45,486 nucleotides of DNA from Gemmatimonadales bacterium (GTDB taxonomy: Bacteria > Gemmatimonadota > Gemmatimonadetes > Gemmatimonadales > GWC2-71-9): contig JAICLE010000018.1 in the NCBI GenBank assembly GCA_025927545.1, positions 1-45,486 of the forward strand. Direction: 5' to 3'. Position 1 is the stretch's first letter. Each line of letters starts with the position of its first letter. The translations under genes and the position numbers were made by a program. Positions 1-45,486 of the stretch are shown piece by piece. The notes beneath the pieces are model-generated. The model was given only the letters and a program-made list of their open reading frames with translations. It was not told where the DNA came from and did no database searches.

Positions 1-1031
1 GATACCCCGGCGGCCCACCCCCCCGAGCCCCGGATGGCGGCCGCGGCGAAGCGCCCGGCGGCGGGGTTTCCGATCGCGATGGACCGGGCGATCGTGTGCG
101 GAACGACCGGTACCAGCGTATCGCCGCCGCGCTCGACCAGATCCACGATCGGCGCGCACCCCGATGCCTGCGCGCCGTAGAGTCGCGGCGCCGCGCCCGC
201 GACCAGCCCCGCCGCGGCGAACTCGCGGAACCCCTTCTCCAGCTTGGTGAGCAGCGAGCCGCCCGCCATCGGCGCCACCACCGCGGTCGGAAGCCGCCAG
301 CCGAGCTGCTCGGAGATCTCGAAAGCCATGGTCTTCGAGCCCTCGCCGTAGTAGCCGCGCAGATTGATGTTCACCAGCCCCCAGCCGTAGCGGTCGGCGG
401 CCTGCGCGCACAGCCGGTTCACGTCGTCGTACGTCCCCCGCACCCGGACCAGCTTCGGGTTGTAGACCGCGGTACCCACCACCTTCCCCAGCTCGAGATC
501 GTGGGGGATGAAGATCCAGGCGGGCAGCCCGGCACGGGCCGCCTGTGCGGCGACCGCATTGGCCAGGTTCCCGGTCGACGCGCACCCCACCGTGTCGAGC
601 CCGAGGCCGAGTGCCGCGTTGAGCGCGGTCGCCACGACCCGGTCCTTGAAGCTGAGCGATGGGTGCGAGACGGCGTCGTTCTTGACCCAGACGCGCGCGA
701 CGCCAAGCCGCCGGGCGAGCGCGGGTGACTCGAGCAGCGGAGTGAAGCCGCTGTCGAGCGACACGCTGGGCGGCGACTCGAACGGGAGCCACTCGCGATA
801 GCGCCAGAGCGAAGGCGCTCGGGCGCCGATCGTCCGGGCGTCGGGCAGCGGGCGGCCGGGATCGTAGACCGGCTCCAGAGGGCCGAGACAGTCCTCGCAG
901 GTGGCGGACGCGGCCGGCGCGCAGGAGGCGCCGCAGAGCTTGCACGCGAGGGGGAGCGGCCGCGGTCCGCGGCTGGTGGTGGATACCGGGCCGGGGAGTG
1001 CGGCGGTCGAGGGCAGATCGAGCACGGGCAT
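1..1031 (-). CDS. thrC: Threonine synthase (3' end beyond window)
   Basis: Threonine synthase converts O-phosphohomoserine to threonine with pyridoxal phosphate in the cytoplasm. The frame read from ATG at 1031 gives at least 343 residues and runs off the left edge, so the C-terminus is missing. The N-terminus carries a zinc-ribbon-like pair (CKLCG near residue 30, CEDC near 42), as in many long bacterial ThrC proteins. The PLP lysine lies in SLSFKDR (K126). A CASTGN segment and a later AGGSLLTK glycine stretch fit fold-type II PLP enzymes. The start is supported by AGAGGA about ten bases upstream, inside the loop of a small hairpin. It lies 199 bp downstream of the Bat operon on the same strand, with its own structured leader. 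The product call is firm; only the C-terminal end is unseen. Confidence 0.93.
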   Translation of the reverse strand, partial: MPVLDLPSTAALPGPVSTTSRGPRPLPLACKLCGASCAPAASATCEDCLGPLEPVYDPGRPLPDARTIGARAPSLWRYREWLPFESPPSVSLDSGFTPLLESPALARRLGVARVWVKNDAVSHPSLSFKDRVVATALNAALGLGLDTVGCASTGNLANAVAAQAARAGLPAWIFIPHDLELGKVVGTAVYNPKLVRVRGTYDDVNRLCAQAADRYGWGLVNINLRGYYGEGSKTMAFEISEQLGWRLPTAVVAPMAGGSLLTKLEKGFREFAAAGLVAGAAPRLYGAQASGCAPIVDLVERGGDTLVPVVPHTIARSIAIGNPAAGRFAAAAIRGSGGWAAGV

Positions 1032-1035
1032 GAGT

Positions 1036-1100
1036 CGGGGGTCCTCTCCCCCGCCCCGGTTCCAGGCTCTCGACACCGGAAAAGCAAAGCGCCCGGTGCC
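1036..1100 (-). promoter_or_regulatory. Structured 5' leader of thrC with two hairpins
   Basis: Read on the minus strand, the leader has an 8-bp stem (GGCACCGG pairing with CCGGTGTC, 1100-1093 with 1079-1072) and then a 6-bp stem CGGGGG/CCCCCG (1053-1048 with 1041-1036). The loop of the second stem contains the AGAGGA ribosome-binding site, and the stem ends four bases before the ATG. Such structure could modulate translation. I do not recognise a known riboswitch class, and no threonine-rich leader peptide is visible. Regulation is inference only. Confidence 0.4.
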
Positions 1101-1230
1101 AAAAAGACACTCGGGACGCGAGGCTTTTTAGCATTTGTTTAACGTGGCTGCAATAGGCCGCAACTCACCACGACGTCGGTTGTGAAGCTCATGTTATGGC
1201 GTAAGGCCGGCTCGCGCAACCCCCGCCTTG

Positions 1231-2976
1231 CTACCAGTCCCGGGCGCCAACCGCGCCCTTCGGGCTCGGGCGGCCCTCGTGGCTCGCCAACTGCTCCCGC
1301 TGCACCGACTCCAGCAGTTGCCGGGCCTGGTCGGCATCCAGCTCCTCGACCGACTCGCCTTCGCCCGCGCCGTAGCCTCCGCCGGCCATGGCGCCCGATG
1401 CGTTGTCCGGGTTCCCCTCGTAACCGGGGACGTTCATGTTGCCCCGCCCGTAGTCGCCGTTCCGGCCGCGGCCGGAAGAGCCGCCCGACGTGCGGTCGTC
1501 GGTGAGCCGCTTGACCGCGATCTCCAGATTCCACTTCGCGTCCGCGTCGCCCGGCTGGAGCCGGAGAGCCTCCTCGTACGCCGCGATGGCGTCGAGCAGG
1601 AGTTGGCCCCGCTCGGGCGCATCCTCGGCCGCGCGCACCAGCGCGTTCCCCAGGTTGAACACGCTCGGCTGCCGGAGGGCCGGCGACGTGGCGGCCCGGC
1701 GGTAGCGCACGGCCGCGTCCTCGTAGCGCTTGAGGCGATAGTACGCATTTCCTGCCCTGTACGCCCGCGCCGGCGTACTGTCCGCGGCCAGCGCCTCATC
1801 CAGCGCCTTGGCGGAGGCAGCGAAATCGCCGGACGCGTAGAGCCGCTCACCCTTCCGTGCGTCCAGCGCACCGCGCGAGCACCCCGCACCGAGCAGCAGG
1901 AGGAGAAGCGGCAGCACGACCGCGGCCGCGGCGCGCGCGGGCATCGCGGCCCTGAGCTGGACCGGGCGGCGGCGGCGGGCCGCTGTGGCCGCGAGCGCCG
2001 CATCACCCAGTAGCGCCCCCACCGCCAGCGCGAGCGGCCACTGGAAGCGGTCGGCGCGCTCCTTCGACTGCTCCGACGCGAGCGTGCGCGTCCGCACCGT
2101 GGCGAGCGCGGCCTGCAGGCTGCTCCGGTCGGCCGCGCGATCGGCCCGGGCGTAGGCGCCGCCCGTGAGCCGGGCCACCTGCCGGAGCCCGCCCTCCTCG
2201 AGCCGCGACATGGCGATGCGCCCGATGTGGTCGCGGTGGAACTTCTCCGGGGCCTCCGAGCTGTCCGCCGGCACCGGGCCGCCGCCGGTGGTGCCGACGC
2301 CGAGCGCGAAGACCGGGATCCCCTCCTCCCGAAGTCCGGCCGTAGCCTTCACGAGGTCGCTGTGCTCCTCGGTCTCGCCGTCGCTCACGAGCAGCACCGC
2401 GCGGTGCCCACGCTCGCCCTCGTGCTCGAAGATCTTGGCGGCGGTCGCAAGGGCGTTGCCGATATCCGTGGACGGGTCGCCGAGATCGTCGGGGCTCGCC
2501 GCGTCCAGGAACAGCTTCAGAGCCGCCTGGTCGGTCGTGAGCGGGAGCTGGAGGAAGGCGCTCCCGCCGAAGACGACCAGCCCGACCCGGTCGCCGCGCT
2601 CGGCCGACACCGTCTCCCACGCCGCTCGCCGGGCCACCTCGAGCCGGCTCGGCGCCACGTCGGTGACGGTCATGGAACGTGAAAGGTCGAACACCACCAG
2701 CACGTCCCGGCCGGTGCGGGCGAACTCGGCCTGTCGCTCGCCCAGTTGGGGACGCGCGAGCGCCAGAAGCCCGAGCGCCACCGCGGCCACCTGCAGCCAC
2801 CGGCGCCGGACGACCCGTCGCTCGTCCGCGAGCGTGGAGCCATGCGCCAGCACCGCCGGCTCGCCGAACTCGCGCAGCTCGGCCCGCCGGCGCCGCTCCG
2901 CCCGCAACAGCGTTCGGCCGATCAGCGGGACGGCGACGAGCGCCACCAGCAGCACCAGCGGCCAGGCGAAGCTCAC
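1231..2976 (-). CDS. BatB-BatC fusion: VWA membrane protein with TPR lipoprotein-like C-terminal half
   Basis: This 581-residue frame joins two proteins that are usually separate in Bat (aerotolerance-type) operons. Residues 1-340 are BatB-like: membrane segments near 5-20 and 60-75, a von Willebrand A domain with MIDAS residues DLSRS (97-101), and a C-terminal membrane segment near 312-332. Residues from about 345 look like a free-standing lipoprotein: Met345, a hydrophobic stretch, the lipobox LGAGC with Cys366, then TPR-like repeats (KGERLYASGDF, RAYRAGNAYYRLKRYEDAA, AIAAYEEALRLQPGDADAKWNLE) and a Gly-rich tail. The ATG of Met345 is at 1944, preceded by CAGGG, so internal initiation of a separate BatC is possible. 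The start overlaps the batA stop by four bases. In the family these proteins form a membrane complex working with MoxR; the substrate is unknown. Confidence 0.88.
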   Translation of the reverse strand: MSFAWPLVLLVALVAVPLIGRTLLRAERRRRAELREFGEPAVLAHGSTLADERRVVRRRWLQVAAVALGLLALARPQLGERQAEFARTGRDVLVVFDLSRSMTVTDVAPSRLEVARRAAWETVSAERGDRVGLVVFGGSAFLQLPLTTDQAALKLFLDAASPDDLGDPSTDIGNALATAAKIFEHEGERGHRAVLLVSDGETEEHSDLVKATAGLREEGIPVFALGVGTTGGGPVPADSSEAPEKFHRDHIGRIAMSRLEEGGLRQVARLTGGAYARADRAADRSSLQAALATVRTRTLASEQSKERADRFQWPLALAVGALLGDAALAATAARRRRPVQLRAAMPARAAAAVVLPLLLLLLGAGCSRGALDARKGERLYASGDFAASAKALDEALAADSTPARAYRAGNAYYRLKRYEDAAVRYRRAATSPALRQPSVFNLGNALVRAAEDAPERGQLLLDAIAAYEEALRLQPGDADAKWNLEIAVKRLTDDRTSGGSSGRGRNGDYGRGNMNVPGYEGNPDNASGAMAGGGYGAGEGESVEELDADQARQLLESVQREQLASHEGRPSPKGAVGARDW

Positions 2977-3968
2977 GGCAGGCTCCGGAGCCGGGTGGCG
3001 CCAAGCAGGAGCCCGGCGGTGAGGAGCACCAGGCCCGGCGTGAGCGCCCAGCCGTAGAGCTCGCGGTAATCCCGCGTCTCGCTGATCCGGACTTCCTGGC
3101 GTTCGATCGGGTCGATCGCCTGGAGCACCTCCCGGAGCGTCGCCGGGTCGGTGGCTCGGTAGTACTTCCCGCCGCTCCGCTCGCTGATCCGACGGAGGAT
3201 CGCCTCATCCCCGGTGGTGAGCCGGTCGGGCGTGCGGCCGCCCCAGCGCCAGATGAACTGCCGGTCTGCCGGCGTGGTGTCGGCCGCGCTCACGCCGATG
3301 GTGTGGATCCGGACGCCGATGGCACGGGCCGCCTCGGCCGCCAGGAGCGGTCCGGGCTTCCCGGTGTTGTTGGCGCCGTCGGTGATCAGCACGATGACGC
3401 TCGCCTTGGGCGGCAGGTCCTTGAGCTGCGCCAGACACATCGCGAGCGCGGTGCCGATCGCGGTGCCGTCGGGGAGCATGCCGATGTCGATCCGGCCAAG
3501 CATGCGCTGCAGCAGCTCGGCATCCGGCGTGAGGGGCGCCTGGAGGAAGGCGCGTCCGGCGAAGATGACCAGGCCGAGCAGGTCGCCCTGGCGCTCGCGG
3601 GTGAAGTCGGCAAGCACCCGGCGCGCCACCATGAGTCGGTTCCCGGGTTTGAAATCGCCGGCCTTCATGCTGCTCGAGATGTCGAGCGCGAGCATGATGT
3701 TGCGCGAGCGGCTCCGGATCTGCCGCACCTCGTGGGGCACCTGCGGCCGCGCGAGCGCCAGGATCAGGCAGGACACGCCAAGCAGCCGGAGCACGTCGGG
3801 CAGCCAGCGCCAGCGGGTCCGCGGGCTGACCGGTGCCCCCGCCAGGAACACGAGGCCGGGGAACCCGATCCGCTCCGCGGGCGCGCGGCGCCGGCCGCGC
3901 CAGAGAATCCAGGCCCACGCCGCGGGCACGAGGAGGAGCAGCAGCCAGGCCGGGTCAGCGAATCGCAT
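2973..3968 (-). CDS. batA: BatA-like von Willebrand A domain membrane protein
   Basis: This 331-residue protein has an N-terminal aerotolerance (BatA) hydrophobic region (AWLLLLLVPAAWAW), a second membrane segment near 57-75, a VWA domain and a C-terminal membrane helix (ALTPGLVLLTAGLLLG). The MIDAS motif DISSS is at 96-100, a conserved threonine lies in PDGTAIG, and the aspartate in LITDGANN completes the usual metal site. Its stop overlaps the next start by four bases, and its own start overlaps the preceding BatD-like gene by 14 bases, so translation is probably coupled across the operon. The family acts at the inner membrane, downstream of MoxR ATPases, in envelope stress or metal-dependent assembly; the exact role here is inferred only from family and context. 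Confidence 0.92.
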   Translation of the reverse strand: MRFADPAWLLLLLVPAAWAWILWRGRRRAPAERIGFPGLVFLAGAPVSPRTRWRWLPDVLRLLGVSCLILALARPQVPHEVRQIRSRSRNIMLALDISSSMKAGDFKPGNRLMVARRVLADFTRERQGDLLGLVIFAGRAFLQAPLTPDAELLQRMLGRIDIGMLPDGTAIGTALAMCLAQLKDLPPKASVIVLITDGANNTGKPGPLLAAEAARAIGVRIHTIGVSAADTTPADRQFIWRWGGRTPDRLTTGDEAILRRISERSGGKYYRATDPATLREVLQAIDPIERQEVRISETRDYRELYGWALTPGLVLLTAGLLLGATRLRSLP

Positions 3969-4947
3969 CGGCCACCGCCTTCTCCGCCGGGCGCGCCGCG
4001 GACCAGTCCGCGAGCAGCTCGCGGGCCTCCGCGAGAAACGCTCCGGCCGTCCCCGGGTCCGGCCGCCACCGGGCGAACTTCACCAGATCCGCGTCCCCGA
4101 AGACGTCCTCGAACCGCCCCCCCGTCCGATCCGACAGGAGCCCGGAGGGCAGCATCCAGCGCAGCTCCGAGGTCGTGCGCTCGCGCGCCGGCACCCCCCG
4201 GCTCTCCAGATAGTCACGGAGCGCGTCGGTGACCGCCTGGTAGTGCCGCGCCACGTCGCGCTCGCTCCACCGCTCGCGCTCGACGGCGGCCAGCCGGGCC
4301 ACGGCGATCTCATACGGATCGGGGGGCGCGGGCGGCGGCCCCTCCGGCGCGGCGGCCGGCGCCGGTTGCGGGGCGTGCCCGCGCCGCACGCGCCACGTGA
4401 TCCAGCCGGCCGCGAGCAGCGCCGCGGCCCCGGCGACGAGCACCAGCGCCCCCGGCCCGCGCGGCGGTGGCGGCTCCTTGATGTCCCGCAGGGTGGCGGA
4501 CGACGGGTCCGCGATCAGCGGCACGATCTCCACCGACGCCGTGTCGCTCGGCAGCGTGCCGCGCGACAGCCCCTTGACCGAGCGCATGAACGGGAGCTCG
4601 AATATCGGCACCGGCTGGCGTCCGGTACGGTAGAAGGCGATTCGCGCGCGGCCGACGAAGATGCGATTCGAGTCGCGCTGCAGCTTGTCCACCTGGAGAA
4701 CGCGTACCCAGTCCGGCGTGCTCGCCGCGGGCCGCGGGATGGTGTCGAACAGCAGGTCCCGCTCGTCGAGATGCAGGCGGAAGCGAAGGGTCACCGTGTC
4801 GCCCACGGTCGCGCTGTCCGTCTCCGGGATCACCTCCCAGTGCTGGCCGCGGACCTGCGCAGCGAGTGGGCGCCGGATGACGGGACCGAGCGTGACGAGC
4901 AGGATCGCGATCATCCCGAGCCCGGCGCAACGACCGACGCGACTCAT
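3955..4947 (-). CDS. BatD/DUF4381-like membrane protein
   Basis: From ATG at 4947 the product is 330 residues with an N-terminal signal segment (MIAILLVTLGPVIRRPLAAQ). An extracytoplasmic beta-rich domain follows (SATVGDTVTLRFRLHL is reminiscent of BatD Ig-like domains), then a single transmembrane helix near residues 170-190 (ALVLVAGAAALLAAGWITW). A proline/alanine-rich linker leads to a helical cytoplasmic end (AVARLAAVERERWSERDVARHYQAVTDALRDYLESR). An upstream in-frame extension to 5157 exists but would overlap DUF58 deeply and lacks a signal. The chosen ATG forms an ATGA overlap with the DUF58 stop. Position between DUF58 and BatA is typical of Bat/MoxR clusters. It may present or tether the VWA proteins; that is inference. 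Confidence 0.85.
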   Translation of the reverse strand: MSRVGRCAGLGMIAILLVTLGPVIRRPLAAQVRGQHWEVIPETDSATVGDTVTLRFRLHLDERDLLFDTIPRPAASTPDWVRVLQVDKLQRDSNRIFVGRARIAFYRTGRQPVPIFELPFMRSVKGLSRGTLPSDTASVEIVPLIADPSSATLRDIKEPPPPRGPGALVLVAGAAALLAAGWITWRVRRGHAPQPAPAAAPEGPPPAPPDPYEIAVARLAAVERERWSERDVARHYQAVTDALRDYLESRGVPARERTTSELRWMLPSGLLSDRTGGRFEDVFGDADLVKFARWRPDPGTAGAFLAEARELLADWSAARPAEKAVADAIR

Positions 4948-5825
4948 CGCCACAGCATCCTCTCCCGGCGCCGGAAGAAACTCAGCAGCGGCTCCGCGTA
5001 GGAACGCCCGGTCTCGAGCCGCAGCAGGTCCGCGTTCCGCTCCCGGAGCCCGCGCTCGAGCCCGCGATCGAACTCCTCCGAGCGGCGCGCGAACCAGGCC
5101 CGGACGGCCGCGTCCGACGTGTCGATCCGCCGCCAGGCGCCGCTCTCCGGATCCCACAACGTCACCAGCCCCGCCGCGGGGAGCGCCCGCTCACGCGGGT
5201 CCACCAGTTGGAGCGCCACCACGTCGTGTCGCCGAGCCAGCCGGCCGAGCACCGGCTCGTAGCCAGCGGCCATGAAGTCGGAGAGGATGAACAGCACCGC
5301 GCGCCGGCGGAGCGTCGGTTCGAGCTCGGCGAGCGCCGCGCCCAAATCGGTGCCGGTGCCGGCCGGCTCGAAGGCGAGGAGCTCGCTGATGAGCCGCAGC
5401 ACGTGGCGTCGTCCCTTGGCGGGCGCGATGTGATGCTCGATGCGGTCGGTGAAGAACGCGGCGCCCACCCGGTCGTTGTTCCGCGCCGCCGCCAGCGCGA
5501 GCACGGCGGCCACCTCGGCGCCCAGCTCGCCCTTGGTGCGGACCCGGCTGCCGAAGCGGCCCGAGGCGCTGAAGTCCACCAGAAAGACCACCGTGAGCTC
5601 GCGCTCCTCCAGGTAGCGCTTGACGTAGGCGCTCCCGAGTCGCGCGGTCACGTTCCAGTCGATTGTGCGGACGTCGTCGCCCGGCTGGTACTCGCGCACC
5701 TCGGCGAACTCCACTCCCCGGCCGCGGAACGCGCTCGAGTACTCGCCCGCGACGATGTCCCGCACGAGGTGGCGGGTGGTGATCTCGATCCGCCGGACCT
5801 CACGGGTGACCTCGTCCGGCGTCAC
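4944..5825 (-). CDS. DUF58 domain protein of the MoxR cluster
   Basis: This 293-residue soluble protein is a clear DUF58 member. The signature YQPGDDVRTIDWNVTAR lies at about residues 46-62 and is followed by a VWA-like core with DFSAS (84-88), a MIDAS-type metal motif, and ILSDF later. DUF58 proteins almost always pair with MoxR AAA+ ATPases and may act as adaptors or clients. Here the start overlaps the moxR stop by four bases and the end overlaps the BatD-like start by four bases, so the three genes are certainly co-transcribed. No membrane segment is visible. Confidence 0.92.
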   Translation of the reverse strand: MTPDEVTREVRRIEITTRHLVRDIVAGEYSSAFRGRGVEFAEVREYQPGDDVRTIDWNVTARLGSAYVKRYLEERELTVVFLVDFSASGRFGSRVRTKGELGAEVAAVLALAAARNNDRVGAAFFTDRIEHHIAPAKGRRHVLRLISELLAFEPAGTGTDLGAALAELEPTLRRRAVLFILSDFMAAGYEPVLGRLARRHDVVALQLVDPRERALPAAGLVTLWDPESGAWRRIDTSDAAVRAWFARRSEEFDRGLERGLRERNADLLRLETGRSYAEPLLSFFRRRERMLWR

Positions 5826-6847
5826 GGCACCGGCACCGCCTCGAAGATCCGGCCAAGCAGTGCGTCGGGCCCCACGCCCTCCGCATCCGCGCGGTACGTG
5901 AGAATCACGCGGTGGCGCAGGACGTCGAGTCCCAGGGCCTTGATGTCGTCGGGGGTGACGTAGGCCCGGCCGCGGATGAACGCGTGCGCCTTGGCCGCGC
6001 GGAGAAGGAAGATCGCCGCCCTGGGCGATGCGCCGAACTCGATGAGCGGCGCCAGCTCGGCCAGACCCGCGTCGGCCGGCCGCCGGGTCGCGCCCACCAG
6101 ATCGAGCACGTACTCCTTGATCCGCGCGTCGGCGTACACCGAGTGCACCAGGCGCCGGGCCGTGAGCACGCGGGAGGGCTCCATCAGCCGCTCCGGTCCC
6201 GGCTCCTCGAGCGCGACCATCCGATCGAGCACCTCGCGCTCCTCCGCTCGCGCCGGGTAAGTCACCAGGAGCTTGAACATGAACCGGTCGACCTGCGCCT
6301 CGGGGAGCGGGTACGTGCCCTCGTGCTCGATCGGGTTCTGCGTCGCCAGCACCAGAAACAGCTCGGGCAGCGGGAAGGTCTGTCCCCCGATCGTCACCTG
6401 CTTCTCCTGCATGGCCTCGAGCAGCGCGCTCTGCACCTTGGCTGGGGCGCGGTTGATCTCGTCGGCCAGGAGCAGATTGGTGAAGATCGGGCCCTTCTGC
6501 ACCGTGAAGTCGCCGGTGCGCTGGTTGTAGATCTGGGTGCCCAGCAGGTCGGCAGGCAGGAGGTCGGGAGTGAACTGGACCCGGTGGAACGCGGCATCGA
6601 TGGCGCCGGCAAGCGTGCGAACCGCGAGCGTCTTGGCCAGCCCCGGCACGCCCTCGAGCAGCACATGGCCGTCCGCGAGCAACCCGATCAGGAGCCGTTC
6701 CAGCATGGCGCGCTGCCCCACGATGACCCGGCCCAACTCGGTCATCAGCTCGCCCACCATGCGGCTCTCGTGTTCGATCAGCGCGGCGTCGGGCAGACCG
6801 GAGCCCGTCCGGGGGTCGGCCGCGAAGCGTTCAGGAATGGTCGTCAT
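5822..6847 (-). CDS. MoxR-family AAA+ ATPase
   Basis: The 341-residue product has Walker A GVPGLAKT at 66-73, Walker B LLLADEIN at about 125-132, a sensor-1-like ATQNP segment, and an arginine-finger region near EAQVDRFMF. MoxR ATPases act as chaperone-like remodellers that activate metal-binding VWA proteins, and the VWA partners here lie directly downstream. It is the first gene of a five-gene overlapping operon. Upstream lies a repeat-rich spacer, so the promoter must lie within or just before 6848-6998, but I see no convincing -35/-10 pair. The function call is firm; the client is inferred from neighbours. Confidence 0.95.
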   Translation of the reverse strand: MTTIPERFAADPRTGSGLPDAALIEHESRMVGELMTELGRVIVGQRAMLERLLIGLLADGHVLLEGVPGLAKTLAVRTLAGAIDAAFHRVQFTPDLLPADLLGTQIYNQRTGDFTVQKGPIFTNLLLADEINRAPAKVQSALLEAMQEKQVTIGGQTFPLPELFLVLATQNPIEHEGTYPLPEAQVDRFMFKLLVTYPARAEEREVLDRMVALEEPGPERLMEPSRVLTARRLVHSVYADARIKEYVLDLVGATRRPADAGLAELAPLIEFGASPRAAIFLLRAAKAHAFIRGRAYVTPDDIKALGLDVLRHRVILTYRADAEGVGPDALLGRIFEAVPVP

Positions 6848-6874
6848 GCGGGGGAATCTAACGGCGGACGGACA

Positions 6875-6995
6875 GTCAGGCGGCCACGCGGTCAGGCGGT
6901 CACGCGGTCAGAACTGTGCAGGGGGAGTTCGCGAGTCACCGCAGGGGCCGCCCGCCCGCCCGGCCGCCTGACCGCCCGACCGCCTGACCGCCCGC
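6875..6995. repeat. Inverted tandem repeats (GGTCAGGCGG type)
   Basis: The left side holds a tandem run built on cggtcaggcggtcacg (6875-6910). The right side, 6961-6995, carries the complementary run built on ccgcctgaccgccc. The arms can pair into a long imperfect hairpin spanning about 120 bp with a loop that includes cttgcgagt-type unique sequence. It lies just past the stop of the small gene at 6999 and before moxR. The architecture (complementary tandem arms around a core) echoes the elements at 9452-9740 and 24988-25246, though the unit differs. It may act as a terminator or insulator. Confidence 0.6.
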
Positions 6996-6998
6996 CCT

Positions 6999-7259
6999 TC
7001 AAGCCGGCCCGTTATACGCCGGGTCGCTCGCCCGTGTGCGGAGCACCGTCTCCGTGCCCCGGTACCACCCCCCCCGGAACTCGAAGTGCCGTTCGTCCAG
7101 AATCCGGGAGCTCAGGGCATCCGTACCCTGCTGCTGGACCTGCCACAACAGGACCTTGGCCCCGAGCTCGGCGGCCGTTTCCCAGACCCCCGGCTCCAGC
7201 GGAGGGTACCGGTCGGCGAACTCGGGCTTGAGCATGGCTTCCCGGGGCGTGAACTCCAT
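6999..7259 (-). CDS. Hypothetical protein, 86 aa
   Basis: The product is not recognised. The ATG at 7259 is chosen because GGAGGTGG lies directly upstream with good spacing, whereas an in-frame extension to 7352 lacks such a site. The sequence is soluble, acidic/aromatic, with ETAAELGAKVLLWQVQQQ forming a likely helix and FEFRGGWYRG a strand-like aromatic stretch. No signal peptide or metal motif is present. It is transcribed divergently from the ATP-grasp gene (159-bp shared upstream region) and ends at the inverted tandem repeat. It could be a small regulator or a partner of either neighbour, but nothing in the sequence shows this. Confidence 0.65.
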   Translation of the reverse strand: MEFTPREAMLKPEFADRYPPLEPGVWETAAELGAKVLLWQVQQQGTDALSSRILDERHFEFRGGWYRGTETVLRTRASDPAYNGPA

Positions 7260-7418
7260 TCCCACCTCCAGCGCCGGTGAGGGCGGTTCCGCGCGTTCAG
7301 GTCTCTGGGGGCAACGAGCGATAGGATAATGCAGTCCGCCGGTCCGAGCCACCAGGGGTGTGGCGCCACATTCCCTACCGGGCCACTATTCGGGTCAACC
7401 CAGCCTGGCACACCCGTC

Positions 7419-8456
7419 ATGCGCATTGTAGTGACATTCGACACGCCCTACGGCGGATGGGACCACCCCGACCACGAGCGCCAGATGGCGACCGAGGTCG
7501 CGGCGTGGACCCACGACGAACCGGAGATGGAGTACCAGGTGGCCGATGCGCTCCGGGAGCGGGGGCACGAGGTGACGCTGCTCGGCGTGCAGGACGACCT
7601 GCAGTACCTGGTGCGCTGCCTGGATGAGATCCGGCCGGACCTGGTCTTCAATGCCGTCGAGTCGTTTCATGGCAACCCGGGACTCGAGTACATGGTGCCC
7701 GGCATGCTCGAGGCGGAGGGGCACCGGTATACCGGCTCGCCCCCGCTGGCGCTGCTCATCTCCCGCAACAAGGCGATGAGCAAGAAGGTCCTCGCCTATC
7801 ACGGCATCCGGGTACCGGGGTTCGTCACCTTCCGGCCCGGCGAGACACGGGCCGTGCCCGACACGCTCCGCTTCCCGCTCATCGTGAAGCCGCTGCTGAG
7901 CGACGCCAGCGCCGGCATCGCCCAGGCTTCGGTGGTCCAGGACGAGACGGCGCTCACCGAGCGGGTGGCCATGATCCACCAGCGATTCGACCAGCCGGCG
8001 ATCGCGGAGGAGTTCGTCCAGGGACGCGAGCTCTACGCGAGCGTGATCGGCAACGGGGACGCCCTTCACATCCTGCCGATCACCGAGATGGTGTTCGACA
8101 AGCGCCGGAACCGGCCGGAGGAGCGGATCGCCACCCGGTCCGCCAAGTGGGACGAGGACTACCGCGGCCGGAAGGGAATCCGGAACGTCTTCGCTCGCCC
8201 GCTCGCCCGGGCCGTGCGCGAGCGGCTCGCCGCCATCTGCCGCACCGCCGTCCGCGCGCTCTGGCTGCGCGACTACGCCCGCCTCGACGTGCGCCTCGCC
8301 CCCGACGGCGAGCTCTGGGTGCTCGAGGCCAACGCCAATCCCTTCATCAGCTACGGCCACGACATGGCCAACGCCGCGGAGAAGGCGGGGATGGACTACT
8401 ACCAGTTCATCCAGCGGCTGGCGGACGAAGCCGTGGCGCGCTATGGCCGCGCCTAG
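7419..8456 (+). CDS. ATP-grasp enzyme, D-Ala-D-Ala ligase-like
   Basis: This 345-residue protein has the ATP-grasp layout: an N-terminal pre-ATP-grasp Rossmann-like part (MRIVVTFDTPYGG, then RPDLVFNAVES), a central ATP-binding part with FPLIVKP (K157) and AEEFVQGREL (E197/E198), and a C-terminal metal-binding part with DYARLDVRL (D290) and EANANPF (E303, N305). D-Ala-D-Ala ligases have EVN or EIN in this last position, so the catalytic chemistry, an ATP-driven carboxylate-amine ligation through an acylphosphate, is likely conserved. The substrate is unknown; it could be an amino acid, a peptide or a small carboxylate. ATG 7419 is preferred over an upstream in-frame ATG at 7329 because it begins the conserved first strand. 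It overlaps the next gene by 14 bases, implying a functional pair. Confidence 0.85.
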   Translation: MRIVVTFDTPYGGWDHPDHERQMATEVAAWTHDEPEMEYQVADALRERGHEVTLLGVQDDLQYLVRCLDEIRPDLVFNAVESFHGNPGLEYMVPGMLEAEGHRYTGSPPLALLISRNKAMSKKVLAYHGIRVPGFVTFRPGETRAVPDTLRFPLIVKPLLSDASAGIAQASVVQDETALTERVAMIHQRFDQPAIAEEFVQGRELYASVIGNGDALHILPITEMVFDKRRNRPEERIATRSAKWDEDYRGRKGIRNVFARPLARAVRERLAAICRTAVRALWLRDYARLDVRLAPDGELWVLEANANPFISYGHDMANAAEKAGMDYYQFIQRLADEAVARYGRA

Positions 8457-9450
8457 CCGCCGCCGCCGCACGGGGCACGCGGAGTTCCGCTGCGTCTGTG
8501 GCCACGATCTCAAGAAGTACTGGTCCTACTGCCCGCACTGCGGCCGGGCGCAGCGCTGGCGCGACGCGGGAGATGTGACCGGCGCCGAGTGCTACCGGTG
8601 CGGCTGGGTGGTGTCGGACAGGTTTTCCTGGTGCCCCTGGTGCGACGCGGACATCTACGAGCCGGGCTATTCCAGCGAGACGCCGCTCAAGGCGCCGAAG
8701 GGCTTCCGCATGGATGCCCGCTGCGACTGGGGCTGCGGCGGCGGCGTGCAGTACCCGATGCGGTTCTGCCCCTGGTGCGGGCGGCCGCAGGTCTGGAACG
8801 AGGACGCCCTGTTCGAGGGCGAGTGCCCTCACTGCCATCGCGGGGTGGACGACTGGATGGATGTCTGCCCCTGGTGCGGCCAGGACGCCACCGGGCGCGA
8901 CCTCATCCCTCGCGCCCTCACCCGGGTGCGCCGCCTGCTGCTGGTTTCCCGCATCCGCGACTGGGGGTACCGGGTGCTCCTCCGCCCGGGCATCTCTGGT
9001 GTCGATCCGCACTATCCCAAGATCGTGGAGATCGAGCAGCGCTACGTGCTCGCCAGCCGGCGCCAGGATGAGATCCCGTGGACGATGCTGGTGGGCCTCA
9101 TCACCCACGAGCTGGGCCACAGCTTCCTGTATCACCACTGGGAGTGGACCCGAAGCCGCCGCTTCCGCCGTGCATTCGGCGAGGTGGACAAGGCCTACCG
9201 GGGAATGGACAACACCTGGGTCTACTTCCAGCGCAGCCGGGTGGCCATCGCGCCACGGGACTTTGTCAGCGCCTACGCGCGGAAGCATCCGCAGGAGGAC
9301 TTCGCCGAGGTGTTCCGGTTCTACGTGACCCGCCGAGGCCGGCTGCGCGACCTGTTCGCAGAGTTCGGACAGAAGCGGAAGGGCGTGCTGCTGTACGAGA
9401 AGTTCCTGGTGCTGCACGATTTCGTGCGGGCGCTGCGGGGGTGGGGATGA
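8443..9450 (+). CDS. Four-zinc-ribbon putative metallopeptidase (HELGH)
   Basis: The 335-residue protein begins with four consecutive zinc knuckle pairs: C17/C19 with C30/C33, C50/C53 with C64/C67, C94/C98 with C109/C112, and C128/C131 with C142/C145, each second half being CPxC. The C-terminal half carries THELGHSFLYHH, with the HExxH zinc site at residues 222-226 and a downstream acidic helix HPQEDFAEVF that could supply the third ligand (E285 or E289), the pattern of gluzincin peptidases. There is no signal peptide, so it should act in the cytoplasm. It starts within the end of the ATP-grasp gene. The pairing suggests that one enzyme makes a bond and the other trims or recognises the product; this is inference. 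The repeat element begins immediately after its stop. Confidence 0.82.
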   Translation: MAAPSRRRRTGHAEFRCVCGHDLKKYWSYCPHCGRAQRWRDAGDVTGAECYRCGWVVSDRFSWCPWCDADIYEPGYSSETPLKAPKGFRMDARCDWGCGGGVQYPMRFCPWCGRPQVWNEDALFEGECPHCHRGVDDWMDVCPWCGQDATGRDLIPRALTRVRRLLLVSRIRDWGYRVLLRPGISGVDPHYPKIVEIEQRYVLASRRQDEIPWTMLVGLITHELGHSFLYHHWEWTRSRRFRRAFGEVDKAYRGMDNTWVYFQRSRVAIAPRDFVSAYARKHPQEDFAEVFRFYVTRRGRLRDLFAEFGQKRKGVLLYEKFLVLHDFVRALRGWG

Positions 9451-9451
9451 G

Positions 9452-9740
9452 GGCGGAAGAAGGGAAGGACGGAAGGAGGGAAGGAGGGAACGTTGCATCC
9501 GGGCGGCACTGTCAACCCGAGCAGCGCGAGGGATCTACACGGCCGGAATCGAGCCCCGTCCCGGAGGTCGAACTCGGCCCGGCCGTGTAGATCCCTCGCT
9601 CCGCTCGGGATGACAGCCCCGAATCATCGGCTCTTCGGCTCGCCGCCTGCCGTCCTTCCATCTCTCCGCCCTTCCGCGCTTCCGTCCTCCCGTCTCTCCG
9701 CCTTTCCGTCCTTCCACCGTTCCGTCTTTCCGTCTTCCAG
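9452..9740. repeat. Palindromic repeat element, copy 1, with purine/pyrimidine flanks
   Basis: The core 9509-9616 is an imperfect palindrome: about 38-bp arms beginning ctgtcaacccgagcagcg and ending cgctcgggatgacag around a 32-bp centre. The shared unit extends left to 9491 (cgttgcatccgggcggca). The left flank 9452-9490 is a purine run of ggaagga-type units; the right flank 9651-9740 is a run of tccttcc/tccgtc-type units, its complement. A second copy in opposite orientation lies at 24988-25246. It sits between two convergent genes, and its right flank runs into the 3' end of the FAD oxidoreductase gene. Confidence 0.85.
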
Positions 9741-11327
9741 CACCTCCATCGCCGCGTTGCGCCCGTTGATGCCGATGACGCTCCCGCCCGGATGCGTCCC
9801 CGCCCCGCAAAGGAAGACGCCCGGCATCGGGGTCCTCGCCGCCAGCCGCCGGTCCCACATCTGATCGGGCAGGATCTCGCCCTGAAAGATGTGTCCGCCG
9901 GTGAGACCCACGCGCTGCTCGATGTCCGGCGGCCCGAGCACCTCGAGCGCGATGATCGCCGCCGGCAGGTTGCTGCAGAAGCGCGCGAGGGAGCCTATCA
10001 CGGTGCGACCCACCTCGTCGCGCCGGGTGTCCCAGTCACCCTCGCGGAACTGGTGCGGCACGTACTGGGCGAAGACGCTCAGTGTGTGCACGCCCTGCGG
10101 CGCGATGCTCGGGTCGAACACGGTCTGCAGGTACAGCTCGTTCCACGTGCGGGGCGGCAGGACGCCCTCGTTGGCGAGGCGGTGGAAGTCCCGCCACTCC
10201 GGCTTGGTGAGCGGCGTGTTGATCTGCCCCGTGTGGTGCGGCTCGCGCGTGCCCGGCCGCGCGGTGAAGTTCGGCAGCTCGGTGAGCGTCAGATTGACCT
10301 TGACCGTGATCCCCTTCATCGGGATCGCTCGCACCCGCTCCGCCCACGCCTCGTCGGCGTTCGGGCCCAGCAGCGCGAGCGTCACGCGGGGGTCGGCGTT
10401 CGAGACCACTCGCGGCGCCCGGATCCGCTCGCCCGAGGCCAGTTCCACGCCCTGGCCCGGGAGGATCCGGGCAACCGGCACGCCCGCCGCCACCGTCGCC
10501 CCCGCCTCCCGTGCGATGTCGCAGAGGAGAAACGAGACCATCCCCATCCCGCCCTCGACATACCCCCAGGTGCCCGGCTGCCCGTCCATCCGCCCGGACG
10601 CGTGGTGATACCAGACCGACGCGGTGCCCGGATCGTGGGGGCTCGCGTTGGTCCCGATGACGCCCTGACCCAGATAGGCGAGCTGCAGTCGCTCGTCCTC
10701 CAGGTAGCGCTCCGCCAGCTCCACCATCGACCACTCGAACAGGAGCCGCCGCGCCTCCGCGTCGCCGCCGAGCCGCCGCTCGATCGACTCGCGCGTGGGC
10801 GACGGGCCAATCCACATATCGTCGGGTCCGTCCGGTCGAAGTGCGTCCCGGAGTCGCCGTTTGACGCCCTGCATCGCGCGCCAACCAGCGAGGTCGCGAG
10901 GGGCAAAGCGCTGGATCTCCGCCTCGCAGCGCTCGTCGTCGTTCCAGAGCTGAATGCTGCTGCCGTCCTCGAACGGCACGAACATTCCTCCCACCGCCGG
11001 CATCCACCGGAAGCCGTGGCCGTCGAGATCGAGCTCGCGCATCACGAGCGGATGCAGCAGCCCCACCACGTAGGCGCAGGGCGACATCCGCACGCCGGGC
11101 CACGGCTCATCGAGCGTGCAGGCCCCGCCCACGCGTTCCCGGGCCTCCAGGACGAGGACACGCTGCCCCGCCCGGGCCAGGTACGCGGCGCACGCGAGCC
11201 CGTTGTGCCCCGCCCCGACCACGATGACGTCCCACGGCCGCCCGGCCAGCGCGCGCACCGGCTCCGGCAGGCCGATCCGGCCGAGCACTGCGGCCGCAGC
11301 ACTGTGCCGGCGCGCCGTGCTAGCCAC
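9624..11327 (-). CDS. FAD-dependent oxidoreductase, phytoene-desaturase/PYROXD2-like
   Basis: The 567-residue product has an N-terminal dinucleotide-binding motif VIVVGAGHNGLACAAYLARAG (about 34-54) and the ELxAR-type LEARERVGGACT segment typical of the carotenoid desaturase/amine oxidase group, with a C-terminal FAD motif (GVFLCGAGTHPGGSVIGINGRNAA). The length and the GHNGL signature match PYROXD2-like proteins rather than true phytoene desaturases. The substrate is unknown. The last ~37 residues (EDGKTERWKDGKAERRED and on) are encoded by the ggaaggac-type tandem repeat and look like a run-in of the repeat rather than native sequence. Its start overlaps the DUF2182 stop by eight bases, so it is the last gene of a DUF1326-DUF2182-oxidoreductase operon. 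Confidence 0.88.
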   Translation of the reverse strand: MASTARRHSAAAAVLGRIGLPEPVRALAGRPWDVIVVGAGHNGLACAAYLARAGQRVLVLEARERVGGACTLDEPWPGVRMSPCAYVVGLLHPLVMRELDLDGHGFRWMPAVGGMFVPFEDGSSIQLWNDDERCEAEIQRFAPRDLAGWRAMQGVKRRLRDALRPDGPDDMWIGPSPTRESIERRLGGDAEARRLLFEWSMVELAERYLEDERLQLAYLGQGVIGTNASPHDPGTASVWYHHASGRMDGQPGTWGYVEGGMGMVSFLLCDIAREAGATVAAGVPVARILPGQGVELASGERIRAPRVVSNADPRVTLALLGPNADEAWAERVRAIPMKGITVKVNLTLTELPNFTARPGTREPHHTGQINTPLTKPEWRDFHRLANEGVLPPRTWNELYLQTVFDPSIAPQGVHTLSVFAQYVPHQFREGDWDTRRDEVGRTVIGSLARFCSNLPAAIIALEVLGPPDIEQRVGLTGGHIFQGEILPDQMWDRRLAARTPMPGVFLCGAGTHPGGSVIGINGRNAAMEVLEDGKTERWKDGKAERREDGSAEGRRDGRTAGGEPKSR

Positions 11328-12072
11328 GAAGCACCCACATCCCCCAGGCCACCAGCACCACGCCGGCCACCTGCCCTGCCCGCTCGCCGCCCGGCAGCAG
11401 CTTCTCGACCAGCACGAAGCCGGCGATCGCGGCCACCCACAGCAGGTTCATCACCCCGGCGACGAACAGCAGCGCCATCAAGAGCCAACAGCAGCCCACG
11501 CAGTAGCTTCCGTGGCGCATGCCCATCCTCAGCGCACCCCACCCGCCCTCACGCCACTCGGATGCGAAGAAGCCGAGGGGGGAGCGGCAGTGGCTCAGGC
11601 AGGCGCCCTTGAGTGGCGTCCACTGATAGATGCCGGCCGCCAGCAGCAGCCCGCCGCCAAGGAGCGGGCTCGCGCTGGCCATCGTCGGCGACAGCAGCGC
11701 CGCCCGGTGCAGAGCCCATTGCGCCGACGCCGCCACCACCGCGTACGCTGTCCAGACGAGCAGATACCCCAGCGTAAACACGGCAGGTGATGCTGCGGCC
11801 ACCGCCTGCAGACGGCGGCGGCGCGTGACGCCGGCGAAGAGCAGGATGGCCGGGGCCGCCGACGGAATCATCATCGCGACCATCATCACCGTCCACATCG
11901 CGATGAGCCAGCCGAGCCCCGCTCGACCCTCCATGCCCGGCATGGCGATCGCCGCGTGGGCCGGCATCTCGGCCATGTGAGCCACATGCGCCCACGCGAA
12001 CGCGGCGAGGCACAGGAGCCCCGCCGCGACGACCGTTCGGTCCCGCCGAGCCAGCGCTTCCGGTATCCCTAT
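11320..12072 (-). CDS. DUF2182 predicted metal-binding integral membrane protein
   Basis: The family is recognised from the multi-helix pattern and conserved segments: WTVMMVAMMIPSAAP, GYLLVWTAYA, GIYQWTPLKGACLSHCRSP, and MGMRHGSYCVGCCWLLMALLFVAGVMN. A Met/His-rich extracytoplasmic loop (HVAHMAEMPAHAAIAMPGM) and clustered cysteines suggest metal, perhaps copper, binding. About seven membrane helices are visible. No ATG, GTG or TTG occurs in frame before the first helix within the last 120 bases of the upstream gene. The reported start uses ATA at 12072, which overlaps the TAG stop of the DUF1326 gene in the position where ATGA overlaps usually occur; CTG at 12054 is an alternative. The true start is uncertain, but the product call is sound. 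Confidence 0.78.
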   Translation of the reverse strand: MGIPEALARRDRTVVAAGLLCLAAFAWAHVAHMAEMPAHAAIAMPGMEGRAGLGWLIAMWTVMMVAMMIPSAAPAILLFAGVTRRRRLQAVAAASPAVFTLGYLLVWTAYAVVAASAQWALHRAALLSPTMASASPLLGGGLLLAAGIYQWTPLKGACLSHCRSPLGFFASEWREGGWGALRMGMRHGSYCVGCCWLLMALLFVAGVMNLLWVAAIAGFVLVEKLLPGGERAGQVAGVVLVAWGMWVLRG

Positions 12073-12728
12073 GACTGGTTGCTCCAGGTGGGCGTGGAGT
12101 AGCTGGCAAATCCACCGGGATGCCTGAACCGGATCTGACCATGCTCGCAGAACATCGTCGCTGTCGAGGTGATATTGCCGACGTCCCAGAAGAAACCGCC
12201 CTTGGGGTAGACGATCTGCACCTCCTTCTCCGCTCCGGAGACGGCGTCGCGGATCGGCGTCTGCGCCAGCTCGAGCACGCCAGGGATGCGGTAGGAGGAC
12301 TTCGTGCCGTTGACCGTCATCTCGATCGGCGCGCGCACCGGCCCGTCGAGGGAGCCAATGGTGCCGGCGAGCGCCTCGAACGGCATTCCCCCGGCCTGCC
12401 CGGAGAGGATCATCGCCATGGCGTCGACTTGCTCCTGCGTGCCCGCGTCGATGAAGACCGCGACGCGGCCGTTCCCCTCGTGGATCGCCTTGGGATACAT
12501 GGCGGCGATGACGAACTTGACGCCCGCGAGCGACACGTCGCCGTACCGCCCGTCCCCCACCTGGCCGCCGATCAACGCCTCGCACGGGCCCTTATCCGGA
12601 AAGCCGCCGAACTGGCAATTGCAGCCGTGGCTGCAGTTGCACGCCTCGATATTGTGCACGGTGATGCGGTACGGTACGCGGGAGCCGGTCGCGAGCTCCG
12701 GCGCCCAGGCGACGGTCTGCGGTGCCAT
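12069..12728 (-). CDS. DUF1326 domain protein
   Basis: This 219-residue protein has the DUF1326 hallmark near residue 29, EACNCSHGCNCQFGG, a closely spaced cysteine cluster, followed by GPCEAL and a mainly beta domain. Members are soluble and of unknown biochemical role, and are often encoded next to DUF2182 membrane proteins, as here. The start is secure: AGGAGG lies about seven bases upstream of ATG 12728. It is the first gene of the operon and is divergent from alaX, sharing a 104-bp upstream region. The cysteine cluster and the DUF2182 neighbour suggest a metal-handling pair; the substrate metal is inference. Confidence 0.88.
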   Translation of the reverse strand: MAPQTVAWAPELATGSRVPYRITVHNIEACNCSHGCNCQFGGFPDKGPCEALIGGQVGDGRYGDVSLAGVKFVIAAMYPKAIHEGNGRVAVFIDAGTQEQVDAMAMILSGQAGGMPFEALAGTIGSLDGPVRAPIEMTVNGTKSSYRIPGVLELAQTPIRDAVSGAEKEVQIVYPKGGFFWDVGNITSTATMFCEHGQIRFRHPGGFASYSTPTWSNQS

Positions 12729-12832
12729 GGCGAACCTCCTGTGTTCAGGCGTAGGGACACCCGTGACCCGGTCGTGCCGCCAATATGTAATCCCGTACCC
12801 GAACCGGGAAGGCGCCGATTAGAATACGCCCG

Positions 12833-14023
12833 ATGAGCGAGCGCCTCTACTACACCGACGCCTACCGCACCGAGTTCGACGCGGCCGTCGTCGCCCGGGC
12901 CGATGAGGGCCGCCGCGTTTACCTCGATCGCACGGCCTTCTATCCGACGTCCGGTGGCCAGCCGTTCGATACCGGAGACCTTGGCGGCGTCGAGGTCGTC
13001 GACGTCGTGGACGAAGGTGAACGGATCGCCCACCTCCTTGCCGGCCCGGTGGCAGGCGAGCGGCTCCATGGCCGGGTGAACTGGACGCGCCGCTTCGACC
13101 ACATGCAGCAGCATACCGGCCAGCACGTCCTCTCAGCCGTCATCGCGCAACTGTTCCACGCCGAGACGCTGAGCGTGCACTTCGGCCGCGATGCCTCGAC
13201 GCTCGATCTGGCCATCGCGAGCTTCTCGTACGACGACCTGGTGAAGGCGGAGGCAAGCGCCAATGAGGTGGTGACCGAGGACCGCCCGGTACGGGTGAGC
13301 TTCGAGGAGGCTTCCGCGGCCGGCGGGCTCCGGAAGGCATCCGGCCGCGACGGCGTGCTCCGGATCGTCACGATCGAGGACCTGGACCGGAGTGCCTGCG
13401 GCGGCACCCATGTGCGCACGACCGGCCAGATCGGGCCGATCCTGATCGACGGGGTGGAACGCGTGAAGCAGCTCGTCAGGCTGGAGTTTCGGTGCGGAGC
13501 ACGGGCCGTGCGGCGCGCCCGGGCGGACGCCGATCTCCTCGATTCGCTCGCCGCGTCGCACTCGGCGAGGCCCGACGAGCTGCCAGCACTGCTCGAGAGC
13601 CGCCGCGCCGAGCTCAAGGCGGCCAATGCCGCGCGCCATGAGCTCGAGGAGATGCTGGCCCGCTATCGCGCGCGGGAGCTCTACGCCTCGGCCACGCCGG
13701 ACGCGGGTGGCCGGCGTGTAGCGGTGCTGCGCGAGGCGCGCGGTCCGGTGGAGCGCCTCCGCCCCCTCGCCCTGGCATTCGCCGCACTGCCGGCCGGAGT
13801 GCTGCTGGCGTCAACCGCAGATCCGCCCGCGGTCATCCTCGGCGCGGCCGCGGATACCGGAGCGGACGCGGGACGAGTGCTCAAGGCCGCGCTCCAACGG
13901 GCCGGCGGACGCGGCGGCGGCAATGCGCGACTGGCGCAGGGAAGCGTCGGCGACGCGAAGGCGCTCGACGGCGTCCTCGAGCTGGTGCTGGCGGCTCTGA
14001 CCGGAGGCAGTCCCGCGACCTGA
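12833..14023 (+). CDS. Alanyl-tRNA editing protein, AlaX-L type
   Basis: The 396-residue product resembles the editing and C-terminal parts of alanyl-tRNA synthetase without the synthetase core. It deacylates Ser-tRNA(Ala) or Gly-tRNA(Ala). The zinc-site motif HTGQH is at 94-98 and the second pair C189/H193 lies in SACGGTH. The N-terminal RTAFYPTSGGQPFDTG stretch is characteristic of the family. A helical linker follows (about 245-280), then a DHHA1-like C-terminal domain with GGRGGGNARLAQG, which marks the long AlaX subfamily. ATG 12833 begins a plausible MSERLYYTDAY N-terminus. It acts in the cytoplasm and is a single gene. Confidence 0.92.
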   Translation: MSERLYYTDAYRTEFDAAVVARADEGRRVYLDRTAFYPTSGGQPFDTGDLGGVEVVDVVDEGERIAHLLAGPVAGERLHGRVNWTRRFDHMQQHTGQHVLSAVIAQLFHAETLSVHFGRDASTLDLAIASFSYDDLVKAEASANEVVTEDRPVRVSFEEASAAGGLRKASGRDGVLRIVTIEDLDRSACGGTHVRTTGQIGPILIDGVERVKQLVRLEFRCGARAVRRARADADLLDSLAASHSARPDELPALLESRRAELKAANAARHELEEMLARYRARELYASATPDAGGRRVAVLREARGPVERLRPLALAFAALPAGVLLASTADPPAVILGAAADTGADAGRVLKAALQRAGGRGGGNARLAQGSVGDAKALDGVLELVLAALTGGSPAT

Positions 14024-14063
14024 GACTCGGTGCGGATCGGGTCTGGAGGTCGGGCCTGGTGGG

Positions 14064-14501
14064 CTACTGGTAAACCCGTCCCTCGTGTCTGATCCACCCC
14101 GCCTCGTGCCGCCCCTCGGCGTCACGATGGGTCCAGTGGATCACACCGCCCCTGTCGTTCCACTCGTACACGCCCCGAATCTCCACCGAATCGCCCGGCG
14201 CCAGCGGAACCCGCGGCGCGAGCTCGAGGTTGTGCGCCACCAGCACGCTCGTCCCCCCCTCCACTCGCACGAGAAAGCGCTCGTGCCGCGACCCCGCCAC
14301 ATCGTTCTTCAGCACGCGCGTCACCCGGCCGCCGGTCTCCACCTCCACATTCGACCGGCCCGCCCGAAACGCTTGCGTGACCATGGAACGAGTCCCAGTG
14401 GCGGGTGCAGGGGCCGGAGCGGATCGGAGGAGGTAGAGCGCAGCGATGACGGCGAGGGCGATGCCGGCCTGAAGCGTACGGCGGAGGGGCCTATTGGTCA
14501 C
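14064..14501 (-). CDS. DUF3465 domain protein with N-terminal membrane anchor
   Basis: This 145-residue protein starts with a hydrophobic segment (LQAGIALAVIAALYLL), either a signal anchor or an uncleaved signal, so the rest is extracytoplasmic. The conserved domain is recognised from HNLELAPRVPLAPGDSVE and YEWNDRGGVIHWTHRD, the DUF3465 pattern, which resembles a small OB-like fold. Function is unknown. Its start overlaps the preceding D,D-carboxypeptidase gene by 11 bases, so it is the second gene of that unit and may be co-expressed for an envelope role. Confidence 0.88.
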   Translation of the reverse strand: MTNRPLRRTLQAGIALAVIAALYLLRSAPAPAPATGTRSMVTQAFRAGRSNVEVETGGRVTRVLKNDVAGSRHERFLVRVEGGTSVLVAHNLELAPRVPLAPGDSVEIRGVYEWNDRGGVIHWTHRDAEGRHEAGWIRHEGRVYQ

Positions 14502-15981
14502 TCGGGGTGCTGGTGCCTCCCATGTGCGTCTCGAGCGCGCCGCGGAGGTCCACGCCCTCGGCGCCGAGGAGCCGGAACAGCTCCCACTCCGCGGCCCGTG
14601 CCTGGTGGATGCGGCGGCCGTTGTACATCAGCGAGAGGACCAGGATGCCGTCAGACCGCCCAAGATAGCCCGCGAGCGTCGCCGCGTCATCCAGGGTGCC
14701 GGTCTTGGCGTGCACCACGCCCCGGGTCATTCCCTGCCGCAGGCGACGCAGAGTACCGGTGCCGTTGGCCGGCAGCAGCAGCGGGAACTGCTGATTTCCC
14801 GCGAGCTGAGGGTAGCGGGCGAGGTACAGGACCTGGGTGAGCGGACTGATCCGGTTGAGCTCGCTCAGCCCGCTCCCGTCCACGAGCGACACCCGCGCCG
14901 ATGGCCCGACCACACGGCGCACATGATCGGTGACGAGCGCGGGTCCCGTGGTCTGGCTGCCGGCGCCCCACTGGAGCATCAGCTCGGCGCCGATGTTGAG
15001 ACTCCGGCGATTTACTTCTGTGGCCATGCTGTCGAAGGTGGCCGACTCGACTTGCGCCAGCACCAGCGGAGCACCCCCCGCGATCACAACCGGTCCTCCC
15101 GGCGCGACCCACTGGATCCCGGCGCGCTCCAGCGCCGCGGCCCAGGCCACCGCCAGCACCCGCGACGGCTCGTAGGCAACGGCCGAGAATCCCACCGGCC
15201 GGCGGAAAAGCCCGATGGTTCCGCTCAACGTCCAGCCGCCGTCGGCGTTGGGGCGGAGCCGGAGGCGGCCGCCGCTGCCGCTCACCGTGGCGGCCTCCAT
15301 CCGCACCAGGCGCTCGACCCCATCCGGATACGCGCTCACCAGGGTCGGCGGCGCGCCGGTGTCTCGGCCCGGCCGGTAGGTCAGCGAGATGGTGTTCTCA
15401 TGGAGGGTGACGGGCCCGATTGGCGGGGCGTAGAGCTGGCCCTCGAAGTCCGCCGCCCAGACCGTGGGGTAGCTCGAGGTGGCGGGGCCGGTGGGACTCA
15501 TGAGCGCGAGCGGGCCCTGGAGCTGCCGCACGCCCCGGTCACGCAGCCGCCTGGCCAGCTCGCGCAGCGTCGGCCCGCTCCGGCCCGTGCGATCGAGCGT
15601 CGGATCCCCCCCCAGCTCGAGCGCCCATTTCCCCTGCCATCGCCCGGTCGCGGAGTCCAGCACCCCATCGCCCACCACGCGGGTGGTGAGCCGGGAGTCG
15701 CCGCCGACCCGCGCGCGGGTGAAGCCCGTGGTGAACAGCTTCGCGGTGGACGCCGGGATCAGCGCGAGCTCGGGACTCACGCTCCAGAGAATCCGGCCGT
15801 CCATGGTGCCGATCGCCACGCCCCACTGGCCGTGACCGCCGGTGCGCTCCGTTGCGCTCCGATACCATGCGTCAAGCGCTACCCGCTCCGCGGACGCGAG
15901 GGTCTGCGCGGCAGCCGGCGACGACCCGAAAGCACCGCACAGAAAAGCTCCGACCAGCGTCCCGAGCAACGAGCGGGGCAT
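14491..15981 (-). CDS. dacB: PBP4-type D-alanyl-D-alanine carboxypeptidase/endopeptidase
   Basis: The 496-residue product is a class C low-molecular-weight penicillin-binding protein (peptidase S13). It has a cleavable signal peptide ending SSPAAAQ near residue 26. The active-site SxxK motif is STAK (S78-K81), the SxN-equivalent is DGSGLSELN, and the third motif is AKTGTL. The large insertion between motifs 1 and 2, typical of PBP4, is present. It trims or cleaves peptidoglycan cross-links in the periplasm. The intergenic region 15982-16137 separates it from the next minus-strand gene upstream and must hold its promoter; I do not see a clear consensus. Confidence 0.93.
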   Translation of the reverse strand: MPRSLLGTLVGAFLCGAFGSSPAAAQTLASAERVALDAWYRSATERTGGHGQWGVAIGTMDGRILWSVSPELALIPASTAKLFTTGFTRARVGGDSRLTTRVVGDGVLDSATGRWQGKWALELGGDPTLDRTGRSGPTLRELARRLRDRGVRQLQGPLALMSPTGPATSSYPTVWAADFEGQLYAPPIGPVTLHENTISLTYRPGRDTGAPPTLVSAYPDGVERLVRMEAATVSGSGGRLRLRPNADGGWTLSGTIGLFRRPVGFSAVAYEPSRVLAVAWAAALERAGIQWVAPGGPVVIAGGAPLVLAQVESATFDSMATEVNRRSLNIGAELMLQWGAGSQTTGPALVTDHVRRVVGPSARVSLVDGSGLSELNRISPLTQVLYLARYPQLAGNQQFPLLLPANGTGTLRRLRQGMTRGVVHAKTGTLDDAATLAGYLGRSDGILVLSLMYNGRRIHQARAAEWELFRLLGAEGVDLRGALETHMGGTSTPSDQ

Positions 15982-16137
15982 AGGTGGCTCGCGGTGAATG
16001 CGGATGAAAGAGAGGGCGACGGACAGGACTCGCTCGCCGGGTTAGGGGCAAGCGCCGAGCCATCGTACAAGTGACTGCATTTCAGCGGGTTACGTTAATC
16101 TTTAGCGACCCGGTACGGGCGTTCTGCCCGATGCGCC

Positions 16138-16800
16138 CTAGACTCCGCCGGCCGCGGCTGCGGGGAAGCCGGCCGGCGTCCCGGCACCGGGCGATTCGAG
16201 CCGGGGTGGCGGCTCGTCGAAGTGGGCCGACAACTCGTCGCTCGCCACCCGCGCCTGCACCCGCTGCATTACCATCTGCGCCGGGCCTGCCGCGAGGGCG
16301 AACTCACGGACATAGTGGTCTGCCGCCACGTTCACCGGCATCAACCCCTTGAGGAGCCACGCGAGCTCGAGCGCGTTCTCGACGTGGGTGGCGATCACCG
16401 CCTCCGACGCTCGGGCACCCGCCATCCGGGCCAGCGCCACCGTGCGCTCCTGGTACACCCGCCGATAGCGATTGAGGTCGAGGACGAGATCGAGCCGGAG
16501 CCGCGCCCACCCCGTCAGCACGGGCAGCTCGGTGGGAGACGGGAGCGTCTTGAGGTCGAGCGCAGTCAGCGTCCGCGCGCGCACTACCTCGTGCATGGCC
16601 TCGGGAACTGCCGTGACGCGGAAGTAGAGATCCAGCGCCTCGAGCGCCGCGACCCGCGGCGCGAACTCGGTGACGAACTGATGGGCCTCGCGGGTATGGA
16701 CGTCGATCAGCGCCTCCCAGCTCGCCGCGTAGGCGACCCGGACCGGGAGGTGAAGCGCGTCGGGGATGCGGCGGAGAGACATCCGGCTGGGGACCGTCAT
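16138..16800 (-). CDS. Hypothetical helical protein, 220 aa
   Basis: I do not recognise this protein. The start is placed at ATG 16800; ATG 16782 (MSLRRIP) is equally possible, and the longer open frame upstream has unconvincing composition. The body is helical and soluble: EALIDVHTREAHQFVTEFAPRVAALEALDLYF, RLRLDLVLDLNRYRRVYQERTVALARM and VIATHVENALELAWLLKGLM. There are no membrane segments, metal motifs or catalytic signatures. The C-terminus is proline/glycine rich. The gene is followed by dacB on the same strand with a 156-bp gap. An all-helical scaffold or regulator is possible but unsupported. Confidence 0.6.
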   Translation of the reverse strand: MTVPSRMSLRRIPDALHLPVRVAYAASWEALIDVHTREAHQFVTEFAPRVAALEALDLYFRVTAVPEAMHEVVRARTLTALDLKTLPSPTELPVLTGWARLRLDLVLDLNRYRRVYQERTVALARMAGARASEAVIATHVENALELAWLLKGLMPVNVAADHYVREFALAAGPAQMVMQRVQARVASDELSAHFDEPPPRLESPGAGTPAGFPAAAAGGV

Positions 16801-16942
16801 GACGCGTGCACCGCCGCAATATCCGGTCCCCGGCCGGTCCGCTCGACGGGCTCGCGCAAGTCGTTTCCCCAGTATGAGTCCCGGCAGTCTGGCGCGACGA
16901 AACGACGATGCAATACGCGCTGGAACTGGCAGACCCCCGGCG

Positions 16943-17452
16943 TCAGCGAAGCGGCGTCGGCAGATGACGGGCGTAGCGGCTCTCCCAGACCCGGAGCGAC
17001 TCGAGCGAGAGAGCCTCGAGCTCCTGGGACACTGCCCGGGCGGCGGTGAGCGCCGTCTCGACATCGTCCATGCGGGGGGCGCCACGGGCATTGCCGCCCA
17101 GTTCGGCCACCCCGACCAGTACGGTGAGCTGGTTGTTGACCCGGTCCTGGAGCATGGCCCTGAGTTTCCGGATGAGCCGCGCGCGCGCCAACCGGGAATG
17201 CCGGCGCACGGCCCAGATCAGGAAGCCCTGCAACCAGACCAGGAACGTGAGGGCGCGGCCCTGGGTGCCCTGGTCCAGCTGCGCGAAGGTCAGGGCGACG
17301 GCAACGAACACGCCGGCGGCGGTGAGGACCAGCTCGAAGTGCTCGGAGAGCCTCGCCCGCAGGGCGTGGGACAGCTTGCTGGACGGCGACACGACGACCT
17401 CGGGACGAGTGGCGGCCGGGGGATCAGCCAGATCCAATGTCGAAGAAAGCAC
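16943..17452 (-). CDS. Two-helix membrane protein with a degenerate HisKA-like segment
   Basis: The 169-residue product has two membrane helices (ELVLTAAGVFVAVALTFAQL and ALTFLVWLQGFLIWAV, residues about 39-88) and a cytoplasmic helical tail. Within the tail, LQDRVNNQLTVLVGVAEL closely resembles the histidine-kinase dimerisation helix of the HExNNQLTVILGYAEL type, but the phosphoacceptor histidine position is occupied by aspartate and no ATP-binding domain follows. It may be a truncated or decoy kinase-like module. The resemblance is by eye only. The gene lies downstream of the sigma factor beyond a strong terminator, so it needs its own promoter. Confidence 0.65.
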   Translation of the reverse strand: MLSSTLDLADPPAATRPEVVVSPSSKLSHALRARLSEHFELVLTAAGVFVAVALTFAQLDQGTQGRALTFLVWLQGFLIWAVRRHSRLARARLIRKLRAMLQDRVNNQLTVLVGVAELGGNARGAPRMDDVETALTAARAVSQELEALSLESLRVWESRYARHLPTPLR

Positions 17453-17484
17453 TCACGCCGTCCAGTGGCAGGAACTGGACACCC

Positions 17485-17524
17485 CCAAAAATCGACCCCG
17501 CCAGGTGCAACACCTGGCGGGGTC
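17485..17524 (-). terminator. Rho-independent terminator of the sigma factor gene
   Basis: A perfect 14-bp stem (gaccccgccaggtg, 17494-17507, with cacctggcggggtc, 17511-17524) encloses a three-base loop. Read on the minus strand it is followed by GATTTTTGG (a run of five T). It lies 28 bp past the sigma factor stop. Confidence 0.93.
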
Positions 17525-17551
17525 GAAGGGGCACTCTCTCGATCGGGCTTC

Positions 17552-18445
17552 CTACGCGGCGAGATCCCGCAGCTTGTCTCCATGCTGCTCACGGAGCTGC
17601 CGGAGCGCGCGATCGCGGAGCTGGCGGATGCGCTCCCGGGTGACGCCCATCATCCGGCCGATTTCCTCCAGCGTCCGGGTCTTCCCGTCGTCCAAGCCGA
17701 AGTAGAGCCGGATTACCTTGGCGTCTCGCGCCGGGAGGGCGGCGAGTGCGGCGTCGAGGTCGGTGGTCCGGCTGTTGGCCATTGTCGTCGCGTCCGTCGC
17801 CTCCTGCGTGATCGGGACGAACCGCTCCATTCGCCCGCGCTCATCCGCCTCGCGGACCGGGTGATCGAGGCGCATCGCTTCGATGTGGAGCGCGCTGAGT
17901 GCCCGCACCGCGTCACGGGTGAGCCCCGTCGCCTTGACCAGTTCCTCCGTGGTCGGCGCCCGGCCGAGCCGCTCGGCAAGCAGTGTCGTGGCTCGGCCGA
18001 GCCGATTGAGGTCGGCCGTTCGATTGAGCGGCACCCGGACCGGACGGCCGTGACGCGCGATGGCCGCCTGAATCGCCTGCCGGATCCACCAGACGGCGTA
18101 GGAGATGAACTTGACGCCCCGGTCAGGATCGAACTTCCGCGCGGCGGTCATCAGCCCCAGGTTCCCCTCCCCGATGAGATCCATGAGCGGGACCCCGCGG
18201 TTCTGGAACTTCTTGGCCACCGAGACGACGAAACGCACGTTGTGCCGCGCCAGCTTCTCCTGCGCTTCCTCGTCACCACGGAAGGCACGACGCGCCAGCG
18301 CCGTCTCTTCCTGCACGGTGAGCAGGGGAATCCGGCTGATCTCCTGGAGATAGAAATCCAGGCTCTCGCGGCCTTCGTCGACCGCTCGGGGGAGCTGGGC
18401 CGCGCTCCGGCGCCCGGTCCGGCGGGTCCGCTTCTTGGCTGGCAC
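17552..18445 (-). CDS. Sigma-70 family RNA polymerase sigma factor (RpoD/RpoS-like group)
   Basis: The 297-residue factor contains region 1.2 (DFYLQEISRIPLLTVQEE), region 2 (HNVRFVVSVAKKFQNRGVPLMDLIGEGNLGLM, then FISYAVWWIRQAI), region 3 (APTTEELVKATGLTRDAVRAL) and region 4 with the -35-binding helix-turn-helix (TLEEIGRMMGVTRERIRQL). It lacks region 1.1 and the long non-conserved insertion, so it is more like a group 2 alternative primary-type factor than the housekeeping RpoD. The start is GTG at 18445, with AGGAG seven bases upstream and a basic N-terminus. A strong terminator follows the gene. A tandem 14-bp repeat lies about 160-190 bp upstream and could be regulatory. Confidence 0.94.
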   Translation of the reverse strand: MPAKKRTRRTGRRSAAQLPRAVDEGRESLDFYLQEISRIPLLTVQEETALARRAFRGDEEAQEKLARHNVRFVVSVAKKFQNRGVPLMDLIGEGNLGLMTAARKFDPDRGVKFISYAVWWIRQAIQAAIARHGRPVRVPLNRTADLNRLGRATTLLAERLGRAPTTEELVKATGLTRDAVRALSALHIEAMRLDHPVREADERGRMERFVPITQEATDATTMANSRTTDLDAALAALPARDAKVIRLYFGLDDGKTRTLEEIGRMMGVTRERIRQLRDRALRQLREQHGDKLRDLAA

Positions 18446-18820
18446 TTATATACTCCTATCTTTCGCTAAGACAACTACTTGAGAATCTCTGCGCCGGGGG
18501 GACGAGCCCTCGTCATCACCGCGTTGATGACCGGCAAGCCCCAATCGTTGCACACGTTACCCAACAGGCCGGCAGGTCCTCGGGTTCCCTCTCCTCCCGA
18601 GAGCTCGCCGACGAACACCGCCGCTCGCCGACGAACGCCGGAGGGATTCCTGCGCCTCTCCAAGTAACCCCTTTGCCGGAAACTCGCGTGGTCACACGTC
18701 ACTCAGATGTAGAACCCGCCTGCTACCGCTCGGTACGAGAGTGGCACGGAGCGTGCAGATCCAGACCCCTTCGCTCCACCCTGGAGCGATGGGAACGAGG
18801 CGAGGAAGGTTGGGTGGCCC
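18446..18820. other. Intergenic region upstream of the sigma factor gene
   Basis: About 375 bp without a convincing gene. A 75-codon open frame on the minus strand (18475-18702) has no recognisable product, and composition does not favour coding. The region holds the tandem 14-bp repeat described separately, a 7-bp perfect hairpin cgctcca/tggagcg at 18772-18788, and presumably the sigma factor promoter on the minus strand. Confidence 0.6.
18603..18636. repeat. Two direct repeats of gctcgccgacgaac, 20-bp period
   Basis: The 14-bp word occurs perfectly at 18603-18616 and 18623-18636. The 20-bp spacing is close to two helical turns, which would place both copies on the same DNA face. The repeat is upstream of the sigma factor gene and may be a regulator-binding site; no known motif is recognised. 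Confidence 0.55.
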
Positions 18821-18979
18821 ATGCTGACCTGCGACTACAACGGGTGGAACGACGCGCCCGAGGACGAGCGTGAGTGGTTCGACCAGCACCCTGAGATCTG
18901 GGACGGTGGCGCCCGGGAGCGCGACATTCGGCCGGCGAGGGTGGTGCCCCAGCGGCGGAGTGGCTGGGCGGGCAGATGA
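18821..18979 (+). CDS. Possible small protein, 52 aa
   Basis: This short frame gives a soluble peptide beginning MLTCDYNGWNDAPEDEREWF with a tryptophan- and acid-rich N-terminal half (WFDQHPEIWDGG) and a basic C-terminal half. A purine-rich stretch (aggaagg) lies about 12 bases upstream, longer than ideal spacing. The charge pattern is not that of an antisense shadow, since no gene lies opposite. The family is unknown. It ends just before the terminator hairpin at 18985. The call is tentative. Confidence 0.4.
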   Translation: MLTCDYNGWNDAPEDEREWFDQHPEIWDGGARERDIRPARVVPQRRSGWAGR

Positions 18980-19013
18980 AAACGAGCGAGGGACCCGATG
19001 AGGGTCCCTCGCT
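18978..19013 (-). terminator. Terminator hairpin downstream of the DUF4142 gene
   Basis: A perfect 12-bp stem (agcgagggaccc, 18985-18996, with gggtccctcgct, 19002-19013) has a five-base loop. On the minus strand it is followed by CGTTTTC. It lies 28 bp past the stop of the DUF4142 gene and would also block read-through from the small plus-strand frame. Confidence 0.85.
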
Positions 19014-19040
19014 GTCAATCCGCGGGCCTTCGTTTCGCGC

Positions 19041-19691
19041 TTACGCGCTCGGCGACAGCTTCTTCTGAATCGACTCTGCCTTGTCCAGGTGCTTCTGGAT
19101 GACCGGCTGCGCCTTCCCGATGAGGGCCTTGAGTTCCTCGTTCTGCGCGTCGCCCTTCGCCGTGTCCAGGAGGTCCTTCACCGCCTTGTGGACGGTCACT
19201 TCCTGGTTGATGTAGGCCCGGTCGAACTCGGCGCCCTTGGGAGTGGACTGGAGCGAGCTCATCTCCTGCTGGGCCATCGGGGCCACGGGATCGTTTGCCG
19301 GCGCCTCGGGAGTGACGCCGAGTTTCTTGGCGAGTTGCTGCCCCTGTACCCGCAACGCGTGATGCTCCCCCATCATCAGCTTCGCGAACTGCTTGACGTC
19401 AGCCGAGGTGCCCTTGGTGGCGGCGAGCGCGCCCGCGGCGCTGTCGGCCTTGTTGGCCTCGTCCAGCAGGGCGACAATGTTGGCGTCGCTCAGTTTGGAC
19501 GCGCTGGCGCTCATGCTCCCGGTGTCAGCCATCGTGGATGTGGCCGCGCTATCCATCGTCGTGGCCGCCGCCCCGGCACCGGTTTCCGCGGTATTCGCCA
19601 TATCGTTCCGCTTGCCGTTGCAACCGGCCAGCACGGCCGCAAGCGCCAGCGCGGTGCAGGGTGCTCCGTGTGTCCAGAATTGCCTACCCAT
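19041..19691 (-). CDS. DUF4142 domain lipoprotein
   Basis: From ATG at 19691 (GAGGGGGA upstream) the product is 216 residues. The lipobox LAGC lies near residue 22 and is followed by an Ala/Thr/Ser-rich linker. The DUF4142 domain is a helical bundle: LSDANIVALLDEANKADSAAG, VKQFAKLMMGEHHALRVQG, EFDRAYINQEVTVHKAVKDLL and LKALIGKAQPVIQKHLDKAE, with conserved His residues in GEHH and VHK reminiscent of ferritin-like folds. It is predicted to be attached to the membrane facing the periplasm. An in-frame extension to 20105 overlaps a divergent gene and is rejected. It is divergent from the small lipoprotein at 19878. The role is unknown, possibly stress-related. Confidence 0.9.
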   Translation of the reverse strand: MGRQFWTHGAPCTALALAAVLAGCNGKRNDMANTAETGAGAAATTMDSAATSTMADTGSMSASASKLSDANIVALLDEANKADSAAGALAATKGTSADVKQFAKLMMGEHHALRVQGQQLAKKLGVTPEAPANDPVAPMAQQEMSSLQSTPKGAEFDRAYINQEVTVHKAVKDLLDTAKGDAQNEELKALIGKAQPVIQKHLDKAESIQKKLSPSA

Positions 19692-19759
19692 GTGTCCCCC
19701 TCGATGCACGTTGTGCCGACCTGTAGCGCTCCAGTGTACCCCGCGGGGGTGACGCGAGA

Positions 19760-19775
19760 GGTGATGAGGATCACC
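19760..19775. promoter_or_regulatory. Candidate operator, inverted repeat ggtgat/atcacc
   Basis: A perfect 6-bp inverted repeat with a 4-bp spacer (ggtgatgaggatcacc) lies in the 186-bp divergent region between the DUF4142 gene and the small lipoprotein gene. A related gtgatcacc word occurs 20 bp further right. The placement suits a shared regulator; its identity is unknown. Confidence 0.3.
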
Positions 19776-19877
19776 AATGGACGCCGGTGTGAGTGTGATC
19801 ACCGCCAAGGGGCACCGCCGTAAGGAGATTGCGATACGTCTGAGGCGAGACCGACCCTTCGCGACAGGAGCGCAACC

Positions 19878-20096
19878 ATGGTTACGAAGCTTGCAGCGGG
19901 ACTCGCGGTGCTGGCACTTGTTGGCGGGTGCAACCGGCCAGCGGACCGCGAAACGGGGGCGGCGGACCGGGACCGCTCCGGCACGGATACGATGATTCAG
20001 TCGAGCCGCGTCAAGGACACGACTGTGGTGAAAGCCGACACCAATATCGACGTGGACACGACCAAGCAGACCGACCACATCAAGGACAACCACTAG
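19878..20096 (+). CDS. Small lipoprotein, 72 aa
   Basis: The peptide has a short signal (MVTKLAAGLAVLALVGGC) with a lipobox ending at Cys18, then a charged, Thr/Asp-rich tail (DTTVVKADTNIDVDTTKQTD). AGGAG lies about seven bases before the ATG, which fixes the start. It has no recognised domain and is too small to be enzymatic. It is probably anchored to the membrane by the acylated cysteine. It is divergent from the DUF4142 lipoprotein, and the two may be co-regulated through the shared upstream region. Confidence 0.78.
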   Translation: MVTKLAAGLAVLALVGGCNRPADRETGAADRDRSGTDTMIQSSRVKDTTVVKADTNIDVDTTKQTDHIKDNH

Positions 20097-20103
20097 GTCG
20101 CAC

Positions 20104-20137
20104 AAACAAACCGGCTGAGCGGGATCCGCTCAGCCGG
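20104..20137. terminator. Bidirectional terminator between small lipoprotein and bS21 genes
   Basis: A perfect 12-bp stem (ccggctgagcgg, 20111-20122, with ccgctcagccgg, 20126-20137) has a three-base loop. The minus-strand reading is followed by TTTGTTTG, the better T tract, serving rpsU. It lies between convergent genes 54 bp apart. Confidence 0.88.
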
Positions 20138-20149
20138 GGCACCAACCTC

Positions 20150-20350
20150 TTACCACTCGCTTTTGACTGCCTTTTTCTTCCGCTTTCGCCTTTGGGCCGC
20201 GGCGGTCTTGATCGCGCGCGCCTCGCTCGGCTTCACGTAGTGCCGGCGCCGGCGTAGCTCGCCGAACAGCCCGGACTTCTGCAGCTTCCGCTTGAACAGC
20301 TTGAGTGCACGCTCAAGGTTGTCCTCGTCGCGCAGCCTCACCTCGGTCAT
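20150..20350 (-). CDS. rpsU: 30S ribosomal protein bS21
   Basis: The 66-residue product from ATG 20350 (MTEVRLRDEDNLERALKLFKR) is a standard bS21. It has the conserved KSGLFGELRRRRHYVKPSEAR segment and a highly basic lysine/arginine tail. It binds the small ribosomal subunit near the anti-Shine-Dalgarno region and aids initiation. The in-frame extension to 20383 adds residues not seen in the family and is left out. It is a single gene, convergent with the small lipoprotein and ended by a strong hairpin. Confidence 0.96.
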   Translation of the reverse strand: MTEVRLRDEDNLERALKLFKRKLQKSGLFGELRRRRHYVKPSEARAIKTAAAQRRKRKKKAVKSEW

Positions 20351-20461
20351 TGGGTCCGCCCTTGTTGGACGCGCAACGTACACCCTTAAAGGCGGGGGAG
20401 CAAGTGCCGCGCGGCACCCCCGTGCTTTCCGTCCCGGACCGGCGCCGGCACATTACGCCCA

Positions 20462-22930
20462 ATGCGCTCGAGACGTACACTCACTCGCCCCCGGCCGGGG
20501 ACCCGTGCGGCAGCGCTCCTGTGCCTGGCCGCGCTGGTGTGGATCGGCGCGCTGGGCGCTGGCGCACTCCCGCCTCTGGGTCCCTTGGTTGACCCGATCC
20601 GTGGTGCGTGGGGGCTCGCCCGGTCGGCCGATCTTCCCGGTCGGTGGGAAGCGGCCCTGCCCGGGCTCGGCGCCGCCGTGCGGGTGGTCTACGACGAGCG
20701 CGCCGTTCCGCACATTTTCGCGGCAAACGAGGCGGATGGCTGGCGTGCGCTGGGTTACGTCACCGCGCGCGACCGGCTGTTCCAGCTCGACCTGCAGGCC
20801 CGTGCGGGCGGCGGCACGCTGACGGGGCTGCTGGGGGCGCGGGCACTGCCGCTCGACCGGGAGAGCCGCGGACTCGGGATGGCGCGCGCGGCCGAGCGCC
20901 TGGTGGCCTCGCTGCCGGATACCGGCGACACGCGGGCTTCGCTCGAGGCCTATGCCGCGGGCGTCAATGCCTATCTCGACCACATGCCGGCCTGGGAGCT
21001 CCCCCTCGAATATCGGCTGCTGGGGCGCCGACCCGCCCGGTGGAGTCCCGTCCGGACCCTCGCGGTCCTGCTCCAGATGAACTACACGCTCTCACGGAAC
21101 AGCACCGAGCTCGACTACCTCCGGGCCGCCGCGGCTGTCGGCGACCAAGCCGCGGCCGCGCTCTTCCCGCTGCACTGGCCCATCCAGGAGCCGGTTCAGC
21201 CCTCGCGCGGCGAGCCGCGCCGCTTGCCCCTCGTGGTCCCGCCGCCCGCCGCACCCGACACGTCAGCCGGAGCCTTCCTGGCCTTCCTCCCCAGCAGGCC
21301 CCATGGTCCCCGCGGCAGCACGGACGCGGATCTCGGCAGCAATAACTGGGCGGTCGCCCCGTGGCGCACGCTGGGGCACGCCGCGCTCCTCGCGGGCGAT
21401 CCGCATCTGGACCTGACGCTGCCCTCGATCTGGTACGAGGCGCACCTGGTCGTGCCCGGGGTGGTAGATGTATACGGCGTCACCATACCGGGGCTTCCCG
21501 CCATCGTGATCGGGTTCAACCGCGACGTGGCGTGGACGTTCACCAACAGCGAAGCGGACCTGATGGACTACTGGGCCGAGGTGGTGGACGACAGCCTGCG
21601 GCCAACGCACTATCGGCTCGACGGCGTCTGGGTGCCACTCGAGTGCCGCATCGAGACCTATAGGAGTCCGCGTGGTGACACGCTCGCCGTAGACACGCTT
21701 CGCTTTACCCATCGCGGACCCATGCGCCGCGCGGGCACCCGCTGGCTCTCCCTCCGCTGGACAGCGCTCGAGAGCGCCGGCGAAACGGCAGGGTTTCACC
21801 GGGCGGCCCGCGCCAGCAGCGCGCACGAGTGGCTGGACGCGATGGGGGCCTACCAGTCGCCGCCGCAGAACATGCTGGTGGCCGACCGTGCGGGCAGCAT
21901 CGCCCTCCGGACCACGGGCCGCTTTCCGATCCGTCCCGGCGGCGGCCGGGGCGACCGGATGCACGACGGCACCAGCCGCGCCGCCGACTGGACCGGCGAC
22001 TGGCCGGTGGCGGAGTATCCCCAGTCGCTGGGGCCGGCCCAGGGGTTCCTCGCCTCCGCCAACCAGGAGCCGGTGGACCCGCGCGAGCAGTCGCGCTATC
22101 TCGGCGCCGATTGGCCGGCGCCCTGGCGCGCCCTCCGCATCAATCAACTGCTCCGCGGCGACTCGGCGGTGACGCCGGAGACGATGCGAAGATGGCAGAC
22201 CGATTCGCGGAGCGCGCGGGCCGACTGGTACGTGCCCTATTTTCTGCGCGCGGCCGCGGCCGCGGTCGCGGCGCTGCCCGACACGGCGCTCGGGCATGCG
22301 GCGACGCTGCTCGCGCGGTGGGATCGACGGTACGATCCGGAGAGCGACGGGCCCGTCCTGTTCGAAGCCGCCATGCGCGCCGCGAGCGAGGAACTGTGGG
22401 ACGAGCTGCCGCCTGGGATCACCCCGTCCGGGGCGGCATTCGTCGCCCTGCTCGACGATCCGTCGAACAGGTGGTGGGACAACCGCCGCACCCCAGCGGT
22501 CGAGCGACGCGACGACATTCTCGCGCGGTCGCTGAAGGACGGGTATCTCACCACCATCCGGGAATACGGTCCGCCCGAGCTGCTGGGCTGGGGCTGGTCC
22601 CGGGTGCACCGGATCGACATCTGGCACCTGCTCCGCGTCCCCTCGCTGTCGGCCCGGCGGATCGCCGTGAGCGGCGGCCCTTCGACGATCAGTCCATCGA
22701 GCGTGACCGGCGGCGGCGAGGGTGCGAGCTGGCGGATGGTGGTGGAGCTCGGGAAGGAAGTGCGCGCCTGGGGGACCTATCCGGGCGGGCAAAGCGGCAA
22801 TCCCGTGAGCCGCCGCTACGACGACCGGATCACCGAGTGGACCCGGGGTCGGCTCTCTCCGCTTCGCTTCCCTCGTGCCGCCGCCGAGGTGCCGGCCGCC
22901 TCGGTGCTCCTGCTGCGGCGCGCGCCGTGA
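20462..22930 (+). CDS. Penicillin acylase family (Ntn-hydrolase) protein
   Basis: The 822-residue precursor begins with a signal or anchor helix (AAALLCLAALVWIGALGAG). The alpha-subunit region includes VRVVYDERAVPHIFAANEADGWRALGYVTARDRLFQLD, the family hallmark. Autocleavage should occur before Ser293 in LGSNNWAV, which becomes the N-terminal nucleophile of the beta subunit. GDPHLDLTLPSIWYEAHL follows, matching the family. Members hydrolyse amide bonds in beta-lactams, acyl-homoserine lactones or other N-acyl compounds; the substrate here cannot be read from sequence. It acts in the periplasm or at the cell surface. It heads a unit whose next gene starts within its stop codon. Confidence 0.93.
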   Translation: MRSRRTLTRPRPGTRAAALLCLAALVWIGALGAGALPPLGPLVDPIRGAWGLARSADLPGRWEAALPGLGAAVRVVYDERAVPHIFAANEADGWRALGYVTARDRLFQLDLQARAGGGTLTGLLGARALPLDRESRGLGMARAAERLVASLPDTGDTRASLEAYAAGVNAYLDHMPAWELPLEYRLLGRRPARWSPVRTLAVLLQMNYTLSRNSTELDYLRAAAAVGDQAAAALFPLHWPIQEPVQPSRGEPRRLPLVVPPPAAPDTSAGAFLAFLPSRPHGPRGSTDADLGSNNWAVAPWRTLGHAALLAGDPHLDLTLPSIWYEAHLVVPGVVDVYGVTIPGLPAIVIGFNRDVAWTFTNSEADLMDYWAEVVDDSLRPTHYRLDGVWVPLECRIETYRSPRGDTLAVDTLRFTHRGPMRRAGTRWLSLRWTALESAGETAGFHRAARASSAHEWLDAMGAYQSPPQNMLVADRAGSIALRTTGRFPIRPGGGRGDRMHDGTSRAADWTGDWPVAEYPQSLGPAQGFLASANQEPVDPREQSRYLGADWPAPWRALRINQLLRGDSAVTPETMRRWQTDSRSARADWYVPYFLRAAAAAVAALPDTALGHAATLLARWDRRYDPESDGPVLFEAAMRAASEELWDELPPGITPSGAAFVALLDDPSNRWWDNRRTPAVERRDDILARSLKDGYLTTIREYGPPELLGWGWSRVHRIDIWHLLRVPSLSARRIAVSGGPSTISPSSVTGGGEGASWRMVVELGKEVRAWGTYPGGQSGNPVSRRYDDRITEWTRGRLSPLRFPRAAAEVPAASVLLLRRAP

Positions 22931-23253
22931 GGCCCGCGCACCAGCTGGCGCTCGTCTTCGCGGGCGCAACAGCGGCGGCGGGCTGGTGGACGGTGCCGAT
23001 CGTCGCCGCGATCTGGGTGCGAGTCGCTCCTCGCGATCGAAGGCCGGTGCTCTCGTGCACCGTCGCCGCGGCCGCCGGGTGCGCGCTGCTCCTCGGCTGG
23101 ACCGCGCTGCAGGGGCCGGTGGCTGCGGTGGCGCAGCGCGTGGGCGGCGCCGTCGGTCTGCCGCCGTGGGCGTTCGTGCTCGTGACGCTGCTCTTCCCGG
23201 CGTTCCTCGCCGGGGCCGCGGCGCAGGCAGCGAGGCCGGCCGCGCCCCGGTGA
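22927..23253 (+). CDS. Small three-helix membrane protein, 108 aa
   Basis: The GTG at 22927 overlaps the stop of the acylase gene (GTGA). The product has three hydrophobic helices: LALVFAGATAAAGWWTVPIVAAIWV, LSCTVAAAAGCALLLGWTAL and PPWAFVLVTLLFPAFLAGAAAQ. No family is recognised. The tight overlap implies co-translation with the acylase, perhaps as a membrane partner. Composition and hydrophobicity support it as real. Confidence 0.68.
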   Translation: MRPAHQLALVFAGATAAAGWWTVPIVAAIWVRVAPRDRRPVLSCTVAAAAGCALLLGWTALQGPVAAVAQRVGGAVGLPPWAFVLVTLLFPAFLAGAAAQAARPAAPR

Positions 23254-23315
23254 CCCACGCCACCTCACGGGACGGGTGCGGCGCTTACCATCACGGAAAG
23301 AGACAGGGAGGCCGG

Positions 23316-24329
23316 ATGCGGGTACGACTCAAACCGATCAACGAGCAGGTCGTCGTCATCACGGGCGGCTCGAGCGGGATCGGCCTGGCGACGGCGCGAC
23401 GGGCCGCACGGATGGGCGCCCGCGTAGTGCTCACCTCGCGCGACGCGGTGGATCTGGAACAGGCCGTCGACCGGATCCGCGCCGACGGAGGCGACGCCAC
23501 GTACGTGACCGGCGACGTCGCCGATCTGGAAGCGATGAAGCGCGTGGCCGAGACTGCGGTGCGCGAGTTCGGCACGCTGGATACGTGGGTGAACAACGCG
23601 GGTGTCTCGATCTACGGCCGGCTGGAGGAGGTCGGCCCCATGGATGCGCGGCGGCTGTTCGAGACCAACTACTGGGGCGTGGTGCACGGCACGCTCGCCG
23701 CCTTGCCCCATCTCCGGGCCCGCGGCGGCGCGCTGATCAACGTGGGCAGCATCCTCTCGGACACCGGCTATCCCCTGCAGGGCCACTATGCGGCCAGCAA
23801 GCACGCGGTCAAGGGGTTCACGGACTCGCTCCGGCTCGAGCTGGAGCAGGAGGGCGCGCCGATCTCGGTGACCCTCATCCAGCCGGCTGCAACCGACACG
23901 CCCTACCCCGAACACGCCAAGAGCTATCTCGGCGTGGAGCCGACACACGTACCGCCGGTCTACGCACCCGAGGTCGTGGCGCGGGCCATTCTGAGGAGCG
24001 CGGAGCACCCGGAGCGAAACGTGCTGGTCGGTGGCGGGGCCAAGCTGTTCAACACCGTCGAGCGGTACGCGCCCCGGTTGGGCGACCGGTTCAAGGAGGC
24101 GACCGCGTTCACCGGCCAGCGCACGGAGCGGCCGATCGAGGAGCGCGATATCCTGTTCGGGCCGCGTCCGGGCGACGGACGGGAACGTGGCCACTACCAG
24201 GGGCACGTGATGCGGACGAGCGCCTACACGCGCGCGCGGCTTCACCGCGGCGAGACGCTGCTCGCGCTGGCGATCGCCGGCGCCGCCGTGGCGCTGCTCG
24301 ACCGGGCAGGCGTCTTCGGTGGGGATTGA
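23316..24329 (+). CDS. SDR family oxidoreductase
   Basis: The 337-residue protein is a classical short-chain dehydrogenase/reductase: TGGSSGIG cofactor motif at 16-23, NNAG in the middle, and the catalytic YxxxK within GHYAASKHAVKGF. It has a C-terminal extension of about 90 residues (RPGDGRERGHYQG, then a hydrophobic ALAIAGAAVALLDRAGVF), as in a subset of SDRs seen near membranes. ATG 23316 is preceded by GGGAGG. The substrate is unknown. Its stop lies inside the start of the UdgX gene, so the two are co-transcribed. Confidence 0.92.
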   Translation: MRVRLKPINEQVVVITGGSSGIGLATARRAARMGARVVLTSRDAVDLEQAVDRIRADGGDATYVTGDVADLEAMKRVAETAVREFGTLDTWVNNAGVSIYGRLEEVGPMDARRLFETNYWGVVHGTLAALPHLRARGGALINVGSILSDTGYPLQGHYAASKHAVKGFTDSLRLELEQEGAPISVTLIQPAATDTPYPEHAKSYLGVEPTHVPPVYAPEVVARAILRSAEHPERNVLVGGGAKLFNTVERYAPRLGDRFKEATAFTGQRTERPIEERDILFGPRPGDGRERGHYQGHVMRTSAYTRARLHRGETLLALAIAGAAVALLDRAGVFGGD

Positions 24330-24987
24330 CGCGGCGTCGCAGCCGGCGACCGGCTCGGCGGCGGACTTCGTCCCGCCGCACCCGACGCTCTCCCGCCTCC
24401 GCGAGGCCGCGGCGGGCTGCCGCGGCTGTCATCTGTGGGTCGACGCCACGCAAACGGTCTTCGGCGAGGGTCCCCGCACGGCCGATCTGATGCTCGTCGG
24501 CGAGCAGCCTGGCGACCAGGAGGACCGGCAGGGCCACCCGTTCGTGGGGCCCTCGGGGCGCCTGCTCGACGAGGGGCTGGAGGCAGCGGGGATCGACCGG
24601 CGCCGGGTCTACGTCACCAACGCGGTGAAGCACTTCAAATTCGTCCGCATCGAGTTGACCCGGCGCCGGCTACACAAGAAGCCGAACGCCGCGGAGGTGC
24701 GGGCGTGCCATCCATGGCTGGAGGAGGAGATCCGGCTGATCAAGCCTCGCGTGATCGTGACGCTCGGCGCCACAGCCGCGCAGGCTCTGCTCGGGCCCAA
24801 GTTCAAGGTGACCGAGCGGCGGGGCCTCGCGGTTCCGTCCGAGTGGGCCGAGACCGTGATCGCGACGGTCCACCCGTCCTCCGTCCTGCGGGCGCCCGGT
24901 GACGCCCGTGAGGAGGCGCGGCGTGCGTTCTTCGCGGACCTGAAGCGCGTGGGAAAGCTGCTGAGGAATGGCGGAAAGGGGGAATGA
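24319..24987 (+). CDS. UdgX-type uracil-DNA glycosylase
   Basis: The 222-residue product starts at GTG 24319, overlapping the SDR stop by 11 bases. It is a family-4-like UDG with the UdgX signatures: motif A GEQPGDQED at 61-69 and the loop RRRLHKKPN at 115-123. In UdgX proteins the histidine equivalent to H119 forms a covalent bond with uracil-containing DNA. VTNAVKHFKF precedes this loop and VHPSSVLR forms the C-terminal motif. Only three cysteines are present (C34, C37, C130), so the fourth ligand of the expected iron-sulfur cluster is not obvious. It acts in DNA repair in the cytoplasm. Its co-transcription with an SDR is not explained. Confidence 0.92.
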   Translation: MGIDAASQPATGSAADFVPPHPTLSRLREAAAGCRGCHLWVDATQTVFGEGPRTADLMLVGEQPGDQEDRQGHPFVGPSGRLLDEGLEAAGIDRRRVYVTNAVKHFKFVRIELTRRRLHKKPNAAEVRACHPWLEEEIRLIKPRVIVTLGATAAQALLGPKFKVTERRGLAVPSEWAETVIATVHPSSVLRAPGDAREEARRAFFADLKRVGKLLRNGGKGE

Positions 24988-25246
24988 CGGGAGGGAAAGA
25001 CGGAAGGACGGAAGGACGGAAGGACGGAAGGACGGAAGGGGGCGCGGGCACCGGCACTGTCATCCCGAGCGCAGCGAGGGATCTGGCCGGGCCGAGGTCG
25101 ACCTCCCGGACGGGGCTCGATTCCAGCCGAGTAGATCCCTCGCGCCGCTCGGGATGACAGTGCCGCCCGGATGCGACGTTCCGTCCTTCGTCTTTCCGTC
25201 CTTCCGTCCTTCCGTCTTTCCTTTCTTCCGTCCTTCCGTCCTTCCC
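24988..25246. repeat. Palindromic repeat element, copy 2, with (ggaaggac)n flanks
   Basis: The left flank 24988-25040 is nearly perfect tandem ggacggaa units. The core 25057-25160 is a palindrome whose outer 20 bases (25053-25072) pair perfectly with 25146-25165. The right flank 25181-25246 is tandem tccgtcct units, complementary to the left flank. The core matches copy 1 (9491-9616) in reverse orientation, including its gtgccgcccggatgc border. It lies between convergent genes and touches the stop codons of both, so it probably acts as a shared terminator or is a mobile non-coding element. Confidence 0.9.
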
Positions 25247-25247
25247 C

Positions 25248-27842
25248 CTATTCCCCCCCGTCCTCCTGCCTGAGCGCCGCCACTGCGGCGCTCACGTCGC
25301 AGGCCATGGTACGTTCCCGCCGCATGGCCTCGACGAGGGCCTCCGCCTGCTTGATCTGGAGCGCCAGCGCGCCGGACCGCTCGATTACGTGCTCCACCAC
25401 GGCGCGCTGCGCCTGGAGCGATTCCACCGTCGCGCGGACCTCGAGCGCCAGCGCTTCCGCCCGCGCCAGCCGCTGCTCGGTGCGCTCGAGCTGACGCCGG
25501 CGCGCCTCGAACCCGTGCAGCGACTCCTCCGTCGACTTGAGCTGCGCGTGGGTGTCCTGCAGCAGCTCGTGGGTGTCCTCGATTTCCCGCCGCGCCGCGC
25601 CGATCGCCTGCGCGTGCTCGACCGACCGCTCGGCCAGGTCGAAGACGTGCTTGACCTGCGCCTCGAGCGCGTCCACCGCGCCCTGCCGCGCGAGGGTCTG
25701 CTCCAGGGCCCGGGCCGCTTCCGCCTGGGCCGAGTCCCACTGCGCGAGCAGTCCTTCGAACTGGGTGAGCTGGCGCTCGACGGGTTTGAGCGCGTTGGCG
25801 CGCGATCCGAGCTGGTCGGCGAGCCGGTCGAGCCCGCCGGCCTGGCTTTCCGCCTTCTGCAGCATGGCCCCGATGCCACGGGAGAGCTCTTCGAGCCGCT
25901 GCGCCATCTCCGCGGATTCCTGCCGCAGCGCCGACGCGCGGTTCAGGTGCTCCGTCGCCTTGTCGAGGGCGCCCTGCCGCTGCTCGAGCTCCTGGCCCAG
26001 TACGCGGATCCGCTCCTCGAGCTCGTCGAGCTGGGCGGTGCGGCCCTCGAGGGCACGCACCGATCCATCCACGCTCAGGAGCCGCCGCTCGGCGGCGCCG
26101 ACCGAGTCGGTGACGCTCCCGATCGTCTCGGCGACGCGATGGGCCGCTTCCGCGTGGCCGGCGATCTGGGTGAACCGCCCCTCCGCGCCATCCATCCGGA
26201 CGCGGAGTCCCTCGGCTCGATCCTTGAGCTCCGTGCTGAGGGCGCCGAGCTCGAGCAGGCGGCCGTGCATCTCCTCGATCGCGCCACGCCGGGTCTCCAC
26301 GTCGGTCATCCCCGCGCGCACCTGCTCGACCTCCGCGCGGATGCGCTCGACCGCCGGCTCCAGCCCGCGGAGCTCCTGCACCTGCGCTTCCACCTTGCGG
26401 GTCCACTCCTCGGTGCTGGTGAGCCGGCTCTGCGTCTCGGCCTGGCTCTCGCGCACGCGGATCATCTCGCTCTGGGCCAGCCGCATCTGCTCGAGCCCGT
26501 CCGCGGTCATCTCGTGGGTGCTCTTGAGCGTGGCGAGCTGCCGCACGGCGTCGTCGAGCTGCGGCCGGAGCGCCTCCACCCGCTGCATGCGCTCGGCCGT
26601 GTCACCCGCCAGCGCCTCGAGCCGCTCGGCGTCCTCGCGCATCGTGCCGATCCGGCGCGCTTCGTCGGTCAGCCGCGAAAGCTCCTGCGAGAGCCCGGCC
26701 GACTGCTCGTTGAGCGTGCGCACCTGCGCCTGGACCGCCGCGGCGCCCTGGCTCGCGGCGTCGAGCACGGCGAACCGGGCCTCGCACTCCTTTACCGCCC
26801 CGCGGAGGTCGGCCACGCGCTCGCTGACGGCGTGCAGCCCGCGGTTCTCGAGCTCGAATCCCTCGCTGCTCTTGCGCATCTGCTCCCGCAGGTCGCCCAG
26901 CGCCTGCCGGGCCGCCTGCTGCGCCATCTCCGCCTCCGCCTGCGCGGTCTGCAGCTCCTCTGCGCGCGCCATCACCTTCACATTGAGCGCCTGCACGTCG
27001 GCGATCTTGGTCTCGATCGCCCCGAAGCGCCGGATCTGCTCCTCCTGCCGCCGGAGCCACGTGTCGAGCTCGCGATCCATCACGGTGAGCTTGCTGATCT
27101 GGCCCGCAGCCCGGTCCACCGCCTCGCGCTGCTGCTCGAGCGAGGTGGACTTCTGCGCCAGGTGGTCGGCCAGCGACTTGATGACGGCGAGCTGGTGCTG
27201 AACGGCCGGGATGGACTCCGTGGCCTGGGTGAGCGGGTCGAGCGAGCGTTCGACCGATTGCAGCCGCCGCTCGGTCTCCTCGAGCCTGCCGGCCGCGGCC
27301 TGGTGCTCCTGGTCGATCGCCTCGAGCCGGGAAATGGTGTGCCGGTGGGCGGTGAGCGCGTCGTCGTGCTGGGCCCGGATCCGGCCGACGCCCTCCGACA
27401 TCTCGGCAATCTGCACCCGCAGTGTCTCGGTCTCGCTCCGGACCGCGGCCACCGGCCCCTCGAGGCTCAGCACCCGTTCGACATCGTCGCGCAGGTGGAG
27501 GGCGCTTTCGACCTTGTGCCCGAGGTCGCCCATCCGATCGTGGATGCGGTCCATCTCCGCGCCTGCATTCACCAGCCGCTCCGCCTGCTGTTCGGCCGCC
27601 GCAAGCCGGGCGCCTAGCGCCTCGAGACCCTCGACCTGCCGTTCCACGGCCGCGCAGCGCTCCCGAAGGGTGTCCAGCTCCGCCGCCCGCTCCATCACGG
27701 GGGCCAGCAGGCGGAGCTGCTCCGCGGCTGCCTCTCCCCGCGCGACGAGCGCTTCGAGCGCGGCCGTGACATTCGTCCCGCTCTCGTCCACGGCGACCAC
27801 GGAATCATCGTTGCGACGGCGGCCCTTCAGGAACGTGACCAT
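25248..27842 (-). CDS. Large coiled-coil protein, 864 aa
   Basis: The protein begins MVTFLKGRRRNDDSVVAVDE and is then almost wholly coiled coil from about residue 30 to 860. There are long heptad-like runs of Ala, Glu, Leu, Gln and Arg, few aromatic residues and almost no proline or cysteine. There is no signal peptide, membrane helix, Walker motif or globular head, so it is not an SMC ATPase. ATG 27842 has GGAG upstream; the frame continues upstream but with unlike composition. The C-terminus ends at the palindromic repeat. Such proteins can act as cytoskeletal or polar scaffolds; the role here is unknown. Confidence 0.85.
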   Translation of the reverse strand: MVTFLKGRRRNDDSVVAVDESGTNVTAALEALVARGEAAAEQLRLLAPVMERAAELDTLRERCAAVERQVEGLEALGARLAAAEQQAERLVNAGAEMDRIHDRMGDLGHKVESALHLRDDVERVLSLEGPVAAVRSETETLRVQIAEMSEGVGRIRAQHDDALTAHRHTISRLEAIDQEHQAAAGRLEETERRLQSVERSLDPLTQATESIPAVQHQLAVIKSLADHLAQKSTSLEQQREAVDRAAGQISKLTVMDRELDTWLRRQEEQIRRFGAIETKIADVQALNVKVMARAEELQTAQAEAEMAQQAARQALGDLREQMRKSSEGFELENRGLHAVSERVADLRGAVKECEARFAVLDAASQGAAAVQAQVRTLNEQSAGLSQELSRLTDEARRIGTMREDAERLEALAGDTAERMQRVEALRPQLDDAVRQLATLKSTHEMTADGLEQMRLAQSEMIRVRESQAETQSRLTSTEEWTRKVEAQVQELRGLEPAVERIRAEVEQVRAGMTDVETRRGAIEEMHGRLLELGALSTELKDRAEGLRVRMDGAEGRFTQIAGHAEAAHRVAETIGSVTDSVGAAERRLLSVDGSVRALEGRTAQLDELEERIRVLGQELEQRQGALDKATEHLNRASALRQESAEMAQRLEELSRGIGAMLQKAESQAGGLDRLADQLGSRANALKPVERQLTQFEGLLAQWDSAQAEAARALEQTLARQGAVDALEAQVKHVFDLAERSVEHAQAIGAARREIEDTHELLQDTHAQLKSTEESLHGFEARRRQLERTEQRLARAEALALEVRATVESLQAQRAVVEHVIERSGALALQIKQAEALVEAMRRERTMACDVSAAVAALRQEDGGE

Positions 27843-28239
27843 GGCGTACTCCAGGGAAGAGCGCGGGAACTTCGCATCGGATCGGATGGCGCGCGGTGGT
27901 GAAGATCTTGACACGGGGCGGACCACGCGACCGAGTGCAACGGATGTGCCTGCGCCGGCGCGCCGTCCGGCAGCGGCAGGCCGGGCTGCCAAGGTAAGGC
28001 GCAAGCGCAGGCGGGCACGCAGGATGGCCCGACCGGACCAGCCGCGGCGCCGCACCGGCCCGGAGACGGCCGACTCGCCTGCATCGCGACCTGCGCGGCC
28101 GTTTGGCAGGTCGCGGGATCGACAGCACTCCGCAGGCGCTGCTCGCGCGCTGGCGGTGACCCGCATCACGTCGACTGATTCCCGAAGGGGCTACCATGCG
28201 CCCTTGGTGCAGTTCCATCATGCAGCCGAGGAGGACACG
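27843..28239. other. Divergent intergenic region with an inverted repeat
   Basis: About 400 bp separates the coiled-coil gene (minus) from the small gene at 28240 (plus). I see no convincing coding frame. A 9-bp perfect inverted repeat, gcgacctgc at 28086-28094 with gcaggtcgc at 28106-28114, could be an operator or hairpin. Promoters for both genes should be here. Confidence 0.6.
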
Positions 28240-28572
28240 ATGGCAGACAAGAACACCTGGGCCCAGGAGGACAAGTGGTGGGAGCAGAACTTCAGCTCGC
28301 GCCCCTATGCCTCAGGCCGCACCTATAGCGACTATCGCCCGGCGTACCAGTATGGCTACGAGTCGGGGCGTCACAACATGGGTCGGAACTGGAACGATGT
28401 GGAATCGGACCTGCGGACCGGCTGGGACAAATACGAAGGACGCGGCCAGTCCACCTGGGATCATGTGAAGGATGCGGTACGCGATGCCTGGGATCGGATC
28501 ACCGGCCAGCACGACGTGGACGCTGACCGGATGAGCGAATCGAACGTGGGCAGGACCTCCCGGAACTTCTGA
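28240..28572 (+). CDS. Small aromatic-rich protein, 110 aa (stress-protein-like family)
   Basis: The start is secure: GAGGAGG lies about seven bases before the ATG. The N-terminal third is rich in Trp, Tyr, Ser and Asn (WAQEDKWWEQNFSSRPY). The C-terminal part, RPAYQYGYESGR then WNDVESDLRTGWDKYEGRG and TWDHVKDAVRDAWDRITG, matches a pattern seen in small proteins that I recall being found near or fused to general-stress (YsnF/DUF2382-type) domains. No signal or membrane helix is present. A bidirectional hairpin terminator follows. The family resemblance is from memory and the function unknown. Confidence 0.8.
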   Translation: MADKNTWAQEDKWWEQNFSSRPYASGRTYSDYRPAYQYGYESGRHNMGRNWNDVESDLRTGWDKYEGRGQSTWDHVKDAVRDAWDRITGQHDVDADRMSESNVGRTSRNF

Positions 28573-28593
28573 TCCGCGGCAGAAGTCGTGGGC

Positions 28594-28625
28594 GACGAGG
28601 TCCGGCGCTACCGCCGGGCCTCGTC
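28594..28625. terminator. Bidirectional terminator hairpin
   Basis: A 14-bp stem with one T-G wobble (gacgaggtccggcg, 28594-28607, with cgccgggcctcgtc, 28612-28625) has a four-base loop. It lies between the convergent small aromatic-rich protein and aldo-keto reductase genes. T content after the stem is modest on either strand. Confidence 0.75.
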
Positions 28626-28633
28626 GTCTTGCA

Positions 28634-29500
28634 TCAGGCCGTCTGCAGCTCCAGCTCGCGCATCGTCTCGTCGTCCAGCGCGAGCAGGGCCGCGGCGGTG
28701 TTTTCCTCCAGGTGCGTCACCCGGGACGTCCCGGGAATCGGAAGCATCACCGGCGATCGCCGCAGCAGCCACGCCAGCGCGACCTGCGACGGGGTTGCCC
28801 CGAGGCGTTCCGCCGCGCGATCGAGCGGTCCGCCGGGCTTGGCGAGATCGCCCGTGGCCAGCGGAAACCAGGGAATGAACCCGATGCTCTGGGTCTCGCA
28901 GTACTCGAGCACGTCCTCACCTTTCCGATAGGCCGCGTTGTAGCGATTCTGGACGGTGACGACCTCGACCATCTCGCGCACCGCGCGGAGCTGTTCCACC
29001 GAAACCTCCGACAGGCCGATGTGCCGGATCTTTCCCTCGCTCTGCAACCGTGCGAGCGCCCCGATCTGGTCGCCGAGCGGAACCTTGGGGTCGATGCGAT
29101 GAAGCTGGAGCAGGTCGATCCGCTCGAGCTTGAGCCGCTGAAGGCTGGACAGCACCTGCGCGCGCAGGTACTCGGGCCGGCCGTCCTCGCGCCACTGGTC
29201 GGGGCCGGGGCGGCGCAATCCGGCCTTGGTCGCGATCACCAGTCCCGGCGGATACGGATGCAGCGCCTCGGCGATGAGCCGCTCGCTCACCTCCGGGCCG
29301 TACGAGTCGGCGGTGTCGATGAAGTCGATGCCCAGCTCGAGGCACCGGTGGAGGACGCGGATTGCCTCATCGTGGTCCTCGGGCGGTCCCCAGATCCCCT
29401 TGCCCGTGAGGCGCATCGCTCCAAAGCCGAGCCGGTGGATGGGCAGGTCGCCGCCGATGACGAAGGTGCCACTGTGGGCGGCGGGTCTGTCATGTGACAT
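28634..29500 (-). CDS. Aldo/keto reductase
   Basis: The 288-residue enzyme starts at ATG 29500, with AGGAG eight bases upstream. It has the AKR (beta/alpha)8 signatures: [10 protein letters not shown], the catalytic D-Y pair in FIDTADSYG, the lysine in IATKAG, the histidine in LLQLHRID, and the C-terminal cofactor segment [17 protein letters not shown]. It reduces carbonyl substrates with NADPH in the cytoplasm; the substrate is not readable. It closely resembles the general oxidoreductase branch of the family. It stands alone, bounded by a terminator and a divergent M20 gene. Confidence 0.94.
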
Positions 29501-29616
29501 GAGGCGCTCCTGCGGTTGATAGCCGGCAGGCAACATGCCCTATCAGCCGCCGGCCGGCAGGGAGCTGGGTCACCTTCCGGCTATATTCCAACTTCCCGCA
29601 CCGGAACGGACACGTG

Positions 29617-31068
29617 ATGCCGCGCCTCTCCTGTCGCACGGGCCTGTTCACGCTCGCGCTTCTCACCGTGCCCTGCGCTCTGCCCGCCCAGGACTCGCCC
29701 GACGAGCGCTCGGCGCGCGCGATCTTCGCCGAGCTTGTGGGCATCAATACCACCCACGAGCACGGGAGTACCACGCTGGCGGCGCGGGCGGTCGCGCGGC
29801 GACTGGTGGCGGCCGGGCTGCCGGCCCGGGACGTCGTCGTGGTCGGCGCCTCGCCCAGGCGGCAGAACCTCGTCGCCCGCCTCCGGGGAAGCGGGGCGCG
29901 GCCGCCGATCCTGCTCCTGGCACACCTCGACGTGGTCGAGGCGCGGCGTGAGGACTGGTCGCTCGATCCGTTCACCCTGACCGAGAAGGATGGCTACTTC
30001 TACGGCCGCGGGTCGAGCGACATCAAGGACATGGGGGCCATCTTCGTACAGACCCTCATCCGCCTCAAGCGTGAGCGGGCGCCGCTCGACCGCGACGTGA
30101 TCCTGGCGCTCACGGCCGACGAAGAGGGGGGCGACGACAACGGCGTGCAGTGGCTGCTGGCCAACCGGCGGCCGCTCATCGAGGCGGCCTACGTGATCAA
30201 CGGCGACGGCGGCGACCCGATGATGCGGGACGGCCAGGTGCACGCGCGCAACGTGCAGGCGGCCGAGAAGGTGTACATGGACGTCCGGCTCGAGGTGGAC
30301 AACCCGGGTGGGCACAGCTCGATGCCGGTCAGGGACAACGCGATCTACCGGCTCTCCGCCGCGCTCTCGCGGCTCGGCGCGTACCAGTTCCCGATGCGGC
30401 TCAACGAGATCACGCGCGCCTACTTTGCCCGGGCGGCGGCGGCAGAGCCCGATACCATCGCGGCGCGGATGCGGATGGTGGGCGAGAGCGGCGATACTGC
30501 CGCCATGCGCCGGCTGGCCGCCGGCTCGGCCTGGTACAACGCCGTGCTCCGCACCACCTGCGTGGCCACGCGCCTCGAAGGGGGCCACGCCAACAACGCG
30601 CTGCCGCAGACCGCCGCCGCCAATGTCAACTGCCGGCTGCTGCCGGACGAGCATCCGGACGCCGTGGTCGAGACGATCCGCCGGGTGGTGGACGATACGG
30701 CCGTGCAGGTGACGGTGACCTCACCGGCGGTGCCATCGCCCCCCTCGCCGCTGATTGCCGAGGTGCTCGAGCCGGTGGACAGCATCACCGCATCCATGTG
30801 GCCGGGCGCCGCCGTCATCCCGAGCATGGAGACCGGCGCCACGGACGGCCTTTTTCTGCGCAACGCCGGCATTCCGGTATATGGCGTGAGCGGGGTGCCG
30901 CTCGAGGACGGCGATGTACGCGCCCATGGACGAGACGAGCGGATCCGGGTGGAGGCCTTCTATCAGGGGCTCGAATTCACCGAGCGGCTGGTCAGAGCGC
31001 TCGCTTCGGACGGAAGGACGGAAGGGCCGACGGGCGGAAGCATCACAGGAAGAGCCGCCACCGACTAG
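29617..31068 (+). CDS. Secreted M20 family metallopeptidase
   Basis: The 483-residue protein has a signal peptide ending ALPAQD near residue 25. Metal and catalytic motifs are clear: LLLAHLDVVE (first His and Asp), YGRGSSDIKDMGA (bridging Asp), LTADEEGGDD (general base Glu and metal Glu), and GGHSSMP in the lid domain. Members are zinc carboxypeptidases or aminoacylases. A GTG three bases upstream is an alternative start. The final residues SDGRTEGPTGGS are encoded by ggacggaagg-type repeat sequence and are probably not part of the fold. It is convergent with the amidohydrolase gene, 15 bp away. Confidence 0.93.
   Translation: MPRLSCRTGLFTLALLTVPCALPAQDSPDERSARAIFAELVGINTTHEHGSTTLAARAVARRLVAAGLPARDVVVVGASPRRQNLVARLRGSGARPPILLLAHLDVVEARREDWSLDPFTLTEKDGYFYGRGSSDIKDMGAIFVQTLIRLKRERAPLDRDVILALTADEEGGDDNGVQWLLANRRPLIEAAYVINGDGGDPMMRDGQVHARNVQAAEKVYMDVRLEVDNPGGHSSMPVRDNAIYRLSAALSRLGAYQFPMRLNEITRAYFARAAAAEPDTIAARMRMVGESGDTAAMRRLAAGSAWYNAVLRTTCVATRLEGGHANNALPQTAAANVNCRLLPDEHPDAVVETIRRVVDDTAVQVTVTSPAVPSPPSPLIAEVLEPVDSITASMWPGAAVIPSMETGATDGLFLRNAGIPVYGVSGVPLEDGDVRAHGRDERIRVEAFYQGLEFTERLVRALASDGRTEGPTGGSITGRAATD
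31007..31042. repeat. Short ggacggaa-type repeat inside the M20 3' end
   Basis: Two and a half copies of ggacggaa-like sequence occur in the last codons of the M20 gene, in the same purine orientation as the left flanks of the two large elements. No palindromic core or complementary right flank follows; the next gene begins immediately. It looks like a minimal or decayed member of the same repeat class. Confidence 0.55.
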
Positions 31069-31083
31069 CGCTCCGACCTCCAG

Positions 31084-32514
31084 TCACCTTATTCGACGGC
31101 CTCCCTTCATCACGAATATCACCCGCCGGAGCGCGCCGATGTCCCGCGTGGGATCGCCCGCGACGGCCACCAGGTCGGCGAGCAGTCCGGGAGTGATGCG
31201 GCCCACGCTCCCGTCAAGCTGGAGGATCTTCGCGTTCCCGCTCGTGGCCGCCCGGAGCGTGGCGAGCGGGCTCATGCCGTACTCGACCATGGCCTCGAGC
31301 TCGCGGACATTCTCGCCGTGCGGGAAGACGCCGACATCTCCGCCGAAGCAGATCGACACCCCGGCGTCGAGGGCCGCGCGGAAGCTCGCCCGTTTGGCCA
31401 CGAGGTCCGGCGTCGGCGCGTCCCGCCCCTTGACCCAGCCATCGAAATAGGTCGCATACGCCTCGCCCGCCGCGAGCGTGGGGCAGAGTGCCACGCCGCG
31501 CTGGTGCATGAGCCGGAAGACGTCCGGCGTGCCGTGATCGCCGTGCTCCACCGTCTCGACCCCCGCGAGCACCGCGCGCCGCATGCCCTCCGCCGTCATC
31601 GCATGGGCCGAGACCGGACGGCCCGCCCCGTGGGCCGTGGCCACCAGGACGTCGAGCTCGTGCTGGGTGAATGTCGGCCGCAGCTCACCCTCCGGTCCCC
31701 ATCCGTAGTCGGCGTATACCTTGATCCAGTCCGCGCCGCGGCCGATCTGGCTCCGTACGACGCGCATGATGGCCTGATCGCCGTCCGCCTCCTCCGCCCC
31801 CTGCGGCGGATCGAACGCGTAGCGGCTCCGGCGCGGCCCGTAGCTGCCGGTGGCGACGATCGCGCGGGTGACGACCAGGAGTCGGGGTCCGGGGACGATG
31901 CCCTGCTCGATGGCGCGGCGGAGCTGGACGTCGTTGTCGAGCGCGCCTTCGGTGCCGAGATCACGCTCGGTGGTGATGCCGGCCCGGAGCGTGGCCGCGG
32001 CGTGCGCCACGGCGCGGGCGATGCGCAGCCCGAGCGGCTCCTTCAGCACCTGGTCGTCCCACAGGGTCTCATTGTAGGGATGCAGGAAGAGGTGCGAATG
32101 CCCCTCGATGAGGCCGGGGATGAGCGTCGTGCCGGCGAGCGCTACGCGCTCGGCGCCGGGCGGCGCGGCGATCCCGGCTTCCGGCCCCGCCGCGGCGATC
32201 CGCGAGCCCCGCACCACCACGACCCAGCCGCGCCGCGGCGCGTCGGCCAGCCCATCCCACACCGCGTCGGGCACGAGCACGACGGTGCGGGTGGTGTCGG
32301 CGGACGGACGCTGCTGGGCCCCGAGCACGCCCGGGGCGAGGCAGCCCAGTGCGAGCGCGGCGACCAGAGCCGGCTTGACGTCTGCAGATTTGCGCCGTAA
32401 CGTCGCTGCCAGGACGCTCCCACCGCACTCCCGGTTACCTCTCGCCCGTCTCCCCTGCCGACCGCTTCGGCCGGAGAGACGCTGTTCAGTTCTCCACTGA
32501 TGGAGGTAGCACAT
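31084..32514 (-). CDS. Secreted amidohydrolase family protein
   Basis: The enzyme has the amidohydrolase metal set: HSHLF, the lysine in [11 protein letters not shown], histidines in VSAHAM and TVEHGDHG, and the aspartate in CFGGDVG, with the usual C-terminal [14 protein letters not shown] signal peptide ([22 protein letters not shown]) lies about 46-68 residues after the first available ATG at 32514, which is far too long a leader. No ATG, GTG or TTG occurs between, so the real start may be a rare codon such as CTG at 32412, which has GGTGGGAG upstream. The given start is therefore a maximum. It probably hydrolyses imides, cyclic amides or dipeptides outside the cytoplasm. Confidence 0.85.
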
Positions 32515-32986
32515 GGACGCGCTCGTCGCACTGGGACTCAGCATAGGTATCCTCATCGCGGGCTGGACCTACGTCGCGCTCGGTCCCGGCGCGCTGCCGG
32601 TCTGGGCGGGCATCGTGGCATGGGGATGCTTCTTCGCCGCCGGCGGCAAGGTGCAGGGGCTGACGAAGACGATCGTTTCGAACCTGAGCGGTGTGCTCTG
32701 GGCATTCCTCGCGCTCACCGCGTGGAACCGATTCGGGGGCGGCGTGCCGGTGCTGTCGGTTCTCGTGGGGCTCGCGGCACTCTTCATGGTGCTCCAGGCC
32801 AAGATCCCGACGCTGGGCTTCATTCCGGGTGCCTTCCTTGGCGCGGCCACGGCCGTAAGCGTGGTGGTGGGTGCCAACGGCACCTGGGGCAAGACGATCG
32901 TGGCAATGGTGGCCGGCGCCGTGCTCGGCTACCTCTCGGAGATGCTGGCGGGAGCGCTGACCAAGCCGAAACGGGCGGCGGCGTAG
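32513..32986 (+). CDS. DUF1097 integral membrane protein
   Basis: The 157-residue protein has about five membrane helices with small-residue-rich loops: [47 protein letters not shown] and [16 protein letters not shown], then [19 protein letters not shown]. The pattern is that of DUF1097, some members of which resemble small channels or transporters. GGAGG lies six bases before the ATG, fixing the start. It is divergent from the amidohydrolase and convergent with the methyltransferase, with a hairpin between. Confidence 0.88.
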
Positions 32987-32994
32987 TCGAACGG

Positions 32995-33031
32995 CCTGAC
33001 CCGGGCACAGACACACAGTGCCCGGGCCAGG
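32995..33031. terminator. Hairpin terminator between DUF1097 and methyltransferase genes
   Basis: A 9-bp perfect stem (cccgggcac with gtgcccggg) is extended outward by cctg/cagg pairing and has a nine-base loop. It lies in the 54-bp gap between convergent genes. No strong T tract is seen on either side, so it may depend on stem strength. Confidence 0.7.
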
Positions 33032-33040
33032 TGCCGCCTG

Positions 33041-34198
33041 TCAATCAGGGCCGCGCCCGAGGGCGTTCCCTCCCACCCGACCGCGCACCAGCCGCACCCC
33101 GATTCCCCCGTTCTCCGTGGTGAACGCCGTTTCGAGGGCCAGGGCTGTCTGCCGCTCCAGCTCGGCGTGCGCGGAGAGGAACCCCACATTCCAGCCCTGC
33201 CACCGCCGGCGCAGCACGTTGCCGAGCTGCGCATAGAGATTCCGCAGGCGCTGGCGCTCGCCCACCCGGACACCATAGGGCGGATTGCTGATGATCCACC
33301 CGGGTGTGGCGGGTGGCTCGACGGCCGAGATCGCCGTCTGGCGCCATTCTATGTCGGACGCCACCCCCGCCCGGGCGGCGTTGGCCGACGCCGCGGCGAC
33401 GGCGCCCGCGTCGCGGTCGGAGCCCACGATGACGCCCTCCGCACGCGGCAGGATGCGCGCGCGGGATGCGGCAAGCAGCTCCTCCCAGATCATAGCGTCG
33501 TACTCCGGCCAGCGCTCGAACGCGAACTCGCGCTCGAGGCCCGGCGGGATCCGCCGCGCCAACAGCGCCGCCTCGATGGGGATCGTGCCCGAGCCGCACA
33601 TCGGGTCCACCAGCGGCACCGAGGCGCCCCAGCCCGTGGCGGCGAGCATCGCGGCGGCGAGCGTCTCCCTGAGCGGCGCCTTCCCTCCGGCCAGCCGATA
33701 CCCGCGCCGGTGGAGGAGCTCCCCGGAGGCGTCGGCGCTCACGGTGCACTCGTCGCGAAACAGGCGGACGATGAATTCCTGAGGCGCCGGAAGGCCCGCT
33801 GACGCGGGGAGAGCGGGCGCTCCTGCCGCGGCCAGCAGCCGCTCGGCGACCGCATCCTGATGGTAGAGCCGCGACTTCCGCGAGGTCACCCGGAAGGCGA
33901 TTGCCTGTCCCGCCGCGGTGAACGCCGCCCACGGGAGCCGCGCGGCGTGCCGCTCGAGCTCGTGGAAGGCGGACGCGTGAAAGCACCCCATCCGCACGAG
34001 CACCCGGGACGCCGTGCGAAGGTGGAGGTTGGCCGCATAGAGCCCACGCCACCCGGCCTGAAACTCGACGCCGCCGGGCTCCGGCGCCGCGATTTCGAGC
34101 GGCCACAGTGTCGCGAGGCGGCGGAGCTCATCGGCGACGAGCGGCTCGAGGCCTGGCGCCGCGACGGCGAAGCAGTGGAGCGACCGTTCGGCGGGCAC
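33041..34198 (-). CDS. THUMP-domain SAM-dependent RNA methyltransferase (RlmL-like)
   Basis: The 385-residue protein has an N-terminal THUMP-like region (residues about 1-160, beginning CFAVAAPGLEPLVADELRRL), as in 23S rRNA m2G methyltransferases. A class I methyltransferase domain follows, with the SAM-binding motif VDPMCGSGTIPIEAA, VGSDRDAGAV and the amino-methylating catalytic motif NPPYG. The single-domain length, without the second RlmK-like domain of E. coli RlmL, is common outside enterobacteria. It acts on rRNA or tRNA in the cytoplasm; the exact guanine is not readable. It is divergent from tamB. Confidence 0.92.
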   Translation of the reverse strand: MPAERSLHCFAVAAPGLEPLVADELRRLATLWPLEIAAPEPGGVEFQAGWRGLYAANLHLRTASRVLVRMGCFHASAFHELERHAARLPWAAFTAAGQAIAFRVTSRKSRLYHQDAVAERLLAAAGAPALPASAGLPAPQEFIVRLFRDECTVSADASGELLHRRGYRLAGGKAPLRETLAAAMLAATGWGASVPLVDPMCGSGTIPIEAALLARRIPPGLEREFAFERWPEYDAMIWEELLAASRARILPRAEGVIVGSDRDAGAVAAASANAARAGVASDIEWRQTAISAVEPPATPGWIISNPPYGVRVGERQRLRNLYAQLGNVLRRRWQGWNVGFLSAHAELERQTALALETAFTTENGGIGVRLVRGRVGGNALGRGPD

Positions 34199-34263
34199 GC
34201 GGGAAAGTATACGGCGGGGTGACGCCGGTCATAGTACCCGCCGCCCGCCGAGCGGCACTTTGA

Positions 34264-37200
34264 ATGATGATGACCTGGCTCCGCCGTCTCGGGATCGCGG
34301 GCACCGCGCTGCTCACGATCGTCGTGACCATGGTGGCACTGCTGCAGCTTCCGCCGGTGGCAACTGCCGTCGTGCGGAAGCTGCTCCCGCTGGCGCCGCT
34401 CAACCCCGGCAATCGCCTCTTCGTCGGACGGGTCTCGGGAAACCCGTTCGGCGAGCTCACGCTCCAAGCCGTACGGCTCGTGCAGTCGGGACGCGAGCTG
34501 GCCTACATCGAGCGGCTCCGCGTCGAGTACCACCTGCCGGCCCTGTTCGCGACGGTGCGCCGGCTCGACGAGCTGGACGTGGTCGGCGCCCGGCTGAAGG
34601 CGCGCCGCGGCGCCGAGGGCTGGGACCTGGTCCAGGTGCTCCGAAAGTCCTCGGACACCACCGGCGGCGGAGGCTTCGCCGTGGGCCGGCTTCGGGTGAA
34701 GGATGGCGCGCTGGCCGCGACGCTCTCGCCCGACTCGGTCGCGCGGGTGCGCGTCATCGATCTTGCCGGCCGCCAACTGGTGTTCGAGCGGACGACGCTT
34801 GTGACGATCGATTCGCTGAGTCTCGCGCTGCAGCCGCCCGCGAGTGGCCGCTGGTTCGCGGTCGCTACCCGCGGCGCGGTGACCGCGGATGAGATCCGGC
34901 TCGATCCCCTCCGCATCCAGACCGAGCTGAGCCGGCTGACCGGCCACGCGGTGGTGCCCCGCCGCTTCGACGACGCCCGCGAGGTGGACCGGCTCGATCT
35001 CCGGCTGAGCGCGCAACCGCTCGATCTGGCCGACCTGGCGGCCGTGGTGCCCTCGGTGCCCGATTCGGGCAAGCTCCGGTTCGATGCCAGCGCGCACGCC
35101 GAGGGGGACTTCGTCGCCACTCACCTGGCCGCCACGCTCGATCGGGCGCGGCTTACGCTCGACGGCGGAACCAGGGTTCGCCAGGGAAAGCCCGCATCAT
35201 ACCGGCTGCACGGCGTCGGTCGCCGGCTGGACCTGTCCCGCCTGGTCAGCTCGGCGCCCGCCGGGGAGCTCAATGGCCGGATCGACGCCGACCTCGCCGG
35301 CCCTCTGGCCCGCGCCGACGGCCGTGTGCGGCTCGCTCTCGGCAGCTCGACGATCGGTGCGACGGCTGTGCGGCGGCTCGACCTGGACGCCGTGCTGGCC
35401 GGGGGTGCCGCCGAGCTGACCCTGCGCGGCGCACTCGACACGGGCACGCTGAACGTACGGGGGCGGGCACGTCCCTTCGACTCCATCCCGAGCTACCGGC
35501 TCGCCGGGTCGGCGCGGGGCATGCCCGGCACCGCGGCCGTGGCGCGTGCCCTGACAGGCCGGACGGGAGATCCGGCACTCGCGATCGACTTCCGGCTGGC
35601 GGGCGAGGGGAAGTCCGCAGGGGCGGCGCGGTTGCAGGGCCGGGTAGACCTCAGTGCCGTGCGCGACGGCGGACAGCGGATCGCGGTCGGTCACGCCAGC
35701 ATCCGATTGGCAAAGGGGACGCTGAACCTCGGTCCGGAGCTGCTGGTGGGAGGAGGCAGGGTCTCGGCCGCGGGTCGCGTCACGTTGGGGGACACCATCC
35801 GATACCAGCTCCGTCAGGGTCGAATTGATGGCGTCGATCTGGCCCGGCTCTCCGGCGACACGACCGCGTTCCCACTCTCCGGGCGATTCAGTCTTGCCGG
35901 CCTGGGCACGGCTCCAGCCACGGCGCGTGTCACGGCGCGGCTCCACTTCGACGAGTTGCGACACGGCGAGCAGCGGATTACCCAGGTGGACGCGACGGCC
36001 CGGCTGGATCGCGGCCGTTTGCGCCTCACGAGCCACGCGGCGCTCCAGGGCGGACGGCTGGTGCTCGACGCAGTGGGCCGGCCGTTCGACTCCACCGCGA
36101 CCTATCGAGTGCGTCGCGCGGCGCTCGACAGCGTGGACCTTGGTACTCTGCTCGGCCGGCCCGGCATGGCCGGCCCGGTGACGCTCGGCATGACCGGCAG
36201 GATCCGCTGGCGGGGAGCCAATCGCTCGGCGCTCGCCCGCATCACGCTGGCGCCGTCGCGGGTGGGTCGCGTCGAACTGGCCGGCGGCGGCGCGAATCTC
36301 CAGCTCGCCGGCGATCGCCTGACGTACGACGCCGCGCTTCAGGGCAAGGGCGGCGCACTGGCGCTCGCGGGCGAGGGCACCCCGACCGCGGACGCTCCGG
36401 CCTACCGGATCCGCGAGGGCCGGATCACCTCGGCCGACCTCGGCGCGCTGCTCGGTCGCGCGGACCTCCGGACCGACATCAATCTCACGTTCAGCGCCGA
36501 CCTCACCGCCGACTCGGCCGATGGCCGTCGCGCGACGCTGGCCGTGGCATTGCTGCCCTCGCGGGTGAACCAGGCCGACCTGACTGACGGCGCGCTCGAT
36601 GCCCGAATGGTGGGGCGCACGCTTGAGGGCCGGCTGCGGGCCACGGGTCCGGATATAATGCTCAACGGAGAGCTCGGCTCGGAGGCAGACGGCGGAGGCG
36701 CCGCGCTCACCACGACAGGCGCGCTTCGGCTCGAGCGACTTGCCCGCTGGACCGGCCGGCGCGATGCTGACGGCCGCATCGAGTCACGCTTCTCGCTCCG
36801 CGCCCGGACGGACAGCATCGGCCTGCTCACGGTGGGCGGCACGGTGGACGCTGCTGGCGGGATCGGGGACGTCCGGGTACCGGCCCTCCATGTGGCCCTG
36901 AGTCCCGCCGAGGGCGAGCTGCGGCTCGACACCGTATACGTGCGCTCGAATGTGGCCGTGCTGGACGGCCGCGGCGCCCTGGCGCTCCGGCCGTCGGCCG
37001 GAGCGGATACGTTGACGCTGGGGGGAGCCCTCGGCGACCTCGCTCCCGTGGCCAGGCTCGCGGGAGTCGATACCGTGGCGTTCGACTCCGCTCGCGTCCG
37101 GCTCGCCGCCACGGGCCCCGCCTGGCACTGGCGGGTGGCGAGCGGCGCGGATGTCCATGGCCTGACATTCGGCGGCAATTTCGCCGATCACATAACTGCC

Positions 37201-39285
37201 ACCGGCGCGGCGAGCCTGGACAGCACCCGCGTCGCCGCCATCGCCGGCGACCTCCACGTGAGCGACGCAGCCTACGGCCGCCTCACACTCCGCGAGCTGA
37301 GCGCCGCGGGCAAGTACGACTCGACGCTGGCGCTCGATCTCGCCCTGAACGTAGCCGACAGCGTGCGCGTCGCCACCCGGGTGCGGGGCGCCGTCTCCAA
37401 GGCCCGTGACACCGTCACCGCGGAGATCCAGCGGCTCACCCTCGATGAGGGTGGGCGTGCCTGGACGCTCCAGCGGCCCGTGGCCTTCACGTTCGGACCG
37501 CGCCTCGAGGTCCACGACCTCGCGCTTCGCGCCGGCGAGCGCAGCATCACGCTCGACGGGGTGTTCGACCGGCGGGACTCGAGCGACATGACACTCGGCG
37601 TGGCGGGGCTCAACCTGGAGACGCTGCGCGCGGCGGGGCTCGTCCCGGTGGGCGGCCAGCTCGACGGTGCGCTGCACCTCTCCGGCCGCGGGCCAACCGC
37701 GCGGGTCCAGGGAAAGATGCAGCTCGCGGTGCTGTCGAGCGGCCGACGGCTGGGCACGCTGGGCAGCACGCTCGACTGGACCGCGCACGGGCTGCGGATC
37801 GACCTGGCCGCGACCCCGCTGCGCGGCGGCGCGCTCACCGTCGCCGGGACCCTGCCCTACCGCTTCCGCCTGGACCCGCACGACACCACGACCTTGGCCG
37901 ACACGGTCGGCCTCGCCGTTCGGGCCGACAGCTTCGACCTCGCGCTGTTCGAGCCGCTGCTGCCGCGGGACGCGGCCCGGCGGGTGCACGGCCAGCTCGC
38001 GGCGGACGCGAAGATCCGTGGCACGGTCCACCGGCCAGACGCGAGCGGCACCGTCAGCCTGACGCGCGGCGCGATCGAGCTCCCGTCCATCGGCGTGGCG
38101 TACGAACATGGCGAGCTGTCCGGGCGCTTCCAGGGCGACACGCTCCTGATCGGCCGGCTCGGGCTCCGCACCGGCAAGCACGAGGAGCTGGCGGCGAGCG
38201 GGCAGGTGCGCCTCCGTCCCCTGAGTGAGCCGGGCCTGGATCTCTCGGGCACCCTCGCTCACTTCCGACTCGTCCACACCGACCAGCTCCAGACCGCGGC
38301 GTCCGGCCGCGTCCAGCTCACCGGGACGCTGCTCCAGCCGGTGCTGCAAGGTAGCCTGCGGCTCGACCGCACCAACTTCTTCGTCGGCACGGAGGCGGCG
38401 CAAGCCAAGGTCGAGCAGGTGGAGCTCACGCCGGCCGAGGTGCGGCAGCTCGCCCGGGACTTCGGACCGTCGGTACTCGGGCACGCGAACAAGACGCCGG
38501 GACTCCTGGCGCGGACGCGGCTCGATCTCGCGATCCAGATGCCGGGCCAGGTGTGGATTCGGCGGAGCAGCAGCCCGGAGATGGACATCGAGCTCAGCGG
38601 AAACATGCGGCTGACCCAGGCGCCGGGCCAGGACATGCGCTTCTCGGGGCATCTGGAGCCCGTGCCGGAACGCGGCACGATCGAGTTCAGCGGGCGCCAG
38701 TTCCGGCTGACCGGTGGCGACATCAACCTCAGCGGCCCCGTGGACTCGACCAAGCTCGACGTGAACGCCTCGTACCAGGTGCCCACCCAGGGCGGCGGCA
38801 ACGACGAGGGGGTGCTCATCGACGTTCACGCCAAAGGGCGACTCGACAGCCTGAGCCTCGAGTTCACCTCCGACCCCGCGATGGGCCAGGACGACATTCT
38901 GTCGTACATCGTGACCGGCAGGCCGGCATCGGACAACCCCCTGTTCGAAGGAGTAGGCGGCGGCGGCGCGGGCCAGGTGGCCATGAGCACGCTGACGACC
39001 GCGCTCTCGAACGCGGCCGGACAGGAGCTCGGCTTCGACGTGTTCGAGCTCCGCCAGGAGCCGATCCGCGGGCTCACGCTGACGGCGGGCCGGTACCTGA
39101 GCTCCCGCCTCTACGTGGACCTCCAGCTTCCGCTCCAGCTCGGCAGCCAGGCCCAGCAATCGGGCGGCTCGAGTCTGGGGCCGGGCTTCGAGCTGGAGTA
39201 CACCCTGCGCCGCTGGCTGCGCGCCAATCTGCGTGGCGGCAGTCTGTCCCCTGGCTTCCTGCTCCGGGGCCGACGTGCGTATTAG
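34264..39285 (+). CDS. tamB: TamB-like translocation/assembly module protein
   Basis: The 1,673-residue protein has an N-terminal signal anchor (IAGTALLTIVVTMVALLQL) and a very long periplasmic beta-rich body made of repeating RLDLD.. and GGGRVSAAGRVTLGDT-like strands. This fits the TamB/AsmA-like (DUF490) groove thought to span the periplasm for lipid transport. The C-terminal DUF490 part is clear: GDINLSGPVDSTKLDVNASYQV, LSLEFTSDPAMGQDDILSYI and a barrel-like end. Three ATG codons occur together at 34264-34272, so the exact start is ambiguous by two residues. It overlaps the TamA-like gene by 11 bases, the classical pair in diderm bacteria, though in reverse of the usual tamA-tamB order. 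Confidence 0.93.
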   Translation: MMMTWLRRLGIAGTALLTIVVTMVALLQLPPVATAVVRKLLPLAPLNPGNRLFVGRVSGNPFGELTLQAVRLVQSGRELAYIERLRVEYHLPALFATVRRLDELDVVGARLKARRGAEGWDLVQVLRKSSDTTGGGGFAVGRLRVKDGALAATLSPDSVARVRVIDLAGRQLVFERTTLVTIDSLSLALQPPASGRWFAVATRGAVTADEIRLDPLRIQTELSRLTGHAVVPRRFDDAREVDRLDLRLSAQPLDLADLAAVVPSVPDSGKLRFDASAHAEGDFVATHLAATLDRARLTLDGGTRVRQGKPASYRLHGVGRRLDLSRLVSSAPAGELNGRIDADLAGPLARADGRVRLALGSSTIGATAVRRLDLDAVLAGGAAELTLRGALDTGTLNVRGRARPFDSIPSYRLAGSARGMPGTAAVARALTGRTGDPALAIDFRLAGEGKSAGAARLQGRVDLSAVRDGGQRIAVGHASIRLAKGTLNLGPELLVGGGRVSAAGRVTLGDTIRYQLRQGRIDGVDLARLSGDTTAFPLSGRFSLAGLGTAPATARVTARLHFDELRHGEQRITQVDATARLDRGRLRLTSHAALQGGRLVLDAVGRPFDSTATYRVRRAALDSVDLGTLLGRPGMAGPVTLGMTGRIRWRGANRSALARITLAPSRVGRVELAGGGANLQLAGDRLTYDAALQGKGGALALAGEGTPTADAPAYRIREGRITSADLGALLGRADLRTDINLTFSADLTADSADGRRATLAVALLPSRVNQADLTDGALDARMVGRTLEGRLRATGPDIMLNGELGSEADGGGAALTTTGALRLERLARWTGRRDADGRIESRFSLRARTDSIGLLTVGGTVDAAGGIGDVRVPALHVALSPAEGELRLDTVYVRSNVAVLDGRGALALRPSAGADTLTLGGALGDLAPVARLAGVDTVAFDSARVRLAATGPAWHWRVASGADVHGLTFGGNFADHITATGAASLDSTRVAAIAGDLHVSDAAYGRLTLRELSAAGKYDSTLALDLALNVADSVRVATRVRGAVSKARDTVTAEIQRLTLDEGGRAWTLQRPVAFTFGPRLEVHDLALRAGERSITLDGVFDRRDSSDMTLGVAGLNLETLRAAGLVPVGGQLDGALHLSGRGPTARVQGKMQLAVLSSGRRLGTLGSTLDWTAHGLRIDLAATPLRGGALTVAGTLPYRFRLDPHDTTTLADTVGLAVRADSFDLALFEPLLPRDAARRVHGQLAADAKIRGTVHRPDASGTVSLTRGAIELPSIGVAYEHGELSGRFQGDTLLIGRLGLRTGKHEELAASGQVRLRPLSEPGLDLSGTLAHFRLVHTDQLQTAASGRVQLTGTLLQPVLQGSLRLDRTNFFVGTEAAQAKVEQVELTPAEVRQLARDFGPSVLGHANKTPGLLARTRLDLAIQMPGQVWIRRSSSPEMDIELSGNMRLTQAPGQDMRFSGHLEPVPERGTIEFSGRQFRLTGGDINLSGPVDSTKLDVNASYQVPTQGGGNDEGVLIDVHAKGRLDSLSLEFTSDPAMGQDDILSYIVTGRPASDNPLFEGVGGGGAGQVAMSTLTTALSNAAGQELGFDVFELRQEPIRGLTLTAGRYLSSRLYVDLQLPLQLGSQAQQSGGSSLGPGFELEYTLRRWLRANLRGGSLSPGFLLRGRRAY

Positions 39286-41419
39286 TCTCTGCGGCGCGCT
39301 CGTGCTCGCGCTGCTCGGGCGCGCGGTCCGGCTCCCGGCGCAGGATGCGCTCAATCGCGTGGGTCCGTCGACCGAGGTCCGCTCCGTGGATTTCCGGTTC
39401 GAAGGCAGGGAATCGCTCGACCAGAGCCTCCTGCGGCAGAAGATCGCGCTGACGGGCCAGGGCAGCCTCGTCTGGCTGCGCAAATTGTTCGGGTTCCTGC
39501 CGTTCGTGTCGCCCGTCGGCAAGCACCTGTTCGACCCCACCGAGATGCAGCGCGACGTCGTTCGCCTGCGGCACTACTATCAGCGTTCAGGCTTTGCCAG
39601 GGTGAAGGTTCGCTATGAGGCCAGCTACGAGGCCAAGTCCGACCAGATACGCGTCACCTACGTGATCGATGAGGGTCCGCCGATCATCATCGACACCCTG
39701 GCCTTCACGACGCCCGCGGGGCCGCTCGCGCTTCCCACGGAAGCCCAGCGGAGCTGGCGCCGCTTCGCGCGGGGTGCCCGGAGCCGGGCCGACCGCGCGG
39801 GTGAAGCTGAGCGCCGGGAGGTCGCGGACAGCACCGTGCGATGGTTCCGGGCGCACGGCTTTCCGTTCGCCACCGCGCAGACGATCACGACGGTCGACAG
39901 CGCCGCCAATGTCGCGGCGCTGACGGTGCAGGTCGAGCCGGGCATGCGGGCCCGCATCCGGCGCGTCGTGGTCACCGGGAACGAGACCATCCCCCAGCGG
40001 GAAATCGTGCGGCAGCTCCCGCTCGGGGCGGGCGACCGGTACGACGCGCACGCGCTCGAGGAGGGTCGCCAGCAGCTCACCCAGAAGGACATCGTGCGGC
40101 TCGCGTCGGTGAGCGTCCCGCGGGACTCCGCGGACGACTCGTCGGTCGTGGTCATGCTCCACATCACCGAGAACCCGGAGCACCTCATCAAAGGCGAAGC
40201 CGGGATCATCTCCGCCGGCGGGCTCACTTCCCAGACCACCTGGACCGACCGAAGCTGGCTCGGCGGGCTCCGCACCTTCACGGCGGCCGTCACGGCGCAG
40301 ACCGGCGTCGCGGCGCTCGAGAACCCCGCGCAGCAGCTCTATCGGCTCAACCTCACCGCGTTCGAGCCGTACGTCGGCAGCCGGAGCATTTCGCTGGGTG
40401 GAGGACCGTTCATCGAATACCGGAGTGACCTCACGGACCGGAGCTGGGCGGTCGGGTTCCAGAGTTCGCTGGTCTGGGCGCCCGCGCCGCTGCGGTCGGT
40501 ATCCCTCGGCTACTCGATCTCACATCGCCGGGTCTACGACTACGGCTTCGGCAGCGACCTCGCGCCGGGGCAGTACCTGCCGCTCCTCGGCCTCGCCACG
40601 CCGGCCGCGGCCGGCGCCCTGGAGCGCACCCGCAACAGCAGTACGCTCACGCTCGAGGGGAGCTACGGCAGGCTCGACCGGATCGCCAACCCTCGCAAGG
40701 GGTACGTGATCCGGCCGCGCCTCGAGGCCACGTTGCCCGGCTTCAACACCAGCGAGTACTTCCTGATGGATCTTGGGGCCACCTGGTACCTGCCGGTTAC
40801 GGAGCGCGTCGGATTCACCGTCCGGGCCGGCGCCGGGCGGATTTTCCCGTACGGCAACAGCACCGCCTCGGTGGGAAGCGAGTCGCCCTTCGTCTCTTTG
40901 CTCCGGCTGCGCGACGTCACCTTCACGGCCGGCGGCACCCGCGACGTACGAGGCTGGGGCACGTTGCTGGTCGGGCCCAAGCTCCCGCAGGTGCGGCTGG
41001 AGCAGCAGGGCGACAGCTCGGTCGCCGTCGCCGACCACTACACACCGATCGGCGGCCTGGCCCGCCTCGTGGGCAGCGTCGAGCTGCACTTTCCGATGCC
41101 GCTTCTGAGCCAGCAGTTCCAGCCGTTCGTGTTCTACGACGGCGGCCGGATCTGGACCCCCGACAAGCGGTTCGCGCCCCGGGCCGGGATTCTCGACCAG
41201 GACAGGTTCTACCAGGCGGTAGGTATCGGGATCGGCTACGAGACGGTGGTGGGAGCGATCCAGGTGGCGCTCGGGTACAAGCTCAACCCGTCGCCGCTCG
41301 ACCTTCGGGCCCCCCAGGACGTGCTCGACGCGCTGATGAGGGGGACCCCGATAGACGCGGCGCCGACCTCCGCTTCGCGGCGCTTCCATCTGCATTTCTC
41401 GATCGGCGCCAACTTCTGA
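39275..41419 (+). CDS. Omp85-family outer-membrane protein (TamA/BamA-like)
   Basis: The GTG at 39275 overlaps the tamB stop by 11 bases. The 714-residue product has a signal peptide (VRISLCGALVLALLG), then POTRA-like domains: EVRSVDFRFEGRESLDQSLLRQKIALTGQG and IRRVVVTGNETIPQREIVRQLPLGAGDRY, each of the form strand-helix-helix-strand-strand. The second half is a 16-strand-type beta barrel (YRLNLTAFEPYVGSRSISL, RKGYVIRPRLEATLPGF) and it ends in F714, the usual C-terminal aromatic of outer-membrane barrels. It likely partners TamB in transport to the outer membrane. An upstream in-frame ATG would read through the tamB end and is rejected. Confidence 0.92.
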   Translation: MRISLCGALVLALLGRAVRLPAQDALNRVGPSTEVRSVDFRFEGRESLDQSLLRQKIALTGQGSLVWLRKLFGFLPFVSPVGKHLFDPTEMQRDVVRLRHYYQRSGFARVKVRYEASYEAKSDQIRVTYVIDEGPPIIIDTLAFTTPAGPLALPTEAQRSWRRFARGARSRADRAGEAERREVADSTVRWFRAHGFPFATAQTITTVDSAANVAALTVQVEPGMRARIRRVVVTGNETIPQREIVRQLPLGAGDRYDAHALEEGRQQLTQKDIVRLASVSVPRDSADDSSVVVMLHITENPEHLIKGEAGIISAGGLTSQTTWTDRSWLGGLRTFTAAVTAQTGVAALENPAQQLYRLNLTAFEPYVGSRSISLGGGPFIEYRSDLTDRSWAVGFQSSLVWAPAPLRSVSLGYSISHRRVYDYGFGSDLAPGQYLPLLGLATPAAAGALERTRNSSTLTLEGSYGRLDRIANPRKGYVIRPRLEATLPGFNTSEYFLMDLGATWYLPVTERVGFTVRAGAGRIFPYGNSTASVGSESPFVSLLRLRDVTFTAGGTRDVRGWGTLLVGPKLPQVRLEQQGDSSVAVADHYTPIGGLARLVGSVELHFPMPLLSQQFQPFVFYDGGRIWTPDKRFAPRAGILDQDRFYQAVGIGIGYETVVGAIQVALGYKLNPSPLDLRAPQDVLDALMRGTPIDAAPTSASRRFHLHFSIGANF

Positions 41420-41488
41420 GCCTTCTGCCCTCGCACCGCGGTGATGACCGGCACGGCAAGGCAGCCCCGCCATGGCGCACTGTTGAGA

Positions 41489-42181
41489 ATGCCGGGGCCT
41501 GACACCGCGCCGCGGATTTTCCTGCTCTCCCCGGCGCGCGCCGGCGGGAAACGGGCCGACCTCCTGCTCTCGGGGCGCGGGCGGTTTCCGCTGGCGGAGC
41601 GCCTCCGGGCCGGGGCGAGTGTGACGCTGGGCGAAGCCTTCAGCTTTCTCAGCGGGCTCTACTTCCGCGGGAAGCTGACCTATGCCGAGCGGTTCGCCCG
41701 GCCGCCCGGAGGAATGTCGGGCGCGCAGATCATCACCAGCAACCGCGGGCTGCTGCCGGCGGAGACGGCAGTCAGCGCGGACGAGCTGCGGTCGTTCGCG
41801 GAGGTGGAGATCCGGCCCGACGAGGCGCGCTACCGGCAGCCGCTGCAACGTGATGTGGCCGCGATCGCGCGGCCCGGCGCGGGCGAAGCAGCGGCACCCG
41901 AGCTGGTTCTGCTCGGCAGCATCGCAAGCGGCAAGTACGTGGACGTGCTGCTCGACGTCGTGGGCGAGCGGCTCCTCTTTCCAACCGATTTCGTGGGCCG
42001 AGGCGACATGAGCCGCGGTGCGCTGCTGCTGAGAACGGCAAGCGCGGACCAGGAGCTGGCCTACGAGCCGGTCGCGACCGCCATTCGGCGGCGGTCGCGA
42101 CCAGGGAAGGCGGGACCGAGCAATGCCGACGACGAAGCAGGCGCGCGCGCGCGCCCCCCTGCGCCTCCCCACCGGTGTTGA
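41489..42181 (+). CDS. Uncharacterised protein heading the split LigD cluster
   Basis: The 230-residue product is not assignable to a named family. Visible features are APRIFLLSPARAGGKRADLLL at the start, AFSFLSGLYFRGKLTYAERFA in the middle, and ELVLLGSIASGKYVDVLLDVVGERLLFPTDFVGRGDMSRGALLL near the end. In the last stretch, GSIASGKY resembles a P-loop with tyrosine in place of the usual Ser/Thr. It looks soluble. An in-frame ATG at 41441 is an alternative start. The C-terminal tail is read through the start of the LigD polymerase gene, with a 59-base overlap, so co-expression with end-joining genes is likely. I recall similar sequences near repair genes, but cannot confirm. Confidence 0.75.
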   Translation: MPGPDTAPRIFLLSPARAGGKRADLLLSGRGRFPLAERLRAGASVTLGEAFSFLSGLYFRGKLTYAERFARPPGGMSGAQIITSNRGLLPAETAVSADELRSFAEVEIRPDEARYRQPLQRDVAAIARPGAGEAAAPELVLLGSIASGKYVDVLLDVVGERLLFPTDFVGRGDMSRGALLLRTASADQELAYEPVATAIRRRSRPGKAGPSNADDEAGARARPPAPPHRC

Positions 42182-43076
42182 TCAGGTCACGCTGCGGCTG
42201 GGCGGGCGGCGGGTCGAGCTGACCAACCTGGGCAAGGTGTTCTGGCCCGAGGCCGGCTACACCAAGCGTGATCTACTCCAGTACTACGCCGCCGTGTCCG
42301 CGGCGCTGCTGCCGCACCTGCACGACCGCGCGATGGTGATGAAGCGCTACCCGAACGGCATTCACGGCAAGTGCTTCTTCATGAAGCGGACGCCGCCCTC
42401 GCGGCCCGACTGGCTCGAGACCTGCGCGATCATGCACAAGTCGGAGAGCCTGATCGCGTTTCCCATGGTGCAGAACCTCGCCTCGCTGCTCTGGACCGTG
42501 AACCTCGGCTGTATCGACCTCAACCAGTGGTACGCGCGCTGCGACGATACCGACCGCCCCGACTACCTCCACTTCGACCTGGACCCGGGGCCGGGCGCGC
42601 CGTTCGCGCGGGTGCGCGAGACCGCGCTCCTGGTGCGCGACGCGCTCGAGCCGATGGGGATGCGGCCGCTGGTCAAGACCAGCGGCTCGAGCGGGATGCA
42701 TCTCTACGTGCCGATCGTGCGCGGCCCGGTGCAGAAGGAGGTCTGGCGCTTCGCGAAACGATTGGCGAAGCAACTGGAGAAGCGCTACCCGAAGGTCATC
42801 ACGGCAGAGTACCGCATCGCGAGCCGCCCGCACGGGCGCGTCCTGGTGGACTACAACCAGAATGCGTGGGGTCGCACGCTGGCCTCGGTCTATTCGGTAC
42901 GGCCCCGGGAGGCCGCCACGGTGTCGACGCCGGTGACCTGGACGGAGGTCGAGCGCGGGTGCGAGATCGCGGACTTCCGACTCGACAACGTCCCGGCGCG
43001 CGTGCGCCGGCTCGGCGACCTGTGGAAACCGCTTCTCGCGTCCCGTGGCCGGTTCCGGCTCGAGGAGGTGCTGTGA
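42123..43076 (+). CDS. LigD polymerase domain protein (stand-alone POL)
   Basis: The 317-residue protein is the primase-polymerase module of LigD as a free protein. Catalytic acidic residues lie in HFDLDPG (D152, D154), with the third in VLVDYNQN. LTNLGKVFWPEAGYTKRDLLQYY and KTSGSSGMHLYVPI are family signatures. It fills gaps and adds nucleotides at broken DNA ends during non-homologous end joining. It overlaps the gene upstream by 59 bases and the ligase gene by four (GTGA). Confidence 0.94.
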   Translation: MPTTKQARARAPLRLPTGVDQVTLRLGGRRVELTNLGKVFWPEAGYTKRDLLQYYAAVSAALLPHLHDRAMVMKRYPNGIHGKCFFMKRTPPSRPDWLETCAIMHKSESLIAFPMVQNLASLLWTVNLGCIDLNQWYARCDDTDRPDYLHFDLDPGPGAPFARVRETALLVRDALEPMGMRPLVKTSGSSGMHLYVPIVRGPVQKEVWRFAKRLAKQLEKRYPKVITAEYRIASRPHGRVLVDYNQNAWGRTLASVYSVRPREAATVSTPVTWTEVERGCEIADFRLDNVPARVRRLGDLWKPLLASRGRFRLEEVL

Positions 43077-44074
43077 GCCTCCCGATCGAGTACCCCTATC
43101 CGCCGATGGAGGCCGACTCCGCCGATGCGCTGCCGGATGCGGGCGCATGGCAGTACGAGCCCAAGTGGGACGGCTTCCGCTGCCTGGCTTTTCGCGATAA
43201 AGACGAGGTACGCATCCAGAGCAAGGCCGGCAAGCCCCTTGGCCGCTACTTCCCGGACGTGGTGGCGGCGCTCGCGGCGCTCCGCGCCACCCGCTTCGTG
43301 CTGGACGGTGAGATCGTGATCCCGGTGGACGGGCGGCTCTCCTTCGACGAGCTGCTGCTCCGGGTGCATCCGGCCGCGAGCCGGGTGCGGACGCTGGTCG
43401 AGGCCCACCCGGCACGGCTGGAGGTGTTCGATCTCCTGGTGGACGAGCGCGGCCGCTCGCTGGTCGAGCTCCCGCTCGTCGAGCGGCGGCAGCGGCTCGA
43501 GGCGTTCGCCCGGAAGTATTTCCTGAAAGCGACCACCGTCGTGCTCTCCCGGGCGACGCGCCGGCTGGCCACGGCGCGCTCGTGGCTCGAGAGCGGCGGC
43601 GGCGGCGATCTCGACGGGGTCGTAGCCAAGCGGCTCGATTTGCCCTACCGCTCGGGCGAGCGCGACGGCATGGTCAAGGTGAAGCGGCAGCATACCGCCG
43701 ACTGCGTCGTGGGCGGGTTCCGCTACGCATCGAAGGGCGGTGGCATCGGGTCACTCCTGCTCGGACTGTACGACGGCGAGGGATTGCTCGACCACGTCGG
43801 CTTCTGCTCCAGCCTGAGCGCCGCCGAGCGGCGGGGCCTCAAGGAGATGCTCGAGCCGCTCAGGAAGCCGCCGGGATTCACCGGCCGAGCGCCAGGCGGC
43901 CCGAGCCGGTGGAGCACGGAACGCTCGGCGCAGTGGGAGCCGCTCGCGCCGAAGCTCGTCGTTGAAGTGGAATACGATCACATCACGAACCGCCGGTTCC
44001 GGCACGGGACCAGGTTCCTGCGCTGGCGGCCGGACAAGGCGCCGAGGCAGTGCACCATGGAGCAATTGCGATGA
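43073..44074 (+). CDS. ATP-dependent DNA ligase, LigD-type ligase module
   Basis: The 333-residue protein begins at GTG 43073 inside the POL stop codon. The nucleotidyltransferase lysine lies in YEPKWDGFR (K31), followed by FVLDGEIV (motif III-like), DLDGVVAKRLDLPY (motif IV) and MVKVKRQH (motif V). An OB-fold C-terminal half ends with FRHGTRFLRWRPDK. It seals nicks and breaks with ATP. It is a separate gene here instead of a LigD fusion, and overlaps the phosphoesterase gene by four bases (ATGA). Confidence 0.95.
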   Translation: MSLPIEYPYPPMEADSADALPDAGAWQYEPKWDGFRCLAFRDKDEVRIQSKAGKPLGRYFPDVVAALAALRATRFVLDGEIVIPVDGRLSFDELLLRVHPAASRVRTLVEAHPARLEVFDLLVDERGRSLVELPLVERRQRLEAFARKYFLKATTVVLSRATRRLATARSWLESGGGGDLDGVVAKRLDLPYRSGERDGMVKVKRQHTADCVVGGFRYASKGGGIGSLLLGLYDGEGLLDHVGFCSSLSAAERRGLKEMLEPLRKPPGFTGRAPGGPSRWSTERSAQWEPLAPKLVVEVEYDHITNRRFRHGTRFLRWRPDKAPRQCTMEQLR

Positions 44075-44778
44075 AGAAGATCGCACGGACGAGGAAGCCG
44101 GGGTCGGCCAGAGCCACGCAGACCGCGCCCAAGACGAAGCGCGCGGGCACCGCTCCGGCCAGCGGAACGCGGCTGGCGGAGTACCGGCAGAAGCGGGATT
44201 TCACGCGGACGGCCGAGCCGCGGGGCGGGCGCCGGAAGGCGGCGAGCAAGCTGGCGTACGTCATCCAGAAGCACGCGGCGAGTCACCTGCACTTCGACCT
44301 CCGGCTGGAGCTCGACGGCGTCATGAAGAGCTGGGCCGTGCCCAAGGGGCCGAGCCTCGACCCCGCGGTGAAGCGGCTGGCGATGGAGGTCGAGGACCAC
44401 CCGATCGAGTACAACAAGTTCGAGGGAACCATTCCCCAGGGAGAGTACGGCGGCGGGACGGTCATGCTCTGGGACCGGGGGACCTACACCTACGGCGGGA
44501 GCGACGACGTCGACCCGCTCGCGGCACTCCGGCAAGGCTACGCCAAGGGCGATTTCAAGATCGAGCTCCGCGGCAAGCGGCTGCATGGCTCGTGGGTGCT
44601 GGTGCGGACGCGTCGGGGCGACCCGAGGCGGGCCCAGTGGCTGCTCATCAAGCACCGGGACGAGGCTGCGGAGCCGGGATCCGACGTCGTGGAGGAGTAC
44701 CAGACGTCGGTGGCCACCGGCCGCACCATGGATGAGATCGCCGCGGGGCGGAAGCCGCGCCGGAAACGCGGCGTGTGA
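44071..44778 (+). CDS. LigD-type 3'-phosphoesterase module
   Basis: The 235-residue protein starts at ATG 44071 within the ligase stop. A basic N-terminal region of about 55 residues precedes the phosphoesterase domain: YVIQKHAASHLHFDLRLEL holds the catalytic H68, H74, D76 and R78, and EDHPIEYNKFEG holds H110, matching the metal site of LigD PE domains. IPQGEYGGGTVMLWD follows. It removes 3'-phosphates and ribonucleotides from DNA ends. Together with the two genes upstream it forms a split LigD. No Ku gene is present in the window. Confidence 0.93.
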   Translation: MKKIARTRKPGSARATQTAPKTKRAGTAPASGTRLAEYRQKRDFTRTAEPRGGRRKAASKLAYVIQKHAASHLHFDLRLELDGVMKSWAVPKGPSLDPAVKRLAMEVEDHPIEYNKFEGTIPQGEYGGGTVMLWDRGTYTYGGSDDVDPLAALRQGYAKGDFKIELRGKRLHGSWVLVRTRRGDPRRAQWLLIKHRDEAAEPGSDVVEEYQTSVATGRTMDEIAAGRKPRRKRGV

Positions 44779-44876
44779 GCGGCGACACCGCCCCGTTGGC
44801 GCCGTCCGCACATATGGAGAGCCGCAGGGCGGCGTTCGAGCACCGCCCTCTGGACCCTCGATCCTGCGGAGGAACG

Positions 44877-45486
44877 ATGTCAGCGACAGTTCGAGCAGGT
44901 GCGCTCCTGCTGCTGGTAACCGCCTGCGGGGGCGGCGATCGGGCCGCCCGAACGGACACGACCGGTATGTCGAGCGCGCCGCCCCCTTCCGAGCAGCCGG
45001 CCGCCACCACGGCCGATACCGCGGCGACCGGGATGTCGCCGGCAGCGCCGGAATCCGCCGCAACCGTGAACTCTCGCGACAGCCTCACGCGGCCGGCCCC
45101 GGCCGCGGCGTCCAGGGCGACCAGCCCCAAGGCCGCCGCGACCAGAGCGGCGCCGCCCAAGGCAGTCGCCAGCTCGAGCCCGGCACGTCAGACTGCGTCG
45201 AAGCAGGATACGGCAAAGCAGGATACGGCAAAGCAGGGTACGGCGAAGCAGGCCGCGGCCCCGCCGGCCGGCGGCGGGCCCTCCTCGCCACCACTGGTGG
45301 CCCCGGGCGCCCGCATCTCTCCCGGCCAGGTGGCCGGCGGCCCCGGCACGGCCTGCCATGGGCAGGACGCGAAGGGCACCGCGGTGGCCCCCGACCTGAC
45401 CGACAACCAGTGGATCAATGGCGATGGGAGCTACGACTTCATCGTACATACGGTGACCACCGGCGTGCCTCAACCCAAGCAGCACC
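44877..45486 (+). CDS. Lipoprotein with cytochrome-c-like C-terminus (3' end beyond window)
   Basis: The ATG at 44877 has GGAGG six bases upstream. The first residues (MSATVRAGALLLLVTAC) form a lipoprotein signal with Cys17, followed by a long Ala/Pro/Thr/Ser-rich linker containing KQDTA repeats. A cytochrome-c-like domain then starts: ISPGQVAGGPGTACHGQDAKGT, APDLTDNQWI, IVHTVTTGVP. The usual heme motif CxxCH reads GTACH here, so the first cysteine is glycine. The gene runs off the right edge after 203 codons, so a methionine axial ligand cannot be checked. It is either a single-thioether cytochrome or a non-functional relative. Confidence 0.8.
   Translation, partial: MSATVRAGALLLLVTACGGGDRAARTDTTGMSSAPPPSEQPAATTADTAATGMSPAAPESAATVNSRDSLTRPAPAAASRATSPKAAATRAAPPKAVASSSPARQTASKQDTAKQDTAKQGTAKQAAAPPAGGGPSSPPLVAPGARISPGQVAGGPGTACHGQDAKGTAVAPDLTDNQWINGDGSYDFIVHTVTTGVPQPKQH
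45201..45251 (+). repeat. In-frame 15-bp tandem repeat encoding KQDTA
   Basis: Three full units (aagcaggatacggca twice, then a variant with two changes) and a partial fourth lie in the linker of the terminal lipoprotein gene. They encode KQDTA, KQDTA, KQGTA and KQ. The near identity of the first two units suggests recent slippage. Confidence 0.85.

Follow-up and report, generated by a model that had tools for sequence, protein, structure and literature searches.

What is the large palindrome that fills the space between two converging genes at positions 24990–25246 of the window (the whole stretch of DNA analyzed here, 45,486 nt), and how did a dispersed hairpin come to be enclosed by short tandem repeats on opposite strands? 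We find that the element is a nested palindrome composed of two separable repeat families, whose arms have a strict polarity, whose relatives are concentrated at the 3' junctions of genes, and whose arm units differ between species at orthologous junctions.

Structure of the element and of its second copy

The element (below, copy 2) is located between a gene of the uracil-DNA glycosylase (UDG) superfamily (24319–24987, plus strand; Pfam PF03167) and a convergent gene encoding a long coiled-coil protein of unknown function (25248–27842, minus strand; gene call and Pfam); genes were called with a home-made codon-model finder, so that start codons are approximate. Its core at 25058–25159 is a REPIN-like head-to-head pair of TGTC-tagged REPs (TGTCATCCCGAGCGNAGCGAGGGATCT) from the CGTC superfamily (below, REPIN), enclosed by (GGACGGAA)n to its left and by (TTCCGTCC)n to its right. 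The left arm, about six tandem GGACGGAA units (24990–25039, plus strand), begins 2 bp past the UDG stop codon and is followed by border alpha GGGGGCGCGGGCACCGGCAC (25038–25057, plus strand), REP 1 TGTCATCCCGAGCGCAGCGAGGGATCT (25058–25084, plus strand), a spacer of the long-spacer subtype (25085–25132), the inverted head-to-head partner REP 2 (25133–25159, minus strand), border beta GTGCCGCCCGGATGCGACGT (25160–25179, minus strand), and the right arm of about eight tandem TTCCGTCC units (25179–25246, minus strand), which terminates at the 3' end of the convergent gene. The arms were identified by TRF and the array catalogue, and the REPs, by REP pattern search. The 20-nt REP cores are 50 bp apart, compared to 31–33 bp in most REPINs of this genome.

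The inner arms (25052–25084 and 25133–25165, 33 nt each) are 94% complementary, and the perfect 20-bp outer stem described in the earlier note is confirmed, as CGGCACTGTCATCCCGAGCG at 25052–25071 pairs fully with 25146–25165. The flank arrays yield a best gap-free pairing of 47 nt with 91% complementarity. The same note described the flanks as almost perfect tandem arrays; the left flank does consist of GGACGGAA units and the right flank of complementary ones, but the latter has just 83% matches according to TRF. Compared to window shuffles, both components are strongly overrepresented, with four matches to the REP pattern vs. 0.12 expected and 24 matches to the array 16-mer vs. 0.55 expected. 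The predicted RNA fold has the energy of –194.6 kcal/mol vs. –119.8 kcal/mol for shuffles (z = –15), and the fold of the other strand, z = –13 vs. shuffles. The Rfam scan of the window produced no match at the element; the only match is a SAM_alpha riboswitch (RF00521; 1108–1181, minus strand) upstream of a gene for a PLP-dependent enzyme.

Copy 1 spans 9451–9738 and is composed of the same parts with the core inverted: a left arm of GGAAGGAC units (9451–9490, plus strand), the beta border to the left of the REPIN (9491–9509), the REPIN (9510–9615), and a right arm of CCTTCCGT units (9646–9738, minus strand), overlapping the C-terminal codons of a convergent oxidoreductase ORF. The core spacers of the two copies are homologous if one of them is taken in reverse complement, and the border GTGCCGCCCGGATGC changes sides, from the right in copy 2 to the left in copy 1, so that the two cores have opposite orientations, as had been proposed. 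At 9624–9738 the right arm of copy 1 encodes the C-terminal tail of a putative protein resembling FAD-dependent amine oxidases, with the stop codon located past the array, toward the REPIN.

Two more arrays are present in the window. A third tandem-armed palindrome, with unit GGCGGTCA and without a REPIN (6863–6994), sits between two co-directional genes and is absent from the orthologous junction in two genomes of relatives (G002 and G001). Two to three GGACGGAA units at 31008–31031 are found in the final codons of an M20 peptidase gene, with no opposite arm detected in the short convergent junction.

The REP core and its possible mobilizer

The genome containing the window (G000; 3.48 Mb in 181 contigs, 91% completeness, the window being contig 46) has 86 REP matches and 209 array matches, which bears out the suggestion that the element is dispersed. 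REP features were tallied for 83 REPs with at most two mismatches in the fetched loci, excluding a few at contig ends.

REPs of the CGTC superfamily end on one side in an unpaired tetranucleotide, CGTC (or TGTC/CCTC), and have complementary residues A and T at the first two stem positions, and a short unpaired tail that in most, not all, cases fits CCA; head-to-head (HH) dimers predominate, TT and HT dimers being rare (Di Nocera et al., 2013, PMC3733652). The same paper gives the stem of 8–9 bp and the loop of 4–5 nt. In our tally 59 of the 83 REPs have the tag TGTC and 4 have CGTC, the first two stem residues are AT in 73, and 27 of 28 close neighbor pairs are head-to-head, with the tags facing outward. 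The likeness extends to the location, mostly at convergent and co-directional junctions, and to the fact that no dedicated transposase has been found. On the other hand, the stem here, ATCCCGAGC/GCGAGGGAT, comprises nine positions, two GA mismatches (GA/GA) included, and closes with an apparent 3-nt loop, GNA, in place of 4–5 nt, the tail in most copies reads CTT, CTA or CTG and does not fit CCA, and Gemmatimonadota are not in that paper's list of phyla with CGTC repeats.

In form the core also resembles REPINs (Bertels and Rainey, 2011, PMC3116915), but its tag is TGTC rather than the GTAG of RAYT-mobilized REPINs. Y1_Tnp (PF01797) has no match in this genome, nor in the other REP-rich genomes G002, G003, G005, and G009 (the genomes searched being drafts with 81–97% completeness), and is present in genus members with few or moderate numbers of REPs (G001, G004, G006, and G008). 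A RAYT-driven REPIN was rejected on the grounds of this absence from the REP-rich genomes. A literature search by the literal repeat units produced no match, and a search with two REP fragments, only unrelated ones among the matches listed.

Outside some full REPs (L165, L166, L191, L193, and L227:9700–9790) the 5' half of the REP (about 17 bp, starting with TGTCATCCCGAGCG) is repeated outward in tandem, which hints at recurrent tandem growth at the hairpin base.

Two repeat families and their composite

The core REPs and the flank arrays are two distinct repeat families. In the sample of ten genomes of the genus and in other genera of the family three combinations are observed: REPs without GGACGGAA arrays in G002 (139 REPs), G003 (74), and G009 (92), arrays without REPs in G014, G027, and G029, which belong to other genera of the family, and both together in G000 and G005. 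The 0.95 Mb fetched from the genome of the window contain inverted array pairs both with and without central REPs, in agreement with the earlier suggestion that the flanks expand separately from the core. Periodic runs of 7–9 bp are found in 34 of 78 outward REP flanks vs. 15 of 206 intergenic control stretches.

At many junctions of this genome the parts follow in the order array, border alpha, REPIN, border beta, array. Border alpha, GGGGGYGCGGGCACCGGCAC, recurs at 18 REP flanks, and border beta, CATCCGGGCGGCAC or GGTGCCTTCGGGCGGCAC, has 14 occurrences, both in either orientation and within this species. The shared border that had been claimed for the element is thus a feature of one composite subfamily, seen in this species alone among the DNA fetched; in the DNA obtained from relatives the composite with alpha and beta borders did not turn up, and REPINs are nested there in other arms (GACGGTCA in G002, CGGAACGG or CGGACGGG in G003, and GGAATGAC in G005). 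The only border common to nearly all REP copies is the REP tag CTGTCAT, many REPs being flanked by GGCGGTCA, GTGAGCG, repeated half-REPs, or nothing.

The composite has probably itself spread in this species. Since its outer ends are variable arrays abutting gene ends, no target-site duplication could be defined, and no empty site could be aligned. As neither a Y1 transposase nor a target-site duplication is available, its mobility is judged from the copy number and the shared borders.

Polarity of the arms

Tandem repeats of period 8 are concentrated in intergenic DNA, where they constitute 106 of 223 repeats with periods 5–12 in 77 kb, compared to 80 in the much larger genic remainder. Several unrelated units are present in the genome of the window: GGACGGAA, GGCGGTCA, CACAGAGG/CACGAAGG, GGTGAGC, and GTCGTGA. 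The arms built of them are oriented in the same way. For the 64 purine-rich arrays, the partner is inverted and to the right in 45 cases, inverted and to the left in three, and direct and to the right in one; the pattern of pyrimidine arrays is the mirror image. Adjacent GGACGGAA arrays are arranged as plus, then minus in all 27 pairs, and the purine-rich arm comes first in all 62 scored loci, representing five unrelated families of 7–9 bp units. Pairs of the CACAGAGG type in six genomes have the same polarity in 39 of 39 cases, with none reversed (whole-genome listing, counted by eye). As the loci from the genome of the window were selected for carrying REPs or GGACGGAA arrays, the less biased evidence for the polarity is provided by the other unit families and by the whole-genome CACAGAGG listing.

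The polarity is affected neither by the direction of the flanking genes nor by that of the core, as the alpha border may be on either side and the arms are always purine-first; the independence from core orientation is what the earlier note had supposed from two copies. Heptamer arrays in L219 (G014; 2771–5269) have nearly balanced purine content, with the left arm slightly pyrimidine-rich, and the purine-first rule may hold solely for strongly biased units.

In the GGACGGAA family the arms match each other within a locus no better than between loci (p = 0.79). This does not support locus-by-locus compensatory evolution of the arms within this family and argues against strong selection for structure at single loci.

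Location and turnover at orthologous junctions

Junctions of 50–500 bp were scored as structured if they had a REP, a tandem-armed hairpin or a simple hairpin. Structured junctions constitute 23 of 38 convergent ones (61%), 51 of 188 co-directional ones, and 6 of 80 divergent ones (7.5%); among REP-bearing junctions 18 of 40 are convergent, vs. 24 of the 313 others. The arms usually begin a few bp from the gene end and sometimes extend into the coding sequence. Arm counts were taken from tandem repeats, as a strict generic palindrome detector favors the REP stem and undercounts the arms. Simple purging of insertions from promoters would equally well account for the low number at divergent junctions.

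The UDG junction, with GGACGGAA arms and a REPIN in the window, has a ACGGAGAGG-armed hairpin without a REPIN in G002. The copy 1 junction, with GGAAGGAC arms and a REPIN in the window, has GGCGGTCA arms in G002 and GCAAGTGACAA arms in G001, and nothing structured was found there in G005 and G007, so the element is not essential at this site. Different tandem units in two species are also observed at orthologous junctions L148/L237, L177/L214, and L197/L227. The same sites in different species thus bear the architecture in different sequence, but some relatives lack it.

The gene order of the 45-kb contig, to which both copies are internal, matches that of contig G002:C119. L149 (G000:C18) and L203 (G029:C119) are 99.8% identical over 13.5 kb in genomes assigned to different genera, meaning that the contig is misbinned in one of the two; given this identity, contig C119 of G029 was not used as independent evidence.

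Possible role and alternative explanations

Chances are about even, in our estimate, that these elements are transcribed bidirectional 3'-end hairpins, of which the REPIN-containing version is a dispersing non-autonomous element. The composite would disperse in a MITE-like manner via a transposase not found here, and the array arms would lengthen and shorten by slippage. Transcription of either flanking gene would produce an RNA with a long hairpin having purines in the 5' arm and pyrimidines in the 3' arm, as under the purine-first rule the RNA of the distal arm is pyrimidine-rich in both directions. As the element reads alike on both strands, it could act as a two-way 3'-end structure, ending or protecting the transcripts and keeping the convergent genes apart.

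Bidirectional intrinsic terminators are likewise palindromes at convergent 3' ends, and the GC-rich predicted hairpin at the gene 3' end, purine-first and pyrimidine-last on both strands, is terminator-like. The differences are the stems of 30–60 bp composed of repeats, the long loops, and the U-tract: the classical one was not found after the hairpin, with just a small internal match inside the arm. The RNA:DNA hybrid is weaker for pyrimidine RNA on purine DNA, and hence the hairpin could release the transcript without a U-tract; in a genome with 71% GC the pyrimidine 3' arm may replace it.

The main rival is that the repeats are selfish or neutral, spreading or arising by slippage and template switching, and survive mainly at 3' junctions because they are purged elsewhere, with no role for the host. 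We regard this as possible, and the data do not separate it cleanly from the two-way 3'-end hairpin. It agrees with the composite having family-specific borders at many sites of one species, with the sporadic presence at orthologous junctions, with the lack of within-locus arm covariation, and with half-REP repeats, which suggest outward duplication as a mutational habit. Taken alone it leaves unexplained the common polarity of all five unit families (convergent pairs of G-rich arrays are also found in Xanthomonas, PMC4692102), and the presence of different unit families at one and the same orthologous junction.

A broader generalization of the two-way 3'-end hairpin would be that the architecture is kept rather than the sequence, so that GC-rich bacteria build such elements with a functional purine-first polarity and a unit that can be exchanged wholesale at a given junction with no loss of the structure; we consider this doubtful. 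If the purine-first rule and unit swapping are general, they provide a sequence-only handle on the role of paired short tandem arrays in several phyla, and on the persistence of CGTC-class REPs without a dedicated transposase.

It is unlikely that the paired tandem 7–9-mers are bound by an IHF/HU-like protein, either nucleoid-associated or acting as a global regulator, which has been suggested for the paired arrays of Geobacter metallireducens. The period 8 favored here fits this suggestion, as do the Geobacter arrays, likewise paired on opposite strands and read as putative IHF/HU sites (PMC2700814), but many unrelated units per genome, differing between species at one junction, are hard to reconcile with a single sequence-specific protein, and depletion from divergent junctions is unlike such sites.

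Both full copies in the window are between convergent genes, the sense strand of each gene being purine-rich, and each array could be an independent gene-oriented 3'-UTR repeat, its inversion merely reflecting gene convergence; this is very improbable and was rejected, as purine-left/pyrimidine-right pairs with both arms are also found between co-directional genes (e.g., L162, L164, L168, and L181). An assembly artefact or contamination of the metagenome-assembled genome, which might be suspected from several contigs ending inside arrays or REPs (L158, L177, L182, and L186) and from the contig shared with another bin, is hardly credible given the internal position of both copies, the gene order common with G002:C119, and the recurrence of the architecture in several separately binned genomes.

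Comparison with known systems

Prior art covers both parts of the element, that is, CGTC REP dimers and the inverted tandem arrays of Xanthomonas and Geobacter; what appears to be new is the nesting, the strictness of the polarity, and the turnover of units at conserved junctions. Some REP dimers of A. variabilis, H. neapolitanus, and T. roseum are inside larger palindromes (Di Nocera et al., 2013, PMC3733652), whereas the surrounding palindromes here are short-unit tandem arrays that vary between species.

As in the elements studied here, short tandem units are paired on opposite strands in Xanthomonas, where, according to PMC4692102, 70–75 cases per genome of two GGGAATC heptamer arrays in convergent (inverted) orientation are found; the arrays are also similar in being intergenic, near stop codons, and rare between divergent genes. 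One unit family per genome is studied there, as G-quadruplex formers, and the available text does not report a central REPIN, in contrast to at least five unit families and nesting here. In Xanthomonas, comparable G4-forming arrays are more frequent sites of transcript start or stop than control arrays are (PMC4692102). The strict polarity is a simple testable rule, which neither the G-quadruplex nor the regulator-site reading predicts for units without G-tracts.

The paired octamer/heptamer sites of Geobacter metallireducens (PMC2700814) are similar in having three to five tandem 7–8-mers on opposite strands at a variable distance. They differ in being interpreted as binding sites of a global regulator, and polarity, orthologous turnover and REP nesting are not described in the available text. 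The class 2 consensus of these sites, TCTCCGTS, resembles the CACAGAGG/CACGGAGG family. A genome from another family of the order (G037) has 186 matches to the CACAGAGG-type octamer pair, far above the genus of the window.
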